A DNA stretch of 64,000 bases from Syntrophobacterales bacterium Delta_02 (lineage in GTDB: Bacteria > Desulfobacterota > Syntrophorhabdia > Syntrophorhabdales > Syntrophorhabdaceae): positions 1 through 64,000 of the forward strand of contig LVAA01000012.1 in the NCBI GenBank assembly GCA_001603955.1. The letters run 5' to 3'. The translations under genes and the position numbers were made by a program. The stretch's first letter is position 1, and each line of letters opens with the position of its first letter. Shown one piece after another: positions 1 to 64,000 of this stretch. The notes beneath the pieces are model-generated. The model ran no database searches. It was given only the letters and a program-made list of their open reading frames with translations, and was not told the origin of the DNA.

Positions 1-310
1 CCTTACGTTTTTTTGTTAGACTCTATTCAAAATATGCCTGAGGTTCTGTAAACTATTTTACACCTTCCTGTGATTTCAAATAAAGGATTAAAACCAAATC
101 AATGAAATTACAAGGAAAGCATCTCACAAAAGAGAAAGGGACGACATCCCTTGCCCCCCTCTTGCCGTCAAGGAGGGGGGGTAGGTCCTCCTTGCATGGC
201 AAAGCAAGAGAAATTGTCCCTTTCCTGGATCTGTGTAACCTGAAACCACTTCATTCCTGAAACCTGAGGCTTTAAAACTAAGGGTTTTGTTTGAAACGGT
301 CCTCTTTCCT
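1..310. other. AT-rich spacer downstream of the acyl-CoA ligase gene
   Basis: No convincing gene. The first 120 bases are AT-rich. At 154-180 a perfect 8-bp hairpin pairs CCCCCCTC with GAGGGGGG and could end the minus-strand operon, although no clean T-run follows it. At 230-300 lie degenerate CCTGAAAC / TTGAAAC words of the kind found in other spacers of this window. Confidence 0.5.
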
Positions 311-1963
311 TTACCTCCTCTTCTCCTTCTCGAGCTTGCGTTTCTCCTCGTCCCGTATCTCACGTCTGAGCAGCTTGCCGACCTTCGATTTCGGCAGCAT
401 ATCACGGAACTCTATGTAACCCGGGACCTTGTAAGGGGCCAACCGGTCCCTGCACCATTTGAGAAGCTCGGTGCTTCCGATCCCTTTCGCGTCCTCTTTC
501 AGAACGACGATCGCCTTGATCCTCTCGCCGACCTTCGGATCGGGCACGCCGATGACACAGGCGCCAATGACCGTCGGATGGTCCTGCAGGGCGGCCTCCA
601 CCTCGGAGGCGGACACCCGGTACGCCTTGTACTTGATGATGTCAGCGGTCCTCTCGACGAACTCCAGTTCCCCTCTCTCGTTCATCTTGCAGTAATCGCC
701 CATGCGGTAATAGGTGTCGCCGTTCAATTGCACGTAGGAGTACTCGGTTTCCTCCGGCTTGTTGAGATATTCCTTCAGTGTGTAAGGTGATGTCACGAGC
801 AGTTCTCCCAGCTCTCCAGGCGGCAGTTTTTCCAGGGTGTCCCTGTCGACGACTATGGACTTCCGCGTCTTGAGGGGGGTTCCGATGACGGTGGGCGAAG
901 GCTCCTGGTTGAGCAGGCTGTAGGTCACGTGGCCTATCTCCGTCGAACCGTAGACCTGGTACAGCGGTATGGAGTACTTTTCCTGCCAGGTCTTGAAGAC
1001 CTCCACGGGAAGGACGTCTCCACCGCAGTAGCAGTATCTCAGCGAACTCAGGTCGTACTGATCTATCCGGTCACTCTCAAGGATCATCCTGTAGAGCGCC
1101 GGGACACCCAGCATCCACTTGACCCTGTACCTCTCTATCGCGGAAAGCGTGGGGTCCACCTCCGGAAGGGGCATGAGTACTACCGTATTGGCATAGTTAA
1201 AGCCGAAGGCGATCGAAAAGCCCTTCGCCATGATGTGGAAGAGAGGGTTGATCATGAGGACCGTGTCGTTCCCGGGATCCACATAGTCCTTGATGACGTC
1301 CTCCATTATGTCGTTTATGTAGGTGACCTCTCCGATGTGGTTGCCCGGAACCCCCTTCGGAAAACCCGTCGTGCCCCCCGTATACATGATGTAGGAGAGG
1401 TCTGTCTTCGGGTCGATCGTGATGTCCGGCGGTATGTTCGGGGACCGGTACGTGACATCCTTGAAAAAGTGTATCTTGTCTCCTTTCTCCACCTTGCCTG
1501 TGGGGATCTTGTCGAAGAGATGGCCGACCACCCGTTTGAAGGGCGAGATGAAATCGACGAGGTTCGTGACAATGACCCTTTTCAGGTTCGTCCTCTCCAT
1601 GACCTCTTTCACGTAGACGAAGTTCGTGTCCAGGCAGATCACCGTCTCTATGCCGGCGTCCTTGATCATGTATTCGATCTCGAAGGCCGTGTAGATGGGC
1701 GACACGGGCACGGTGACAGCGCCGATCCGGTTTATGGCGAAATTCGCTATGATCCACTGCGGACAGTTCGATATGTAGAGCATCACCCTGTCCTGCTCCT
1801 TTACACCCATGTCCGAAAGGCCCCGCGCGAACTTGTGGACGAGGGTCTCCAGTCGTCCGTACGTGAAGGTTTCGCCGAGATAGACCAGGGCGATCTTGGA
1901 GGAATGCTCCTTGCAGACCTCCTCGAAACGCGTGAATGTGTACTGTTTTTCTAAGGATGCCAT
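311..1963 (-). CDS. AMP-forming acyl-CoA synthetase (fatty or aromatic acid CoA ligase)
   Basis: A 550-residue adenylate-forming enzyme that would activate a carboxylic acid with ATP and CoA to an acyl-CoA in the cytoplasm. The AMP-binding signature YTGGTTGFPKG sits near residue 195, and the YGSTE motif, the GD(Y/C) hinge region and a C-terminal lysine domain (PKSKVGKLLRRE) follow in normal order. Length is normal for the family. It is the last gene of the Liv-type transport operon, starting 11 bases after livF behind a GTGAGG ribosome-binding site, so it probably activates whatever the transporter imports. Which acid (fatty, aromatic, alicyclic) cannot be told from the sequence. Acyl-CoA synthetases linked to Liv transporters are known from aromatic-acid pathways; applying that here is inference. 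Confidence 0.93.
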   Translation of the reverse strand: MASLEKQYTFTRFEEVCKEHSSKIALVYLGETFTYGRLETLVHKFARGLSDMGVKEQDRVMLYISNCPQWIIANFAINRIGAVTVPVSPIYTAFEIEYMIKDAGIETVICLDTNFVYVKEVMERTNLKRVIVTNLVDFISPFKRVVGHLFDKIPTGKVEKGDKIHFFKDVTYRSPNIPPDITIDPKTDLSYIMYTGGTTGFPKGVPGNHIGEVTYINDIMEDVIKDYVDPGNDTVLMINPLFHIMAKGFSIAFGFNYANTVVLMPLPEVDPTLSAIERYRVKWMLGVPALYRMILESDRIDQYDLSSLRYCYCGGDVLPVEVFKTWQEKYSIPLYQVYGSTEIGHVTYSLLNQEPSPTVIGTPLKTRKSIVVDRDTLEKLPPGELGELLVTSPYTLKEYLNKPEETEYSYVQLNGDTYYRMGDYCKMNERGELEFVERTADIIKYKAYRVSASEVEAALQDHPTVIGACVIGVPDPKVGERIKAIVVLKEDAKGIGSTELLKWCRDRLAPYKVPGYIEFRDMLPKSKVGKLLRREIRDEEKRKLEKEKRR

Positions 1964-1974
1964 TGCCTCACCCC

Positions 1975-2721
1975 TTACACTCCGAAATATGCCGACTTCA
2001 CGTCGGGGTTGTCGAGCAGCTCTTCCCTCGTCCCCGTCAGCACGCTGGAGCCGTTCTCAAGTATGTATCCGTAGTCGATTATGGGCATTACCGGCCGCGC
2101 GTATTGTTCCGTGATGATGATCGAGATGCCCTTCGAATCGCGGATGGCCTTTGTCCCGTTGACCACGATCTCCTGGTACGCCGGGCTCAAGCCCAGGAGA
2201 GGTTCGTCAAGGAGGAGCAGCTTCGGTGATGCCATGAGCGCCCTTCCGATAGCGAGCATCTGCTGCTCCCCGCCGCTCAAGAACCCTCCCTGCCGGTGCA
2301 GGTGGTCCTTGAGACGCGGGAAAAGGTCGAGGACGTAATCGATATTCTTTTTCGTCTCCCGGCTTCCCGTCAGGTAGGAGCCTATCTTCAGGTTCTCGAG
2401 CACCGAGCTTTCGGGAAATATCCTTCGCCTCTCCGGGCAGAGAACTATGCCGCCCTTCGCCCTATTGTGGGGCTTTACCGCCGATATGTCCTTTCCGTTG
2501 AAGAACACGCGCCCGAACACCGATATCCGTTCCCCACCCCGCATCTCTTCCTTCTTCTTGATGTCCAGGATGATCCCGGAGATGGCGTGCATGAAGGTGC
2601 TCTTCCCCGCGCTGTTGGAACCGAATATCCCGATGATCTTACCCTCGCCGCAGGTCATGCTCACGTTGTTGAGGGCGATCATGTTCTCGAAAAACACCAT
2701 CAGTTCAAAGGCTTCGAACAT
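1975..2721 (-). CDS. livF: LIV-type ABC transporter ATP-binding protein LivF-like
   Basis: ATPase subunit of a branched-chain amino acid type (HAAT) importer, acting on the inner face of the membrane. It has Walker A GSNSAGKST at residues 34-42, signature LSGGEQQ, and Walker B LLLLDEP. Walker A carries Ser-Ala where Gly-Ala or Gly-Ser is usual. The start at 2721 has AAGGAG eight bases upstream and lies 3 bases after the livG stop, so the genes are translationally close. Length (248) is slightly above the usual 235 because of an N-terminal extension. The downstream acyl-CoA ligase argues for an organic acid rather than an amino acid as substrate; this is inference from context. Confidence 0.93.
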   Translation of the reverse strand: MFEAFELMVFFENMIALNNVSMTCGEGKIIGIFGSNSAGKSTFMHAISGIILDIKKKEEMRGGERISVFGRVFFNGKDISAVKPHNRAKGGIVLCPERRRIFPESSVLENLKIGSYLTGSRETKKNIDYVLDLFPRLKDHLHRQGGFLSGGEQQMLAIGRALMASPKLLLLDEPLLGLSPAYQEIVVNGTKAIRDSKGISIIITEQYARPVMPIIDYGYILENGSSVLTGTREELLDNPDVKSAYFGV

Positions 2722-2724
2722 GGG

Positions 2725-3492
2725 CTACACTCCTTCGCTTCCCAGGTAGGCCTCTCTCACTCTCTTGTCCTCGATGACATCGAGCGGTTCGCCTTCCGTT
2801 ATCTTCTCCCCGAAATTGAGCGCCATTACCCTGTTTGCCACCTTGAAGAGCTCTCTTAAGCGATGCTCGACCATGATGAGTGTTATCCCTTCCATCTTCA
2901 TCTTCTCGATGAGAGGGACCATACCGGCGATCTCGCTCATGCTCAATCCCGAAAAGACCTCATCGCAGAATATTATCTCCGGGCGCAGCGCCATGCACCT
3001 CGCCAGTTCGAGCCGTTTCTGATAGCCCGTCGGCAGGGTCGACGCCAGTTTGTAAGGCACCCGGGAATCGCGCTCGAACCCGATCTCCTCGAGGATATCG
3101 ACGGCCACAGTGTTCCTGTCGCCGTGTTTTCCTCCCCCGCGCCACCCGCCGGTCTTGCGGGCCCGCGGCGACCACAGGGGAATGATGAGGTTCTTGTACG
3201 CGGGCAACGAATGGTAGGGCCTCATTATCTGGAACGTCCGGGCGATTCCCATATCCGCTATCTTGTGGGGTTGCCAGCCCGTGATGTCCTTCCCCTTGAA
3301 CCTGACTTTACCCGCTTCCGTCTTGATGAACCCCGTAATGCAGTTTATCAGCGTCGTCTTTCCCGACCCGTTCGGACCGATTATACCGAAGACGTCTCCT
3401 TCGTTGATATCGAAGCTCACGTCCATGAGCGCCTTCAGACCGCCGAAGGATTTCGTGATTCCCTGTACGGACAGTACCGCTTGCGCGCTCAT
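2725..3492 (-). CDS. livG: LIV-type ABC transporter ATP-binding protein LivG-like
   Basis: Second ATPase of the importer, 255 residues, with Walker A GPNGSGKT at 39-46 and Walker B IIFCDEVFSG. The ABC signature is degenerate (LPTGYQKRLE instead of LSGGQ), which is common in LivG proteins. A longer reading from GTG 3504 exists, but ATG 3492 is preferred: it has AGGTGGG about 7 bases upstream and shares an ATGA overlap with the livM stop, a typical translational coupling. It pairs with LivF to energise LivH and LivM. Its family (LivG) is distinguished from LivF by the C-terminal region ending in the REAYLG motif. Confidence 0.93.
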   Translation of the reverse strand: MSAQAVLSVQGITKSFGGLKALMDVSFDINEGDVFGIIGPNGSGKTTLINCITGFIKTEAGKVRFKGKDITGWQPHKIADMGIARTFQIMRPYHSLPAYKNLIIPLWSPRARKTGGWRGGGKHGDRNTVAVDILEEIGFERDSRVPYKLASTLPTGYQKRLELARCMALRPEIIFCDEVFSGLSMSEIAGMVPLIEKMKMEGITLIMVEHRLRELFKVANRVMALNFGEKITEGEPLDVIEDKRVREAYLGSEGV

Positions 3493-4502
3493 ACTTTCAC
3501 CCACCTTTCAAACTGGTGATATTTCCTCTGAAGGAAGATCATGATCCCCTCGCTCTTGAAAACGATGAACCCCGTGAGGATGACGCAATAGATAACGATC
3601 CTGAAGGTCCCGAAGGCCCGGAGGACCTCTGACAGAGGTACAAGGATGAAGGCACCGATCAGGGCCCCCACCAGGGTCCCGCCGCCTCCGATGACGACTG
3701 CCGCGATGGGGATTATCGAGAAATCGAGGGCGAAGAGCGAGATCCCCGCCCACATGTACAGGTGAGCGATATAGGCCCCCGCGAAACATCCGAGCAGGGA
3801 CGCGACGAAGACCCCGATGATCCTCATGCGCGTGACACTTATCCCTGACGCCCTGACCGACTGGTCGTTGTCCTTCACCGCGCGAAGGACGAGGCCCACA
3901 TCCTCGTTCACGAACCTGCGCATGGCGAAGAGAAAGGCGAGGGCTACGACAATGATCAGGTAGTTCTCCACGTACGCATTGGGAAGCGCGTCCAGGCCGG
4001 TCATTCCGTTCGTTCCCCCGAGTATGTTCAGGGCCTCTATGATCCTTGTGAACAACAAGGGGTACATGAGGGTAACGATGGCGAAATAGACACCCCTCAG
4101 CGGAAGACACGGCAGCAGGAACACCGTGCACAGGATCGCCCCGGTAACCGTTGCCAGCGGCATCGAGAGCCATATCGGCATCCCCAGTTCCACGTTGAAG
4201 ATCGCTGCGAAATATCCCCCGACCCCGGTGAAGAACGCGCCTCCAAGACACACAAGGCCGACGTAGTTCGCCAAAAAGTCGAAGGACAAAGCCAAAAGCG
4301 CATAAGCGCACATGATGTTGATGACCTTTCTCCAGTACGGAGCAAGCTCGAATACAAGGGGAAGGACCAGAAGCCCCGCGATGAGCAGGATCCTCGGCCC
4401 CATCAGATAGAGGATCTCCCGTGCGGAGGTTATCGCGTAGATGCCCTCCGTCCTCACCTTGAGTCCCCGGTCGATCCTCTCTTTTCGCATCATCGTATCC
4501 AT
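3489..4502 (-). CDS. livM: LIV-type ABC transporter permease LivM-like
   Basis: A 337-residue inner-membrane permease with about nine to ten hydrophobic segments after a 30-residue charged N-terminus. It contains the family's GxxGxYxAxF-like stretch (GVGGYFAAIF) and the cytoplasmic EDxGLVLRAVKDND motif that contacts the ATPase subunits. The stop overlaps the livG start by the ATGA arrangement and the start is 2 bases after the livH stop. With LivH it would form the membrane channel for the substrate delivered by the binding protein encoded at 5394-6650. Normal length; nothing missing. Confidence 0.93.
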   Translation of the reverse strand: MDTMMRKERIDRGLKVRTEGIYAITSAREILYLMGPRILLIAGLLVLPLVFELAPYWRKVINIMCAYALLALSFDFLANYVGLVCLGGAFFTGVGGYFAAIFNVELGMPIWLSMPLATVTGAILCTVFLLPCLPLRGVYFAIVTLMYPLLFTRIIEALNILGGTNGMTGLDALPNAYVENYLIIVVALAFLFAMRRFVNEDVGLVLRAVKDNDQSVRASGISVTRMRIIGVFVASLLGCFAGAYIAHLYMWAGISLFALDFSIIPIAAVVIGGGGTLVGALIGAFILVPLSEVLRAFGTFRIVIYCVILTGFIVFKSEGIMIFLQRKYHQFERWVKV

Positions 4503-4504
4503 GA

Positions 4505-5374
4505 TTACACCCGCTCTTCCAGTTCTTTCTGTTTGCCGAATATCCCCGACGGCTTTACGAGAAGTGTGAGAATGATGGCGAGAAGGGCAACGACCATCTG
4601 GTAATGGGCGGAAATGAAATACTCCGTCAGGATCTGGGCAAAGCCGATTATGAAGGAGGCGACGATCACCCCTCCCCAGCTCCCCAATCCCCCGATGACA
4701 CAGACGGCAACGGCGAAGACGAGGACGTTGTATCCTCCTTCCACCACTATGTTCCCCAGGGGCAGAAGGAGCACGGCCGCAAGACCGGCGAGCGCCGATC
4801 CTATGGCCAGGGAGAGAACCGCGGTCATATCGGAATTGATGCCGAGCATCATGGCCGCCCGTTCATCCTGGGCAATGCCGCGAAAGGCAAGGCCGACCTT
4901 TGTCAGGCGCGTGAACAGGTAAAGAAGGATAAAGGTCAATATGCCCGCCCCGACAATGATAAGACGCTGGTAATCGACACTCACACCGAGTATGTTGACG
5001 GAGCCTGAAAAGAAGGCGGGCAGGACGAATGTCCCGCCCCTCAAGCCTCCCCACCTTAAACCCTCGAGGATCGCAAGGCCGATCGCGTATGTCGCTATTA
5101 TCTCCGATATCTCCATACCCCTGATGCGCACCAGTATGAACTGGTATATCGCCGCCCCCACCAGGCTCGTGATGATCACTCCCAACACAATCGCCAGGAA
5201 ATAGGGGAATCCCAGAAACTCGTTGAGAAAGAGCCACGTAAGGTATCCCGAGGCAACATACAGGGCCCCGTGTGCGAAGTTCGGGACCCTGCTTATGCTG
5301 TACACAAGGGTGAAGCCCAGGGATACCAGGGAGAGGGTGATGCTGTTGATGATCCCGTATACGAGAAGCTCCAT
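4505..5374 (-). CDS. livH: LIV-type ABC transporter permease LivH-like
   Basis: A 289-residue permease with about eight membrane segments, starting MELLVYGIINSITLSLVSLG and containing the conserved PNFAHGALYV stretch near residue 32 and the coupling-loop motif TKVGLAFRGIAQDERAA. These are diagnostic of LivH. It follows the binding-protein gene by 19 bases, with AGAGGGG upstream of its ATG. It forms the membrane pore with LivM. Normal length, no oddities. Confidence 0.93.
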   Translation of the reverse strand: MELLVYGIINSITLSLVSLGFTLVYSISRVPNFAHGALYVASGYLTWLFLNEFLGFPYFLAIVLGVIITSLVGAAIYQFILVRIRGMEISEIIATYAIGLAILEGLRWGGLRGGTFVLPAFFSGSVNILGVSVDYQRLIIVGAGILTFILLYLFTRLTKVGLAFRGIAQDERAAMMLGINSDMTAVLSLAIGSALAGLAAVLLLPLGNIVVEGGYNVLVFAVAVCVIGGLGSWGGVIVASFIIGFAQILTEYFISAHYQMVVALLAIILTLLVKPSGIFGKQKELEERV

Positions 5375-5393
5375 ATGTCCCCTCTTTCTTGAT

Positions 5394-6650
5394 CTACTTC
5401 ATCCAGGGCGGAAGTATGATCTTCGCATCGGCCACTTTGGGAGGGAAGATCTGTACTCTCTCGCCCTTCTGCCACTGGATGATACCTGTCACGGCGCCTT
5501 CCTTCGGGTCGAGGGAAGGGATGATCTGGTGCGTCTTCTTGTCAAACCTCATCCTGCCGTAGACACCCATGATGTCCGAGTTCTCAAGTGCCGTGATGAC
5601 CTTGTCGGAATCGGTGCTCCCCGCTTTCTCGATGGCGTCCTTCAACTGATAGACCGCCATGTAGCTCGAGGATGTACCGTAGCCCTCAGGCTCGAGACCC
5701 CATTTCTTCTTGTAGGCGTTGACGAATTTCATCGTCCAGGGAGTGATCTTCGCGGGCGCGTTTCCGCCGTTGACGAGGTTCACTATGAGGTACTCTCCCT
5801 TGCCTCCCGAGGCCTTCATGAAACCGGGCTGCTCGGCCGCGTTCACAAACCCGATGGGGATGCATTTGAGTTTCATGTCCGCCCACTGCTTGAGGAGGAT
5901 GGTGCTCTCGGGCATGTCCATCCAGAGGAAGAGGATCTGGGCACCATTCTTGCCGGCATCGGTAAGCCCGACGGAGTAGTCCGTGGTCCCGGTAGGGTAT
6001 ATTTTCGGATCAAGAACGGTCCACCCTTTGCCCTTCAGGGCTTTTTCCATTGCAGCCCCACCCGCCCGGGCGTGCGCCACGTCCTGGACCATGATGGCGG
6101 CTGTCTTGAACCCGTAGGCCTTCCTCATATCCTCGAGGAGGGTGAGGAACTCGGGCATCATGACGCCGACGTGGCTCGTATTCCTGAAACAATACTTGTA
6201 CTTGTTGTAATTATCCGCGACCCTCTTCTGGTAGGCGGGCGTCAAAACACCGGTGGTGACAATGCTGATCTTCTTGTACCTGCTCAAAAGGTCCATGGCG
6301 GCGAGGGCCGCTTCAGACCGCACCGGGCCGCCAACTATGAAATCCGCTTTCTTTTCGAGTATCAGCTTTTCCAGTCCGAGGAGTGCCTCGCTCACAGGCA
6401 CGCCCGGTTCGAGGTCCCTGGTGTCGATGACCTCCACCTTGAGCGGCCTCTTTACATTGCCCACCTTCACTCCGCCCGCGGCATTGATCTCATCCGCCGC
6501 AAGCTTGATGCCCCTCTCCGCGTCCCATCCGTAAAGGAATGCGGTCGCGAGCGGTGCGCCGATGACGATGGGATCCGCGGCACTCACAGTGCCGGGCAGG
6601 AAAAATCCCATCGCAAATAAAGCGATGATGATACACATCAGCTTCCTCAT
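5394..6650 (-). CDS. ABC transporter periplasmic substrate-binding protein (LivK type, Peripla_BP_6)
   Basis: A 418-residue type I periplasmic binding protein that captures the transporter's substrate. Residues 1-24 form a signal peptide (charged start, hydrophobic core, cleavage near VSAAD). The mature part shows the family pattern: IGAPL start, IKLAADEINAAGG after a first strand, GPVRSEAALA, and a second lobe with TDYSVGLTDAGKNGAQ. It is the first gene of the operon, with GGGGGAGG 5 bases before its ATG and a sigma-54-type promoter at 6709-6724. The substrate is not predictable, but the acyl-CoA ligase at the operon end suggests a carboxylic acid rather than an amino acid. Confidence 0.92.
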   Translation of the reverse strand: MRKLMCIIIALFAMGFFLPGTVSAADPIVIGAPLATAFLYGWDAERGIKLAADEINAAGGVKVGNVKRPLKVEVIDTRDLEPGVPVSEALLGLEKLILEKKADFIVGGPVRSEAALAAMDLLSRYKKISIVTTGVLTPAYQKRVADNYNKYKYCFRNTSHVGVMMPEFLTLLEDMRKAYGFKTAAIMVQDVAHARAGGAAMEKALKGKGWTVLDPKIYPTGTTDYSVGLTDAGKNGAQILFLWMDMPESTILLKQWADMKLKCIPIGFVNAAEQPGFMKASGGKGEYLIVNLVNGGNAPAKITPWTMKFVNAYKKKWGLEPEGYGTSSSYMAVYQLKDAIEKAGSTDSDKVITALENSDIMGVYGRMRFDKKTHQIIPSLDPKEGAVTGIIQWQKGERVQIFPPKVADAKIILPPWMK

Positions 6651-6708
6651 GCTAACCTCCCCCTTTGACTATATTTGGTACCCCTCTTTTACCCTTTCGC
6701 ACAGAGTG

Positions 6709-6724
6709 AGCAATATTTATGCCA
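6709..6724 (-). promoter_or_regulatory. Sigma-54 (RpoN) promoter of the transport operon
   Basis: Read on the minus strand the sequence is TGGCAT-AAATA-TTGCT, a near-perfect match to the RpoN consensus TGGCAC-N5-TTGC. Transcription would begin about 12 bases after the GC, giving a leader of roughly 45-50 bases ahead of the binding-protein gene. Two facts support it: an NtrC-family regulator is encoded 350 bases upstream and a symmetric site lies about 130 bases upstream at 6849-6875, the usual enhancer distance. Confidence 0.8.
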
Positions 6725-6848
6725 TGTCCATCTGCCCCCGTTTCTCCCGACCGTTTGGGAACGCCGTCTGCGGCGCGCTGCACCTCAATCGGTCCAAAAC
6801 GTGCAGGATAATGCACGGGGCAGGATGCAGCGGCAAGTTGCAGGAAGT

Positions 6849-6875
6849 TTTCAATTTCCCCGGGGGAGATTGAAA
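6849..6875. promoter_or_regulatory. Probable enhancer site (dyad) for the NtrC-type regulator
   Basis: A 27-bp dyad: TTTCAATTTCCCC followed, across one central G, by GGGAGATTGAAA, matching at 12 of 13 positions. It lies between the small HTH gene and the sigma-54 promoter, about 125-165 bases upstream of the promoter. Position and symmetry suggest the binding site of the adjacent regulator; binding itself is inferred. Confidence 0.6.
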
Positions 6876-6882
6876 GGAACTT

Positions 6883-7050
6883 TTACTTTTGGTGGGGAAC
6901 TTTGGCTCTTGTGATGCCCGTACTGTTGATCTCTTTTATGAGAACGTCTTCAGGGATCTCGAGGATGGCACTGGCCTCTTTGAGATTCCAGTGAGTCTTT
7001 TCGAGCACTTTGCAGATGTGCTCTTTTCGTATTTCCTGCAGCGTCTTCAT
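6883..7050 (-). CDS. Small stand-alone Fis-type helix-turn-helix protein
   Basis: A 55-residue protein starting MKTLQEIRKEHICKVLEKT and consisting only of the Fis-like (HTH_8) DNA-binding domain seen at the C-terminus of NtrC-family activators. It aligns without gaps to the C-terminal domain of the regulator encoded next door (MTTLQDVEKVHILKVLQHT), with about 15 of the first 32 positions identical, so it is probably a duplicate of that domain. No strong ribosome-binding site is visible before ATG 7050; an in-frame GTG lies 4 codons earlier. It has no receiver or AAA+ domain, so it could bind the same sites without activating. It lies between regulator and operon on the same strand. Confidence 0.65.
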   Translation of the reverse strand: MKTLQEIRKEHICKVLEKTHWNLKEASAILEIPEDVLIKEINSTGITRAKVPHQK

Positions 7051-7079
7051 TGAAGGGGTCACGGAGATGCTAATTGCAA

Positions 7080-8471
7080 TTAGGATGCCAGCGATGATCG
7101 GGAGCGATCGGGAGGAAGGGCTATGTCGTACTCCTTCAGTTTCTGCCTGAGAGTGGGCCGCGATATCCCGAGGATGCCGCAGGTCTTGCCGAAATGCCAC
7201 CCGGTGTGCTGCAGGACTTTCAGGATGTGGACCTTCTCCACGTCCTGAAGGGTCGTCATGGCACCCGGCGTGTCCTTCGCCTCCTCTTCGACGGCGTCGG
7301 CCTTTTCAAGGAGGGCCACGATGAACTCGTCGAGGATCACTTCACCGGGGGTGGAGATCACGCCCCTCGTGAGGGCGTTCTCCAGTTCACGGACGTTGCC
7401 GGGCCAGTGATACTCGAGGAGTCTCTCCATGGCCCTTCCCTCCACCCTCTTGATGCTGTGGTGCAGATCGGCATTGATCTTCTTGAGCAGGTATTGGATG
7501 AGCAGTGGTATGTCGGAGCGCCGGTCCCGAAGCGGGGGCACCCTGATCATGGCAACGCTCAGCCTGTAGAAGAGGTCCTCCCTGAAATGCCCTTCCCGCA
7601 CCATCTGCCAGAGGTCCCTGTTCGTCGCCGCTACGACCCGGGCGTTGGACTTCAGGCTCCTCTCACCCCCGACGTGCTCGAACTCCTTCTCCTGGAGGAA
7701 TCGGAGGAGCTTCGCCTGCAGTTCGAAGGGTATCTCGCTCACCTCGTCGAGGAAGATCGTGCCTTCGCCGGCAAGCTCGAACTTTCCCTTCTTCGTCGCG
7801 ATGGCACCCGTGAAGGAACCTTTCTCATGCCCGAAAAGCTCGCTTTCCAGGAGGGTTCCCACTATGGACGAACAGTTTATCCCGATGAAAGGGGCATCCT
7901 TTACCGGACTGTGATAGTGAATGGCGCGGGCGATCATCTCCTTCCCCGTTCCCGTTTCCCCCTCTATCAGGACCGTCACCTTGTTCTCCGACAGTATCCC
8001 GATCGCCTTGAATATCTCCTTCATCTCCCGGCTCTTGCCGATGATCTTCCCTTTTTCATATATGAGGGAGGGGTCGAGGGATATGGCGTTCGTGGCCGGT
8101 CCCGGCGCCCCGGCCCGAGTTGCCCGCTCGACGGCGCTCTCAAGTTCCTCGATATCGATCGGCTTCGGGATGTACTCGCAGGCTCCGAACTTCATTGCCT
8201 TGATCGTTGTGTCCATGTCGTGAAAGGCGGTTATGATGATGACATTGCTCTTCCTGGTGGTCTCCCTGAATTCCTTCAGAACCTCGAGGCCGTCCTTGTC
8301 GGGAAGGCGGATATCGAGGACGATCACATCGGGCTTGAAGGAGCCATTCTTCTCGATCGCCTCGGCGGCCGTCATGGCGCAGGCAACGTCGTAGCCTTTC
8401 TCGCTGAGGAACATCTCAAGGGATTCCAGAAGCGACTTCTCATCATCAACGATGAGTATCTTTTTTCTCAT
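7080..8471 (-). CDS. Sigma-54-dependent two-component response regulator (NtrC family)
   Basis: 463 residues with three domains in order: receiver (acidic D9/D10, phosphoacceptor D53 in VLDIRLPDKDG), AAA+ ATPase (Walker A GETGTGKE at 171-178, sigma-54 contact loop GSFTGA at 218-223 in place of GAFTGA, R-finger region REDLFYRL), and a C-terminal Fis-type HTH near 410-452. It activates RpoN polymerase when phosphorylated. The ATG at 8471 has GGAGG upstream and lies inside the 3' end of the kinase gene (26-base overlap), so the two form one transcript. The likely target is the sigma-54 promoter at 6709-6724. Confidence 0.93.
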   Translation of the reverse strand: MRKKILIVDDEKSLLESLEMFLSEKGYDVACAMTAAEAIEKNGSFKPDVIVLDIRLPDKDGLEVLKEFRETTRKSNVIIITAFHDMDTTIKAMKFGACEYIPKPIDIEELESAVERATRAGAPGPATNAISLDPSLIYEKGKIIGKSREMKEIFKAIGILSENKVTVLIEGETGTGKEMIARAIHYHSPVKDAPFIGINCSSIVGTLLESELFGHEKGSFTGAIATKKGKFELAGEGTIFLDEVSEIPFELQAKLLRFLQEKEFEHVGGERSLKSNARVVAATNRDLWQMVREGHFREDLFYRLSVAMIRVPPLRDRRSDIPLLIQYLLKKINADLHHSIKRVEGRAMERLLEYHWPGNVRELENALTRGVISTPGEVILDEFIVALLEKADAVEEEAKDTPGAMTTLQDVEKVHILKVLQHTGWHFGKTCGILGISRPTLRQKLKEYDIALPPDRSRSSLAS

Positions 8472-9987
8472 TGCTCCGCCTCCTGACGGGTACCGTCATG
8501 GAGAGATGAACGCCCCCCGTTCGTTTCGTGGCAATGCCCACCGTCCCCCCGTGTGCTTCAATGACCTTCTTCACGTTCCACAATCCCAGCCCCGTACCCT
8601 TCTTCTTGTTGCTGAAGAAGGGGTCGAAGACATAGGGGAGGTCTTCCTCCGCTATGCCCGGCCCGTTGTCGTCGACATCTATGCTGACGAACCTGCCGTT
8701 CCCGGCGGCATACTTCGTCTTCACCCCGATCCTTCCCCCTTCGGGAAGCACGTCGATGGAGTTCTGCAGGACATTGATAATGGCCTGTTCGATCTTGTCG
8801 CGGTCTATGGATATTCTCGGGATCTCCCTCGAAAAGGACTTGCGTACCTCGATGCCTTTTTCCTGAAACCTTACCGTCATTATCTCGATACAGGAAAGGA
8901 TAATGGACCTGATGGACGCAGGTTTGAGGTCCAGCCTGAGGGGTTTCGCGAAATCCAGCATCTCCGTGAGGATCCTCTCGAGGCGGGATATCTCCTCCGT
9001 CATGATCTCCATTCGCCGTTTGTCGTTTCCCCTGAACTCGATCTTCTTCAAGAGTATCTGGATGTTCATCTTGACGGAAGAGAGGGGGTTCCGGATCTCG
9101 TGCGCGAGAGACGTCGTGAGCTGTCCGATGTGGGCAAGGCTCTCCGATTCGCGGACCTTCTTTTCCATTTCGACCCGTTCCGTTATGTCCCTGCATACGC
9201 CGACGGCGGCCTTTTCTCCCCGGTAGATGATAAGCTTCACCTTGTTCTCCGTGGGAAGGGCGCGGCCGTCCCGGGTGCGGCGGAAATACATGTAGAGGTC
9301 CTGGGCTGCTCCCCTCTCCACCCGGGTCTCATAGATCTTTCTCACTTCGCTGCGCGACTCGGGGGCGATGAAATCAAGGTAGGGCCTGCCGACAACCTCG
9401 GCCACGGTATAATCGTGGAGATCGCAAAAGGCCTTGTTGGCAAAGACGATGATCCCGTTCTGATTGACGAAATACCCGTCGTTTATATCCTCCACGAGCA
9501 CCCGGTACTGTGCCTCCGATTCGGCAAGCTCGCTCGTCCTCTCCTCGACCTGCTTCTTCAGGTCCCGGGCATGGTCCCTGATCTGTTTTTCGTGTTGTTG
9601 CTGGAAATAGTCGCTGAACCTCGTGATCGTGTAGTAGAGGCATTCGTTGACGCGCTCCAGGGCATTCTGCAGTTCATGCCCTTTAAGCTTTCGGGTCAGG
9701 ACCGGGGTCACGAGCTTCCTGAACATTTCGTACGCGCCCTGTACCTCGGACAGGTTGAACCCGCCAAGAAGCCTCAACCTGGTGATCCACCGGATATGGC
9801 AATCGATCAACCGGTAGTCCTGGTCTACAAGCACCGCGTAGCTCGCGTCATAAGCGGCCGCGCAGGTGATCTTCAGCTCCTCCGAGGGCCTGCGGCCGTA
9901 GTGCGGGCCCATCTCGGCATGAAGACGGTCGACCCATTCGTCGACGGCCTCATCCCTGTAGCTCCGAAGAATTTCGGCAACATGCAT
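8446..9987 (-). CDS. Cytoplasmic sensor histidine kinase (RsbRD_N - PAS - HisKA - HATPase)
   Basis: 513 residues with no membrane segment. Residues 1-125 resemble the RsbRD N-terminal sensory domain, then a short coiled coil (about 130-160), a PAS domain (about 160-280), HisKA with phosphoacceptor H296 in SLAHEIRNPL, and an ATPase domain with N box (INVLQNSIDVL), G1 (DNGPGIAEED) and G2 (GTGLGLWN). It would autophosphorylate and pass phosphate to the overlapping regulator gene. The signal must be cytosolic, since neither membrane helices nor a signal peptide are seen; an intracellular metabolite of the imported acid is a reasonable guess. The start at 9987 has no ribosome-binding site but sits right after a promoter (9995-10024). 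Confidence 0.92.
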   Translation of the reverse strand: MHVAEILRSYRDEAVDEWVDRLHAEMGPHYGRRPSEELKITCAAAYDASYAVLVDQDYRLIDCHIRWITRLRLLGGFNLSEVQGAYEMFRKLVTPVLTRKLKGHELQNALERVNECLYYTITRFSDYFQQQHEKQIRDHARDLKKQVEERTSELAESEAQYRVLVEDINDGYFVNQNGIIVFANKAFCDLHDYTVAEVVGRPYLDFIAPESRSEVRKIYETRVERGAAQDLYMYFRRTRDGRALPTENKVKLIIYRGEKAAVGVCRDITERVEMEKKVRESESLAHIGQLTTSLAHEIRNPLSSVKMNIQILLKKIEFRGNDKRRMEIMTEEISRLERILTEMLDFAKPLRLDLKPASIRSIILSCIEIMTVRFQEKGIEVRKSFSREIPRISIDRDKIEQAIINVLQNSIDVLPEGGRIGVKTKYAAGNGRFVSIDVDDNGPGIAEEDLPYVFDPFFSNKKKGTGLGLWNVKKVIEAHGGTVGIATKRTGGVHLSMTVPVRRRSNEKKDTHR

Positions 9988-9994
9988 TACATAG

Positions 9995-10024
9995 ATTCTA
10001 AGCGCAACCGAAAAAAAAGGTCAA
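9995..10024 (-). promoter_or_regulatory. Sigma-70-type promoter, possibly giving a leaderless kinase mRNA
   Basis: On the minus strand: TTGACC (10019-10024), an 18-base spacer that includes a T8 run, then TAGAAT (9995-10000). Both hexamers match the consensus at 5 of 6 positions. The kinase ATG begins 7 bases after the -10 box, at the expected transcription start, and no Shine-Dalgarno is present, so the message may be leaderless. Confidence 0.6.
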
Positions 10025-10043
10025 GACTTCATCCGAAAGGCGG

Positions 10044-10087
10044 CTTGAGCCACTTGAGCCACTTGAGCCGCTTGAGCCGCTTGAACG
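10044..10087 (+). repeat. Nonamer array (CTTGAGCCA x2, CTTGAGCCG x2, CTTGAACG)
   Basis: Five tandem units of the 9-bp intergenic word that recurs across this window. It sits between the kinase promoter and the end of the HAD gene and overlaps no gene. Confidence 0.85.
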
Positions 10088-10146
10088 CGAAGAAGCAGCC
10101 GTTTGGGTGACCTATGATGCCTGTCCCGTGCCTGGGGAAGCGAGGG

Positions 10147-10782
10147 TCAGGGTCCTGATATGAGCACTTTGAGGAGATGGGCGTGGTCCGGGAGGTGGAG
10201 GTCAGCCTTCAAGACCTCGTTTCGGTAAGCTGCAAAGGGTGTACCTGCCCGGGCTGCCGTCTCGCGGTCAACGTCGGAGTCACCCACGTAGAGGACCTCA
10301 CCGGGTTCAAACCCCAGCCGCTCGAGTATGATTAAGACGCATTGAGGATCGGGCTTATGCCGGGTCACGTCATTGGACGTGACGAGAACATCAAAAAGGT
10401 CTTTCATCTTCAGCATCTCAAGAAGAGGAACGAGGCTCTTGCCGCGGTTCGTGGCCACGGCGGTGCGGTATCTCATCTTTACCCGGCGCAGCACCTCGTA
10501 TATCTGCGGCTCCGGTTTCACCAGATCGAGAAAGGCCTCGGGCGGAAGCTGCCGCTGAAGTTCCAGTGCATCGCCGATGAATGGCGACCCTTCGAAAAGA
10601 GCCTCCAGCACACCCCTGCCGGTCCCGGTCAGGACCAGGCTCATCCAGGATTCGTCGAGGACGGGGAGATCGAAACGTGTGAGAATGTGATTGTAGTACG
10701 CCCTGTTCGATTCCACGGAGTCAACAAGCACTCCGTCACAATCGTAAATTATCCCCCTGATCCGCCCCGCATCCATTGTCAC
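10147..10782 (-). CDS. HAD-superfamily hydrolase (phosphoglycolate phosphatase-like)
   Basis: 211-residue cytoplasmic phosphatase of HAD subfamily IA. Motif I is YDCDGVLVDS (nucleophile Asp of DxD), motif II ATNRGKS, motif III the Lys in RHKPDPQ, motif IV VGDSDVDRETA. A helical cap lies between motifs I and II as in phosphoglycolate phosphatase and beta-phosphoglucomutase relatives, so the substrate is probably a small phosphate ester, not identifiable further. The GTG start at 10782 has GGAGGG nine bases upstream; an ATG two codons later is the alternative. The zinc-ribbon gene lies 90 bases upstream on the same strand. Confidence 0.88.
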   Translation of the reverse strand: MTMDAGRIRGIIYDCDGVLVDSVESNRAYYNHILTRFDLPVLDESWMSLVLTGTGRGVLEALFEGSPFIGDALELQRQLPPEAFLDLVKPEPQIYEVLRRVKMRYRTAVATNRGKSLVPLLEMLKMKDLFDVLVTSNDVTRHKPDPQCVLIILERLGFEPGEVLYVGDSDVDRETAARAGTPFAAYRNEVLKADLHLPDHAHLLKVLISGP

Positions 10783-10872
10783 GATCTTAAGCCCTCCTCG
10801 TACAGGCCGTCATTCCACGCGTCAGGTTCCTCGAAGAGATCTTTCTTTTGCCGTGGAACCCGGAGGCGCCGT

Positions 10873-11274
10873 TTATCTTTCCTCGAGCATACCCCTGCCG
10901 CATCTCGGGCAGGCGGTGCCTATCAACTGGATAAATGTCTTCACATCTTCCGACCCGCACGAGGGGCACCGAAATACATCCCTTTTGCCGTCAAGCGAGC
11001 AGCGTTCGAGGCATGTGCGGCACAGGCAGAAGGAAGCGTATCCCACGCGTTCTTCCATTAATCGCACAGAAACCGCATCGCGGCCCGGCGCGAAGACGCA
11101 CCCCGTGATCGCCTGCTCGTCGATACCCAGCGTCTCGGCAATGATGGTGCTCTCCATGTTTCCCTCCAGGGGTATCCGCGAACCTTTCTCATCCGTGACG
11201 TAGAAGAAGCCCCACGATGGGCAGGGCAAATGAAGCCCGCACCCGGGGCAATCGATCGATCTTTCAATACCCAT
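10873..11274 (-). CDS. Hypothetical protein with paired zinc-ribbon cysteines
   Basis: 133 residues, function not recognised. Four CxxC-type pairs are visible: CPGC near the N-terminus, CLCRTC in the middle, CPSC, and CPRCGRG at the C-terminus. This suggests two treble-clef or zinc-ribbon knuckles around a central non-Cys region (about residues 20-85). No signal peptide or membrane segment. ATG 11274 has GGAGA upstream. It may share a transcript with the HAD gene. It could be a nucleic-acid-binding or metal-binding protein, but nothing in the sequence decides this. Confidence 0.7.
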   Translation of the reverse strand: MGIERSIDCPGCGLHLPCPSWGFFYVTDEKGSRIPLEGNMESTIIAETLGIDEQAITGCVFAPGRDAVSVRLMEERVGYASFCLCRTCLERCSLDGKRDVFRCPSCGSEDVKTFIQLIGTACPRCGRGMLEER

Positions 11275-11392
11275 GTTCTTTCTCCGCCTCTATTGTACCT
11301 GTTGTGACGTCAGTTTTCAGGGGTTTTCTTCAACCTTTCTCTCTCTGCGTCCCTTGTGAGCTTGAGCGAGAAGCTTCAAGCGACGAACGGGC

Positions 11393-12556
11393 TCAATCGA
11401 GGTCTCTGAGGCGGAAGATCAAACCGCTGGACAGCGTGACCAACACGCCGAGGATCACGATACCCAGCCTGAAACTGCACAGGTCGCCTGAGACCCCCAG
11501 CAGGTAGGGTATGATGCCGCTACCGAAGACCATGCACACGGCAAGGATCATCCCCGTGGCGAGTCCCCTCATTTCGCGGCTGAATATCTTCGCGATCGCC
11601 ACGAGACCGACAGGGAAAAAGCCCGTAATAAAAACCGCCTGGACGAAAAGGACCACTCCCGTGAGCTTTATGGATGCAAGACCCATGAGTATGGTGAATA
11701 CGCCCGCAACGGCCATCATGGGAAACATGATCCTTCTGAGGCTGAACCTGTCGATGAGGAACCCGCACGAGACGGCCACACCGACCGATCCGAGGCGGGA
11801 CAGACCCAGAATGGTGTTGGCGTAATCGATGCTCAACCGCAGTTCCTTCGTCAGGTAGAGGGGTATGATGGAATAGATGCCGAGGTTGGCCCCTACTCCA
11901 AACGTGAAAAGCGCGGTCATTATCCAGAAAGAGCGCATGCGGAGGATATCGCGGAACATCGCCCTTGGAAGGCCTTCGATCTTTACCTCGCCGCAGGCGA
12001 ACCAGAGCGCGATGGCACAGGCAAGGAAGATGCAGGCGAACACCACGAATATACCGCGCCAGGGAACAAGGGCAAGGAGCGCGATGGCCACGAAAGGGGT
12101 GGTGAGAATGGAGATGGAGGCTCCGGTGTCATGTATGGCGATCGCCTTGCCCCAGTCCTTTTCGGAATAGTACTCGGTGATCAGGGGGATGACGGAAGGT
12201 ATGTAGATACCGACGGCAAAACCGAGCACAAAGGCAAATAGATACAGCACGACAAAGGTGTGGACAAAAGGAACCAGGAATGTGGCGAGGCTCAACAGGC
12301 CCAGGGAGAAAATGATGGACCTCTTGTAACCGAACCTGCCGGACACGAAACCGGAAACGATCACCGAAACACCATAACCGACGGACAGGAATATGAAGAT
12401 CCCACTCGCCTGTGCGTGGCTGACCACGAATTCGTCCTCTATCACGGGCAGGATCGGTGAGAGCACTATCCTCACCGAAAAGTTGAGGAACCACAACAAC
12501 CAGAGGAAGAAGAGGAAGAGAAGCGCCCTGCCCCGAAGAATCGAGTATCGTTCCAC
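11393..12556 (-). CDS. Major facilitator superfamily transporter
   Basis: 387 residues with twelve predicted hydrophobic segments and the MFS loop motif between TM2 and TM3 (GFVSGRFGYKRS), plus a second-half repeat (GFLIDRFSLRR). Length fits the 12-TM families. It would move a small solute across the inner membrane; the substrate is unknown. The reading starts at GTG 12556 with no clear ribosome-binding site, so the true start may differ by a few codons. It is divergent from the P-type ATPase gene. Confidence 0.85.
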   Translation of the reverse strand: MERYSILRGRALLFLFFLWLLWFLNFSVRIVLSPILPVIEDEFVVSHAQASGIFIFLSVGYGVSVIVSGFVSGRFGYKRSIIFSLGLLSLATFLVPFVHTFVVLYLFAFVLGFAVGIYIPSVIPLITEYYSEKDWGKAIAIHDTGASISILTTPFVAIALLALVPWRGIFVVFACIFLACAIALWFACGEVKIEGLPRAMFRDILRMRSFWIMTALFTFGVGANLGIYSIIPLYLTKELRLSIDYANTILGLSRLGSVGVAVSCGFLIDRFSLRRIMFPMMAVAGVFTILMGLASIKLTGVVLFVQAVFITGFFPVGLVAIAKIFSREMRGLATGMILAVCMVFGSGIIPYLLGVSGDLCSFRLGIVILGVLVTLSSGLIFRLRDLD

Positions 12557-12688
12557 AGGTGAACTATAACCCGGGGCAAGATTTTAGAAAACCAAAAAAG
12601 CAGGGAGCCGACGCGGCATTCACCCTGTTTTCCCGGCGCTTCACGTGTCGCATCCTGCCTTCCCCGGATTTTCGGAGGGCCATCCATG

Positions 12689-12697
12689 TGATATACT
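12689..12697 (+). promoter_or_regulatory. Possible extended -10 promoter of the P-type ATPase gene
   Basis: TG-A-TATACT (TATACT at 12692-12697) matches an extended -10 element; no good -35 is seen at the expected distance. It would place transcription near 12704, about 100 bases before the preferred ATPase start. Confidence 0.35.
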
Positions 12698-12803
12698 TTA
12701 AATTTACGGAGAGTTGACCCTGGAGCGACTCCCGTCGACAGGCGACCATCCTGCAAAAAAGGGCGACGGGAACGTGCGGGAAAAGGCCGAGGGGGCGTCG
12801 ATC

Positions 12804-15476
12804 GTGAGATGGTACCAACTGGACACGAAGACGGTCTTTAGCGAAAGCGGAGCTCGCCCTGCGGGTCTTGCGGCTTCAGAGGCGGCGGAACGACTCGAAC
12901 GGTTCGGGCCCAACAACCTGCCCGAGGGGAAAGGGCTCAGCCGCCTGAAGATCCTGATACACCAGTTTACGAGCCCCCTCATATATATACTCATCGTGTC
13001 TGCCATCGTCACCGCGATACTGAAGGAATACATCGACACCGGCGTGATACTGGCGGTGGTCATCCTCAACGCCATCGTCGGCTATTTTCAGGAATACAAG
13101 GCGGAAACGAGCGTGAGAGCCCTCAAGAAAATGGTTGTCGCCAGGGCAAGGGTCGTCCGGGATGGAAGAGAAGCCGAGATCCCGAGCGAAAACCTCGTCC
13201 CGGGCGACATTGTATTGCTGGCGTCGGGCGGCAGGGTCCCCGCCGACGTGAGGCTCATCGAGGTCAATGAACTGCGGGCCGATGAGGCCGCACTCACCGG
13301 AGAGTCTCTCCCCGTAGAGAAGACCATCGGTCCCATAACCGAGGAGGACCTCACCGCCGGGGACCAGACAAACATGGCCTTCATGGGGACGAGCATCGTC
13401 AACGGCCGTGCCCGCGGCATCGTCGTGGAGACGGGGCAAAGAACGATGCTCGGGCAGATAGCGCGCGATGTAAAGGAGCTCTCCGTCACGGAAACGCCTC
13501 TTCAGCAAAAGATCGCCAAATTCGCCCGGTTCATCGGCTTCCTCGTGCTGGCAAGCGCCTTCGCGATAATTATCCTGGGGCTCTTCCTGGGGATGAGCCT
13601 CAAGGACCTGTTCACGACCGCCGTCGCCGCCGCCGTGGCCACGATACCGGAAGGGCTCCCCATCGTGGTGACGGTCACCATGGCGATCGGCATCACCCGA
13701 ATGGCCCGCCGCAATGCCATCGTGCGCAGGCTTTCCGCCGTGGAAACCCTGGGAAGCACCACCATCATTTGTTCCGACAAGACGGGAACGCTGACAAAGA
13801 ACGAGATGACCGTCAAGGCCGTCTATGACGGGCGCAGCGCCTTTGAGGTCACCGGCAGCGGCTATGATCCCGAAGGCGAGATACTCCATGACTGGGAAAC
13901 CTGTGAAAAGGGACCACTGAAAGAGCTGCACACCCTGTTAAGGATCGGCCTCCTCTGCAACGAATCCCGGTTGATTCGGGAAGACGGCCGGCTGCGGGTG
14001 GACGGTGACCCGACGGAAGGAGCCCTCATCGTTTCCGCCCTGAAGGCGGGGCTCGATCCTGAGGACGAGCGGAAGAAATACCCCCAGGCGGGGATCATAC
14101 CCTTCGAATCGGATCACGGATTCATGGCGACTCTCCACGAAAGTGACGGCGGAAAGGTCATTTTCGTCAAGGGAGCTCCGGAAAGAGTGCTCGATATGTG
14201 CTCAACCTCCTTTTCGGGAGAGGCCGTCGACAGGACGAAGATAACCGAGACTGCGGAGCACTTCGCCGAAGATGGGTTGAGGGTCCTCGCCATGGCCTAC
14301 AAGGATGCCGGAGCGGACGTGACCGCGGAGGCATTCACCCGCGACCGTCTTGGAAGCGATCTCGTCTTCGCGGGTCTCCAGGGCATGATCGATCCTCCCC
14401 GACCGGAGGCGGTGGAGGCCATCAGCGGGTGCAGGGTGGCGGGTATCAGGGTGGCCATGATCACGGGCGACCATGCCGTCACCGCCTCGGCCATCGGCAG
14501 GATGATAGGCCTGGGGGAAAGGAAGTCCGCCGCCATCACGGGGAAAGAACTGGAACGGATGAGCGACGATTCTCTCTTCGACAGGGTCCAGGAAACCAGC
14601 GTCTATGCACGGGTCTCGCCCCAGCACAAGCTGCGAATCGTCCGGGAGTACATGCGGCATGGAGAGATCGTGGCCGTCACCGGCGACGGCGTGAATGACG
14701 CACCCGCCCTCAAAGCGGCACACATAGGTGCCGCCATGGGAAAGACAGGGACGGACGTCGCCCGTGAGGCCGCCGACATGGTTGTGACGGACGACAATTT
14801 CGCGTCCATCTTCCACGCCGTGGAGGAGGGAAGAATAGTCTTCGACAATATACGGAAGGTCACCGTGTTTCTCATCCCCACGGGGTTTGCCGCCATCCTT
14901 TCCATCCTCGCCTGCATGTTCCTCGGAATACCCATTCCCTACGTGGCAGCCCAGCTCCTCTGGATCAACCTCGTCGCCAACGGTCTGCAGGACATGGCCC
15001 TCGCCTTTGAGCCGGGGGAAAAGGACATCGTCAGGAGACGACCGCGCAACCCGAAAGAGGGCATCATGTCGGCCCTCATGCTCGAGCGGAGCGTCATCGT
15101 CGGCATCCTCATCTCAGCGGGCGTTGTCTACAACTTCCGTGACGCCCTGACCGGGGGCTACTCCGTGGAACATGCCAGGACCATCGCCATGACAACGATG
15201 GTCGTTTTCCAGTTCTTTCACGCCTGGAACTCGCGGTCCGAAAGGGAGTCAGTCTTCAGGATGAACCCCCTGGGAAATCCCTTTCTCTTCTACAGCATGG
15301 TAGTGGCCTGTCTTGCCCAGATCGCGGTCATCCATGTCCCGGCGCTTCAGTGGGTCTTCAGGACCAACGAACTCTCCGGGATGGAGTGGCTGCGGATAAT
15401 CGCCGTGGCGGTCACCGTCATAGCCGCTGTCGAGATCGAAAAACTCCTGCACAGGAGCCTGAGAGCGAAAGGATGA
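12804..15476 (+). CDS. P-type cation-transporting ATPase (type II, PMA1/PacL-like)
   Basis: About 890 residues of an ATP-driven cation pump. The cation-ATPase N-terminal domain leads into TM1-TM2, an actuator domain with TGES (LTGESLPVEK), the TM4 motif PEGLP, the phosphorylation site DKTGTLTKN, the nucleotide-binding segment KGAPE, the hinge TGDGVNDAPALK, and six C-terminal membrane segments. TM6 reads NLVANGLQD; in SERCA the equivalent is NLVTDG, so two residues that bind calcium are changed and the ion is uncertain. The open frame begins at TTG 12714, but GTG 12804 (MRWYQLDTK) is chosen because it has GAGGGGG 8 bases upstream and the length then matches the family; GTG 12774 is another option. 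Confidence 0.92.
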   Translation: MRWYQLDTKTVFSESGARPAGLAASEAAERLERFGPNNLPEGKGLSRLKILIHQFTSPLIYILIVSAIVTAILKEYIDTGVILAVVILNAIVGYFQEYKAETSVRALKKMVVARARVVRDGREAEIPSENLVPGDIVLLASGGRVPADVRLIEVNELRADEAALTGESLPVEKTIGPITEEDLTAGDQTNMAFMGTSIVNGRARGIVVETGQRTMLGQIARDVKELSVTETPLQQKIAKFARFIGFLVLASAFAIIILGLFLGMSLKDLFTTAVAAAVATIPEGLPIVVTVTMAIGITRMARRNAIVRRLSAVETLGSTTIICSDKTGTLTKNEMTVKAVYDGRSAFEVTGSGYDPEGEILHDWETCEKGPLKELHTLLRIGLLCNESRLIREDGRLRVDGDPTEGALIVSALKAGLDPEDERKKYPQAGIIPFESDHGFMATLHESDGGKVIFVKGAPERVLDMCSTSFSGEAVDRTKITETAEHFAEDGLRVLAMAYKDAGADVTAEAFTRDRLGSDLVFAGLQGMIDPPRPEAVEAISGCRVAGIRVAMITGDHAVTASAIGRMIGLGERKSAAITGKELERMSDDSLFDRVQETSVYARVSPQHKLRIVREYMRHGEIVAVTGDGVNDAPALKAAHIGAAMGKTGTDVAREAADMVVTDDNFASIFHAVEEGRIVFDNIRKVTVFLIPTGFAAILSILACMFLGIPIPYVAAQLLWINLVANGLQDMALAFEPGEKDIVRRRPRNPKEGIMSALMLERSVIVGILISAGVVYNFRDALTGGYSVEHARTIAMTTMVVFQFFHAWNSRSERESVFRMNPLGNPFLFYSMVVACLAQIAVIHVPALQWVFRTNELSGMEWLRIIAVAVTVIAAVEIEKLLHRSLRAKG

Positions 15477-15820
15477 AAGGTAGATCGCTCTTCACCTGGC
15501 GGGGGGAGGGACCGGCCCAAATCCCTCCATGCTTCAATAGTACCCACGGGAAGAGAGCATGACGGAACAGGCCTTTTATGAGATAGCACGGATCCTCGGC
15601 CTTGCCGCAGCCTCGCATGGATGCCTGCCAGACACGAAAGGCAGGCCTTCCGCCAACTACAAGTGCAAGGTGGAAAAACCCCCTCAACGATTTCAGGGTG
15701 TTCCAAAAAGCACCTGTTCTGTGCTATCCTCATAAAACCCATCGGGATAGAAAAAGCGGTTCCGCACCACGAAAGAACGGGAACGCTTCTGTCGAAGCTC
15801 GCAAAGGAGGCAAGGCCGCA
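15477..15820. other. Spacer with a possible gene remnant
   Basis: 344 bases between the ATPase gene and the next coding start. It contains the possible antiporter remnant at 15559-15735 and a 7-bp hairpin (GCCTGCC 15623-15629 with GGCAGGC 15640-15646). The hairpin lacks a T-run, so it is a weak terminator candidate. Confidence 0.45.
15559..15735 (+). pseudogene. Possible remnant of the N-terminus of a CPA2-type cation/proton antiporter
   Basis: A 58-codon frame starting ATG 15559 behind GGAAGAGAG. Its first 18 codons read MTEQAFYEIARILGLAAA, which resembles the first helix of CPA2 (Kef-type) antiporters. After that the reading loses hydrophobicity (SHGCLPDTKGRPS...) and stops at 15735. The simplest reading is a decayed or truncated antiporter start. 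Chance similarity is possible because only one helix remains. Confidence 0.3.
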
Positions 15821-16414
15821 ATGAACACCATGACCATCGTTTTCTATGCCATCCTGTTCTTCTTCTTCGTCTATATTGCCGCCTTTGAATACGCCCGGTA
15901 CAAGATGGCCCTTATGATGGCCCACGGGCTCGGCGGGAAAGCGGTCTACAAGATGCGTGGATCATTCATGAAGCGCGACCATGAGGGCGTGGAGGAACGG
16001 GTGTGGGTCAAGCCCGATGACCGGATGGCCTACGGGAGTCTCTGGGGGATCGTAAGGCCTCCCGCCGCCGTCTTGTTCGTCCAGAGGCGCCTGGACCCGG
16101 GCTTCAGGTTTCGCATTGCGCCGAGGGTCAACGTGCTTTTCCAGCCGATGCGTCTGAGCGGCCTTAAGACGGCCGATTTCAATGTTCCCATGCTGGATGA
16201 GGTCTTGACGCTTCGTGTCGACAACCCCGCCGAGGCGACCGATTACTTCCTTCCACAGGAAAGGCAGGAAGCGCTTGTCGCTCTTTTTTCGACCGGCTTC
16301 ACCGAACTCGCTGCCGACCGCAACGGAATCCTCGCAACGAGGGGGCGCGTTACCGAGAAAGACCTGAATCCGGAAAGGATAGATCTTTGCCTCGGGCACC
16401 TGCGGGCCTTCTAA
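15821..16414 (+). CDS. Hypothetical single-pass membrane protein
   Basis: 197 residues, family not recognised. Residues 4-25 form one membrane segment (IVFYAILFFFFVYIAAF), and the rest is a soluble region rich in basic residues with no Cys and no known motif. The frame is open upstream to 15602, but ATG 15821 is chosen because AAAGGAGG lies 9 bases before it and the protein then starts at the membrane anchor. The C-terminal part (KTADFNVPMLDEVLTLRVDNP...) looks like a folded beta-rich domain. It ends 19 bases from the convergent GNAT gene. Confidence 0.7.
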   Translation: MNTMTIVFYAILFFFFVYIAAFEYARYKMALMMAHGLGGKAVYKMRGSFMKRDHEGVEERVWVKPDDRMAYGSLWGIVRPPAAVLFVQRRLDPGFRFRIAPRVNVLFQPMRLSGLKTADFNVPMLDEVLTLRVDNPAEATDYFLPQERQEALVALFSTGFTELAADRNGILATRGRVTEKDLNPERIDLCLGHLRAF

Positions 16415-16433
16415 GGGTACCCGGCAGACAGCC

Positions 16434-17432
16434 CTAGACCCGCGACCGCTCCCAATCCGACCTTACGAATTCCAGTATTTGTTGCGCCCTTTCCGAAGCA
16501 ACGTGGATCCCTTCCCAGTTGGGACGGGAGATGATCTTCTGCATAAAGAAACCGTCCTCACCAAACCATTGGGGCAGTATTCCGCCAAAGAAATACCCAT
16601 TCCTTCTGAGTACATCCGCCGCAGGACCGACCCACTCTTGCGACAATTTCAGGAAGACCTGGACGACGTCGGCATCCTGACCAAGCACGCGGCGCTCTTC
16701 AGCCGCAAAGACGCTCGCGAAATCGGGCCCGGCGTCATGCACGGCGGTGCGGGCCACCCGGGCAAAGTCGTATATCTGTGTATCGATACGGGTCTGCCCC
16801 GAGACAGGGAAGTCATCCGCCGACGGCGCGAAGGAACGCTTGTCGTCGAGTCCCGCGTAGATGTACTCGAACCAGGGGGCGTATACGTCGGGAACGTGGA
16901 CAAGATGGGGATTCCCGACAACGGTTATAAACATGAGGATCGTCGCCACCCTTCCCGAGGCGCTTTTCTCCTTCACGTAAGCCTCGGCGGGCATAAGGTC
17001 CACCTCGAGAGCCGTCTCGATGAATGGCAGGTTAGCGAGCGCCGCCTTCTGGATGTAGACATGGTTGCAGACGGGCTCACCGAAAAAGACCTTTACGCCT
17101 TCAATACCAGGTACGGTCTTCCCGACGTATTTAAATATCATGCCCATGACACCCGCGTTCCGGAAGGCGGGCGAGACCGCTCCATTCCCCTTCTCATAGA
17201 CACTCCTGTTCGGAGCTGCGCGGAACAGGGAGCTGTATCCCACAACTCTTCCATCCGCTGTCCGGACAACGATCGGTATCTGGTCGCGTGCCTCAAAGGC
17301 CTCGACGAGCCCTTTCGGATCATAGACGATCTTCGCGGGATAAGCATCCCCGTAAACTTCGGTAAAGAGCTTTGCCACGCCTTCGGCGTCCCCGGGTCTG
17401 AAAAGACCGACGGTCAATTCCTCGTTGTCCAT
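16434..17432 (-). CDS. GNAT-family N-acetyltransferase, long form
   Basis: 332 residues. The N-terminal half matches the acetyl-CoA-binding GNAT fold: VGLFRPGDAEGVAKLFTEVYG at the start, VVGYSSLFRAAP strand, and the GVMGMIFKYVGKTVPG motif-A-like loop. The C-terminal 150 residues are of unknown type. It would acetylate an unknown amine. ATG 17432 is preferred over TTG 17438 because AAGGAAGG lies 6 bases upstream. Divergent from the DUF364 gene with a 224-base gap. Confidence 0.72.
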   Translation of the reverse strand: MDNEELTVGLFRPGDAEGVAKLFTEVYGDAYPAKIVYDPKGLVEAFEARDQIPIVVRTADGRVVGYSSLFRAAPNRSVYEKGNGAVSPAFRNAGVMGMIFKYVGKTVPGIEGVKVFFGEPVCNHVYIQKAALANLPFIETALEVDLMPAEAYVKEKSASGRVATILMFITVVGNPHLVHVPDVYAPWFEYIYAGLDDKRSFAPSADDFPVSGQTRIDTQIYDFARVARTAVHDAGPDFASVFAAEERRVLGQDADVVQVFLKLSQEWVGPAADVLRRNGYFFGGILPQWFGEDGFFMQKIISRPNWEGIHVASERAQQILEFVRSDWERSRV

Positions 17433-17656
17433 GATCAACCTTCCTTTGATATTCCAGGATCGCGGCCCTCGAAGCCCCCCGACTTCCCAAGGATCCCTTT
17501 TAAAAGATACGCCATCTCGTGTACAAAATCAAAACCAGGTTTACGCGATAGCTCTGAAAGGGACACTTCGCCGTCTTTTTGCACTTGCTTCACCGTTATA
17601 GTCCATGATATATAGCGGGTGAGCACAGCTGCAGGATAAAAGAGAAGGAGAACGGC

Positions 17657-18424
17657 ATGGACATTCTAACGGAAATGATCAGGACCCTCCGGGAAGATAC
17701 ACCGGTCCAGGAAGTGCGAAGAGGGCTGACCTGGACCGCCGTGGTGAGTAAACGGTGCGGCCTGGCTTCTATGCTGGGCTCGACGGGCGGGTGCAATCAT
17801 GAGGCGACGGCAGGTATGGAAAGGTCCTTTACGGAAATGACGGCCCTCGAACTCGCCCGCAACTGCAATCTCAGCAATGATACGGCCACGTTATCCCTCG
17901 GCCTCGCAGCCGTCAATTCCCTCATCGATGTCGATATAAGCAGATGCAGCGACAGGGAGGGATTGCAGTTGGCGAGAGATATAGGCAAGGGAAAGAACAT
18001 TGCCGTCATCGGCCATTTCCCGTACCTTGCCGATGTGGCCAAGGTTGCCCGCAACCTCTGGATAATCGAAAAGAGACCCCATCCGGGCGATTTCTCTGAA
18101 GAGGAAGGCAGGGACCTCATTCCCCGCTCCGATATAGTCGTCATCTCCAGCACCACGATCATCAACCGCACCCTCCCGGGCATCCTCGACCGGTGTAAGG
18201 AGGGGGCCGTCAAGATGCTTCTCGGGCCGAGCACACCCCTGACGGAAACCTTCTTCACCCTGGGCATAGACATCCTCTCGGGAAGCGTGGTGATGGATAA
18301 GGACAGCGTACTGAAGTCGGTGGGCGAAGGGATCAGTTTCATGCAGCTCAAGAAGAGGGGAGGCGTCCGTTTCGTGACCATGATCAAGGACTATGATGAT
18401 ATCCTTCGAAGATTGAAGGAGTGA
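17657..18424 (+). CDS. DUF4213/DUF364 putative heavy-metal chelation protein
   Basis: 255 residues. The N-terminal 90 residues fit DUF4213 (GLTWTAVVSKRCGLASM) and the C-terminal part DUF364, a Rossmann-like domain with VIGHFPYLADV, VVISSTTIINRTLPGIL and LLGPSTPLTETFF. Families of this kind are annotated as putative heavy-metal chelation and are often found beside metal or chelate ABC genes. ATG 17657 has GAAGGAGA 6 bases upstream. The periplasmic binding protein gene follows by 56 bases, which supports a role in handling a metal or metal chelate; the metal itself is unknown. Confidence 0.82.
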   Translation: MDILTEMIRTLREDTPVQEVRRGLTWTAVVSKRCGLASMLGSTGGCNHEATAGMERSFTEMTALELARNCNLSNDTATLSLGLAAVNSLIDVDISRCSDREGLQLARDIGKGKNIAVIGHFPYLADVAKVARNLWIIEKRPHPGDFSEEEGRDLIPRSDIVVISSTTIINRTLPGILDRCKEGAVKMLLGPSTPLTETFFTLGIDILSGSVVMDKDSVLKSVGEGISFMQLKKRGGVRFVTMIKDYDDILRRLKE

Positions 18425-18480
18425 GGACGCGGAGGTAGCAGGCCTGCCGTGCAACCGGACAATACATGGAGGATCCTCGA

Positions 18481-19542
18481 ATGAAAAGCATACGTTTCCT
18501 GTTAGCATTGGTCCTGACAGCGGCCGCATTGTTCGCGGCAAGCCTGCAAGGCGCTCCCGCATATGCCGCGGAATACAAGACAATGACCGACATGTGCGGC
18601 AACACGGTGGAAGTTCCCGTCAACCCGCAGAGGATAGCAAGCATGCACTGTGTCTCATGCGAAAGGGTGTACATACTCGGCGCTGGCAGCAGGCTCTGCC
18701 TGATGGGCAAACAATCGCCTTGGGCTTACAAACTATACCCCGAGATAAGGAACGTAGAAACACGGAGGACCGGAAAGGTCAGCCAGTTGCGCACCCTCAA
18801 CGTCGACCTCGTACTCTATACAACGGGCATGTTCAAGGGTAAAGGAGAAGAGTTCAGAAAAGCGGGGCTCAAAACGGCATGCTCGTTCACTGCCGATAAG
18901 AGACCGCGGACCGTCGAAGGCTTTATCACCGGCTTCAAGAAACAAATGCGGTTCTACGGCCAGATCCTCGGTCCCGACGCAAAGGCAAGAGCCGACAGGT
19001 ACTGCAGGTACTTTGATGACAGAGTAGGCCGTATCCTTTCGATCACATCAAGGATCGACAGGAAAGACAGGCCTTCCGTCTATTACGGGTGGAAGGGGGG
19101 GGAAATGCTCGCCAGCCAGGGAGAGGGCAGCACCATGCACTGGAACACCGAAATCGCAGGCGGTAACTACCTGCCCCGGGCCAGGGATGACAATTTCGCC
19201 GATCTCGACAGGAAGCAGGTCTTGTCATGGGACCCCGACGTGGTCCTAATAAGCAGGGCGAACGTGACGATCGACACTGTAAAAGAGGATCCCGCCTGGG
19301 CGACCGGGAAGGCTGTCAGGAACGGCAGGGTCTACTATACGCCCGAGGGCATCTATTCGTGGGACAACGCCAGCGGGGAGACGGTCCTCCTCATCATATA
19401 CCTGGCAAAGATCTTCCACCCTGACCTGTTCAAGGACTGGGACATGATAAAGGAAATGAAGACATTCTATTCGGAGATATACGGCAAGACCATAACGGAT
19501 GAGGACGCGCGGCGCATCCTTCAGTGCCTGCCCCCCGCGTAG
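18481..19542 (+). CDS. Periplasmic iron-chelate/cobalamin-type ABC substrate-binding protein
   Basis: 353 residues, class III binding protein (FhuD/BtuF type). Residues 1-29 form a signal peptide (cleavage near AYAAE). The mature protein begins TMTDMCGNTVEVPVNPQRIASMHCVSCERVYILGA, the usual start of this family, with the second lobe (LSWDPDVVLISR...) after a long linking helix. ATG 18481 has GGAGG 8 bases upstream; an in-frame ATG at 18466 lies before it without a site. No permease or ATPase gene accompanies it, so it either works with a transporter encoded elsewhere or serves the neighbouring DUF364 protein. Confidence 0.85.
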   Translation: MKSIRFLLALVLTAAALFAASLQGAPAYAAEYKTMTDMCGNTVEVPVNPQRIASMHCVSCERVYILGAGSRLCLMGKQSPWAYKLYPEIRNVETRRTGKVSQLRTLNVDLVLYTTGMFKGKGEEFRKAGLKTACSFTADKRPRTVEGFITGFKKQMRFYGQILGPDAKARADRYCRYFDDRVGRILSITSRIDRKDRPSVYYGWKGGEMLASQGEGSTMHWNTEIAGGNYLPRARDDNFADLDRKQVLSWDPDVVLISRANVTIDTVKEDPAWATGKAVRNGRVYYTPEGIYSWDNASGETVLLIIYLAKIFHPDLFKDWDMIKEMKTFYSEIYGKTITDEDARRILQCLPPA

Positions 19543-19561
19543 ACGCCTGCGAAATTTCCTT

Positions 19562-19637
19562 TCCAGCAACGACTCATTGCTGGACCTCCGATACCCCCCT
19601 GCTCTTTCCTGTTGCCAACCTACACGAGCAGGGGGGT
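19562..19637. terminator. Two hairpins after the binding-protein gene
   Basis: First hairpin TCCAGCAA (19562-19569) / TTGCTGGA (19577-19584). Second ACCCCCCTGCTC (19593-19604) / GAGCAGGGGGGT (19626-19637), 12 bp perfect with a 21-base loop and followed by TCACTTTT. They lie right after the gene stop, so a termination or mRNA-stabilising role is likely. Confidence 0.5.
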
Positions 19638-19727
19638 TCACTTTTGCCTCCGTGACGAAAAACCTCAAACACCGCCGGTCCCATCTTTCGATTGACATGA
19701 ACAACCGCCGGGAATAATATTTCCCCG

Positions 19728-20444
19728 ATGTCCGCCATGCTCTACATCATCAAGGTCGGCAGCACCCATCCTGTCATAGCCTCCAGGCATGGTGATTTCG
19801 AGGATTGGATCCTGACCGGGCTTCGACTGGCGACGGTGGACGCCCGTGTTGTCAACGCCGAGACAGGTGCGGAACTTCCCCATCCGGCACAGTGCGCGGG
19901 AATCATTGTCACGGGGTCTCATTCGATGATAACGGATGATCTCCCCTGGAGCCTGAGAACGGAGAAATGGATACCGTCCGTCATCCGAGCCGGCGTCCCC
20001 TTTCTGGGGATCTGCTATGGCCACCAGCTTCTCGCAAAGGCAACGGGCGGTGAGGCCGGTCATCCCCCGGCGGGAAAGGAATTCGGCACGGTCCCTCTAA
20101 ACCTCCTTCCGCCCTGCGCCAACGATCCTCTCTTCGCCAGCCTTCCGGAGGCCTTCCCCGTCCACGCCACCCACTCCCAGTCCGTCCTTCGCCTGCCCCC
20201 GGGAGCCGCGCGCCTCGCGGGCAACACCCACGAACCCAATCACGCCTTCAGGCTCGGCAAGGCCTGGGGAGTTCAATTCCACCCCGAGTACTCCGCCGAG
20301 ATCATGAGATCATACATAGCCGAAGATGCCCCCGACCTCGCATCCGCCGGCGTCAACGTGGCGAACCTGCTCGCCGCAGTCGTCGAAACCCCTCACGCGG
20401 CCAGCATACTGACCAACTTCGCCCGACTTGTCGAAGCGCGGTAG
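19728..20444 (+). CDS. Class I glutamine amidotransferase (GMP synthase-like)
   Basis: 238-residue cytoplasmic stand-alone GATase1 domain. The nucleophile is C96 in LGICYGHQLLA, and H185 and E187 in GVQFHPEYS complete the triad; the oxyanion strand GIIVTGSHSMITD is present. It resembles the YfeJ/GuaA_1-like group that hydrolyses glutamine or gamma-glutamyl compounds without a fused synthase. ATG 19728 has no strong ribosome-binding site; ATG 19737 is an alternative. No partner synthase is encoded nearby, so the acceptor is unknown. Confidence 0.88.
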   Translation: MSAMLYIIKVGSTHPVIASRHGDFEDWILTGLRLATVDARVVNAETGAELPHPAQCAGIIVTGSHSMITDDLPWSLRTEKWIPSVIRAGVPFLGICYGHQLLAKATGGEAGHPPAGKEFGTVPLNLLPPCANDPLFASLPEAFPVHATHSQSVLRLPPGAARLAGNTHEPNHAFRLGKAWGVQFHPEYSAEIMRSYIAEDAPDLASAGVNVANLLAAVVETPHAASILTNFARLVEAR

Positions 20445-20509
20445 GACCGTAAAAAAACCGCCCGAATGGCTTGAGTTGCCTCACAGGCTGTTGAATGGTA
20501 AAGGTAAAA

Positions 20510-20582
20510 AAAGACGGGGATGGAACTACACGACCAAGCCCCGCAATCGTACAGGACCTGATGTTGTCTCCTCCCCGTCTTT
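20510..20582. terminator. Inverted repeat between convergent genes
   Basis: AAAGACGGGGA (20510-20520) pairs perfectly with TCCCCGTCTTT (20572-20582), with a preceding A-run and a 51-base loop. It lies between the convergent amidotransferase and kinase-like genes and may end transcription in both directions; the long loop makes this uncertain. Confidence 0.4.
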
Positions 20583-20593
20583 GGCTTCTAGCC

Positions 20594-20620
20594 CTCAAGC
20601 GGTTCAAGCGGCTCAAGCGG
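20594..20620 (-). repeat. Nonamer array (three units)
   Basis: CTCAAGCGG-TTCAAGCGG-CTCAAGCGG, the reverse orientation of the CTTGAGCCG-type word, in the same convergent spacer. Confidence 0.8.
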
Positions 20621-20644
20621 TTTATTTACGGTCCTTCCCCGCCT

Positions 20645-21394
20645 TTAAAGCACCGCCTGGCTTATAGTGCTCATGGCGGTCTTCGCCGGGGTGGCGAGGT
20701 CGAAACGCCGTATCACTTCGTCGCCTATCAACCGGGCCGCCTCTTCGTACCTGACACGGTCCGTGTTGATGACGATGTCGTAGAGGATCGGATCGTCGAT
20801 GTCGGCGTCGAAGTTGTCCTTCAGGTACCGCTTGCGGCCATGGTCCTTCTTCTTGACGTAGTTGGTCGCCGTTTTCAGATCGTACCCGAAAACCTCCTGC
20901 GCCCGCTCGACCCTCTTCTCTAAGGAACCGACGAGACGCACGTGGAAGACGTTCGGCAGGTCACGTGTGACCATGTTGGCTCCCCTGCCCACAAGAATGC
21001 AATTCCCTATCTGGGCAAGGCGCAGTATCGTCGCGTTTGTTCGCTCGACAAGTGTCCATGTGTTGGGGTGGAGCCCAATGAACTCCTCGACGGCATCGGA
21101 TATCGTGCCCTTGTGTTCTTCCTTCATGTACTCCCCGACACGGCTCTTCAGGTTGAACACCTCGAGGACCTTTGTAACGAGCTTCTGGTCGAAGATCGTC
21201 CATTCCTCATGACTCGGGACCTTCGTTCTCAGGTAGCTCACCAGTTCCGAGGAAACGGTCAGACCGCCGGCTCCTTCAGCTCGTGATATCGTTATCGCGG
21301 GTTTTGAGGGTTCTCCCGAAAGTCTTTTTCCCTTCTGACCAAAATGACGTTCGATGTAAGACTCGCACTTATCAGAGGTAATGTTCTCCCACAT
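20645..21394 (-). CDS. Cytidylate kinase-like family protein
   Basis: 249 residues of the cytidylate_kinase2 group (PF13189-like), a P-loop kinase fold that is not the standard CMP kinase. It shows the family's ITISRAEGAGG start (about 35), the DQKLVTKVL segment, the CILVGRGANMVTRD motif and a VRLVGSLEKRVERA helix with the ARxR-type lid (KKKDHGRKRYLKDNF). Substrate in vivo is not established for this family. The first 30 residues are an extension. ATG 21394 has GGAGGG upstream. Single gene, convergent with the amidotransferase. Confidence 0.85.
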   Translation of the reverse strand: MWENITSDKCESYIERHFGQKGKRLSGEPSKPAITISRAEGAGGLTVSSELVSYLRTKVPSHEEWTIFDQKLVTKVLEVFNLKSRVGEYMKEEHKGTISDAVEEFIGLHPNTWTLVERTNATILRLAQIGNCILVGRGANMVTRDLPNVFHVRLVGSLEKRVERAQEVFGYDLKTATNYVKKKDHGRKRYLKDNFDADIDDPILYDIVINTDRVRYEEAARLIGDEVIRRFDLATPAKTAMSTISQAVL

Positions 21395-21816
21395 ACGAAA
21401 CCCTCCTCTCGTTGAAGTGTTCTCTCATGCCCACCCGACTGTGGACTCTTGCCCCATCCCCTCTCCCCCTTTATCTAATGTCTATAGCCGACAGATCGCC
21501 CTTTGTCAACCGAAGTGGAGCGGGTCATGGGTGATGGGTGATGGGAAGAGACGCGGGTTAGAACCGTTGGAGCCGTTAGAACCATTCTTCCCTATTACCT
21601 ATCACCCAGGAAGTGGCGCACCGCGCGGTGATCTTCGACTCTTCCGTGGGAGAGGAACGGCTGGTGAATGAACTTCAGGATATGCTTTCGCGGTACCTCT
21701 TCGAATAGCCGCTGCTCCCGGCTCTCCGGGAAAGGATGGGACCGGCGATCCACCGTAGCATGTGCCCGCATATCTGTGGTACAATAAACACCGGTTCAGG
21801 AGGGACCGGGGAAGGA
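21395..21816. other. Spacer with heptamer-type repeats
   Basis: 422 bases without a convincing gene. At 21519-21551 the 7-bp word GGGTGAT is repeated (GGTCATGGGTGATGGGTGATGGG) and a reversed CCTATCACCC copy follows at 21597-21606, so a large imperfect hairpin is possible. A short frame near 21630-21706 reads like a protein tail ending in SRYLFE but has no upstream body; it may be debris. Confidence 0.5.
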
Positions 21817-22200
21817 ATGACAAAAGTGAAACAACGTGTCGTCATAGTCGGCGCAAGCCCTAAACCGGAACGCTATTCAAACCGCGCCGTGGCCCTTCTG
21901 ATCGAGAATGGGCACGAGGCTATTCCTGTTCATCCGACGGCGACCACCATTCACGGCGCCCACGCCGTTCCTCACCTGAGCGATGTGCGCGACCATGTTG
22001 ACACCGTCACTCTCTACGTATCGCCGACTATTTCCAGTTCCCTGGAAAAAGAACTCCTGACGCTTCATCCGGACAGGGTCATCTTCAATCCCGATTCCGA
22101 GAACGAAACCCTCCGCCGCAATCTTGAATCCCATGGCATCAGGACAGTGGAGGCCTGCACCCTCGTCTTGCTGAAAACGAACCAATTCGACGAAGCATGA
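21817..22200 (+). CDS. CoA-binding domain protein (CoA_binding_2, YccU-like)
   Basis: 127-residue Rossmann-fold protein with the nucleotide-binding start VVIVGASPKPERYSNRA, the YPV-type strand (EAIPVHPTA), and the DTVTLYVSP strand typical of CoA_binding_2 proteins. It probably binds CoA or an acyl-CoA; no enzymatic function is established for the family. The frame is open from 21736, but ATG 21817 directly follows GGGGAAGGA. Single gene. Confidence 0.88.
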   Translation: MTKVKQRVVIVGASPKPERYSNRAVALLIENGHEAIPVHPTATTIHGAHAVPHLSDVRDHVDTVTLYVSPTISSSLEKELLTLHPDRVIFNPDSENETLRRNLESHGIRTVEACTLVLLKTNQFDEA

Positions 22201-22259
22201 CCTGACACCTTTTTTGCTTTCTCCTCGCCACAAAAAACCACTACAATAGGACGCTTATG

Positions 22260-22293
22260 CACTATGAAAGTCTTATAGTATGTTTTCATAGTG
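22260..22293. promoter_or_regulatory. AT-rich dyad upstream of the PIN-like gene
   Basis: CACTATGAAA (22260-22269) and TTTCATAGTG (22284-22293) form perfect 10-bp arms in an AT-rich spacer, with an inner TATAGTA. It lies about 75 bases before the next start and looks like an operator or promoter region. Confidence 0.45.
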
Positions 22294-22365
22294 TTTTGTG
22301 ATCTATCCAGTGGTTTACTTTTTTTCGTAACACAGGGTACAGTATGGTGGAGAAGGTGATCGCTT

Positions 22366-23202
22366 ATGGATAAAATGGAGAGATTCCCTGATTGCTTACG
22401 GTCGGCGTTGCAGGAAAGCCGGTTCGAGAATATTCTCGACTCCAACATGTTCACCGCTTATATCCCGAGGGACACCGGCATCCCCCGGTTCACCGACCCC
22501 CGCCGGTCCTCTCTCAACATCGGCACCTATCGTCAGCCGGGCCACGTGCGGTCGAGGTATATCAACCAGGTCTTCAGCTGCATCGGATATATCAAGCGCA
22601 TTCATAATCTGGACCATCTGAAATACCTTCCCCGCCTCTATGAAGAACTCGGCAGGTTCCTCGTCGTCATGGAGGACATCACCTACAGTCTGGATATCAG
22701 GACGTCGCGCGACATCTATGAAGCGCAGAAACGAGGTTTCGAGGGTTTCTTTGTCAATTATCACCACCAAACCGCCCACAACCATGATCGAGAGGTAGAC
22801 ACGATCAGGAAACACCAGCTTCTTTACCTTGAAAAGATAGACATGCTCATCGAAACCCTGAGGACACGCGGCCACGTCTTCGATTGCAGCGATGATCCTC
22901 TCTACGCGCGCATCCTGTCGGCTTGCCGCGATCTCTCGGAGACCGACGGAGCGGCATCAGACGGCGCGATGGAAGTAGCTTCCCGTTTTGTCGCCAACTG
23001 TTGCGCAAAGGCCGCGCTTGATGGTGATTCGAAGGTGATATGGTCGGGAGACACTAACGTGCTCAAGCTGCTGCGCCACGTCTATTCCGTTCCCGGCCTT
23101 CCTTCCGCCTTCCCCCAGATATACCTGCGGTCAAGCTATGACCCGATGAACTTCGCGGAGCTGTTCCCGCGGTGGGAACCGCGCAAAACCCCGGTCCAAT
23201 AG
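22366..23202 (+). CDS. Hypothetical protein with PIN-like ends
   Basis: 278 residues, family not recognised. The start ILDSNMF (D25) resembles the first strand and catalytic Asp of PIN nucleases, and the region near 215-240 (VANCCAKAALDGDSKVIWSGDTNVLKLL) resembles the last part of a PIN fold, where an Asp precedes a short helix. The middle is long, helical and rich in His (NYHHQTAHNHDRE). If it is a PIN protein the insertion between the conserved ends is unusually long. AAGGTG lies 10 bases before ATG 22366. It follows an AT-rich, dyad-containing spacer and has no obvious partner. Confidence 0.6.
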   Translation: MDKMERFPDCLRSALQESRFENILDSNMFTAYIPRDTGIPRFTDPRRSSLNIGTYRQPGHVRSRYINQVFSCIGYIKRIHNLDHLKYLPRLYEELGRFLVVMEDITYSLDIRTSRDIYEAQKRGFEGFFVNYHHQTAHNHDREVDTIRKHQLLYLEKIDMLIETLRTRGHVFDCSDDPLYARILSACRDLSETDGAASDGAMEVASRFVANCCAKAALDGDSKVIWSGDTNVLKLLRHVYSVPGLPSAFPQIYLRSSYDPMNFAELFPRWEPRKTPVQ

Positions 23203-23335
23203 CCCGCGGGTCGGTAAACCCTTCTCCCGGCCTTGACATACGAAACTGCCTTGTTCTATCATTTTTCTTTCGGACAACGGAGACCGGCGAGGCAATTCAT
23301 CCTCCATGCCTCGTACAATAGATCAAAGGAAGCGC

Positions 23336-24391
23336 ATGGAACTGCTCAACAAGATCTACTACGGAAACACAGCGCGGGACTGGCTCATCGCCGCCGGTGT
23401 CCTGATAGTTGTATTCGCCATCTTGAAGATCGTGCAGCGCGTCGGGATCAGCCGGCTGTCGAAGCTGAGCCTTCTGACCCACAACAAGGTCGATGATCTC
23501 CTCGTCGGCATCCTGGAGAACACGAAGTTGTTCTTCCTTCTTCTCGCCTCCGCGTATGTGGCGTCCCACACGCTCGCGCTCGAACCTTCCGTCACCGCCC
23601 TGCGGGAAAAGCTGATCATCCTCGTCCTCATCCTGCAAGGAGGGTTCTGGGCAAGCGCCACCGTTTCTTTCGGCCTCGCCAGGAATATCGAGAAGCGCAT
23701 GGATCAGGACGCGTCCAGCACGACCACGATCACCTTCCTCGGCTTCGTCGCGCGCATCATCCTGTGGAGCATTGTCCTTCTGTCGATGCTGGCCAACCTG
23801 GGTGTCAATGTTACCGGGCTCATCACCGGCCTGGGCATAGGAGGCATTGCGATCGCCCTGGCAGTCCAGAACATCCTCGGTGACCTGCTGGCCTCGTTGT
23901 CGATCGTGCTGGACAAGCCTTTCGTTATCGGCGACTTTATCATAGTGGATTCTCTTATGGGCAGCGTTGAGCATATCGGCCTTAAGACCACGCGGCTCCG
24001 CAGTCTCAGCGGAGAGCAACTGGTCTTCTCCAACAACGACCTTCTGAAAAGCCGTATCCGTAACTACGGCCGCATGTCCGAAAGACGCATCGTCTTCGGC
24101 TTTGGCGTCATATACCAGACCTCCCTGGACAAGTTGAGGATGATCAAGGAGATGGTCACCGAGATCGTCCGCAGTCAGGAGAACACCCGCTTCGACAGGG
24201 CTCACTTCAAGGAGTACGGAGACTCATCCCTCAACTTCGAGGTCGTCTACTACGTGACCAACCCCGATTACACCGTGTACATGGACATTCAGGAAAGGAT
24301 CAACCAGGAACTCTTCCGGCGCTTCGCCGAACAAGGCATCGAATTCGCCTACCCCACGCGAACAATATACATACAGCGCGAAGGGGAGTGA
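23336..24391 (+). CDS. MscS-family mechanosensitive ion channel
   Basis: 351 residues with four or five membrane segments followed by the MscS core: a Gly/Ala-rich pore helix (GLITGLGIGGIAIALAVQN), the beta domain start (FVIGDFIIVDSLMGSVEHIGLKTTRLRS), and the FSNNDLLKSRIRNYG motif. It would relieve turgor during osmotic downshift. Two ATGs are possible; 23336 is chosen over 23306 because AAAGGAA lies 5 bases upstream. Single gene between unrelated neighbours. Confidence 0.9.
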   Translation: MELLNKIYYGNTARDWLIAAGVLIVVFAILKIVQRVGISRLSKLSLLTHNKVDDLLVGILENTKLFFLLLASAYVASHTLALEPSVTALREKLIILVLILQGGFWASATVSFGLARNIEKRMDQDASSTTTITFLGFVARIILWSIVLLSMLANLGVNVTGLITGLGIGGIAIALAVQNILGDLLASLSIVLDKPFVIGDFIIVDSLMGSVEHIGLKTTRLRSLSGEQLVFSNNDLLKSRIRNYGRMSERRIVFGFGVIYQTSLDKLRMIKEMVTEIVRSQENTRFDRAHFKEYGDSSLNFEVVYYVTNPDYTVYMDIQERINQELFRRFAEQGIEFAYPTRTIYIQREGE

Positions 24392-24723
24392 AAACGGTTT
24401 CAAGTTTCAAGTTGCGGGTTGCGGGTCAAAGACCCGTCACAGGTCGCAGGTCCCACGTCGCAAGTCTGAAGGCAAAAAAAGATTCTAAAGGCTCCGATCT
24501 TCACGGGCACTTCGGGGATTCTCGTTCCCCATCATCCCGGCACCATCGTTCCCCATCATCCCGGCACCCTCATTCTCCGTCATCCCGGCGAAGGCCGGGA
24601 TCCAGGAAGGACTGGCGGTAAACGACCACCCGGCAGGGAAACGTTCCGCAACATTTCTCCATATCGCGCTCTCAGGCTATTATCTTTTCTGTGTTTTCTC
24701 CAGGAGCAGGACCCTGCGACACC
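24392..24723. other. Spacer with heptamer words and a REP-type array
   Basis: 332 bases without a gene. TTTCAAGTTTCAAGTTGCGGGTTGCGGGTC at 24400-24429 is made of 7-bp words and continues into a GGGTC-AAA-GACCC hairpin. A 24-bp tandem repeat and a GTCATCCCGGCGAAGGCCGGGAT hairpin follow at 24522-24601. Confidence 0.55.
24522..24593 (+). repeat. Three 24-bp tandem repeats ending in a REP-type hairpin
   Basis: Three consecutive 24-bp units (24522, 24546, 24570) share the core CATCCCGGC; units 1 and 2 differ at one base, unit 3 has diverged and merges into the CCCGGCgaagGCCGGG hairpin. The arrangement looks like tandem duplication of the left half of the common GTCATCCCGG.. repeat. Confidence 0.7.
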
Positions 24724-25155
24724 TCACTCCGGGAGGATTTGCGTGGGCATTTTGGGGAAACGTTTTTTCAGGCCCTTGAAGTAATCGGGACTTCCGAGGC
24801 ATTCTTCGTTGTCTTCCTCCGAGCACGCTAACTCCGCCACTTTCCATTTCGCTCCGCTCTTGCTGAGCAGGGCAAAGATGTCCTCGTACTGGTTCGCCCC
24901 GTCGGCAGATCTCGGAGATGTTTCGATCCAGGCCCAGCCGTTGAGCACCTTCAGATACCTGACCGTGAAGACAGCGCTGATGCCGTGCAGCTTTTGCATC
25001 TCACCCCGCAGGGCATCGAGGATCGCCTTCCTCTCGACCGAACCCGCCGGCGGCGTAACGGATGTCCCCTGAGACTCCGCAGCCGCGTACAGGCATTGCA
25101 GGGCAAAAACTATCGAGATGATCCCGATCAAGAACAGCACGCACTTTCTTGTCAT
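24724..25155 (-). CDS. Hypothetical secreted protein, NTF2-like
   Basis: 143 residues with a signal peptide (residues 1-26, cleavage near AAAES). The mature part begins KAILDALRGEMQKLHGISAVFTVRYLKVLNGWAWIE, a pattern seen in small periplasmic proteins that resemble the NTF2-like cone fold; function unknown. The frame is open to 25254, but ATG 25155 directly follows GGAGGGGCGGT. The last 30 residues (CSEEDNEECLG) contain two Cys that could pair. Lies 147 bases from the next membrane gene on the same strand. Confidence 0.7.
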   Translation of the reverse strand: MTRKCVLFLIGIISIVFALQCLYAAAESQGTSVTPPAGSVERKAILDALRGEMQKLHGISAVFTVRYLKVLNGWAWIETSPRSADGANQYEDIFALLSKSGAKWKVAELACSEEDNEECLGSPDYFKGLKKRFPKMPTQILPE

Positions 25156-25302
25156 ACCGCCCCTCCTCCAATCGGACCCCGCGCGCGCGGATCGCTTGTG
25201 GGGCCGGTTGTTCGTCTGTCGGAGAATTATCGCACCCAACGAAAGCGATAGCAAGAGAGAGGAAAGGCGGCTCGAGTGAAGCAGGCGTGAGATAGGCTGA
25301 TT

Positions 25303-25914
25303 TCATCCAGGATAAGAATCCGACCACGCTTTCGCAACAGAGGGATTGCGATCGAAGAAGCGGCGGCGCGCCTCTTCCGTCACGGAGTTTAACGGGCAGG
25401 CAAAATTGAAGCACTGCGAGCGCATGAACATCTTCAAGGTCGTGAAGAAACCGATGGTCGTCATGACGTAGACCAGCAGCAGAAACCATTGACCGCCAAC
25501 CATCAGGAAGGGTACGGGATAGCCCCACACAACGGCAAAACCCGTGAAGAATACCCCCTTCTCCATCTTCGTCATCGGCCCCGGCCTGTATCTCCACAGC
25601 TTGGGCGATCCATAATTCGCCCAGCATTTCAAGGACTTCTCCGGCTCGGCATAATGCGGACAGTGGGAACACATGACGCGGATCTCGACAAACCCGAAGA
25701 AGGCGGCCAGGATGACTATCCAGGCGACGAGCAGCCAACCGCTTACGTGATAGATCCCCGCACCGCCCAGCAGAAAAGGCGGCAATGAAATAAGGAAGAA
25801 ATGGAGCCAATCCTTCAGACCGAAATGGCAGTGAAGCTCCCGCCCGCAGGCGCAACCGTCGCAGGAGTCGGATCCACAGGTTGCTATCGGTCTATCAGGG
25901 TCGAGAAACATCAT
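25303..25914 (-). CDS. Conserved cysteine-rich integral membrane protein
   Basis: 203 residues with four membrane segments. The N-terminal cytoplasmic part has a Cys cluster (CGSDSCDGCACGRELHCHF) and a loop after TM2 carries CSHCPHYAEPEKSLKC followed by WANYGSPKLWRYRPGPM; a further pair is near the end (SQCFNFACPLN). The spacing suggests metal or Fe-S ligands. I recognise the pattern as a conserved membrane family of anaerobes but know no function for it. ATG 25914 and ATG 25911 are adjacent; neither has a strong ribosome-binding site. Confidence 0.68.
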   Translation of the reverse strand: MMFLDPDRPIATCGSDSCDGCACGRELHCHFGLKDWLHFFLISLPPFLLGGAGIYHVSGWLLVAWIVILAAFFGFVEIRVMCSHCPHYAEPEKSLKCWANYGSPKLWRYRPGPMTKMEKGVFFTGFAVVWGYPVPFLMVGGQWFLLLVYVMTTIGFFTTLKMFMRSQCFNFACPLNSVTEEARRRFFDRNPSVAKAWSDSYPG

Positions 25915-25990
25915 CTTCGTTATTCCGGAAGGACTACTTCCAGATATTATTATCGCCGCCTCAGGGCAGACCTTTATGAAGATGACGCTG

Positions 25991-26041
25991 CTTGAATGGC
26001 TTGAGCCGCTTGAATGAAGAAAAGACGGCTTGAACCGCTTG
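25991..26041 (+). repeat. Nonamer array (two blocks)
   Basis: CTTGAATGG-CTTGAGCCG-CTTGAATG, then AAGAAAAGACGG, then CTTGAACCG-CTTGA. The same AAGAAA(A/G)AGACGG linker separates blocks at 27105-27120 and 27941-27955. Confidence 0.8.
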
Positions 26042-26049
26042 ACAACCTC

Positions 26050-26113
26050 TTGATAAAGTCATTCTCTAGGTCATTCCGGCGAAGGCCGGAATGACGCAAA
26101 GGGACTTTGTCAA
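26050..26113. repeat. Palindromic REP/MITE-like element
   Basis: A symmetric 64-bp element: TTGATAAAGTC (26050-26060) and GACTTTGTCAA (26103-26113) form outer arms with one mismatch, around the perfect inner palindrome GTCATTCCGGC-GAAG-GCCGGAATGAC. A partial copy lies at 46913-46961 and half-copies at 24570-24601 and 45511-45536. It has no coding capacity. Confidence 0.75.
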
Positions 26114-26278
26114 CGGCCTTTTGAATGTCAGGAGCAAAAGTTTTTAGAGGCATGTCTCGCGATCGTTCGGAAATTCGCCCTCACGCCATCCCCCTTCTCC
26201 TCGTCTTTTATCCCTGTCGTCCCGGCATCGCCTGTGCTAGACTATCGCTAGCACCAATGGCACAAGAGAAAGGAACGC

Positions 26279-27043
26279 ATGGACTTTACGTACTACGGTG
26301 ATCTGCTGGGCATCTCCGGCTACTACAGACTCAACCCCAGCGTTGCCAAGGAAAAATTGAACCAGTTCTACGATATTACCTTTGAAAGCCTGTCGCAATA
26401 CTGCCGGCAAAACAATACGGCCACCGTCGAAATGTTCAGCGACAGCCTGCTGTTCTATGGTAACGATGTGAATGCCGCCCTCGAACAGCTGCACTCCGTT
26501 TATGCGAGACTGCTCTACAAAGGCTTGCTTTTGCGGGGTGCCATCGTAGAAGGCCGGTTGGAGTTTGAACCCCGCCTCACTTATGACAACTACGAGAAGA
26601 AACTGCCGCAGGATGACACCCTTGCGAGGGCGATGGGCCTCGAAAGCACAAAGAAAGGGGCAAGGTTCCTGATCGAGAACCAGCTTGCCGCCAAGCTGCT
26701 TTATCAGTACCCGGAATGGCTCACCCAGGAAGGCTACGTGATGAGCTTCAGCAGTCCCCACTACGCCAGCGTCCCCGAAAACAACACGCTCCGCAGGATA
26801 TCGCCGACGCCGGAGCAGGACACCTACGAGTACCTCTATTTCTGGATCAGCCCGGACCATAAAGCCTACCTGAACCTTGACCGTGAGTTCAGGGCCAGAG
26901 ATCTCGAGGTGTTGAGGTCAATGACAAGCGAATCCATTGGCGCACACTACAGAGAAACGATAGAGCTCCTGAAACGATCCAAAACCCGCCAAAAGGTTAC
27001 AATCGAACGACTCGCGTCCTGCGCGACCGACAACAGACCATAG
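26279..27043 (+). CDS. Hypothetical protein with class III nucleotidyl-cyclase-like motifs
   Basis: 254 residues. D8 in YGDLLGISGYY and D55 in EMFSDSLLFYG are 47 residues apart, close to the spacing of the two metal-binding Asp in class III cyclases (about 44), and LLRGAIVEG at 84-92 matches the strand that follows in stand-alone cyclase-like proteins. The C-terminal half (residues 110-254) is charged and helical with no recognised domain. If active it would make a cyclic nucleotide in the cytoplasm. AAAGGA precedes ATG 26279, and a dyad and -10-like box lie just upstream. No Pycsar-type effector is adjacent; a HEPN/MNT module lies downstream on the other strand. The fold assignment is inference. 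Confidence 0.55.
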   Translation: MDFTYYGDLLGISGYYRLNPSVAKEKLNQFYDITFESLSQYCRQNNTATVEMFSDSLLFYGNDVNAALEQLHSVYARLLYKGLLLRGAIVEGRLEFEPRLTYDNYEKKLPQDDTLARAMGLESTKKGARFLIENQLAAKLLYQYPEWLTQEGYVMSFSSPHYASVPENNTLRRISPTPEQDTYEYLYFWISPDHKAYLNLDREFRARDLEVLRSMTSESIGAHYRETIELLKRSKTRQKVTIERLASCATDNRP

Positions 27044-27081
27044 ACTGTCGCCACCTTCGCTGACAATGTTTGAACACAGTT

Positions 27082-27153
27082 TGAATGGCTTGAGCCGCCT
27101 GAACGAAGAAAGAGACGGCTTGAGCCGCCTGAACCGCTTGAGCCGCTTGAACG
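27082..27153 (+). repeat. Nonamer array (two blocks, about seven units)
   Basis: TTGAATGG-CTTGAGCCG-CCTGAACG, linker AAGAAAGAGACGG, then CTTGAGCCG-CCTGAACCG-CTTGAGCCG-CTTGAACG. It fills the convergent spacer between the cyclase-like gene and the HEPN gene. Confidence 0.85.
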
Positions 27154-27200
27154 TTAAGGGCAAACCTTTTTTCCGTTGCGTTGGCCTTGTTGTCCGGTGC

Positions 27201-27554
27201 TCAAGGCATTGATGATCGCTGCAATTCTTCCAGAAGAGACTTCAATTCCGGTAACCGGTCCCGTACAACCTTCCAAACGGTCTTGATGTCGACGCCCATG
27301 TAGTCATGAATGAGAACGTCACGCATGCCGGCCATTTTGCTCCATGGGATGTCGGAATGTTTCTGACGGAAGGACGTGGGTATACGTTTTGTGGCTTCGC
27401 CGACAACCTCCAGGCTCCTGATCACCGCGTTCACGGTCCTTCTGTCCGCCGCGAACGCCGCGTAATCCATACCGCTCGTGAATTCTATCGCGTCTGCTAT
27501 GGCCGTTATGATATCGCCAAGGTAGTCGGACAGGTCCCGCTGTCCTTTATACAT
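27201..27554 (-). CDS. hepT: HEPN-family toxin HepT (DUF86)
   Basis: 117 residues, all-alpha HEPN ribonuclease of the HepT type. The active-site motif RDVLIHDY (Rx4HxY form) near 78-85 carries the Arg and His needed for RNA cleavage and the Tyr that the partner nucleotidyltransferase AMPylates in studied HepT/MntA pairs. Its ATG overlaps the end of the mntA-like gene by 8 bases, antitoxin first, the usual order. A second, distinct copy of the module lies at 52174-52822. Intact by length and motif. Confidence 0.9.
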   Translation of the reverse strand: MYKGQRDLSDYLGDIITAIADAIEFTSGMDYAAFAADRRTVNAVIRSLEVVGEATKRIPTSFRQKHSDIPWSKMAGMRDVLIHDYMGVDIKTVWKVVRDRLPELKSLLEELQRSSMP

Positions 27555-27837
27555 ACTCGACCTCGGCGAGGATGCGTTTGCCGATGGTTGGCTTCAGGGC
27601 TGACTCCATCACCAGGTCAACCTTCGACTGCAGCCTGTCTTCAAGGTACTCGCGAAGGTCAAGAAAGTCAAAGAGGTCAATGTCGCGGCTGAAGGCTACA
27701 AGGATATCGATATCACTTCTTTTCCTCGGTCGTCCCCTGACGTAAGACCCGAACAGTCCCACCCTCTTCACACCATAACGGGACTCCATCTCCGGCTTGC
27801 TGCGCCTTATGATATCAATTATTTCTCTCTTTCCCAT
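27547..27837 (-). CDS. mntA: MNT-family antitoxin nucleotidyltransferase MntA
   Basis: 96-residue minimal nucleotidyltransferase. The signature GLFGSYVRGRPRKRSDIDILV contains the GS motif and the DxD catalytic pair. In characterised pairs this enzyme neutralises HepT by adding AMP units to its Tyr; here that is inferred from family. It is the first gene of the two-gene operon and overlaps hepT by 8 bases. Confidence 0.9.
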   Translation of the reverse strand: MGKREIIDIIRRSKPEMESRYGVKRVGLFGSYVRGRPRKRSDIDILVAFSRDIDLFDFLDLREYLEDRLQSKVDLVMESALKPTIGKRILAEVEYV

Positions 27838-27933
27838 AATTCACCCGTCACCGTCTGCCGTTGTAGACCGCTTAGATTATGAAAAGTATAGGTGAATCCC
27901 ATTTTTGTGTCAAAGGGAAAGACGGGAAAGGCC

Positions 27934-27989
27934 GCTTGAATGAAGAAAAGACTGCTTGAGCCGCTTGAACTGCTTGAGCCGCTTGAACG
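27934..27989 (+). repeat. Nonamer array (about six units)
   Basis: CTTGAATG, linker AAGAAAAGACTG, then CTTGAGCCG-CTTGAACTG-CTTGAGCCG-CTTGAACG followed by TTAAG, the same end word as in other clusters. Confidence 0.85.
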
Positions 27990-28106
27990 TTAAGAGCGGG
28001 AATCTTTGACGCCTATCCGGCATTGATCCGAAAGCCCTGGGACACGGGGATTTTCGGCATCCAACCTCTGGAGAATGAAGGTTTTCTATCAACTCTATTC
28101 GAATAA

Positions 28107-28132
28107 CGAAAAACTCGCACCAATGGTGCGAG
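28107..28132 (-). terminator. Rho-independent terminator of the AbiE operon
   Basis: On the minus strand CTCGCACC (28132-28125) pairs with GGTGCGAG (28121-28114) across a 3-base loop and is followed by TTTTTCG. It is about 70 bases after the AbiEii stop at 28199. Confidence 0.75.
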
Positions 28133-28198
28133 AAATTGGCTGAATTCACAGCATGCTGATTGCCGGGACGCGCATGGGTGACCTGACGGCCTCATTCT

Positions 28199-29048
28199 TT
28201 ATATCATGTGGTTGAATTTGTCTTCCCACTCGGCCAGCGTTGCCAATACTTCCCTGAACCCCGGCGGCGCGGAGAAAAACATCTCTCGCATCCTGTTGTA
28301 GTCGTCCTCGAGGTCCTTCATGCGGGACTTTTTGGGCACTAACCGCAGGCTGCCCCGCTTTGCATCATCATAACGCGCCCAACCGCTCTGAAAGAAAGCT
28401 TTCTTATGTGTCACCACCCTTTGAAGCAGTTCGGCGTTTTCCAGAGTCCTCTCACCAAGACCAGCCTGGACCATTTGGGCGACATCGTAGTAATGGCGAG
28501 ACAGACGCATCGGTATCCTCTTGTCATCCGGTCTGTGATACTCCGCGTGAAGCATGGTGGCCTTCTCCCAAAATGTGCGCTCCGCCGACAGCACTTTGAC
28601 TGCAAAACCAGGGGACTGAAACGTATCTGGAAATTGTTCGGCCACGTAGGGTGAGATCCGCGCCACATCCCACGGCCAATGGTCTGACCTGGCACCCATC
28701 TCGACCTTCACGGCAGGCTTTCCTGAGTAAAGCGATCCGCCGTCTCCGCTCTTTGTTGCTGACGTCCGCTTCAGGATCATAATCTTCCCCAAAACCAAGG
28801 CTTGCCCGATCGATCGACACATCGATATCCTCGGAGAATCTCTCAATCAACCGGTAGGCCTTCGACAGAGAGGTGCCTCCCTTGAATATCAGTGTCTTCC
28901 CAATGTCCGGCAGCGCAAACAGTTCGCTCAATGTCCAGCATACCCAGAAGTCCTTCTCCACGATGTGCGGACTCAGCCGCATCCGCTCACCGGTCTGTTC
29001 AAAATACAAACGTTGTTCATCCTGAGAAAACCCGGCAAATCCGTCCAT
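28199..29048 (-). pseudogene. Broken AbiEii/AbiGii nucleotidyltransferase toxin gene
   Basis: The N-terminal part (frame starting 29048) has the toxin's nucleotidyltransferase features: IVEKDFWVCW, FKGGTSLSKAYRLIERFSEDIDVSI. The C-terminal part is in a second frame ending at 28199 (VKVEMGARSDHWPWD, PYVAEQFPD, ERTFWEKATMLHAE). The two good parts meet near 28705-28730, where the reading changes frame, and roughly 60 family residues between RRIALLRKAC and VKVEMGARSD are missing. An internal deletion that also shifted the frame is the simplest explanation. The toxin is therefore probably inactive, while the antitoxin gene upstream, 3 bases away, is intact. Confidence 0.8.
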
Positions 29049-29051
29049 TGA

Positions 29052-29657
29052 TCAACGATCCTCACGGCTGATTGCTCGAAGGCATTGACCCACCCATGCA
29101 GGCGCGTGACTGATATCTTTGAGCAATTGTTTCCTATCCCCTTCCGTCAATCTCCGCCGCAGGATGTCAATAATGGAATCGTCGATATTCTCCCTTCCCA
29201 AGTACCGCAACGCCTGGATCACAAGCCCGCTGACGCGGCCCGCAGGCCCCATATTACGCGGGGTTGTATGTCGGAGATGTATCTCCTGGTTGCCTATCTT
29301 CACCGTTCGCGAAGGACCATCGGTCAGATAGACAACCTTCGCCGGCAACTGCGTAGATAAACCCAGCAGATTGGCCGCATACGCACCGGAGGGCTGAAGC
29401 CGGATACTGTGTTTCCCTGCAAGTGCCCTGGCCACGGCGTCCGGACCAGGTGACAGCAATCCCATCGCCGCGTGAGTTCTGGGATAATCATAAAGCCCAC
29501 GCGCCAAACGCCGCAAAGTCCCTCTCTTTGTCAAACGGTGGAGTGCCAGGTCAACGGCTTGCCGGCTGCCAAGGTCGAGAAACTCCCCTGGCGTGACCAC
29601 ACAACCCCTCCCACGTCCATAAATCCTGCTCAGTATCCTATTATCAACGCTCTGCAT
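29052..29657 (-). CDS. AbiEi-type antitoxin / transcriptional regulator (DUF6088)
   Basis: 201 residues. An N-terminal winged-helix part (about 1-60, ILSRIYGRGRGCVVTPGEFLDLGSRQAVDLALHRL with TKRGTLRRLARGLYDYP) is followed by a DUF6088-type C-terminal domain (residues 80-200). Family members neutralise the AbiEii toxin and repress their own promoter. ATG 29657 is chosen over TTG 29672, which is only a longer in-frame reading. The promoter and a flanking inverted repeat are visible at 29678-29714. The partner toxin downstream is broken, so this may persist as a repressor only. Confidence 0.82.
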   Translation of the reverse strand: MQSVDNRILSRIYGRGRGCVVTPGEFLDLGSRQAVDLALHRLTKRGTLRRLARGLYDYPRTHAAMGLLSPGPDAVARALAGKHSIRLQPSGAYAANLLGLSTQLPAKVVYLTDGPSRTVKIGNQEIHLRHTTPRNMGPAGRVSGLVIQALRYLGRENIDDSIIDILRRRLTEGDRKQLLKDISHAPAWVGQCLRAISREDR

Positions 29658-29677
29658 CACATTACCCCGCAATGTTT

Positions 29678-29714
29678 TGTAAGAAATAATACCACTTATA
29701 TCTTACATGAGCAA
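29678..29714 (-). promoter_or_regulatory. Promoter with flanking operator arms of the AbiE operon
   Basis: Minus-strand TTGCTC (29709-29714), a 17-base spacer and TATTAT (29686-29691). The arms TGTAAGA (29678-29684) and TCTTACA (29701-29707) flank the -10 box, as expected for an autoregulatory operator of an AbiEi-type repressor. Confidence 0.65.
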
Positions 29715-29747
29715 GGGCGTTTCGTGGTTCAAAAGACGAGAAAGACG

Positions 29748-29772
29748 GCTTGAATGGCAGCCGCTTGAACGC
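29748..29772 (+). repeat. Nonamer array (short)
   Basis: CTTGAATGG-CAGCCG-CTTGAACG after the AGAAAGACGG linker also seen at other clusters. A further two-unit copy, CTTGAACCG-CTTGAGCG, lies at 30371-30388. Confidence 0.7.
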
Positions 29773-29862
29773 TAAGGACAGGGACCCTTGAAGCCTATCC
29801 TATGCTCATCGAAAGGCATTCTTGTCTTCCCTATGACCTATCACCCATTGCCCATAACCCCT

Positions 29863-30342
29863 TTACAGTTCCTGCACATATTCATGAACCAACTCTTCCT
29901 GCTCGGGTGTTTCGACGGCGCCGGGGATATACCTTCTCGTCCACGCTATCGCCTCTTCCCCCGACATGGCGAACAGGGTTCTCGCCATGCACGCCATGAA
30001 CGTCCCCGTCCTGCCCTGCCCGGCGGAGCAATGGACAACAACATTCCTGCCCGCCCCGGCATAGGCTATTACCTTCGCAATAACGTGAGCCAGGACCTCG
30101 ACCCTTGGCGCCGCGTAATCCTCAACGGGCAAAGCCGCAACATCGAAACCCATCTCTTCGTAAAGCCGATGCAGGTTCCGGTTCGCCTTCTCCTCGCATT
30201 CCTCGACGCTGGCAAGGGGGACGACGACGGAGATACCGCTCTTCACGTATTCGTCGAGCACCACGCCCTCAGGGTCATACGTCCCGAAGGGCATCGCGCT
30301 GCGGAAGATCTTGCCTTTGAGGCCAAAGGGTAGTTCGGTCAC
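29863..30342 (-). CDS. Tyrosine/dual-specificity protein phosphatase
   Basis: 159 residues with the cysteine phosphatase signature HCSAGQGRTG; nucleophile C105, Arg R111, and a plausible general acid D75 in LPVEDYAAP. The small size and sequence resemble bacterial DSPs that dephosphorylate proteins or inositol phosphates. The GTG start at 30342 has GGAGG 6 bases upstream. It follows the formylglutamate amidohydrolase-like gene on the same strand by 129 bases, with a two-unit nonamer in the gap. Substrate unknown. Confidence 0.85.
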   Translation of the reverse strand: MTELPFGLKGKIFRSAMPFGTYDPEGVVLDEYVKSGISVVVPLASVEECEEKANRNLHRLYEEMGFDVAALPVEDYAAPRVEVLAHVIAKVIAYAGAGRNVVVHCSAGQGRTGTFMACMARTLFAMSGEEAIAWTRRYIPGAVETPEQEELVHEYVQEL

Positions 30343-30471
30343 AGCAAACCTCCGAAAAAGTGAAAGATCGCTTGAACCGCTTGAGCGTTAGAGGCGAAAG
30401 GCGAGGAAGAGGCCGGTGCCGGGTTACGGGGTCTTACGGGGTGTGTTTGTCTGGAGGGAAAGATAACTGCT

Positions 30472-31212
30472 TCAACTGGATAGGAGGGCCTTCAGGAGCT
30501 CTGCTATTACATTCCTTGTTTTGTCGAAATTCTTGTTCTTTGCGCCGGTTGCCTCGTCCATGTAGAGGTCCCGGCGGACTTCGATCATTATCGAGCTTAC
30601 GGCCTTATTCTTCCGATATTCCTCAATCGGCACGATCGTTCCGCTATAGGGGCGGTCCACCATGACACTATAACCTTGCTCCCTGATTGCGGCCAGCGCC
30701 TTATTCAACAGTTCCGCTGAGGTATGGAACGGATCGGTCCCGATGCAGAAGTCAGGACGGGGATACATCTGATCCATATCGCACGGCAACGGCCGGCTGG
30801 GAAAACTGTGGCAATCAACTATCAATACGGAGCCTTCGGAAAACAGTTCGCTCTGCACCGCCTCACGGAGCGCCTTGTGATGCGGGTAATAAAACCGGTC
30901 GAGCAACTCCCGTCGTTCGCCCGATGTCATTTCCCGCTTCAGAACATCTCCATGAGACGTCTTCGTATAGATAACTCCCATCCCCATCGCCGACATGGGT
31001 TCTTCGTCATCAACAACAAACCTCTCCGGGTCGACGATCAGGCGACTGATGGGAAATATGATCCTCGCGGCGGAGGGATGATCGTACAACTCGTCAGTAT
31101 ACGCATCGGTCATACGGAGCAATTCGGTCTTCAGGACGTCCGGGTCAAGAATAAAAACATCCTTGAAATCAACGAGTATGTTTTGTGATGCGTGAGGTAT
31201 ATGCAGAATCAT
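30472..31212 (-). CDS. N-formylglutamate amidohydrolase-like protein
   Basis: 246 residues. The zinc-hydrolase pattern of the FGase family is visible: LHIPHAS at the N-terminus, IVDPERFVVDDEEP near 60, YYPHHKAL near 120, VDCHSFPSRPLP near 140, and a C-terminal IEVRRDLYMD. The family removes formyl groups from N-formyl amino acids such as N-formylglutamate in histidine breakdown, but no hut genes are present here. It lies 58 bases downstream of the large helicase gene on the same strand. ATG 31212 is chosen; TTG 31221 is an alternative and neither has a strong ribosome-binding site. Confidence 0.8.
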   Translation of the reverse strand: MILHIPHASQNILVDFKDVFILDPDVLKTELLRMTDAYTDELYDHPSAARIIFPISRLIVDPERFVVDDEEPMSAMGMGVIYTKTSHGDVLKREMTSGERRELLDRFYYPHHKALREAVQSELFSEGSVLIVDCHSFPSRPLPCDMDQMYPRPDFCIGTDPFHTSAELLNKALAAIREQGYSVMVDRPYSGTIVPIEEYRKNKAVSSIMIEVRRDLYMDEATGAKNKNFDKTRNVIAELLKALLSS

Positions 31213-31270
31213 TCCACTCAAGCTTTGCTCGCGCCTTCACCCAGAGCCATGGCTTGAGAATCCGTTCTGG

Positions 31271-34200
31271 TTATCCACCTCTTCTATTCTCCTCAAACAT
31301 GTCAACTGGCATAGGATAACGCAGCCTCCAGATCATCTTGATTGGCCGTTCACTTTCGTAGTGCACTATTTCTGCAGGACCCAGATATGTAAACGGAACG
31401 GTAAGGCCGTTTCGCTTCTTCTGGTCTCTAGCAAAAACCAATATCGTGTAGCTTCTTTCCCTATGGTTTATGAGATTCTGTCCTGCCTCTGATTTCTGAG
31501 AGGTGTTTGATTGGGACTCCCAGTGAAGGAGTTCTCTACTTATTGGATAGTCCGCGTACATTGTGGTCGGTGAGAATTCTTTCTCGGTCTTCTGATAAGT
31601 GATCAACAATGCGTAAGCTTTTGCTTCGGGGAAATGGATAACACCTACTCCCCGCAACCCTGCCGTTACGAGCGTTGCTTTCCCCATATTGGCTTGAATG
31701 TCTTTTATTCCATACTGCGCGTGCAATTCCATGGAACATGGAAATGGAAGATCGGGCACTTCCCCCAAAACATCCGTTTCAGATTCGACCCACGCAATAA
31801 TCTCACTCAGGTCGCCAAGGACGGACGGATTCAGAGACATTCGCCGGAAAGATTCTTCAAGTGTGTTCATGCCAAAAAGCCTGCCAGCCTCGCCCCAAAT
31901 ACGGTAATGAATTGATATAGCTGCGTTGCCGGCGAATTGGAGTGCGCCCAAGGCATCCCCTTTCGACAACCTCTCTACAGTCTGGCTAGTTGTGGTAAGT
32001 TCCCTTGGTCCAGAGATGGAAAGCACTCGTACCAAAGATTGCCTCAGACGGGAAAGGTCAGGATCATTCGGCGTGGCACAGAGTCTCGCCCTTGCCTTCC
32101 AACCCGTCCACGTTTCTCGTGCAAGCAGAACTTCTGGTTCATAATCGTGAAATTTCACGAAATTGGCAAAGGTCAACGGCAGATTGCTGTCGTCTTCGAA
32201 AGTCTGGATACGTTCAGGAATCTGAATTGACAGGTTTCGTAAGTTCTCCCGTATGTTGGCGAGAACATAGTCCCGTGCGATACGATCTAGTTGGATCGAA
32301 CATCCTGGGGGTAGATGTGGAAAATCAAATTCCACTTCCCGGTCAATGGCGAATCGGCGTTTTGGTAAAAGAGCTTTCAGCTTAGTGTCAATCCTATAAC
32401 GCCGATGTGCTTGGCCAACGAAATCGAGCACGGTGAGACAATCCTTGTCAGGCGCATGCCTGAGGCCTCTGCCCAACTGCTGAAGGAAAACAGTTAAGCT
32501 TTCCGTTGGGCGAAGGAAAAGGACAGTGTTTACGTCGGGAACATCCAACCCCTCGTTGAAGACATCTCGCGCAAAAAGGAAAGTCAGATTTCCATCGCGA
32601 AACTCATTCAGCAAATTGGCTCTTCTTTCGCTTCCAGTCTCCCCCGTAATTACATCAGAGGCTATCCCTCTTTCGTTAAACATTCGCGCCATGTATTCCG
32701 CATGCCTTACCGATACACAAAAACCAATGCCTTTGACTCGTGAAACATCCGGTTCATAACGCATCAGCGAGTTGATTATCGTATCGAGACGCTGCAACGC
32801 CAAGGCGTGGGCACCTGTGTACACGTTTTCCAGCTCCTGGATATCATACCTACCGCTTCTCCAAAATCTATCCGCATTGAGGCCTACTGGGTCGGCAACA
32901 CCAAAGTAGTGGAATGGACAGAGCAGTTTTTCCTCAAGTGCTTCCGATAGGCGTATCTCTGCGGCAAACCGGTTGCCAAAATCTGAAGCGACACTCTTTC
33001 CGTCCATACGTTCTGGAGTGGCAGTCAGCCCCAAGAGAATCTCCGGCTCGAAAAAATCAAAAATAGGTCGGTAGCTGTCCGATGGTCCATGATGGACCTC
33101 ATCGATGATTATGAAGTCATAGAAACGAGACCCAGTCTGCTTCCACAGTTGGCGTGAACCGAGCATATCCACAGAACAGAAAAGATGATCGTTGCGAGAG
33201 GCTTCGTAGGGACCCACCAGAAGCTCGCCAAAATCCGCCCTACGCAGGACGTTTCTGAAGGCACCTAATGCCTGCTCTAGTATTTCCCTTCTATGTGCAA
33301 CAAAAAGGAGCTTGGCTTGACCATGGCGTTCTTCAAAGAACCTCTTGAAGTCGAAAGCCGCCACAATAGTCTTGCCCGTTCCAGTGGCAGCGATCACCAA
33401 ATTTCGCCGCTGACCGTGAGTCTTTCTCTCGACTGTCAGCAAGTCCAGAATTCTCTCCTGAAAAGGATGCGGCCGCAGATCGAAGAAAGTGGTAGTCAGG
33501 ATCCCCCTTGTATTGCGAGCATGCCGTATCGCATCACGGAGAACTTCGGGACTTTCAGGATCAAAGGGGACAAATTCACGACTATTCCAATATGTTTCAA
33601 ACTCAGCAGAGAACTTGTCCAGAACGTGCGGCATATCTTGGGCAGTAACCTTGAGGTTCCATTCAAGACCGCTCGTCATTGCCGCGTTGGACATATTAGC
33701 GGAACCTATATACGCTGTTGAAAAACCCGAGTCTCGCCGAAAATGATACGCTTTGGCATGAAGACGAGTTCTCTCAGTGTCGTATGACACCCTAACCTGA
33801 ACGTTCGGCATTCTTGCTAGCCATTCAATGGCACTTGCATCTGAAGCACCCATATAAGAGGTTGTTATCAACCTCACAGGAACTTTTCGTCCACGGAGCT
33901 CTTCAAGGGCAGGAATAAGGAGTCTCAAGCCTGACCACTTGATAAAGGACACTAGTATTTCGACGTAGTCTGCGGATTTCATCTCCTTCTGTAACTCGTG
34001 AACCAGTTGAGGCTCACGGGGCGATCCGGTGAATAAGCTGCTCTCCACAATAGACGTTTCGGGACGTGGAACACCTTGTTTGCCGTAATGGGGAGGAGTG
34101 ATTTCCGACAGAATCTGCTTTTCTGCAAATGCAAGTCTGTGCGCTTGAAGATAAGCTCGCCCACTGTCTTGAGCAAGAGAATCGATTAGAGCATTACAGA

Positions 34201-34420
34201 GATCAAGCTGTTTTCTTCCGTCGGTCTCTTGCCGCAGAGCGCTAGCGATGATTTTCCCCAGAAACGCTGCCAAACGAGAGGGCTGCTCCTCAGCATCAAT
34301 TCTCGAGAGTACCACACGGAGATCAGGGTTGCGCTGAACAATGTCCCGCAACTTCTCATCAAAAAAAGCATCGTAGATGCCAGGAGGAAGAGTATCTATA
34401 TCTTCGCCAGTATGTGACAT
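31271..34420 (-). CDS. PLD-nuclease / SF2 helicase protein with C-terminal DUF3427
   Basis: 1049 residues. Residues 1-100 are helical; 120-290 form a phospholipase-D-like nuclease domain with one HxK motif (HAKAYHF, about 221) and GSANMSN; 310-680 carry superfamily 2 helicase motifs: Walker A ATGTGKT (345-351), DEVH box (440-443), TATP (466-469), and QQLGRGLRH (647-655). The rest fits DUF3427, ending near SQKSEAGQNLINHRER. Such proteins act on DNA and are often found in defence islands. The gene is visibly AT-richer than its neighbours, a sign of recent transfer. Ends 58 bases before the amidohydrolase gene. A weak AGAGG site lies 10 bases before ATG 34420. Confidence 0.87.
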   Translation of the reverse strand: MSHTGEDIDTLPPGIYDAFFDEKLRDIVQRNPDLRVVLSRIDAEEQPSRLAAFLGKIIASALRQETDGRKQLDLCNALIDSLAQDSGRAYLQAHRLAFAEKQILSEITPPHYGKQGVPRPETSIVESSLFTGSPREPQLVHELQKEMKSADYVEILVSFIKWSGLRLLIPALEELRGRKVPVRLITTSYMGASDASAIEWLARMPNVQVRVSYDTERTRLHAKAYHFRRDSGFSTAYIGSANMSNAAMTSGLEWNLKVTAQDMPHVLDKFSAEFETYWNSREFVPFDPESPEVLRDAIRHARNTRGILTTTFFDLRPHPFQERILDLLTVERKTHGQRRNLVIAATGTGKTIVAAFDFKRFFEERHGQAKLLFVAHRREILEQALGAFRNVLRRADFGELLVGPYEASRNDHLFCSVDMLGSRQLWKQTGSRFYDFIIIDEVHHGPSDSYRPIFDFFEPEILLGLTATPERMDGKSVASDFGNRFAAEIRLSEALEEKLLCPFHYFGVADPVGLNADRFWRSGRYDIQELENVYTGAHALALQRLDTIINSLMRYEPDVSRVKGIGFCVSVRHAEYMARMFNERGIASDVITGETGSERRANLLNEFRDGNLTFLFARDVFNEGLDVPDVNTVLFLRPTESLTVFLQQLGRGLRHAPDKDCLTVLDFVGQAHRRYRIDTKLKALLPKRRFAIDREVEFDFPHLPPGCSIQLDRIARDYVLANIRENLRNLSIQIPERIQTFEDDSNLPLTFANFVKFHDYEPEVLLARETWTGWKARARLCATPNDPDLSRLRQSLVRVLSISGPRELTTTSQTVERLSKGDALGALQFAGNAAISIHYRIWGEAGRLFGMNTLEESFRRMSLNPSVLGDLSEIIAWVESETDVLGEVPDLPFPCSMELHAQYGIKDIQANMGKATLVTAGLRGVGVIHFPEAKAYALLITYQKTEKEFSPTTMYADYPISRELLHWESQSNTSQKSEAGQNLINHRERSYTILVFARDQKKRNGLTVPFTYLGPAEIVHYESERPIKMIWRLRYPMPVDMFEENRRGG

Positions 34421-34929
34421 GGATCTGCTGCCTCTTTGGAAACCTTCAAAATCAACCCGGAGATTCTGCTGTGTGGTTGATCATTATCAGCCCTGTAATC
34501 CTCAGGAGCGTTTGATGATCGGAAAGACTGTGAACCAAACACGGCCCTCGTAATGCTTCATACGCTGCCAACTCACAGCCTGTCGGCTCGGACGTCTTAC
34601 CTACGTTGAAATAACTGGTGAGCTTCGCACTGTGCAAACGGTTGCAAGCTTGGGGTACACGTCTCTAGGATGATTAGCCTGCCAGTTCTCCATAAGCCGG
34701 AACGGCTCACGAACCCTTGAACTCCCAAAACCGTCTTTTCCGTTTTACCCCCTCCCCCATTAAATTTCAAGGGAAAAGGGCAAAAGAAAGGCGATCGGTA
34801 ACGGGTCATAGGTTATAGGAAGAAGCTTTCTTCCATCTTTTCCCATAACCTATGACCTAACACCCATAACCTGCATCTCTCATTCTCCCATCCCTCGGTG
34901 ACAACACTATGGCACAGTCCAAAAGACAG

Positions 34930-34956
34930 CTTGAACGGCTTGAGCCGCTTGAACGG
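34930..34956 (+). repeat. Nonamer array (three units)
   Basis: CTTGAACGG-CTTGAGCCG-CTTGAACGG after the AAAAGACAG linker. Confidence 0.85.
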
Positions 34957-35000
34957 GAAAGGCTGTGAAAAGCTATCATCAACAAAATCATGGGATTCTC

Positions 35001-35127
35001 GCTCCCGCGCAGCGGGAGTGCAAAGGCGGCCTAATCGTGGAAGGCTCCGCGATCAGGCCGCGTCTTATCTCTGTGAACTCTGCGGCCTCAATCCCGCAGA
35101 AGGCGGGAGGGCGTGAGACAGGCCTTT
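35001..35127 (+). repeat. Structured repeat, copy A (left of the AbrB-PIN module)
   Basis: Aligns with copy B (36024-36140) over about 117 bases at clearly high identity (roughly four of five positions). It contains a large stem GCGGCCTAAT / ATCAGGCCGC and a second stem TCCCGC-AGAAG-GCGGGA. In copy B the second stem is CCCGTC / GACGGG, so both strands of the stem changed together, which points to selection on structure. Copy A also has CTCCCGC-GCA-GCGGGAG at its left edge. Confidence 0.75.
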
Positions 35128-35163
35128 TCGCTTTGAGCAAGATTTGTTTTGATCGAAATGCAT

Positions 35164-35586
35164 TCAGAGAAGTTTTACGAGGTCGGCGGGTGATATGATC
35201 CTTATCCCCTTGAATCCCTTCAATTCAAGAAGGTCCCGGTCACCGCTCACCAGATACCGGGCTTTCCCGCTTACCGCACAGGCCAGGAACTTGTCATCAT
35301 CGGCGTCTCTGCACACGCCTGTCACGCTTTCTGTCGCATCCACCACTTCGAAATAGGGGAGGACCTCATCTTCGATGAGAAATGAGACTTCATCCTTTGA
35401 AAGCGAGAGCTTCGGATATCCCAGCACGTCAACAAACTCCCGAAATGTCTCCGGGGAAAGCAGCGGCATGATCTTTGTTTCCCTCCACGCGGTCCGGATC
35501 GACGATAACCGTCCTCCGAAGAACAGGGTAGATACAAGTACGTTCGTGTCGAGGACTACCCTTACTCCTTCTTTCTTCTTGCCCAT
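35164..35586 (-). CDS. PIN-domain toxin (VapC-like)
   Basis: 140 residues with the PIN nuclease acidic residues: VVLDTNVLVS (first Asp), a Glu in ETFREFVDVL, DADDDKFLACAV, and the final SGDRDLLEL. This is the COG1569 type of PIN toxin. The ATG at 35586 lies inside the 3' end of the AbrB-like antitoxin gene (25-base overlap), the usual antitoxin-toxin arrangement. The frame is open far upstream, but that part is the antisense of the antitoxin and repeat B. It would cleave RNA when released from its partner; the target is unknown. Confidence 0.85.
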   Translation of the reverse strand: MGKKKEGVRVVLDTNVLVSTLFFGGRLSSIRTAWRETKIMPLLSPETFREFVDVLGYPKLSLSKDEVSFLIEDEVLPYFEVVDATESVTGVCRDADDDKFLACAVSGKARYLVSGDRDLLELKGFKGIRIISPADLVKLL

Positions 35587-35801
35587 CGAATAGCGTCCTT
35601 CACGTCTTCCCCGGTTATCCCGAGCTTCTCCATTTTGTCCCTTATCCCCTTGACCGATGATGTCACCGGGGACAACTTGACCGGCGTAAGGACGATGGAA
35701 CTCTCCTTCACGACCACATCGAAGTAGTCGATCTCCGGAAACTGCCTCGCTATCTCCCTGGGCAGGGTGACCTGGTTCTTCGAAGTCTTCTTTGCAAGCA
35801 T
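35562..35801 (-). CDS. AbrB/SpoVT-type antitoxin
   Basis: 79 residues. The start LAKKTSKNQVTLPREIARQFP is the swapped-hairpin AbrB DNA-binding domain that binds the promoter; the C-terminal 30 residues (IRDKMEKLGITGEDVKDAIRWARRKKE) form a helical tail that should wrap the toxin. The stop overlaps the PIN gene start by 25 bases. Autorepression of the pair is known for the family and inferred here. Confidence 0.85.
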   Translation of the reverse strand: MLAKKTSKNQVTLPREIARQFPEIDYFDVVVKESSIVLTPVKLSPVTSSVKGIRDKMEKLGITGEDVKDAIRWARRKKE

Positions 35802-36160
35802 TCCTTATCTCCTTACAGTAAGTATGCCTTGTTTCCTTTCTCATCTCAATACTTTTCTCCACCGAGGTACTCTTTCTCGAAACGGAAAGTAATACACAAA
35901 CAGCCGTCATCGAGAACGGCCCGGCTGACTTCATTCCCAGGAGGTAACCGTGACTAGAAGCGAAAAGGAAACACTTGCGAAGGCAGTGCGGACGTTGTAC
36001 GACAGTTCCACAGAACCTTCGGGAGCGGGAGTGCAAGGGCGGCCTGATTGTGGAAGCCTCCGCGATCAGGCCGCGTCTTTTCTCTGCAAACTCTGTGGGC
36101 TTGAGTCCCGTCAAAAACGCGACGGGCGTGAGGCAAGTCTTTGTCTTTTGTCTCTTCCTT
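35802..36160. other. Spacer with structured repeat B between two PIN modules
   Basis: 359 bases without a gene. The part next to 35801 should hold the antitoxin promoter (ATACTT- and AAAGTA-like words, no clear match). Repeat B fills 36024-36140. Confidence 0.5.
36024..36140 (+). repeat. Structured repeat, copy B (right of the AbrB-PIN module)
   Basis: Same orientation as copy A. Perfect stem GCGGCCTGAT / ATCAGGCCGC around TGTGGAAGCCTCCGCG, then CCCGTC / GACGGG. The two copies bracket the 640-base AbrB-PIN module about 900 bases apart. No coding capacity is likely. Confidence 0.75.
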
Positions 36161-36568
36161 TCAACCGGTCGCGATGAATGTTCTGGGGGTCAGTATTCGG
36201 AGGCGGAAGGGGAGGTCCCGGATGTCCAGCAAGTCCCTGTTCACGGTGATCAATACGTCGGCGCCGGCTTCGGAGCAACACTCCAGCAGCATGTTGTCCT
36301 TTGGGTCCGGGCAGATCTTCAATACGTTCCGGGGGAACACGACCCTTGCCATCGATACGAAGGCCGCTATTCCGGCGATCAGTCCCTTGAACTGTTCCCT
36401 GCCGTCTTTGCGTGTTCCGAAGAGCGCCTCTGGTACGTCACGGTATTCGTCGAGCAGCGTCGGCGAAACACAGATCTCCGCTTCTTCGAAGGCCTTCATC
36501 AAAGCCGTTTTCGGCGGACCGCCAAAGGCGAAGGCCGAAACCACTACGCCCGTGTCGACAACGACCCT
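36161..36568 (-). CDS. PIN-domain protein, start codon unclear
   Basis: About 135 residues of a PIN nuclease: VVVDTGVVVSAF (first catalytic Asp), LLDEYRDV (Glu), CPDPKDNMLLECC (Asp pair) and VNRDLLDI. The only standard start codon is GTG 36544, which would remove the first catalytic Asp encoded at 36554-36556. Upstream, the frame stays open to TGA 36605-36607 with no ATG, GTG or TTG. It may start at a rare codon by coupling to the antitoxin stop (TAG at 36567), or may have lost its start and be dead. The downstream PIN body shows no stop or shift. Confidence 0.6.
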   Translation of the reverse strand, partial: RVVVDTGVVVSAFAFGGPPKTALMKAFEEAEICVSPTLLDEYRDVPEALFGTRKDGREQFKGLIAGIAAFVSMARVVFPRNVLKICPDPKDNMLLECCSEAGADVLITVNRDLLDIRDLPFRLRILTPRTFIATG

Positions 36569-36752
36569 AAGCTTTCTTTTCGTAAGCCTTTCTCCTGATC
36601 GTTTTCACCGCGTGGTCGATATCTTTCATCGTGAGAGTACAATTCTTCAGTGCTTCTCCGGCAACTTTGAATGCCGCGTCCAGCCTGTCCCTGGGCGACA
36701 GGACCGCCAGGACATAGTCTCCCGGGTCGATCTTCGTTTCCATGTCTACCAT
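36567..36752 (-). CDS. Small antitoxin-like partner of the PIN protein
   Basis: 61 residues, MVDMETKIDPGDYVLAVLSP at the start and basic at the end (AVKTIRRKAYEKKA). It precedes the PIN frame, ends where that frame begins, and has an AAGGTGG ribosome-binding site 5 bases before its ATG. By position it is the antitoxin. The sequence is not one I can assign to a named antitoxin family. Confidence 0.62.
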   Translation of the reverse strand: MVDMETKIDPGDYVLAVLSPRDRLDAAFKVAGEALKNCTLTMKDIDHAVKTIRRKAYEKKA

Positions 36753-37192
36753 ATTGCCACCTTATGCGCAGGTTCTCCCTTTATCAGGGCACGATGGGGT
36801 TAATCCTACCAAACGCTCCGGGGCGGAGTCAATAATGACACCAAAAAAAAACGGCTCAAAAGTGGCAAATTGGCAGGATATTCGGGCTGAAAGGCCTTGA
36901 AATGTCAGTCCCGGTCTCAATGACGTCCAACTCTTGCCGACTTGGGGCCTCCCCAAAAGAGGACACACCCTCCGAACGAGGGGAAACGTGAGACAATCTC
37001 TATCATTCACTTAAGTTATGCTCGACAAAGGCGATACAAGTTTTGATGGCGTTCCACAAAGAATAATGGAATAATGCCATGGGGGCAAAGACTTTGGAGG
37101 CATTGGCGGGTCATCGACCGGGGAACTGATCTGTACCTGTTCTGCCGGCAGCAGCGCTATCCACATAGAATACACTCGAATCCTGCCGGGAC
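36753..37192. other. Divergent spacer, nothing recognised
   Basis: 440 bases between divergent genes. Several short runs (poly-A at 36843-36851, GGCAAATTGGCAGG at 36863-36876) but no hairpin, promoter or repeat I would support, and no frame with a protein-like composition. Confidence 0.45.
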
Positions 37193-38215
37193 ATGAAAAG
37201 TGAACTCGTCATACTGATCTCGGAGGCAATGGTCGTCTACTTCCTGGTGCTGTGGGCGCATTCCTTGCGTGATCGATTCGGGCTGGCCCATTTTTACGCG
37301 CTGATGGGAGGGATCACCGCGGTCATGTCATGGGTCACCGATGCCGGTGTCACGGTACAGGTCTCGGGCATCACATTCATGGTCGGGTCCACCGTCTTTT
37401 ACACGTCGCTGTTGCTGGGAGTCTTTGCCGTGTACATATTTGACGGGCCCCGTGCCACCCGCATTGCCATATCGACCGTCGCCGGGGTGTCCGCAATGGT
37501 GCCGCTCATAGCGCTGACGCTGCATCTGCAGACAAAGGTCATGGGCAGCAATCCCCTGGCTTATGTTCCCATCCCGAGCTTCAGGATCAATGCCGCTTCG
37601 GTGGCCACCACCGTGGCGGACCTGATCTTCCTGGCCATAGCATGGGAATTTCTCGGCAAGACCAGGTTCAACCGGCTCTGGTTGAGGGCCTTCATTACCC
37701 TGCTGGGGGTGATGTGGCTGGATGTGCTCCTCTTCGCCACGGGTGCCTTCCTGGGCAATCCCGACTATGTGAACATCATGAAGGGCACCCTGCTCAGCCG
37801 CTTCATCATCGCGGTCTTCGCCTGTCCCTTCCTCTATCTGTATCTGAACTGGCAGAATTCAAAGAAAGGCAACCCGATCGAGAACCGGCCCGTGCTCGCC
37901 ATCCTCAAGGAGGTGGCCGAGATAAGGATGGAGCTCAACCTTGCACAGAAGGAGATCCGGCTCCGCCAGGAGGCTGAGAGGAGAAACGAGGAGTTGATCG
38001 GGGAACTTCAGCGGACACTCTCGGAGGTCAAAACCCTGCGCGGCTGCCTGCCGATCTGCTCCCACTGCAAGAAGATCCGCGACGACCAGGGATACTGGCA
38101 GCAGATCGAAACATACATGCGCGACCACATTGACGCCGAATTCTCCCACAGCATCTGCCCCGACTGCGCCAAAAAACTCTATCCCAACCTGGTCAGGAGA
38201 AAGTCAAAGAAATAA
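37193..38215 (+). CDS. Seven-helix membrane sensor with C-terminal CxxCKKIRDD module
   Basis: 340 residues. About seven membrane segments fill residues 5-225 and resemble the VUT-type seven-helix domain of some diguanylate cyclases (GVTVQVSGITFMVGSTVFYTS). A coiled coil (about 240-285) leads to LPICSHCKKIRDDQGYWQQIETYMRDH and a second CPDCAKK pair, a four-Cys module seen at the C-terminus of many Desulfobacterota sensor proteins. It may bind zinc or a metal and transmit a signal; no catalytic domain is fused. Starts at ATG 37193 without a clear ribosome-binding site. Confidence 0.75.
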   Translation: MKSELVILISEAMVVYFLVLWAHSLRDRFGLAHFYALMGGITAVMSWVTDAGVTVQVSGITFMVGSTVFYTSLLLGVFAVYIFDGPRATRIAISTVAGVSAMVPLIALTLHLQTKVMGSNPLAYVPIPSFRINAASVATTVADLIFLAIAWEFLGKTRFNRLWLRAFITLLGVMWLDVLLFATGAFLGNPDYVNIMKGTLLSRFIIAVFACPFLYLYLNWQNSKKGNPIENRPVLAILKEVAEIRMELNLAQKEIRLRQEAERRNEELIGELQRTLSEVKTLRGCLPICSHCKKIRDDQGYWQQIETYMRDHIDAEFSHSICPDCAKKLYPNLVRRKSKK

Positions 38216-38225
38216 TGCCCGCATT

Positions 38226-38290
38226 CCTGAAACTTGAAACTTGAAACGATCTTCACTTCCTGAGACGTGAAACCTGGGACTTGAAACTGT
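38226..38290 (+). repeat. Heptamer array between convergent genes
   Basis: CTTGAAAC repeated around 38229-38247, then a longer direct repeat of about 33 bases ending (A/T)CTTCAC at 38253 and at 38296 region. It lies between a plus-strand and a minus-strand stop and could pair with similar arrays elsewhere. Confidence 0.6.
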
Positions 38291-38292
38291 CT

Positions 38293-38763
38293 TCACTCCT
38301 CCCCCACGCGCTCCCAGGTGGCCGAGGTGACTTTCCATTCCCCCGATATCTTGTTCAACGAGACGTCGAACCGATAGACACCGAGCGATTCGGGGATGAC
38401 GTCGGCGGGTGAACCCGTCTTCTTCCCGCTCGTCAGGATGGTCTGGAAGGACGCCCTGGCGGACGCTCCGTCGACGGATACCCTCAGGTAGTTGATGTAC
38501 ACGGTTATCTTCGGATGTCCCAGGAAATAGCCGAGCAGGACCCTTCTGATGCCTTCGCGGTTGAACCCCTGGGGGTCGCTGTACGTATCCGCAAGGGCGT
38601 TGACTACCTTTCTCACCTCCTTTTCTTCGGCCGCCGCCTGCACGTCCGTGATGACCTTCTTCACCTTGTCCTCTTCCGTCTGACGGTTGCAGCCGCAAGC
38701 AAGCACGGCGGCAACCGCAAGGAGAACAAGGCAGCTCGCTACGAAACGTTTCATGACAGGCAT
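38293..38763 (-). CDS. Predicted lipoprotein, NTF2-like
   Basis: 156 residues with a lipoprotein signal: hydrophobic SCLVLLAVAAVLACGC, a lipobox ending in Cys near residue 25. The mature protein begins EEDKVKKVITDVQAAAEEKEVRKVVNAL, typical of small NTF2-like proteins. Function unknown; a periplasmic outer-membrane or inner-membrane anchored binding protein is likely. GAGG lies 7 bases before ATG 38763. Confidence 0.7.
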   Translation of the reverse strand: MPVMKRFVASCLVLLAVAAVLACGCNRQTEEDKVKKVITDVQAAAEEKEVRKVVNALADTYSDPQGFNREGIRRVLLGYFLGHPKITVYINYLRVSVDGASARASFQTILTSGKKTGSPADVIPESLGVYRFDVSLNKISGEWKVTSATWERVGEE

Positions 38764-38946
38764 TCACCACCCTCTTCCGAAGGAAAGACGCGTTGCATCC
38801 ACAATGATAACACCCTTTCCGGCCTCGATGCGAGGATCAAAATGGTCTTTCCATCAAGGACGAACACAGGTGCTGTCTTTTTGCCGGGCATCATTTTCGT
38901 TCACGGGAAGTAATACCACAGAAATCCCGAACCAGGAGGACTCCGG

Positions 38947-39882
38947 ATGACGGTCAATTGGATACGCAAATGTATTGGTTATGGCGCGCTTTTCACCGTT
39001 CTCGTCGTGATGCCTTGCCCCTACCTTTCGGCGCCTGCCGCGAACGCAGCGGAGCGGGAGAGGCCTGAATGGGTTCATTTCGGAACATGCACCGCCCCCG
39101 GTGATGCCGCCTGCGCCGGGTGGCCGGAGGAAATGGACAGCATCAGGTCCGTAAAGGACGGACGGGATACGTTCATTTACAGCATTGTCTACGAACCGGA
39201 AGAGGGCTATGCCTACGGGTATTTCAGGCAGATCAGGTCCGGCAGACTGCATTTCTCCATCATCACCGGAAAGCCTTCTTACGAAGATGGCATCATGCCC
39301 ATTAAGGTGGTCGTGGAGGACAACAACCCCCTTGTCGTTATCTATCAAAACTGGTACTTCGGGCGATACGATCTGGGAATCTTCGATGGCCGGTCGTATT
39401 CCGAATTCGGTCTGGGGAGCCACAAACCGGTGTTTGAGGACCTCGACGGGGATGGCATGTACGAGACGATGGTTCACCTGTACATACCTGTGGTCTCGCC
39501 CTGTAAAGATGTTACGGAAGTCATATCCGATCTCGATGCGGACGGTCCCATCCTTGCCATCTATCGCCACACACCCGATTTCGTCCGTGTAAAGGGCAAG
39601 GGATTCGAAAAATACTTCGTGGCCCATGCCAAGGAACTCATCGAAAAAACGTATCCCCGATGGATGGAGAAGGCGACGGCTTCCGGCATGACGGAAAAGG
39701 TAAGGAAACAGCTCGACTACATCGTGGAGAACTGGCTCGCCACGATCGAGAGCACACAAGATGTCACGATCATCAAGAATGCTTTGAAGAAGCTCAAAGA
39801 ACTCCCCTACCCCTCTCCATTGGCAAAGAAGGGAACGATAGAGAGGCTCGTTAGACAGGGATACCCCATGCTGAAACAATAG
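38947..39882 (+). CDS. Secreted protein of unknown function
   Basis: 311 residues with a signal peptide (residues 1-36, cleavage near ANAAE). The mature part has four Cys (CTAPGDAAC and one near SPCKDV) and a beta-rich central region (residues 60-200), then a helical C-terminal part with KKALKKLKELPYPS. No recognised family. AGGAGGA lies 6 bases upstream. The transglycosylase-like gene starts 15 bases after its stop, so the two are probably one operon; a periplasmic partner or immunity role is speculation. Confidence 0.65.
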   Translation: MTVNWIRKCIGYGALFTVLVVMPCPYLSAPAANAAERERPEWVHFGTCTAPGDAACAGWPEEMDSIRSVKDGRDTFIYSIVYEPEEGYAYGYFRQIRSGRLHFSIITGKPSYEDGIMPIKVVVEDNNPLVVIYQNWYFGRYDLGIFDGRSYSEFGLGSHKPVFEDLDGDGMYETMVHLYIPVVSPCKDVTEVISDLDADGPILAIYRHTPDFVRVKGKGFEKYFVAHAKELIEKTYPRWMEKATASGMTEKVRKQLDYIVENWLATIESTQDVTIIKNALKKLKELPYPSPLAKKGTIERLVRQGYPMLKQ

Positions 39883-39897
39883 GCAAAGGAGGAAACG

Positions 39898-40629
39898 ATG
39901 GGAAGATCACCCCTTAACAGGAATCAGACACGGAATGCAAGGTACATACTCGAGAGGGCACAGCAGGCAGGGTTGTCAAAGGACGACGGTTACACCGCCG
40001 CGTGGTTTGCGTTTGCGGAATCGAGTCTTGGCGAGAAGTTGAACGGGCGAGGCACCATCAGCGGCATGTATCACTATACGCAGGGTGCGTGGGATACCAG
40101 GGCCGGCACTTACAAGTACGACCCGAAAGAACCCGACCGGAATTCCAGGTTCAAAGGTTTCCCATGGAAGACAAACAAGGACCAAACCAGCGCGCAGGTC
40201 ACCGTCTTGCTGGCGGACCTGGAGCGATACAGAAAGGAATTCGACCGCCTGATGGACGGAACTGATCCTGAAACGCTATTCAGGAAAGATCCCCAAGGTT
40301 TGAAGGCATGGGAAAGATTCATCGATCCTGCCAACGATGTCCCCTTCACCTTTGAGGACTATGCCTACCTGCGGCATAACACATCCGTCGACCAGACAAA
40401 GAGGGTGAACGGCCTCAGGACTGGCGACCCTGACGGCGCCTATGAGGCCATCCGGGAGGAGACCAACATCGTCTACAACCCGGGATACGAACCGGGACAG
40501 TACTCGACCGGATCCAAAGACCTCTCCGAGGGGTTGGCAGGTCTGCCGGGCACCACGACTTCACCCGCAAACATCATCAGATCCGATGAGGACGAAGACC
40601 AGTACTTCGGCCCCTCACCCGGAATGTAA
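39898..40629 (+). CDS. Lysozyme/transglycosylase-like protein without signal peptide
   Basis: 243 residues. The segment YTAAWFAFAESSLGEKLNGRGTISGMYHYTQGAWDTRA resembles the SLT/lysozyme core, with Glu in FAESSLG as likely catalytic acid. No signal peptide is seen, so it must leave the cell by another route or act after lysis. The C-terminal 80 residues are Asp/Gly/Pro-rich and likely disordered. GGAGGAA lies 3 bases upstream of ATG 39898, close to the previous stop. The arrangement with a secreted protein resembles effector and partner pairs, but no secretion gene is present; this is inference. Confidence 0.55.
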   Translation: MGRSPLNRNQTRNARYILERAQQAGLSKDDGYTAAWFAFAESSLGEKLNGRGTISGMYHYTQGAWDTRAGTYKYDPKEPDRNSRFKGFPWKTNKDQTSAQVTVLLADLERYRKEFDRLMDGTDPETLFRKDPQGLKAWERFIDPANDVPFTFEDYAYLRHNTSVDQTKRVNGLRTGDPDGAYEAIREETNIVYNPGYEPGQYSTGSKDLSEGLAGLPGTTTSPANIIRSDEDEDQYFGPSPGM

Positions 40630-40633
40630 TAAA

Positions 40634-40658
40634 CGATGCCGAAGAGGACCCGGCATCG
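40634..40658. terminator. Hairpin after the transglycosylase-like gene
   Basis: CGATGCCG (40634-40641) / CGGCATCG (40651-40658), 8 bp perfect, 9-base loop, right after the stop. No T-run follows, so termination is likely but not certain. Confidence 0.5.
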
Positions 40659-40703
40659 CGATGTCCGGACTTGTTGGAGCCACTCGTCCGCCGGCACGGC
40701 GTC

Positions 40704-40731
40704 TTGTCAGGTATGTACCTGATATGATAAT
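40704..40731 (+). promoter_or_regulatory. Promoter with a 16-bp palindromic operator before the Kef genes
   Basis: TTGTCA (40704-40709), 16-base spacer, GATAAT (40726-40731). The perfect palindrome TCAGGTA-TG-TACCTGA (40707-40722) covers the -35 edge and spacer, so a repressor or redox regulator could block the promoter. The leader then holds CCTGCCG (40741) / CGGCAGG (40772) stems. Confidence 0.55.
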
Positions 40732-40791
40732 GTAGATTACCTGCCGCAGTGATCGAGGGAACTACTTCTCCGGCAGGAAAAGGTCTCCTTG

Positions 40792-41412
40792 ATGGAAACG
40801 TCGAAGATCAAGGTTCTTATACTTTTCGCCCATCCCCGCTTCGAAAAATCCAGGGTAAACAGGGCCCTTGTCAAGGGGGTCTCAAACCTGCCAGGCGTCA
40901 CCCTCCATGATCTTTACGAGGAATACCCGGATTTCAACGTGGACGCGAAGCGGGAAAAAGAATTCCTTCTCAACCACCAGATCATCATCTGGCAGCACCC
41001 CTTGTACATGTACGGGGCACCGGCCTTGCTCAAACAATGGATCGACATGGTACTGGAACATGGCTGGGCCCACGGCGAAGGCGGCAATAACCTCAGGGGC
41101 AAAGTCGCCTTCAACGCGCTGACGGCGGGCGGAACGAGGGATGCCTACGTGTCAGGCGGACACGGGTACACCCTTCGAGAGTTTTTCATATCCTTTGAAC
41201 AGACGGCGCGCCTGTGCAACATGGTCTACCTGCCCCCTTTTGTCGTGCACGGCACGTACCTCCTCACAGACCGGCAGGTGGAGGAATACGGACGGGTCTA
41301 TCGCAACCTTCTCGAGCAACTGACAAAGGGCGGAACGGGCCTGAGGGACATCCTGGAGCACGAGTATCTCAACGACTGGCTTGAAGCCGGGAAGGAGCAG
41401 GCCGACCGATGA
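40792..41412 (+). CDS. KefF/KefG-type NAD(P)H quinone oxidoreductase
   Basis: 206-residue flavodoxin-like FMN quinone reductase. It starts KVLILFAHPRFEKSRVNRAL, has IIWQHPLYMYGAPALLKQWIDMVL (flavin loop) and GWAHGEGGNNLRGK. In E. coli such proteins bind KefC or KefB and stimulate potassium efflux under electrophile stress. It is 26-30 residues longer than KefF. It ends with ATGA overlapping the antiporter start, so the pair is co-translated. ATG 40792 is preferred over TTG 40789. Confidence 0.88.
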   Translation: METSKIKVLILFAHPRFEKSRVNRALVKGVSNLPGVTLHDLYEEYPDFNVDAKREKEFLLNHQIIIWQHPLYMYGAPALLKQWIDMVLEHGWAHGEGGNNLRGKVAFNALTAGGTRDAYVSGGHGYTLREFFISFEQTARLCNMVYLPPFVVHGTYLLTDRQVEEYGRVYRNLLEQLTKGGTGLRDILEHEYLNDWLEAGKEQADR

Positions 41413-43259
41413 ACAACGGTTTTCTCCACGATGCGCTGATCTATCTTGCGGCCGCCATCGTGTTCGTACCCATCGCAAAGAAGCTGGGGATGGGTTCGGT
41501 GCTGGGCTACCTTCTGGGCGGCATTATCATCGGCCCTTTCTTTCTTGGCTTTGTGGGCCAGGAGGGCAAGGACATCATGCACTTCGCCGAATTCGGCGTG
41601 GTGATGATGCTCTTTCTCATTGGTCTTGAACTGGAGCCCGCCAGCTTCTGGAGGATGCGCAAGCTCATCGCTGGAACGGGAGCGGTTCAGCTGTGCGCCA
41701 CGACGCTGTTATGTTTCGGCGGTCTCCTTGTCGCAGGTTTCTCCTGGCAGGCGGCCCTTGCCTGCGGCCTGGCCTTCTCCATGTCGTCCACCGCGATAGT
41801 GATGCAGACCCTGCGCGAAAAAGGACTGACGAAAACCGAATCTGGAAAGTCTTCCTTCGCTGTCCTGCTTTTCCAGGATATATCAGTCATACCGATCCTT
41901 GCCTTCCTGCCCCTTCTGGCCATGTCGCCTGCGCCACAGACGGTGGAAGGGCACAGAACGCTTCTTGAAAACTTGCCGGGATGGGCACAGACCGTGACAC
42001 TGATAGGAGCCGTGGTTGCCGTCATTATCGGCGGGCGGCTTCTCATAGTGCCCTTCCTGCGATTCATTGCCCGGATACGCCTCCGTGAACTTTTCACCGC
42101 CGCCGCACTCCTGATCGTCATAGCCACCGCCGACCTGATGGTAATAGTGGGCCTCAGTCCGGCCCTGGGGACATTCCTGGCCGGTGTGGTCCTCGCCAAC
42201 TCTCAGTTCCGCCACGAACTGGAGAGCGACATTGAACCCTTTAAGGGTGTGCTGCTCGGCCTGTTCTTCATAGCCGTGGGGGCTTCCATCAATTTCAGGC
42301 TTATCCTCAACAATCCCCTTACGGTCACTGCCCTCGTCCTGGGCGTTATCGTCGTCAAGGCCTTCGTGCTCAACATGACGGGCAGGGTGTCCCGCCTCAG
42401 TTTCGATCAGAATTCCATCTTCACCCTGGGGCTGTCCCAGGTCGGTGAGTTCGCCTTTGTCCTTTTCGCTTTTATTGCTCAACTCCGTATCCTGTCAGGT
42501 CACTGGTCGGATATGATGATGGGTGTCACAGCCATCAGCATGGCGGTGACACCTTTGCTGCTTCTCGTGAACGAGCGGCTCATCCTCCCGAGATTCGGGA
42601 CGAAAGAGACCCAGGAGGAAAGGGAAGCGGATCAGATCGAAGGTGAGCATTCCGTGATCATTGCCGGGTTCGGACACTTTGGCAGCACAGTCGGCAGATT
42701 CCTGAGAGCAAACGGTGTCCACACAACCATCCTGGACAACGATTCCGACAGGGTGGAACTGCTGAGGAAAATGGGGTTCAAGGTCTTTTATGGCGACGCC
42801 ACGAGGATAGACATCCTGAAATCGGCCGGGGCCGAACATGCCAAGGTCCTCATCGCCTCCATCGACTCACCGGAGATCAACGCGGAGATGGTGGAAAAAA
42901 CGAAAACGGAATTCCCCCACCTCACGATCATGGTCCGGGCCCGCAACCGGATGGACGCATACGAGCTCATCGACACAGGCGTGAAGAACGTTTATCGCGA
43001 ATCTCTGGAAACATCGGTACGGATGGGAGTTGACGCGCTTGTCCACCTCGGTTTCAGGAAATATACCGCCACCAGGGCAGGCCAGAATTTTATCAAGTAC
43101 GACGAAGCCGCACTCCCCCGCCTGGCCGCTCATCGCCACGACCAGGAGGCATACATATTCAACACCCGTGAAGAGATCTCTGTCCAGGAAGAACTGCTCA
43201 CGAAGGACCACATGGACAACCCGGCCATAAACGACCACGCCTGGGACAGGAAAACGTAG
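41409..43259 (+). CDS. KefB/KefC-type potassium/proton antiporter with TrkA-N domain
   Basis: 616 residues. About thirteen membrane segments form the CPA2 Na/H exchanger domain (first 390 residues; GYLLGGIIIGPFFLG, SSTAIVMQTL, ANSQFRHELESDIEPFKG). A cytosolic Rossmann (RCK N) domain starts near 408 with VIIAGFGHFGSTVGRF, followed by DNDSDRVELLRKMGFKVFYGDATR. Glutathione adducts open such channels in E. coli KefC. The 4-base ATGA overlap with the KefF/G-like gene and the shared promoter support one functional unit for potassium efflux under stress. Confidence 0.92.
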   Translation: MNNGFLHDALIYLAAAIVFVPIAKKLGMGSVLGYLLGGIIIGPFFLGFVGQEGKDIMHFAEFGVVMMLFLIGLELEPASFWRMRKLIAGTGAVQLCATTLLCFGGLLVAGFSWQAALACGLAFSMSSTAIVMQTLREKGLTKTESGKSSFAVLLFQDISVIPILAFLPLLAMSPAPQTVEGHRTLLENLPGWAQTVTLIGAVVAVIIGGRLLIVPFLRFIARIRLRELFTAAALLIVIATADLMVIVGLSPALGTFLAGVVLANSQFRHELESDIEPFKGVLLGLFFIAVGASINFRLILNNPLTVTALVLGVIVVKAFVLNMTGRVSRLSFDQNSIFTLGLSQVGEFAFVLFAFIAQLRILSGHWSDMMMGVTAISMAVTPLLLLVNERLILPRFGTKETQEEREADQIEGEHSVIIAGFGHFGSTVGRFLRANGVHTTILDNDSDRVELLRKMGFKVFYGDATRIDILKSAGAEHAKVLIASIDSPEINAEMVEKTKTEFPHLTIMVRARNRMDAYELIDTGVKNVYRESLETSVRMGVDALVHLGFRKYTATRAGQNFIKYDEAALPRLAAHRHDQEAYIFNTREEISVQEELLTKDHMDNPAINDHAWDRKT

Positions 43260-43306
43260 ATTTCAGGGTTTTCGTATGATCACTCATCGCATTCGCCGGT
43301 TGTTTT

Positions 43307-45400
43307 CTATTTCCCGAAAAGGTCTTTCAACCGGTCGCCGATGTCCTCCAGGACTTCTCCGGCTTTTTCGGAGACCTTCCCGGGGAGGCCTTTTTTCTTC
43401 TCAAACCTGACACCCTTTTTCGCTGCGGCAATGGCCGCCGCGCAGGAGTTTTCGTCGTCGGATGCCCCTCCTGCCAGCGCCGCGGCGATGCCAGCAGGGC
43501 CAAAAAGTGTTATTGAACCGATTATCTTGCCCAGGCTGATCGCGGTCTGGGCGGGGTCGATCACCAGCCGGGGATGCGCCAGTGTGCCGCGGAGCCTGAA
43601 AGGCCTCGTCAGTTCCCCCGCGCTTATTCCCAGTTTGCCGAACAGGTCGGCGCCAATACCCTCCTTGGGGACAGGTTTGAGGGAAAGGTTCAGCCTTTCC
43701 GTCCTCAGGTTGATGGTACCGGAACCCACTACAACCATGTACTGCGTGTTCAACACGAGGGTGGTGGCCCGCACCAGACCGTTTTTCATGCTGAACCCGC
43801 CGACGAAGCAATTGACCCTGGTGTAGTCGCTCTGTTTCTCGAAGGGATTGAGCAATCGAAAAAGGCCCGTCGACAGGTCACCGCCAAGGAGTTCTATGTA
43901 CCTGTTGTGTATCCGGCCCTTTCCCATCCGGATAACGGCCCTGCCTGTCATACTCCCCATCAACGCCGCCACGGAGGTTCCCCGGGCGTTCACGTCGATG
44001 TCCGTGTCAAGGTTCCCCTCGACGTTTTTCAGCGCCTTGATGATGTTTCCCGGATACCTGATATCCACCTTGCCGAGTTTGATGTTTGAAGCCCACAGCA
44101 CAGTCTTGCCCTGCGGCCTGAGGGAGAGCCGGATATCGACCGTGCCTTTTCCCAAGCCTGCCTTGAACAAATTCACGTCGAGCGATCTGTCCTTGAGGAC
44201 AAGGCCAAGATCAAGGTTGCTGAGAACCATATCAGGCAGGAGGACCTCGGCGGTCTTGAGCTTCATATCGACGTCTACCTTGTCGAGGCCTTCCAGGGGC
44301 AAGGGTTTGTTCGAAAATACCCTGTTTCGTTTCGTCGATCCCGCCTCAGTCTCCCCTGACAATTTGATATGGGGACGGAGGTCCAGTTTCCGGGCGGAGA
44401 GTTCCGCCTTCACCGCCGGCCTTTTTCCTGCCAGACCAAGTTCGAGCAAGCCGGAGATATCGTTTTCGCCCTGGATGATCCGAAGGCTGGAGATGGAATA
44501 GGAGTCAGGACCCGTATCCATTATTCGACCCGAGATGTCCAGGGGGCCCTTGAGTCGCGGCGGCAGATCCAGGACGCGGCTCAAGCGTTCGGGATCTCTG
44601 GCCTGGAGCCTGAAGTCCAGTTTCATCCCGCGCCGTGCCAGGGGGTTCATGACGCTGCCGTCAAGAGAAAGGACCGCGCCCGCCGCGTGCACCGTGAGCT
44701 TGACAGGCCAGGCAGCGGAAGGGTCCGCCAGGATGGAAAGAGAACCCACCGTCCCTTCGGCTTCAAAGGATTCCCTGTCGTACGAACCGTTCGTCCGGAT
44801 CCGAATGCCACCTCCCAGCGGCCCCGTTGAACTCGCGGTGAGACTGGCCACGTCAACCCCATAGCTTTTCTTCGATGCGTGACCGACGTAGGTCACGCGA
44901 CCCTTTTCCACCCGCATTTCCTTGAAGGTTATCCTCGAAAGCTTCCAGCCGCCCGCTTCCGTCCCCTTCCCTGCCTGAGACGGCTTCATCTCCTTCTCTA
45001 CCGAGAAATTCGACCTGCCCGCGGCGTCCGTCTCCAGGAGGATCTCGGGCTCGACAACGACCAGGCGAACGATGTCAAGCTGATGGGTCAGAAGGGGAAA
45101 GAGCCTCACCTTTATCTCGAACCGCTTTACCTTCGCCATGTCAGGCTGAGATCCCCAGGACACATTCCGGACACTCGCATCCCGGACAACAAGGGTGGGC
45201 GAGAGGCCTATCTTCAAGCTGATGTTGCCTCTCAGGGTCAGCTCTTTCCCTGTGGCGCTCGCCACCGCGCTCTGGATCTCAGGCTTGAGAGTGTTGTAAT
45301 CGTAACCGGAAAGGATGGCGAAGATGGTCAGAACGGCCAGGAGCAAAACCGCAAGCACCGCCGCCACAACCCATTTCCATTTCGACGCAACTATACCCAT
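43307..45400 (-). CDS. AsmA family protein
   Basis: 697 residues. One N-terminal membrane anchor (about 8-32) followed by the beta-rich AsmA domain (GKELTLRGNISLKIGLSPTLVVRDASVRN) and a C-terminal repeat region ending in the AsmA_2-like segment (LNTQYMVVVGSGTINLRTERLNLSLKPVP). AsmA proteins reside in the inner membrane and act in lipid transport and outer-membrane assembly. ATG 45400 preceded by AAGG; a GTG one codon upstream is the alternative. Single gene, convergent with the antiporter. Confidence 0.88.
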   Translation of the reverse strand: MGIVASKWKWVVAAVLAVLLLAVLTIFAILSGYDYNTLKPEIQSAVASATGKELTLRGNISLKIGLSPTLVVRDASVRNVSWGSQPDMAKVKRFEIKVRLFPLLTHQLDIVRLVVVEPEILLETDAAGRSNFSVEKEMKPSQAGKGTEAGGWKLSRITFKEMRVEKGRVTYVGHASKKSYGVDVASLTASSTGPLGGGIRIRTNGSYDRESFEAEGTVGSLSILADPSAAWPVKLTVHAAGAVLSLDGSVMNPLARRGMKLDFRLQARDPERLSRVLDLPPRLKGPLDISGRIMDTGPDSYSISSLRIIQGENDISGLLELGLAGKRPAVKAELSARKLDLRPHIKLSGETEAGSTKRNRVFSNKPLPLEGLDKVDVDMKLKTAEVLLPDMVLSNLDLGLVLKDRSLDVNLFKAGLGKGTVDIRLSLRPQGKTVLWASNIKLGKVDIRYPGNIIKALKNVEGNLDTDIDVNARGTSVAALMGSMTGRAVIRMGKGRIHNRYIELLGGDLSTGLFRLLNPFEKQSDYTRVNCFVGGFSMKNGLVRATTLVLNTQYMVVVGSGTINLRTERLNLSLKPVPKEGIGADLFGKLGISAGELTRPFRLRGTLAHPRLVIDPAQTAISLGKIIGSITLFGPAGIAAALAGGASDDENSCAAAIAAAKKGVRFEKKKGLPGKVSEKAGEVLEDIGDRLKDLFGK

Positions 45401-45510
45401 CACAGGCTACCTTAAAACAATATGTTTACCTCGTGGGAATACGTCAAGAACCGAGGGCCATCAGCGCAACGCCCGGAAGGCCGCAGGCGCCGCCCCCCCA
45501 ACGCTCTCCT

Positions 45511-45536
45511 GGATCCCGGCCTCCGCCGGGATGACG
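45511..45536 (+). repeat. REP-type hairpin
   Basis: ATCCCGGC-CTCC-GCCGGGAT (45513-45532) with GACGAC after it, a member of the GTCATCCCGG-type family. Confidence 0.6.
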
Positions 45537-45633
45537 ACAAAAACACACAACCACAGGAACAAAGAAACAAAACCGCAAACAACCAAGCCATCTCGAACCT
45601 TTCCAACAGCCCCACGCCTCCAACGCCTCTAAC

Positions 45634-45669
45634 GGTTCAAGCGGTTCAAGCGGCTCAAGCGGTTCACCG
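45634..45669 (-). repeat. Nonamer array (four units, reverse orientation)
   Basis: GTTCAAGCG-GTTCAAGCG-GCTCAAGCG-GTTCACCGG; it reaches into the last codons of the oxidoreductase gene (stop at 45664). Confidence 0.75.
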
Positions 45670-46785
45670 GTCGAACCGGCTCCTGTAAAGCTCGATCTTT
45701 TCCTGCGGCCATTGCATGCAAACCGCCGGCTTTGCCTTCAGCACCTGGTGCATGCAGGCGTCGTTGCATGACGGGGCGCAATGGATTATCTCGTCTTCGC
45801 GGCCTTCACTGACCTTGTTCGGCCACTCGGGGTCCGCCCAGAGGACCCGCGCGAGACCCAGCAGATCGGCCTTACCCGTCGCCAGGATCTCTTCCGCCGT
45901 CTTTCCCGAGGATATCCTGCCCGCGGCTACGACCGGCACCGCTACATTCTTCCTGATTGCTTCCGCCAGGTCCGCCATGTAGCCTTCGTTCCGCGACCTT
46001 TCGACGATCTCCGGCAGAGTGAAAGACTCATAGGTACCGCCCATCACTGAAATGTAGGCAACCCCGGCATCGGGCAGGGCTCTGGCAAATTGGGTCGATT
46101 CGTCGAGCCTGAGACCGTCGGGGAGCCATTCGTCCGCGAGGAAACGGTATCCTACGGGAAAATTCCCTACCACGTCCTTGACCGCATGCAGGACCTCGAG
46201 CGGAAATAGCATCCTGTTCTTGAGGGCACCTCCATAGTTGTCGTTCCTCTTGTTCGTCCGCGGGGACACGAATTCCGACAGCAGGTACCCGGTGCCTCCA
46301 TGAAGTTCGACCATATCGAAACCGGCCTTCTTCACCCTCAGGGCTGCCTCGGCGAATTTGCCGCGCACACGCCTGATGTCAGCCAGGTCCATGGACCGGG
46401 GGATCTTGCCAAAGGTTTCGACGGCGGACGGGGCCAGGGGAGAATCACCAAGGGAAAAACGCCCTCCGTGATTTATCTGGACACAGGCAACGGCCCCTTC
46501 ATCCTTGATGGCCGAGGCAAGCTTCGACAGTCCGGCGAGATTGGCATCCGTATCACTCCTCAGCATCCTGCTTGCCCCGCTTCCGGCCGGGTGGTCGACG
46601 GTGGTGTTCTCGACAACCACCATCGCGGCCCCGCCTTTCGCCATGGAACGATAGTGCTCCAGCATAAGAGGCGACACACCGCCATCCTGGTCCGCGTAGC
46701 CCAGGTAAAGGGGAGCCATGGTGATCCGGTTCTTCAAGGTGATCCCGCCGACAACGATGGAAGAAAAAACATGGGAATACATCAT
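45664..46785 (-). CDS. Old Yellow Enzyme-family NADH:flavin oxidoreductase
   Basis: 373 residues with the FMN TIM-barrel signature (VFSSIVVGGITLKNRITMAPLY, NHGGRFSL) and a C-terminal Cys group IHCAPSCNDACMHQ..KAKPAVC, the spacing of the Fe-S site of 2,4-dienoyl-CoA reductase and related enzymes. The usual C-terminal NAD/FAD-binding domains are missing, so this is the short form. It would reduce an activated alkene or nitro compound; substrate unknown. ATG 46785 has AAGGAGGAG 6 bases upstream; the frame is open upstream to 46986 but lacks that site. Confidence 0.85.
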   Translation of the reverse strand: MMYSHVFSSIVVGGITLKNRITMAPLYLGYADQDGGVSPLMLEHYRSMAKGGAAMVVVENTTVDHPAGSGASRMLRSDTDANLAGLSKLASAIKDEGAVACVQINHGGRFSLGDSPLAPSAVETFGKIPRSMDLADIRRVRGKFAEAALRVKKAGFDMVELHGGTGYLLSEFVSPRTNKRNDNYGGALKNRMLFPLEVLHAVKDVVGNFPVGYRFLADEWLPDGLRLDESTQFARALPDAGVAYISVMGGTYESFTLPEIVERSRNEGYMADLAEAIRKNVAVPVVAAGRISSGKTAEEILATGKADLLGLARVLWADPEWPNKVSEGREDEIIHCAPSCNDACMHQVLKAKPAVCMQWPQEKIELYRSRFDR

Positions 46786-46912
46786 CGCACGCTCCTCCTT
46801 ACCACAATAATAAAAGACCGCCCCCCTCAAATTCAACCCCATTCGCCGCCAACCCGCCACTTGTGGCAGGTAATCGCACCGCGAGCTATCTTCCTTAACG
46901 CTCAACAGTCTG

Positions 46913-46961
46913 TTGACAAAGTCATTTTCTGCGTCATTTCGGTGAAGGGGGGCGGAATGAC
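46913..46961 (+). repeat. Partial copy of the palindromic repeat
   Basis: TTGACAAAGTC-ATTTTCT-GCGTCATTTCGG..CGGAATGAC; the left arm and core match the element at 26050-26113, the right terminal arm is missing. Confidence 0.65.
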
Positions 46962-47002
46962 AGGAACGAGACGCCTGCCCGCCCAAAAGGCTGGTTCTTC
47001 CC

Positions 47003-47038
47003 GTTCAAGCGGTTCAAGCCGTTCAAGCGGTTCAAGCC
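47003..47038 (-). repeat. Nonamer array (four units, reverse orientation)
   Basis: GTTCAAGCG-GTTCAAGCC-GTTCAAGCG-GTTCAAGCC immediately before the kinase gene stop (47044). Confidence 0.85.
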
Positions 47039-47043
47039 AGCCT

Positions 47044-49293
47044 TTATGTCAGTCTCTTCCTTACCGCTTCCGCGATGGCCTGGAGGGTGTAGGGTTTCTG
47101 GATGAAATGGGCGTCGTCGAGGGAGGAGAGGTCCTCGTCTCCGCCGTCCTGCCAGTAACCCGAGGCAAAGAGCACTTTTACGCCGGGGTCGATCTTCTTC
47201 ATCTCGCTGTAGACCTGTCGACCCGATCTTCTGGGCATGATCACATCCAGAAGCACCATGTCTATTTCGTCTTTTCGCTCCCGGAAGATCTGCAGCGCCT
47301 CGTCGCCATCCTCCGCGAGGAGGATGCTGTAACCCAGCTCTTTAAGGATGGTTCCGGCGACCTCCCGCATGGCCGCTTCGTCGTCGACGATGAGCACAAT
47401 CCCCTCCCCGCGGGGCGGGCCCTGCTCCGTACCTGCTTCTTTCTCAAGACCTGCGTCTTGCAGGCAGGGAAGAAAGCAGTTGAAGATCGTGCCGACACCG
47501 GGGGAAGAGATGACGTCGATGAAACCTGAATGCAGGCGTATGATGTTGTAGACAACGGCCAATCCCAGTCCTGTCCCCCTTCCCGTGCCCTTCGTCGTGA
47601 AGAAGGGGTCGAATATCTTGGGCAGCATCTCCTCCGGGATCCCCACACCGTTGTCTTCGACGGAAAGGAACCAGTACGGATCGGGACCTGCATCGGGGTG
47701 CCGGGACAGGAATCCTTTGTCCGGCTTGACCTCGTTCAGCGACACCACGATCTTGCCGCCTTCCTCGCCGCCTTTCTCTCTCATTATCGTGAGGGCGTGG
47801 GACGCGTTGATACAGAGATTGAGGACGATCTGCTCTATCTGTACCTGGTCGGCCCATATCATCGCCTTCGTGTCGGGATATCTCGCCTCGAGGATCACTA
47901 CCTTGTCGAAGGTGTTCTCACATATGTGAAGCACGTTCTTCACGACGACATTGAGATCGACGGGGGAGAACGCGGTCTCTCTCCTGCTCGAAAGGGTCAG
48001 GAGCTGCTTGACAACGTCCGCGGCCCTGCTGCTTGCCTTGTCCATGGTCGCCAACATCTCCGAAAGCTCTTCGGCCGGGATGACCGATCCCGATTTCAGC
48101 TTGTACTGGAGGAGGGAAACGTTCCCGATGATGCTCCCGAGGATGTTATTGAAATCATGAGCTATTCCGCTCGCGAGCGTGCCGATGGTCTCCATCTTCT
48201 GTGCCTGCTGCAGAAGGCCCTCCTTCTTTTCGAGCTCCGTCACGTCGTCCATCCTGACGACCACACCGCTGATACCGTCGGCCATGAGGGGATAGATGGA
48301 CACATCCTTGTACCGCGTTTCTTCGCGATCGAACCGGTGGCCGTAGAGATGCACGACTTCATTGGTCTTAATGACCCTCTCTATCGCCTCCTTGAAGCCG
48401 TCGAAGAAATCCGTTGCCCGCCAAAGGTTCTTTCCCAGCGCGTCATCGGATGAGATGTTCGTCGCCACCTCCGTCGCATGATTCCACTGCGTGACCGTTC
48501 CGTTACGGTCGACGGAAACAAGCATGGAAGGCATGGATTCGATGATATTGCCGAGGTAGCCCCTTGTCCTGCGCAGTTCTTCCTCGTTACGCTCTATCTC
48601 GCGGAGCATGTCGGCTATGCTCTCATAAAGTATGCCGATCTCGTCGTTTGACCTCTTCTTCAGTTTGGCCGAATAATCCCTGTCCTTCGTGATGTGCCGC
48701 GATACGTCCGCGAGGGTCAGGACCGGGGATATGAGCATCTTCTTCACGACCACGAAAATGACCACGATCATGGAAAGACCGATGAGTGCAAAGGCTACGG
48801 TCAGGTTGAAGCGCCTGCGAAGGATCTCGGCGTTCACGTAGCGCTCGGTGTAAAAGATCTCGAAAAAGCCCACGATGAACTCACGGTGAAACACGGCATA
48901 GTAGGCCCTTCGGATGTTCTCCGAACCCGCGGGGATGACAAACATGACCGGCGGGGTATTGTCCTCGATGACCTCCATCGTATGAAGGTCCTTTCTCAGG
49001 CTGTCAAGAAATCTTCCTGATTCATCGCGAATATTGACGGCGACGATGTCCCTGTTCGTCAGTACAGCCCGGTTGACATAGGCAATCTCCGTTGTCGCCA
49101 TCTGCCACATTGGAACAGCGTAGGCAAGCCGACCGATGTCCCCCAGGCTTGAAATGGTATCCTCCAGTTCCCCCTTTAACCCCTCCCTGTTCCTCCTGTC
49201 AAAATACAGGATGGACGCCATACTGATCGCGGACACGGCAACGACCAGTATCATTATGAGCTTCGCGAGGATCTTTCTCCTGAATATGTCCAC
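47044..49293 (-). CDS. Hybrid sensor histidine kinase with C-terminal receiver
   Basis: 749 residues. N-terminal transmembrane helix, periplasmic sensor of about 135 residues (residues 30-165), second transmembrane helix (about 170-190), HAMP-like linker, PAS, HisKA ([13 protein letters not shown], the phosphoacceptor H in a DFNN-type hybrid kinase), ATPase domain ([30 protein letters not shown]) and a receiver with [11 protein letters not shown] (Asp). GTG 49293 is preferred since AAGGAAG lies 5-6 bases upstream; the frame stays open to 49347. It follows a periplasmic binding protein gene by 99 bases, which may feed its signal. Confidence 0.9.
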
Positions 49294-49392
49294 GAACGCT
49301 TCCTTTCCCTCAAACGGCCCGGGGGCCGAGTCCCGCACGGGAGTCAATCGGGCCGGTCCTTTTCAATAATCTTCGGCGTATCGCGAGAAAAA

Positions 49393-50211
49393 TCAATTGT
49401 CGGGGGGCGGTTCTTCCTGCCGGGTCAGATCGGAGCGGGAAACGCCGTATTTTCGCAGTATGTCCTTGTACTCCTTCGTGCCCTTGAAGTCTTTGAGATT
49501 CCTGGAAAACTCTACCACCAGCCCGTAGAGATCGTGCCATTTGGAAAAACCCACGTAAAGCCTCTGGCTATGAACGGGAGGACTCAGAAAGCGGATCGAT
49601 CCCGCGACGCCGAGGTCGCCGGCAACACCCCTGATGACCGCCTCGTTCTCGATACCGAGAGAGAACCTGCCACTGACGACCATCTTGATGAGCCGGCTGG
49701 CGTTCGCCACTTCTTCCTTCTTCAGGTAATCCGCGTTGTCAAAGGCCGCCCCATAGCTGAAACCCGCGATGACACCGATGGTATATCCCTTCAGGTCCTT
49801 CAAGGAACCCCCATACCGGATCTGGTTGTCCCTCCTGGTAAAGAGGGAGGTCCGGGAAATACCTATGTGCTCCTTGGGGAATATGGTGTATCGCGCACGT
49901 TCCTTGGTCTTGAGAAGCGATATGAGAACATGCGCCTTGCCCTCTTCAAGCATTTTCAGGCACCGCTTGAAAGGAAATAGCTGGAACACGGCCTCGATGC
50001 CCATCCTCTTCATTACGGCCCTGAAGATCTCTATCTCAAAACCCCTGGCGTCATTGCCTTCCTGATAGGTGTACGGATACCATTCCGTGTACACCACGTT
50101 CAGTCTACCGGGACGGGGGCTTTCGCCGAACACCGCGTTGTTGAAGGAAAGAAACAGGAAGAAAACAATGCACGCATACAAGAATGCCTTCATCATGAAA
50201 ATTTCTACCAT
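49393..50211 (-). CDS. Periplasmic amino-acid-type substrate-binding protein (SBP_bac_3)
   Basis: 272 residues with a signal peptide (cleavage near VFGES) and the SBP_bac_3 pattern: NVVYTEWYPYTYQEGNDARGFEIEIFRAVMKRMGIE, then DLKGYTIGVIAGFSYGAAFD. No permease or ATPase gene is nearby, and the hybrid kinase gene follows on the same strand, so it may act as a sensor partner rather than a transporter component. Start uncertain among ATG 50211, ATG 50196 and ATG 50193. Confidence 0.82.
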   Translation of the reverse strand: MVEIFMMKAFLYACIVFFLFLSFNNAVFGESPRPGRLNVVYTEWYPYTYQEGNDARGFEIEIFRAVMKRMGIEAVFQLFPFKRCLKMLEEGKAHVLISLLKTKERARYTIFPKEHIGISRTSLFTRRDNQIRYGGSLKDLKGYTIGVIAGFSYGAAFDNADYLKKEEVANASRLIKMVVSGRFSLGIENEAVIRGVAGDLGVAGSIRFLSPPVHSQRLYVGFSKWHDLYGLVVEFSRNLKDFKGTKEYKDILRKYGVSRSDLTRQEEPPPDN

Positions 50212-50392
50212 AATTGCCACTCACATTGCCACCCCGCACCCGTCATCCCCGTATCGAGACCCCCCACGGAACAACTCCCTTCTCGATCTGCTTGCCATTT
50301 GCCTCACCTGATATTACAATCTGTGGTGACAAATAGCGCCGGGCGTCCGGAGACGGGGACCGAGGCGCATCAATTAAGGAGTGATAACGAGA

Positions 50393-51433
50393 ATGAAGAA
50401 AAGGTCCGGATCTTTCGTGTACGGAGTGCTCATCGCCATCGTCTTCGTTGCCTCGGGCGCCATCGCCGGGGAAAAGGGATCATCCGAAGACACCCTGAAG
50501 CAATTCTTTGACAGTCAGAAGACACCGGTCGAAACGATCGCGGACAATCCCGCGGCGATGAAGGACTACGTTTCTTCGGCCAAGGACGTCAATGCCCGCT
50601 ATAAGAACGGAAACACCCTGCTCCATTACGCGGCGAACAGGGGATACCTGGACGTGGCCGCCCTGCTCTTGAAGAAAGGGGCTGATATCAATGCCCGGGA
50701 CAAGGACGGAAGGACGCCTCTCCATGAAGCTATGGCATATCGCCGGTACGATGTCGCACGGTTCCTTGTCGAGAATGGCGCCGATATGAGCATGAAAAAC
50801 AAGGATGGCGAGACTCCGCTCATCAGTATCGTATTCATGGATGACAGGAAACTGGCCGTCGACCTCGTCGATTTTTTCATAGAGAAAGGTTTCAACGTCA
50901 GCCGCTCCGCCGATGCAAAGCTCCTCAACGAATCCATCGGAAGGGGTCATCATGACGTCGCCGTCATCCTCCTGGAAAAAGGCGTGGCCTTCGATGACTC
51001 GTCACTTCGCGACGCCGCGGGAATGGGATATGAGGACATCTTTGCCATCCTTCTCTCCCGTGGGGCGGACCCCGGGGACAAGGGTATCCTTCGCGCCGCC
51101 GCTGCCTCCGGGAACGTCGGCATCCTGAAGACCCTGCTGGAAAAAGGGCAGAGACCAACCGCGGACGATGTCGACCTCGCGCTCTACAAGGGAAGGCGGG
51201 ATGCCGCCGTCCTTCTCAACGATGCGCTGAAAAGATCGGGCGGTCAAGAGATCGACCTCACGGCAAGATGCCGGATGAAACCGGACCCCGGACCGTGCAT
51301 GGCTCTCTTCCATGCGGGATACTACAACGGGATAGCGAAGACGTGCCAATCTTTCATATACGGAGGCTGCGGCGGAACGGTTCCTTTCGAATCGGAGGAC
51401 GCGTGCAGAAGGGTGTGTGAGAGCGGAAAATAA
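50393..51433 (+). CDS. Secreted ankyrin-repeat protein with C-terminal Kunitz/BPTI domain
   Basis: 346 residues. Residues 1-26 are a signal peptide. About six ankyrin repeats follow (roughly 60-285), the clearest being NGNTLLHYAANRGYLDVAALLLKKGAD and DGRTPLHEAMAYRRYDVARFLVENGAD. The end is a Kunitz domain: Cys at 293, 302, 318, 326, 338, 342 with inter-Cys gaps of 8, 15, 7, 11 and 3 residues (BPTI 8, 15, 7, 12, 3) and the motifs GPC, YYN and FIYGGC. The P1 position, next to the second Cys, is Met. It should inhibit a chymotrypsin- or elastase-like protease in the periplasm or outside. Kunitz domains are mainly known from animals. ATG 50393 is chosen so that the signal peptide begins MKKRSG; AAGGAG is 11 bases upstream. 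Confidence 0.85.
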   Translation: MKKRSGSFVYGVLIAIVFVASGAIAGEKGSSEDTLKQFFDSQKTPVETIADNPAAMKDYVSSAKDVNARYKNGNTLLHYAANRGYLDVAALLLKKGADINARDKDGRTPLHEAMAYRRYDVARFLVENGADMSMKNKDGETPLISIVFMDDRKLAVDLVDFFIEKGFNVSRSADAKLLNESIGRGHHDVAVILLEKGVAFDDSSLRDAAGMGYEDIFAILLSRGADPGDKGILRAAAASGNVGILKTLLEKGQRPTADDVDLALYKGRRDAAVLLNDALKRSGGQEIDLTARCRMKPDPGPCMALFHAGYYNGIAKTCQSFIYGGCGGTVPFESEDACRRVCESGK

Positions 51434-51475
51434 TGTTGGACAGGTACTGATCCAGATCAAGGAAAAGAGGAGAAT

Positions 51476-51922
51476 ATGAAGATCGACTTTACGAAGAAAC
51501 AGTTTGAAACGTTGCTGAAGGCCGTATACCTGGGGGCCAGGACGGTCAATGCCTATGAAGATGACCTAGAAGGAAATGAGTACGTTGAACTCCAGAAGTA
51601 TATCTTCGGTTTCGCCAGGGATTTCGGAATCGAGAAATACGCTGACTACGACGAAAAAGAGAAAACGGCCTGGCCCTCCGCCGCTCTTGAAGAAGATGAG
51701 GTCCTGAACGAACTTATCGACCGCTACGACGATTTCACGTTCCTTGACAAGCTCATCTACAATCTTGCGGGACGGGATATGCTCGACAAACACGGAGCCA
51801 AAGCCCTGGAAAAGATGTCCGACGATGAATTCTTCAAGGAGGAAGAGGTCTTCGCCGAGAAATACCGGAAAGAATTCGCAAAGAGCGGGATAAAGAACCT
51901 CACGGTATCCAGAGAGAAATAA
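51476..51922 (+). CDS. Hypothetical acidic cytoplasmic protein
   Basis: 148 residues, no recognised family, no signal peptide or membrane segment. Highly charged and helical; a core of LKAVYLGARTVNAYEDDL with repeated Asp/Glu, and the pattern FTFLDKLIYNLAGRDML suggests a folded helical domain. GAGGAGA lies 4 bases before ATG 51476. It follows the ankyrin-Kunitz gene by 42 bases and may share its transcript. Confidence 0.6.
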   Translation: MKIDFTKKQFETLLKAVYLGARTVNAYEDDLEGNEYVELQKYIFGFARDFGIEKYADYDEKEKTAWPSAALEEDEVLNELIDRYDDFTFLDKLIYNLAGRDMLDKHGAKALEKMSDDEFFKEEEVFAEKYRKEFAKSGIKNLTVSREK

Positions 51923-51932
51923 GGGGCCTGTC

Positions 51933-52181
51933 TTACCTGTATCGGATCGTAAAGAAAATGGTGATGAGCGCGATGATCAGGGCGATACCGTTTGCCGCGA
52001 TGACGGGCGCCGACCTGATGAGAATACCGTAAACCGACCACAGAACGGAACCGATGACGATCATCAGCGGCAGAAGAAGTGAGACGTCCCTGGCCTCTTT
52101 CAATCTCCAGATGCGCAATATCTGCGGCAAGAGCGAAAAGGTCGTGAAACAGGCGGCTACGTAACCGATGATGTCAGCCAT
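51933..52181 (-). CDS. SemiSWEET-type sugar transporter (PQ-loop)
   Basis: 82 residues with three membrane segments and the PQ-loop signature (SLLPQILRIWRLKEARDVS, then GSVLWSVYGILIRSAPVI). SemiSWEETs dimerise to move sugars by facilitated diffusion. ATG 52181 overlaps the stop of the HEPN gene upstream (ATGGCTGA), so it may be translated by coupling, though a functional link is unlikely. Substrate unknown. Confidence 0.88.
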   Translation of the reverse strand: MADIIGYVAACFTTFSLLPQILRIWRLKEARDVSLLLPLMIVIGSVLWSVYGILIRSAPVIAANGIALIIALITIFFTIRYR

Positions 52182-52530
52182 CGCCAATGACTGCTTCCTG
52201 TTGAATGATACTCTCGATCTTCATGCAGAGGAAAGGGACTTTGTTCAGGACCACATCCCACACAATATCATAGTCCACACCGAGATAGTCGTGAACCAGT
52301 CGATCACGCATACCCGCTATCGCTCTCCACTCCAATTCATTGTGTCTTTCCTTCAATTGAGGGGAGACTTTCTTCGATGCCTCTCCGATGATCTCTATAC
52401 TCCTGACAAAAGCGCGCTTGAGAGTCTCGTCCCTCAGAAAATCGTCCCGGCTCAATCCTCTGCTGGAACTAATGAGGTACCGGGCTTCATCGAGAATATG
52501 GCGCAAGTACTCAAGCGACGAGGGCGGCAT
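52174..52530 (-). CDS. hepT: HEPN-family toxin HepT (DUF86), second copy
   Basis: 118 residues, MRDRLVHDYLGVD near 71-83 giving the Rx4HxY active site and AMPylatable Tyr. Only distantly similar to the first module's toxin at 27201-27554, so the two modules were acquired separately rather than duplicated recently. Its start overlaps the partner gene by 20 bases. Confidence 0.9.
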   Translation of the reverse strand: MPPSSLEYLRHILDEARYLISSSRGLSRDDFLRDETLKRAFVRSIEIIGEASKKVSPQLKERHNELEWRAIAGMRDRLVHDYLGVDYDIVWDVVLNKVPFLCMKIESIIQQEAVIGDG

Positions 52531-52822
52531 CCTCGACCTCGTTCAGTATGTGGGCAGCCATGTAAGGGCTAAGCGATTCAACGGTGACAACCTCCACCCG
52601 GCGCCCCAGCGCGTCGTCGAGGTAAAAGGACAATTGTATGAAGTGATCGAATGTTTTCTCTCCCGGTTCAAATTCGACCAGGAGATCGACATCACTGTCC
52701 GGGCGTTGCTGTCCACGAACAAAGGAACCAAAAAGCCCGATTCTCTTGACGCCAAAAGCTCGTAACCTGGCCTGGTTTTGCTGAAGAATGCGGAAAACAT
52801 CCTGCTTCGTCATTCCCTTCAT
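52511..52822 (-). CDS. mntA: MNT-family antitoxin nucleotidyltransferase MntA, second copy
   Basis: 103 residues with GLFGSFVRGQQRPDSDVDLLVEFEPG, the GS and DxD motifs of minimal nucleotidyltransferases. ATG 52822 has GGAG 5 bases before it; ATG 52813 is an alternative. A promoter with operator-like arms lies just upstream. Confidence 0.9.
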   Translation of the reverse strand: MKGMTKQDVFRILQQNQARLRAFGVKRIGLFGSFVRGQQRPDSDVDLLVEFEPGEKTFDHFIQLSFYLDDALGRRVEVVTVESLSPYMAAHILNEVEDAALVA

Positions 52823-52842
52823 TGCTCTCCACCACTATGGAT

Positions 52843-52870
52843 TTTACAGTACAGTTCCGATCGCTGTAAA
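52843..52870 (-). promoter_or_regulatory. Promoter of the second HEPN/MNT module
   Basis: Arms TTTACAG (52843-52849) and CTGTAAA (52864-52870). On the minus strand TTTACA (52870-52865) and TAAAAT (52846-52841) lie 18 bases apart as -35 and -10; the arms overlap both boxes, a typical autorepression layout. Confidence 0.5.
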
Positions 52871-53008
52871 GCACTTTGACGTCAGACCACAGGGAATTAT
52901 CTCTTAACGGCGCTCATCATTTCGTCCACAAACCGTTGGGACAGGGCCTCTGGCTCCTGATGTCAATAATGGACCTCACGGGTGAGTCAGTTTATCTTTG
53001 GTCCTTCC

Positions 53009-53040
53009 GCTCAAGCGGTTCAAGCGGCTCAAGCCATTCA
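53009..53040 (-). repeat. Nonamer array (three or four units)
   Basis: GCTCAAGCG-GTTCAAGCG-GCTCAAGCC-ATTCAAAC; it ends 12 bases before the hydrolase stop. Confidence 0.75.
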
Positions 53041-53051
53041 AACTGTCTTTC

Positions 53052-53867
53052 CTAGGCCAGGCACGACACCGATGGGCGGGTTGCTTCGGTTTCTCCTTCC
53101 TTTATGCGTTTCAGGAAGTCGAGAATGGTGCGCACGTAGTCGTCCGGGCGTTGCTCGTAGGTGTTGTGGCCGCATTTCGGAAAGACGGCCAGTTCGCCCT
53201 TTGGCAGGCCCCGGTAGAAGGCTATTGCCTGTTCGATATAGAATATGGAACTGCGGTCGGGATAGAGGACAAGCGCAGGGCATTGAACCTTCGCCAGCAC
53301 GGGTCTCAGGTCAAAATACTCCACACCGTACTCCCCGCCGCACCTTGCGAACTGCTCGTATTTTGCCTGGGCCATTTCGCCGTGCCAGTCAATTATCTTG
53401 GCCTGGAGCCGCGGCTCGAGGTCCGTGAAATTGATGACGAGCCTTTCGATGTTCAACTGTGTCATGGGCATCTCGCTGTAGCACTGGGTGCTCCCCGTTG
53501 CAACGGTCTTTACATCCTCCGGGTAACTCGCCGCATAATCCACCGCGACCACCCCACCCTCGCACTGACCCACAAGATGACAGGGCCCGATGCCAAGGCG
53601 CTCCTTCATCGACCTCAATTCGTCCACGCTGTACGCCCTGTACTCGTCGCTCACATAGAAACCGAAGAAATCCGGCCCATCGTCCGACTGCCCGAACCCC
53701 CGGCGGTCGTACATCACCACCCGGTAGCCGGCATCCACGAAACGCCCGAAGATGCCCCGCCAGATCTTGAGGCATCCGAACCCATGGTGGAGAAGCATAA
53801 CGGTCTCCTCCCCTTCCCCATGGACCTCGTAATAGACCTTAAGACCATTGACCACTTCAAAAGGCAT
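53052..53867 (-). CDS. Alpha/beta hydrolase with cysteine nucleophile
   Basis: 271 residues. The fold signatures are clear: LLHHGFGCL (oxyanion hole), YDRRGFGQSDDG, nucleophile elbow VGQCEGGVVA, acid in LYPDRSS, His in CGHNTYEQRPDDY. The nucleophile is Cys (GxCxG) instead of Ser, as in dienelactone hydrolase and a few other groups. Substrate unknown. ATG 53867 has GGGGGAGA upstream; GTG 53873 is the longer reading. Confidence 0.82.
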   Translation of the reverse strand: MPFEVVNGLKVYYEVHGEGEETVMLLHHGFGCLKIWRGIFGRFVDAGYRVVMYDRRGFGQSDDGPDFFGFYVSDEYRAYSVDELRSMKERLGIGPCHLVGQCEGGVVAVDYAASYPEDVKTVATGSTQCYSEMPMTQLNIERLVINFTDLEPRLQAKIIDWHGEMAQAKYEQFARCGGEYGVEYFDLRPVLAKVQCPALVLYPDRSSIFYIEQAIAFYRGLPKGELAVFPKCGHNTYEQRPDDYVRTILDFLKRIKEGETEATRPSVSCLA

Positions 53868-53967
53868 GCACACTCTCCCCCAGTCATCGATAACTCAGCC
53901 AATTCTGCCACAATCCGCACAGTCTTGCAAGGCCCTGAAGGATGGTTAAAGGGAAAAAGACGGTTGC

Positions 53968-54052
53968 ACGTTTCAAGTTTCAGGCAGAGACAAATAGTCT
54001 TTTCACTTGAAACCTGGAACCTGAAACGGTCTTCCTTTCCTGAAACGGTCTT
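53968..54052 (+). repeat. Heptamer array able to form a hairpin
   Basis: GTTTCAAGTTTCAGG (53971-53985) and CACTTGAAACC..CCTGAAAC (54004-54027) can pair over 9-10 bases; further TCCTGAAACGGTC copies follow to 54052. Lies between the hydrolase start and the DUF72 stop. Confidence 0.6.
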
Positions 54053-54055
54053 CTA

Positions 54056-54778
54056 CTAGAGGAGACCCATGAGTTCTCTTGCATTGTTCGGGGCGTAGCC
54101 CCGGGCGTCGTTGTTGAAGTAGATAAAGACGTCGATGCCGTCGTTAAGGTAGCTTTTTATCCTGTGGGCATCCTCTTCCAGTGTCTTCCTGGGATAGGAT
54201 GACGCATAGTTGCCCTCCTCCCCGTGGCGCCTCAGGTAGACGAAGCCTGCTGTCACAGGCAGCTCCCTGAGGAAAGGTGGCCAGTCGGCCATGCACATCG
54301 CCACGCCCCGTGTCCTGCATGTGTCTGCCACCCTTTCGTTCACCCAGGACCTGTTGCGGAATTCGAGGGCATTCCATACGGGGTATCTGTCGAGATGGAT
54401 GAGGAAACGCTCCAGCCTGCTTGATTCGATCGAGAAGGAAGACGGGAACTGCCACAGCACCGCGGTGAGCTTCTCCTTCAATGTAAAGGCTCTCGCGAAA
54501 AACTCATCGAGGAGGCCCTCCACATCCTTAAGCCTCTTGATGTGGGTTATGAGCCGGCTGCCTTTCAGCGCGAAGGAAAATCCCGCTGGTGTTTCTCCGT
54601 ACCATTTCGCGAAGGTTTCCGTCCTTGGCAGGCGATAGAAAGTGACGTTGAGCTCCACGGTGGGAAAGATACCCGAGTAGTGAGTGAGCCATCCCCGTCC
54701 GGGCAGCTCAGCAGGGTAGAAGGTCCCCTTCCAATCCTTGTAACTGAAACCGCTGCACCCTACCAACACCCTGGCCAT
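54056..54778 (-). CDS. DUF72 domain protein (YecE family)
   Basis: 240 residues with the DUF72 TIM-barrel pattern: VLVGCSGFSYKDWKGTFYP, FPTVELNVTFYRLP, LWQFPSSF, ALEFRNRSW and YFNNDARGYAPNNA. Conserved Glu and Asp/Asn residues line the barrel; the function of the family is not established. ATG 54778 has no visible ribosome-binding site of its own and is preceded, 4 bases away, by a perfect 19-bp hairpin (54783-54825) that may control translation. Confidence 0.9.
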   Translation of the reverse strand: MARVLVGCSGFSYKDWKGTFYPAELPGRGWLTHYSGIFPTVELNVTFYRLPRTETFAKWYGETPAGFSFALKGSRLITHIKRLKDVEGLLDEFFARAFTLKEKLTAVLWQFPSSFSIESSRLERFLIHLDRYPVWNALEFRNRSWVNERVADTCRTRGVAMCMADWPPFLRELPVTAGFVYLRRHGEEGNYASSYPRKTLEEDAHRIKSYLNDGIDVFIYFNNDARGYAPNNARELMGLL

Positions 54779-54782
54779 CTAA

Positions 54783-54825
54783 ATATTCTATCACCTTTCG
54801 CCGCAAGCGAAAGGTGATAGAATAT
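54783..54825. promoter_or_regulatory. Perfect 19-bp hairpin before the DUF72 gene
   Basis: ATATTCTATCACCTTTCGC (54783-54801) and its exact complement (54807-54825) with a 5-base loop CGCAA. The AAGGTG word that could serve as Shine-Dalgarno lies in the arm, so the stem could hide it. AT-rich arms make it unlike a normal terminator. Confidence 0.65.
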
Positions 54826-54851
54826 CTTGAACGGCTTGAACGGCTTGAACG
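54826..54851 (+). repeat. Nonamer array (three units)
   Basis: CTTGAACGG x3, in direct contact with the 19-bp hairpin. Confidence 0.85.
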
Positions 54852-54894
54852 GAAAGGATGTCGCATGTCGCAAGTCACGGGTCACGCGTCAAAA

Positions 54895-54921
54895 CCAAAA
54901 AAACCGTGCCTGTGCACGGTT
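54895..54921 (-). terminator. Terminator-like hairpin
   Basis: AACCGTGC (54902-54909), loop CTGT, GCACGGTT (54914-54921). On the minus strand it is followed by TTTTTTTGGTTTT, the classic rho-independent form. No minus-strand gene precedes it, so it may protect the divergent region. Confidence 0.55.
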
Positions 54922-54995
54922 CGTTTCTTGAACCTGTGATGTGAAGCGTTTGATGTGTGGCATTCTTTCCGCCCGAGCGGTTACAGCCACTTCTC

Positions 54996-55024
54996 TTGGT
55001 TCCGTGCCTCCCTTGTGTTACAAT
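54996..55024 (+). promoter_or_regulatory. Sigma-70-type promoter of the radical SAM gene
   Basis: TTGGTT (54996-55001), 17-base spacer, TACAAT (55019-55024) with an upstream TG giving an extended -10. Transcription would start near 55031, about 15 bases before the ATG at 55045; no good ribosome-binding site fits in that leader. Confidence 0.65.
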
Positions 55025-55044
55025 ATCGCCGGGTTTGTCAGACG

Positions 55045-56328
55045 ATGATGAAGGTCCTCCTCATATCGGCCAACCGCACCGAGATCAACATGCGCACGAT
55101 GCCTTTGGGGCTTGCCTTTGTGGCCGAGGCTGCACGACGGCGCGGGCACGAGGTGGAGATGCTCGACCTTGCACGAGTCGGGGACCCGTACACCGCAATA
55201 ACGCAGGCCATCAGCCGGCACGCGCCCGAGGTCATCGGCATTTCCATCAGGAACATTGACGACCAGACAATGCGGGACACCCGGTTCCTCTACGAGGACG
55301 ACAGGGAGGTCATTTCCCTGGTGAGGACACTGACAGACCGCCCCATAGTGCTCGGCGGAGCGGGCTACAGCATGTTCGCCGATGCCATTCTGGCGGATTC
55401 ACGCGCCGACGTTGGAATAGAAGGCGAAGGCGAGGTCGCTTTTGTCACGGTCATCGATACCCTTGAAAGAGGCGAGCCGCTTGATGGTATCCCCGGGGTG
55501 CATGTCAAGGACAGGGGTCCGGCGGAGCGCCGGAGCCTGGTCAGAAACATGGGGGACTCCCCGCTCCCCGACCCCGCTCTCCTGCTGGACACCTCCGGCG
55601 TTGAAGAGGATATCTGGGTGCCCGTCCAAACGAGACGTGGTTGCCCGTTGAATTGCAGCTACTGCTCGACGGCGTCCATCGAAGGGAGGATACTCAGAAA
55701 AAGGAGCGTGGAAAGTGTCGTTGAATGGATCGCGAAGCTCAAGGGGTTCGGGGTGCGTAAGCTGTACTTCGTGGACAACACGTTCAATCTGCCGCGGTCC
55801 TATGCCATGGAGTTCTGCACGGCGATGAGCCGCGCCTCTCTCGATGTAAAATGGCGATGCATACTCTACCCGTGGCGGCTCGACGAGGAGCTGGCATCCG
55901 CAATGGCCCGGGCAGGGTGTATCGAGGTGTCACTGGGATCCGAAAGTGCCGACAACGAAGTGCTCCGCAGGATGAACAAGCGCTTCCGCCGCGAAGATGT
56001 TGCCGAGACCAGCAGGCTTCTTGCAAAATACGGGATAAGGCAAATGGGGTTCCTGATGCTCGGTGCCCCGGGGGAAACACACGGGTCTGTTGAAAGAACC
56101 CTGGCTTTCATGGACTCCCTGTCGCTTGATTCCGTTAAGGTCTCCATCGGTGTAAGGATATATCCCGGCACGGACCTCGCGGCCGAGGCCCGCGAGCAGG
56201 GTATCGTAACCCCCGGCGACACCCTCCTCGAACCGCGCTTCTACATAACCCCCGTTCTCGACGAGGAATGGATCAGGCAAACAGTAACCCGATACACCGC
56301 AACCCGCCCAAAGTGGATCATTGGTTAA
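55045..56328 (+). CDS. B12-binding-domain radical SAM protein
   Basis: 427 residues. N-terminal cobalamin-binding-type fold (ANRTEINMRTMPLGLAFVAEAARRRGHEVEMLDLARV, residues 1-140), but without the usual DxHxxG motif, then a radical SAM domain with the iron-sulfur cysteines RRGCPLNCSYCST near 200 and LGSESADNEVLRRMNK and IYPGTDLA. The class resembles magnesium-protoporphyrin-cyclase-like and methyltransferase-like enzymes; function unknown. ATG 55045 is preferred over earlier in-frame readings because it follows the promoter at the right distance. Confidence 0.85.
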   Translation: MMKVLLISANRTEINMRTMPLGLAFVAEAARRRGHEVEMLDLARVGDPYTAITQAISRHAPEVIGISIRNIDDQTMRDTRFLYEDDREVISLVRTLTDRPIVLGGAGYSMFADAILADSRADVGIEGEGEVAFVTVIDTLERGEPLDGIPGVHVKDRGPAERRSLVRNMGDSPLPDPALLLDTSGVEEDIWVPVQTRRGCPLNCSYCSTASIEGRILRKRSVESVVEWIAKLKGFGVRKLYFVDNTFNLPRSYAMEFCTAMSRASLDVKWRCILYPWRLDEELASAMARAGCIEVSLGSESADNEVLRRMNKRFRREDVAETSRLLAKYGIRQMGFLMLGAPGETHGSVERTLAFMDSLSLDSVKVSIGVRIYPGTDLAAEAREQGIVTPGDTLLEPRFYITPVLDEEWIRQTVTRYTATRPKWIIG

Positions 56329-56333
56329 AGGCG

Positions 56334-56361
56334 GCTTGAGCAGCTTGAACCGCTTGAACGG
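56334..56361 (+). repeat. Nonamer array, forward member of an inverted pair
   Basis: CTTGAGCAG-CTTGAACCG-CTTGAACGG. Its inverted partner is at 56452-56501. Confidence 0.85.
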
Positions 56362-56451
56362 AAAAGAATTAAAAGAGTCGAATGCATATGCCGCCTGGCT
56401 CCGATGACGCCAACCGTGACCAGCCTGCAGTGCTTGTCTTTTCTTTTTACC

Positions 56452-56501
56452 GCTCAAGCGGCTCAAGCCATCTTTTCCTGGTTCAAGCTGTTCAAGCGGT
56501 T
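56452..56501 (-). repeat. Nonamer array, reverse member of an inverted pair
   Basis: GCTCAAGCG-GCTCAAGCC, then GTTCAAGCT-GTTCAAGCG-GTTTTTTTA. A TAGACT -10-like box (56511-56516) follows, 9 bases before the helicase ATG. Confidence 0.85.
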
Positions 56502-56524
56502 TTTTTATGCTAGACTAGTCTGTC

Positions 56525-58087
56525 ATGCGCAGATCGTTCATTGAGGTCAATGCCGAGTTCCAGAAGGCCCTCACGGTCATGGAAGACACCAACCGGCACG
56601 TGTTCATCACGGGCAAGGCGGGAACGGGAAAATCGACGCTTCTCGAGTACTTCCGGCAGAATACGCGCAAAGAGGTGGCGGTTCTCGCGCCCACGGGGGT
56701 TGCGGCTCTCAACGTGGAGGGGCAGACTATCCATTCCTTTTTCGGGTTCAAGCCCAGCATCACCCCGGAGAAGGTCAGGAAGATGAGCGGACCCGAGGCA
56801 AAGATCTACAAGGAATTCGATACCATCATCATCGACGAGATATCGATGGTGCGGGCGGACCTCCTCGACTGCGTAGAGAAGTTCATGCGTCTCAACGGGC
56901 CCTACCGGAAGCAGTGGTTCGGAGGCGTCCAGATGATCTTCGTCGGTGACCTCTACCAGCTTCCCCCGGTGGTGGCTGCTTCGGAGAAGGAGATATTCAG
57001 CCACCGCTACGAATCGCCCTATTTCTTCTCGGCCCAGGTCTTTAAGGAAAGTACCTTCGAAATGGAGTTCATCGAGCTGGAAAAGGTCTACCGCCAGACG
57101 GAGCAGGACTTCATCGAGCTCCTGAACGCCATACGCAACCGCACCTGCACGGATGACGACATCGAACGGCTCAACAGGAACCATCGGCCCGATGCCGCGG
57201 CTCCGGCGGACGGGTTCTACATCACCCTGACAAGCACCAATGACCTCGCCGCGACGCGCAACCTGGAGATGCTCGACGCCCTCCCCGACCGGTCCTTCAC
57301 CCTCATCGGCAAGACGAGCGGTGTCTTTGACCGTTCCTCCCTTCCCGCGGAGCAGAAGCTTGCCCTGAAGCCCGGAGCCCAGGTCATGCTTGTCAACAAC
57401 GACAAGTACGGCCGCTGGGTGAACGGCTCCCTGGGTATCGTCAAGGGCCTCGCCAGAATGGACGGCGAGGACGACAGGGTGCTCGTACGGCTCAACGACG
57501 GGAAAACGGTGGAGGTAACCCCCAACACGTGGGAGCTCTTCGAGTATCAATACGACAGGAAGACGAAAAAGATCTCCACGAGGACCACCGGCACCTTCAC
57601 CCAGTATCCCGTCCGCCTCGCCTGGGCCGTGACCATTCACAAAAGCCAGGGCAAGACCTTCGAGCGCGTCGTGATAGACATGGGCCGCGGGGCCTTCGCG
57701 CACGGCCAGGTCTATGTTGCCTTGAGCCGCTGCACCAACTTCGACGGCATCCTCCTCACGAAAAAGATCAGCAAGGGCCACATACGCATGGACTGGCGGG
57801 TCGCTAAATTCCTCACCATGTTCCAGTACCGCAAGGCCGACGAGCGCGCAAGCTACGACGAACGGAGCTCCATCATCCTGGACGCCATCAAACGCGACCT
57901 CAGCATCGAGATCATCTACCTCAAGCCCAACGACACCAAATCCCGCCGCACCATCCGCCCCCTGTCGATAGAACCCATGGAATTCAAGGGCAAACCCTTC
58001 GAAGGCCTCCGTGCCTACTGCGAACTCCGCAAGGAAGAACGAACCTTCCGCATAGACAGGATACTCGAAATAAACTACGTGGCCTAG
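56525..58087 (+). CDS. Pif1-like DNA helicase fused to a C-terminal WYL domain
   Basis: 520 residues. Pif1/RecD-type superfamily 1 helicase: Walker A GKAGTGKS (30-37), APTGVAALNVEGQTIHSFFG, DEISM (104-108), GDLYQLPPV (141-149), and the 2B region TIHKSQGKTFERVVIDMG (370-387) with YVALSRC. Residues 448-518 then show a WYL pattern: ILDAIKRDLSIEIIYLK, RRTIRPLSIEPMEFKG, LRAYCELRKEERTFRIDRI. WYL domains sense ligands or bind nucleic acid in bacterial regulators. No ribosome-binding site precedes ATG 56525, and a TAGACT box sits 9 bases upstream, so the transcript may be leaderless. Confidence 0.88.
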   Translation: MRRSFIEVNAEFQKALTVMEDTNRHVFITGKAGTGKSTLLEYFRQNTRKEVAVLAPTGVAALNVEGQTIHSFFGFKPSITPEKVRKMSGPEAKIYKEFDTIIIDEISMVRADLLDCVEKFMRLNGPYRKQWFGGVQMIFVGDLYQLPPVVAASEKEIFSHRYESPYFFSAQVFKESTFEMEFIELEKVYRQTEQDFIELLNAIRNRTCTDDDIERLNRNHRPDAAAPADGFYITLTSTNDLAATRNLEMLDALPDRSFTLIGKTSGVFDRSSLPAEQKLALKPGAQVMLVNNDKYGRWVNGSLGIVKGLARMDGEDDRVLVRLNDGKTVEVTPNTWELFEYQYDRKTKKISTRTTGTFTQYPVRLAWAVTIHKSQGKTFERVVIDMGRGAFAHGQVYVALSRCTNFDGILLTKKISKGHIRMDWRVAKFLTMFQYRKADERASYDERSSIILDAIKRDLSIEIIYLKPNDTKSRRTIRPLSIEPMEFKGKPFEGLRAYCELRKEERTFRIDRILEINYVA

Positions 58088-58091
58088 CGGC

Positions 58092-58212
58092 CGCTTAAGC
58101 CGCTTGAACTGCTTGCACGTTAAAGAAAAACATTTCTTCCTCTTTGGCTGGAAAGAAAGAGTCTTTTGCTGTTCCGCTCAAGCGGTTTAAGCTGTTCAAG
58201 CGGTTCGAGCCG
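58092..58212. repeat. Inverted pair of nonamer arrays after the helicase gene
   Basis: CTTAAGCCG-CTTGAACTG-CTTGCACG (58092-58118) and, reversed, GCTCAAGCG-GTTTAAGCT-GTTCAAGCG-GTTCGAGCC (58175-58212). They flank a 56-base loop and lie between the helicase stop and the convergent kinase stop, so they could serve as a bidirectional terminator. Confidence 0.75.
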
Positions 58213-58216
58213 TTTT

Positions 58217-61200
58217 TCAGGCTCGATCGAGTATTTCCCTGACCGTCTGCAGCAATTTTATCGGTGAGAGGGGTTTGGGGAGGAAGTCGACCTCTTCGTC
58301 GGCTATTCCCTTGTCGAGGCGAGTGTCGCGGGTATGGCCGCTTATGAAGAGAGCCTTTATGCCCGGAGAAAGCTTCTTTATGTCTTCGTAGGCCTCCCTG
58401 CCGTTCTTGTTCGGCATCACGGAATCGAGAATCACGAGATCGATCCCCCCGTTGGCCTTGAAAGCTTCGACCGCTTTTTCACCGTCAGCTGCTTCCAGCG
58501 TGCGATAGCCGTGTTTCGTGAGAATTTCCTTGATGAGGGTCATGACGGGTTCATTATCCTCGGCGATGAGGATGGTTTCATTGCCCCCCTTTACGTCAAT
58601 GATATCGGACTGCTCTTCCTTTACCACGGGCTCCGCGAGGGGAAAGAAGATACGGAAGGTCGCACCCTTACCGGGCTCGCTGTAAACGTTGATATAACCG
58701 TTATGCTGTGAAACGATGCCATAAACGGTTGCGAGGCCAAGGCCCGTGCCCTTGCCTATCTCCTTCGTGGTGAAGAACGGGTCGAACATCCGCTCCTGCG
58801 TCGCTTCATCCATGCCCACACCGGTGTCCGAAACGGCGAGCGATACGTATTTTCCCGGTCGTCCAAACCCGTGGGCCTCGAGATAGGCGCTGTCCATCTC
58901 GACGATGTCCGTCTCGATGGTCAGCCTGCCGCCCTTTACCATCGCGTCGCGCGCGTTGCTGACAAGGTTGAAGAGGATCTGGTCGATCTCCGTCCCGTCC
59001 GCGAGGATCGTCGTATCGCTATCCGTGGGTACCAGCCTGAAGTTGATGTCCTCCGTGAGAAGCCTTTTCAGCAACTTCTCCGCACCTTTCAGGGAATCGT
59101 TGAGATTGAGCGGTTTCAGGGTCACCGTCCGGTGACGGCTGAAGGCAAGGAGGCTCTGGGTCAGATTCGCCGCCTTCTGGGCTGCGGACAGTATCTGCTC
59201 CACGTGGGACCTTGCCCTTTTATTGTCACCGACCTCGTGCTGGACAAGGCTTCCGTATCCCATGATGGTGGTCAGGATATTGTTGAAATCGTGAGCCACG
59301 CCTCCCGCCAGGTTCCCGATGGCCTCCATCTTCTGAGACTGGCGGAGACGGTCCTCGAGGCGTTTGAGCTCGGTCATATCCTCACAGACCATGAGATGTT
59401 CCCCCGAGGTGAGCCTCAAGGTAACAAAGGTTATCAGCCTCTGTTTGCCGTCCGCACAGTTCACGGTGAACACGCGCGGTTTTCTTTCGCCGGGCTCGGT
59501 GCCCACAAAATCCTCCAGCCAGGTGGAAATCACCATTGCCCTGTACTGCTTGTCGGGATAGGCCTTCCTGAACCAGGACCTGCCGTCGGGCACGTCGCCA
59601 AGGTCGTATCCGAACATCTCTCTGAACTTTGTGTTCACATAGGTGAAACGGCCCTCCTCGCTGATGAGCACCATCCCGACAGGTGCGTTCTCGGAGAGGA
59701 TCTGCAGTTTTTCCGTCTCGGCCTTGAGGGCGTCTTCCGCCTTTCTGCGTTCCGTCAGGTCGATGCCAACGCCGAAGAAATACTGCAGTGCTCCCTGATC
59801 ATCCCTGACCGGCCTGCCGTGCCATTCCACGAGAAGCTGGCGGCCGTCGCCTGCGATAATGTGGTTTTCGAACAGCACGGACTCGTTGGAGGATGCAATA
59901 CGGGAGAAGGCCTCCCCGATGACACCGTTCTCTTCGGGCGGAACAAAGTTCGTGAGATAGTCCTTCCCGGCAACCTCCTGCATGGAATATCCCAGCGCAT
60001 CCAGCATGGACTGGTTCATGAGGAGGGTCTTTCCCGCCGCGCTCAGGGCAACAAAGAAGGCCGGGGATGTCTGAAGAAGTGTCCTGTTGAATTCCATCTC
60101 GTCCCGGATCATGATGTGGGCTATTTTGCGGTCCGTTATGTCCTCAACGGTACCCTCGTAATGGAGCACCCTTCCATCCTTGTCCTTTACGGCACGGCCG
60201 TTCAGGGAGACCCATATGATCTTCCCGTCGCGCCGCCTGAACCGCGCCTCCTGGTTTGCCACGACCCCCTGTCTTTCCAGCGTGGCCTCAAAGATACGCC
60301 GGTCTTCGGGATCCGCGTAGATATCCCTGCTGATGTTGGTGACGGCCTGTACCAGTTCTTCCGGGGAGTCATAACCGGTGATGCGGGCAAAGGCGGGGTT
60401 GACGCTTATGAAATGACCGTCCGGTGTCGACTGGTATATGCCCTCCACCGCGTTCTCGAAGATGGACCGGTACCTGGCCTCACTCGTCACGGACGCCTCC
60501 TCGGCCTTCATCCGCCTGTGCGCTTCCTTGAGGCTGGCCCAGGACTTGACCGTATAGAACACAAAAACAAGGAGCCCTGCAACGAGGAGCCCGATAATGG
60601 CGAACCACCTGTCGCGGAAACCCTTCATGGAGGCCAGGGCCTCATCCTCGGGGGTCGCCACGACGATGGACCAGAAGGTGGTGCCAATGTCTATCGGCAT
60701 GTAGACCGCGTGCTTCAGGACCTTTTTCGTTTCTTTTTCCGCGATATAATCATAGTCGTACGTGGTGACCCCGGTTTTTCCCTTCATCATCTCCTCCGCC
60801 ATGGCGATGACGCTCGGAAACCGGCCGGATGTTTCATATATGGACATACCGGTGTGGCCGGGCACGGGGCAATACAACTCCTGGCCTCTGCGGTTCAACA
60901 TCCAGGCATAGCCGCTCTGCCCGATACGGATCGGCTTGAGATACTTATCGGCGATGTCATCGACAGAAACAACGATCGCCATGGACCCGTCGAACCTCCC
61001 TTTCCTGGCTATGGGATAATGAAGGACCATCGACCTCTCCTCGCCTTTCACCGTGGTGAGGATATCGCTGATGATAGGTCTTAGGTCGTGTTTCATTGTG
61101 CGAAAGAAATCCCGGTGGGATATGTCCGTTCCCCGGTACTTCTCATTGCCGGGTACGGTGTAGACGAATCTGCCGTCGACATCCACTCGAGTGACGGACC

Positions 61201-61480
61201 TTATGTCGTCCTTGCTTGACTCGTAGAATTCCTGCATGGTCTGCTTGCCGGCCTGGTTGAAATTGATGATCTCGTCATGCCTGGTAAGGTGGTGAAGCAT
61301 CTTGAAGTATTGCTGGAAGAAACCTTCGATGGCGGCCTTGGCCTGCCTGGCATGGGCCGTCTGCTGCATGTTCAGCTCTTCTATGGCGTCATTCCTGACC
61401 CGTTGATAGGTAGTGAATAAAAGATAAAAACAGGCGACCACGAAGACCAGAATGGAGGTCAGGAACACCCAGCGCTTCAA
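58217..61480 (-). CDS. Large hybrid sensor histidine kinase with receiver
   Basis: 1087 residues. N-terminal transmembrane helix, dCache-type periplasmic sensor (about 35-290), second transmembrane helix, then three PAS domains (about 330-700), HisKA with [14 protein letters not shown], ATPase domain ([33 protein letters not shown]) and a receiver with [15 protein letters not shown] 61480 with AAGGAGG 8 bases upstream is preferred; ATG 61507 lacks a site but would give 9 more residues. No response regulator gene is adjacent. Confidence 0.9.
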
Positions 61481-61634
61481 AACCTTTTCCTCCTTCCCCG
61501 CACACATAGCCCGTGGAATTCCAGTCTACAATTCCGCTTTTCCAGGGCCCGCCGTCGATGTGTGAGACTACAAGAATTCTAAACAACTTCGCGACAAATG
61601 CCAACCAATTTCCACACCGTCCTTCGTTGTTCCG

Positions 61635-62276
61635 TCAGGGCACATCAAGGTTTCCCACCTTGCCCATGTAGGAACGGATAGAGTTCAGGAGGTCGTCGCC
61701 GGGCTCGTGGAACTGTGTCCCGATGGACGTCCCTTTCTCCGCCATCCTGATGTTCCGCACTATTGCCCTGACAGACTTTTCTTCCGACGAACCGATGAGA
61801 CGCACCGAAAAGACTATCTCATCACCGACATTCACGCCCGGATCGGAGGCGGATCCCGACTGGTCAAAAAGGAAGCTGCACCCGCCTTCGCTCACGTCGG
61901 TAAAAACACCGTGGTGCGATACTCCGCTCATCGAGACCGCGCCCGGGATGAGACAGGGCACCCTCTGGAACTTTCTCAGGTTGACCGTCTCGATCTTTTT
62001 CGGGTATGACAGGAAAGCGAGGCGAAAGGGCTCGTTCAGGGCAGCGATGAGCGTGGAATAAAAACCGTAGGCCTTTCCGTCATGCAGATAGCGGACGATG
62101 ATATTGTTCATCTGGTGGAGCTTCACCCAGAGACCGGGTATAGGAGGCACCTCCGCGATGAGGTACCGGCCCTCCACCATGCCCACGAGGGTCCCGTTCC
62201 AGGTATCCCTGCCCCCCCTGAGCTGGATACGCAGGTTGATGCCAAGCTCGATGCCCAGGTATTCTTTGTGATCCAT
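61635..62276 (-). CDS. PilZ-domain protein with YcgR-type N-terminus
   Basis: 213 residues. Residues 1-95 form a beta-rich domain (KLHQMNNIIVRYL) like YcgR N, and the rest is a PilZ domain with the c-di-GMP motifs RKFQRVPC (about 103-110) and DVSEGGCSF. It probably binds c-di-GMP and controls a cellular machine such as flagella or secretion. ATG 62276 has GGAGAG 6 bases upstream. Single gene, divergent from the DedA gene. Confidence 0.87.
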   Translation of the reverse strand: MDHKEYLGIELGINLRIQLRGGRDTWNGTLVGMVEGRYLIAEVPPIPGLWVKLHQMNNIIVRYLHDGKAYGFYSTLIAALNEPFRLAFLSYPKKIETVNLRKFQRVPCLIPGAVSMSGVSHHGVFTDVSEGGCSFLFDQSGSASDPGVNVGDEIVFSVRLIGSSEEKSVRAIVRNIRMAEKGTSIGTQFHEPGDDLLNSIRSYMGKVGNLDVP

Positions 62277-62488
62277 AGTCCGCTCTCCGTTCTTTTCCGA
62301 GACAGGTTTCGGGCTCGCCCTCGTTGTGAAGGGGGTCCTTTGCACTATATATCGTCATTCCCTTCGATTCATTAAGAACGTTGGGGCCGAGGCCCCATTC
62401 TCTTGACCCGTTCATGATATATGCCGATAATCTTGAGGGAGTCGGGAGACATAAGCATGACGGAGCACGACGGAAGGAGGAATGGACC

Positions 62489-63097
62489 CTGGTAGAGGCA
62501 AGCGCTGTTCTTGAACACTTCACCTATTTTGGCATCTTCTCCCTGCTGATCCTCGGGGGGTTCGGGTTGCCCTTCCCGGAGGAAGGGGTTCTTATACTGA
62601 GCGGACTGCTCATCGCTCACGGCGTCATCAAGCTTGTGCCTGCCGTTGTCGTTATCTACCCATCCCTCCTGATCGCCGATCTCACCCTTTATTCCATCGG
62701 CAGGAAATACGGGAGAATGATAGTCGACCACAAGAAGTTCTCCAAAATGATCTCATCTGCCACGCTCTCGAGATTCGAACAGGGATTTGCGCGATGGGGC
62801 GCCCTGATGGTATTTGCAGGAAGAAGCATTGTCGGCTTCAGAGCGCCCATGTTCCTCATCTCGGGAACAGTGCGCATTCCGCGCGCAAAGTTTCTGGCTG
62901 CCGACGGTCTTTCCGCGATGGTCACGACCTCGCTCACTCTAGCTCTCGGCTACTACGGCGGCCACAGCCTCATGATACTGAGGAAGGACATCACGCGGAT
63001 GGACCACGCTCTCATCGTGGTTCTGCTCGCATCGGTCGCAACCTGGATCATCGTGCGATACTTCAGGGGGAGGACAAAGGGAAAGGAAGGGATGTAG
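62489..63097 (+). CDS. DedA/SNARE-associated membrane protein
   Basis: About 202 residues with four or five membrane segments. The DedA family motifs EHFTYFGIFSLLILGGFGLPFPEEGVLILSGLL and RSIVGFRAPMFLISG are clear. Members act in lipid flipping and membrane integrity. The start is uncertain: AAGGAGG at 62474-62480 is followed by ATG 62482, which is out of frame with the protein; in frame the best candidate is CTG 62489, while ATG 62414 has no site. The sequence ATGGACC-CTGGTAGAG suggests that one extra C moved the start out of frame. Confidence 0.8.
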   Translation: MVEASAVLEHFTYFGIFSLLILGGFGLPFPEEGVLILSGLLIAHGVIKLVPAVVVIYPSLLIADLTLYSIGRKYGRMIVDHKKFSKMISSATLSRFEQGFARWGALMVFAGRSIVGFRAPMFLISGTVRIPRAKFLAADGLSAMVTTSLTLALGYYGGHSLMILRKDITRMDHALIVVLLASVATWIIVRYFRGRTKGKEGM

Positions 63098-63306
63098 CGG
63101 GCCTGTTCGGTTCCCGGGCGGTAATCAGCCGCGAAACTCCTCACGGGGACCCTTCGTCACGGGAATCCTTCGCGCGTCCACGGGTATTCCACGTCCCTTG
63201 CACTCCAACGCGCCCTGTATGATAATGGGAAGATGTTCTTGTATGCGGCCACCGCAACTTGATAACACAATGTCGGCATATGGTCCGTCATCTACGGAGG
63301 ATGATC

Positions 63307-63606
63307 GTGAAGACAAAAAAAACTGGGGAAGAGGATCCGAGGTATTCGCAAGCCATGGAAGCAGATGATCTTCACCAAGAGATCAGACTGCAGATCCAGG
63401 TAGTTGTCAAGGAAACGGCGAAGCTGACCGGACTGCTCACGGAAGGTTTGCGAAAAACCGATATCGATTCACCGGAGTACAGAACGATAAAGAAGCAGAT
63501 TGCAGAGAAAGCGTTAGAAACCGGGAAGAGGTGGGAAGAAGGTGGATGTTGTGGGAAGGAAAGGGAAAAGCAGTTAGAAGTGGATGTTAGAAATGCAATT
63601 GCATAG
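63307..63606 (+). CDS. Hypothetical charged protein
   Basis: 99 residues if it starts GTG 63307 (GGAGG 7 bases upstream) or ATG 63301. Helical and Glu/Lys-rich with a repeat-like segment (EIRLQIQVVVKETAKLTGLLTEGLRKTDIDSPEY); the last 30 residues look low-complexity and may be debris. No recognised family. Confidence 0.5.
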   Translation: MKTKKTGEEDPRYSQAMEADDLHQEIRLQIQVVVKETAKLTGLLTEGLRKTDIDSPEYRTIKKQIAEKALETGKRWEEGGCCGKEREKQLEVDVRNAIA

Positions 63607-63658
63607 GGGTCTGTTTTTGGATTTTGGGTGCGCGAAATTGCATTTGGATGAGAGAAAT

Positions 63659-64000
63659 TTAAGGGCTTCGAAATTCTATGAAATCTAAACTGTTAATGTG
63701 CGCGACAGCTACGTCCTCCGAGATTAAATCCAGCTTTGCGACCACGTAGAAGCCGCCAGGAAACCATCTTAGATAATAGCGTTTTCCTGGTTTAGTGATC
63801 AGATCAACCCGTTCTCTGCTCTTCTGAATGAGGCCAGAATCAACCCAATATTGATATTTGCCTGGCTTAACCAGGTCGTAAAAGTAAGTACCCCCAGACA
63901 AAGCCCCAATAGCATTGCTATCACGGAAAACCACTACGGGAGAGTTTAATATATCTCTTTCAACAGAAAGGAAATATACCACAGCTTCATTGTTGTTGGG
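63659..64000 (-). CDS. DUF2846-like protein, 5' end outside the window
   Basis: At least 113 residues; the frame stays open to the last base, so the gene starts beyond the window. The readable part, AVVYFLSVERDILNSPVVVFRDSNAIGALSGGTYFYDLVKPG, resembles DUF2846-type small secreted or lipoprotein domains. Any GTG 63982 start would cut into the domain, so the true start is probably further upstream. Confidence 0.6.
   Translation of the reverse strand, partial: PNNNEAVVYFLSVERDILNSPVVVFRDSNAIGALSGGTYFYDLVKPGKYQYWVDSGLIQKSRERVDLITKPGKRYYLRWFPGGFYVVAKLDLISEDVAVAHINSLDFIEFRSP

Follow-up and report, generated by a model that had tools for sequence, protein, structure and literature searches.

Judging from their genes, Syntrophorhabdus-group anaerobes, together with a small number of distant relatives, appear to export a protein in which an ankyrin rod is joined to a Kunitz-type domain. 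The gene analysed here lies in the window, a stretch of 64,000 nucleotides from a contig of Syntrophobacterales bacterium Delta_02; it is real, conserved and under selection. Its product probably is a canonical inhibitor of serine proteases that is exported and anchored by the ankyrin rod, a reading to which we assign a probability of about 0.55. The relevant elements of the locus are the following:

50376..50381 (+): AAGGAG, likely ribosome-binding site, 11 bases 5' of the ATG
50393..51433 (+): ankyrin-Kunitz gene, an open reading frame from the ATG at 50393 to a stop codon ending at 51433 (346 aa plus stop; orthologs known)
50393..50467 (+): signal peptide, residues 1-25, hydrophobic and ending AIA/GE according to a by-eye reading of the translation; position kept across congeners
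50549..51241 (+): ankyrin solenoid, about residues 53-283, supported by Pfam, helix pairs of the model, and Foldseek matches to ankyrins and DARPins
51266..51421 (+): Kunitz_BPTI domain, residues 292-343, supported by profile, PDB sequence matches and full-length model
51299..51301 (+): Met303, predicted to be P1 in the binding loop, right after the second Kunitz cysteine
51476..51922 (+): gene of a 148-aa protein, function not assigned, no signal peptide seen; linked by synteny only

The combination of signal peptide, ankyrin repeats and Kunitz domain in one exported bacterial protein had been proposed in an initial annotation, and Pfam, orthologs and model agree on it. Ankyrin families of Pfam match the protein down to an E-value of 3.1e-30. 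Residues 72-137 form two clear repeats, the remainder of the solenoid being degenerate; tandem helix-loop-helix units of about 33 residues, as expected of an ankyrin repeat protein, are indicated by Pfam, model and Foldseek. Legionella ankyrin effectors and MzaA were rejected as relatives: their NCBIfam matches are far below the cut-offs and due to the ankyrin repeats only.

For the C-terminal part, the profile alignment that the initial annotation had suggested gave a full-length match of PF00014 (profile positions 1-53 of 53) to residues 292-343, with an E-value of 3.9e-11 and a score of 43.4 bits versus a curated cut-off of 21. The six Kunitz cysteines reported there were confirmed by counting from the translation (293, 302, 318, 326, 338, 342); all belong to the Kunitz domain, and there is none outside it. 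Their gaps are 8-15-7-11-3, where BPTI and the eleven other animal domains compared have 8-15-7-12-3, and by sequence their positions fit the BPTI disulfides 5-55, 14-38 and 30-51. With the Kunitz/BPTI inhibitors (PF00014, MEROPS I2; TFPI, bikunin, boophilin, SmCI, BPTI) the domain has in common the six-cysteine frame, the GxC-x-[AG] loop, here GPCMA (P4 Gly, P2 Cys, small P1'), and the aromatic-GGC core, here YGGC. In contrast to the animal proteins, it is joined to an ankyrin solenoid, it occurs in a bacterium, and it has 11 rather than 12 residues between Cys4 and Cys5, where VPF replaces the animal N-x-N-x-F, such that the equivalent of BPTI Asn43 is absent. As this asparagine is typical of animals but not needed to exceed the Pfam cut-off, its loss marks a Kunitz variant and does not exclude membership. 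When only the 50-residue domain served as phmmer query, 110 distinct PDB sequences were found at E <= 1e-3, the best chain being SmCI (E 2.5e-18), followed by TFPI, boophilin, bikunin and BPTI, and a profile built from thirteen bacterial Kunitz domains reached 3.2e-38 in the PDB. Given these 110 sequences and no Kunitz match in 14 control genomes, a chance similarity can be dismissed, and the domain is to be classed as Kunitz, in a bacterial variant.

An AlphaFold model of the whole protein, based on a 13-row alignment, has a mean pLDDT of 84.1 and shows a long ankyrin solenoid. In its Kunitz part, two strands (306-312, 317-323) and a helix (335-343) are found where the hairpin and the C-terminal helix of BPTI are expected; the pLDDT of the block is 84-95, and 77 for the last six residues. 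Foldseek, run with the whole model, returned DARPins and ankyrins, and among the matches listed only the ankyrin part was covered. The structure prediction that the initial annotation had called for thus gave the BPTI elements in the full-length model only: modelled alone, the Kunitz domain gave a pLDDT of 54.5, a low confidence, and was kept out of the fold search. The fold is therefore assigned from sequence homology together with the full-length model.

The host assembly comprises 4.03 Mb in 285 contigs and is 98% complete, and its estimated contamination of 5.98% could raise the suspicion of an animal contaminant, a chimeric assembly or a chance open reading frame. Such an artefact is extremely improbable. 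Proteins with 82% identity exist in Syntrophorhabdus sp. PtaB.Bin047, PtaB.Bin184 and Deltaproteobacteria UBA1386, the full-length gene is present in eight of the 12 genomes of the genus (own included), and the flanking genes on both sides are conserved in the closest relatives; the orthologs in the seven other genomes are syntenic, which rules out contamination and chimera. One family member sits in a single-contig genome, the gene has a bacterial structure with ribosome-binding site, and its loop type is common to other bacterial Kunitz domains. Moreover, a dN/dS of 0.14-0.19 for the Kunitz domain, determined from congener pairs with enough changes, indicates purifying selection on this part, which likewise speaks against an artefact. 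In the remaining four genomes of the genus, all at least 92% complete, only generic ankyrin matches were found. A phage or plasmid origin was also considered and rejected, as there was no match in 50,697 phage and 72,556 plasmid records and none was confirmed among viral contigs.

The search for orthologs proposed in the initial annotation yielded 11 further full-length members in genomes of the phylum. Outside the family of the host, G072 (the single-contig genome), G267 and G827 belong to one family and G269 to a third; these four proteins are 38-48% identical and can be aligned through the ankyrin-Kunitz junction. All six cysteines are retained in each of the 12 members, which cover three families of the phylum. 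When the degenerate ankyrin region alone (residues 144-285) was compared with 395 genomes of the phylum, exactly four strong matches resulted (E 1e-59 to 1e-66), each in a protein that also has a Kunitz domain, and the next match was at 5e-13. Among the 395 genomes, this region did not occur without a Kunitz domain; an ankyrin-only ancestor was sought there and none was found. In a tree of 38 Kunitz domains, the nine sampled ankyrin-fused ones cluster with support values of 91/73 for all columns and of 99/99 without the Cys4-Cys5 loop, the bootstrap of the latter being not fully settled. Because the ankyrin region is never found without Kunitz and the Kunitz domains of the family group together, one old fusion would be the simplest reading of these sequences. 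The patchy distribution then means later losses or transfers. The initial annotation knew of no ankyrin-Kunitz fusion in bacteria; we likewise found no description of such a protein among open-access papers, and the fusion, which joins two known domains, appears to be undescribed in the literature searched.

Kunitz inhibitors had also been called essentially an animal protein class. This view has to be qualified: Kunitz domains were found in 9 of 395 genomes sampled from this phylum and in 6 of 395 from Bacteroidota, i.e. in roughly 2% of the sampled genomes of two bacterial phyla, and Kunitz domains of an Acinetobacter baumannii protein have been shown to act as inhibitors of serine proteases (PMC11511053). 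The bacterial architectures include six tandem domains (L035, from a Saprospiraceae genome of the phylum Bacteroidota), small exported single-domain proteins (L030, L034, G560) and a DUF2330-like part plus Kunitz (G175, G400, G867). These proteins have the VPF-type loop in common with the ankyrin-Kunitz family, whereas their partner domains are other ones or missing; the Kunitz domains of L030, L034 and L035 are 42-50% identical to the one studied here. Exported DUF2330-like proteins with a Kunitz domain were also noted at L055, L054 and L086, and in G175 an ankyrin reading frame and the Kunitz domain are some 1.4 kb apart.

Nearly all bacterial Kunitz domains compared carry the VPF loop, in contrast to the animal ones. 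A proline-phenylalanine loop is present in 26 of 26 tabulated bacterial domains, and the gap between Cys4 and Cys5 has 11 residues in 23 of them, 12 in one and 10 in two; a weak Bacteroidota match, L063, is without the proline loop. All 12 animal domains compared have a 12-residue gap and an asparagine at the position of BPTI Asn43. With the loop included, the bacterial rows of the 38-domain tree form one side of a branch (98/87). Without the loop they do not, although the AU test does not reject one bacterial clade (p-AU 0.383). It is the loop columns that set the bacterial domains as a whole apart from the animal ones. A recent gain from animals is unsupported, as the ankyrin-fused Kunitz domains cluster with those of other bacterial proteins.

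In the binding loop, P4 Gly and Ala or Gly at P1' occur in all 12 members. The methionine that the initial annotation had named as P1 is indeed residue 303, but it is a derived state: P1 is Met in five members forming a subclade (G000, G001, G004, G005, G010) and Lys in the seven others (G006, G007, G011, G072, G267, G827, G269), among them the nearest outgroups, which argues for an ancestral lysine. Within the genus, P3 and P4' also vary, whereas P2' Leu and P3' Phe are constant. A fixed P4 and P1' next to a variable P1, P3 and P4' would be the pattern expected of a canonical inhibitor. Domain 1 of animal bikunin has P1 Met, too. In the A. baumannii protein, assayed in 2024, coagulation factors Xa and XIa are inhibited by the P1 Arg domains, elastase by those with P1 Leu (PMC11511053). 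Based on this dependence and on the bikunin case, the replacement of Lys by Met in the subclade predicts that its targets have changed from trypsin-like proteases to chymotrypsin- or elastase-like ones. The six domains of the exported Saprospiraceae protein (L035:4911-6050) have K, E, K, E, K and R at P1.

Exported ankyrin proteins are known from bacteria: Pseudomonas AnkB possesses a signal peptide and ankyrin repeats, but is not known to have a Kunitz domain. Conversely, the five-Kunitz protein of A. baumannii F6W77 is likewise an exported bacterial Kunitz protein, a likeness taken from its description and not from an alignment, but it consists of tandem Kunitz domains without an ankyrin part and stems from a host-associated organism (PMC11511053).

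In each of the other seven Syntrophorhabdus genomes with the ankyrin-Kunitz gene, the 148-aa gene comes directly after it, in the same orientation; the 148-aa product has no match in Pfam or NCBIfam. Directly downstream of the ankyrin-Kunitz gene in the related genomes G267 and G827 is a gene for a secreted protein that contains a DPSCCP motif; a protein with this motif is also encoded next to the ankyrin-Kunitz gene in G269 and about 2.6 kb downstream of it in G072. No such motif was seen in the window, nor in the Syntrophorhabdus loci retrieved. In a comparison of nine sequences, the G267 neighbour showed 29% identity (E 5e-15) between its C-terminal part and a C-terminal extension of the G269 ankyrin-Kunitz protein. 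Parts of both proteins are hence fused in the G269 lineage, which suggests a joint action. Secreted proteins with this motif were located beside or near ankyrin-Kunitz genes at L096:5495-7492 (-), L095:6775-7434 (-) and L094:3744-5366 (-), the one of L096 having the C-terminal part that is homologous to the G269 extension.

Several other genes surround the locus. An 84-aa SemiSWEET sugar transporter (51933-52187, -) is above its NCBIfam cut-off. A HepT-like (52174-52530) and an MntA-like reading frame (52511-52822), together 52174-52822 (-), are likely a type VII toxin-antitoxin pair; they are conserved in congeners, and both matches are slightly below the NCBIfam cut-offs. On the other side (47044-50220, -), a family 3 solute-binding protein (49393-50220) is followed by a large sensor-kinase-like reading frame (47044-49347), and four congeners have this pair next to the Kunitz gene as well.

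In the mechanism that we propose, the N-terminal signal would export the protein, after which the Kunitz domain would form three disulfides and block a serine protease of the trypsin fold (S1) by the standard mechanism, with the Met303 loop lying substrate-like in the active site. The ankyrin rod would serve as a tether for the inhibitor, binding a partner that is either extracellular or part of the envelope. The protease blocked might be a periplasmic serine protease of the cell itself or one released by proteolytic neighbours or predators in sludge. Inhibition is suggested by the full-length profile match, the cysteines kept in 12 members, the dN/dS values, the constant loop frame, the modelled hairpin and helix, the P1 Met of bikunin, the inhibition measured in A. 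baumannii (PMC11511053), and an ankyrin region never seen without Kunitz in 395 genomes. Arguing against it are the failure to find DsbB or VKOR in the genome, the tendency of obligate anaerobes to keep cysteine out of exported proteins (PMC12453122), the poor model of the isolated domain, the loss of Asn43 in a shorter loop, and the fact that no recognisable protease gene stands beside the ankyrin-Kunitz gene in the loci read.

The main rival to the inhibitor is a disulfide-stabilised binding module that is no longer inhibitory, with both halves of the protein serving contacts with envelope proteins. Among animal Kunitz domains there are some whose partners are channels or other proteins, not proteases. 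Examples from cestodes and snakes are given in PMC11511053. Other bacterial Kunitz domains have P1 residues such as Glu and Asn, and the secreted neighbour of G267 and G827, partly fused in G269, suggests a complex. However, the GxC-x-[AG] frame occurs in every ankyrin-Kunitz member and P1 is only Lys or Met, both compatible with inhibition; we regard the loss of inhibitory function as less likely than inhibition. More doubtful still is a reading in which the envelope, being anaerobic, leaves the cysteines reduced and available for metal or redox chemistry, the domain being Kunitz by descent only. It draws on the obligately anaerobic habit, as deduced from the genus, and on the fact that neither VKOR (PF07884) nor DsbB (PF02600) was found in the 98%-complete genome, while control genomes gave the expected matches. 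Yet residues of the inhibitor loop and core other than cysteine are conserved as well, and some anaerobes fold disulfide proteins via DsbA-like enzymes without a regenerating partner (PMC12453122).

Taking the inhibitor reading one step further, we tentatively envisage a VPF-loop Kunitz lineage long native to bacteria, whose ankyrin-fused branch, together with the secreted neighbour, might provide exported protease control in strict anaerobes without DsbB or VKOR; we consider this broader picture possible rather than probable. A six-cysteine exported domain in an anaerobe in which neither of these enzymes was found poses the question of how disulfides are formed. Animal Kunitz inhibitors are very well studied and their bacterial relatives nearly unstudied, and the ankyrin-Kunitz protein of free-living anaerobes offers a testable case for the use of this domain without an animal host. 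It also bears on whether the fold moved between bacteria and animals once or repeatedly.
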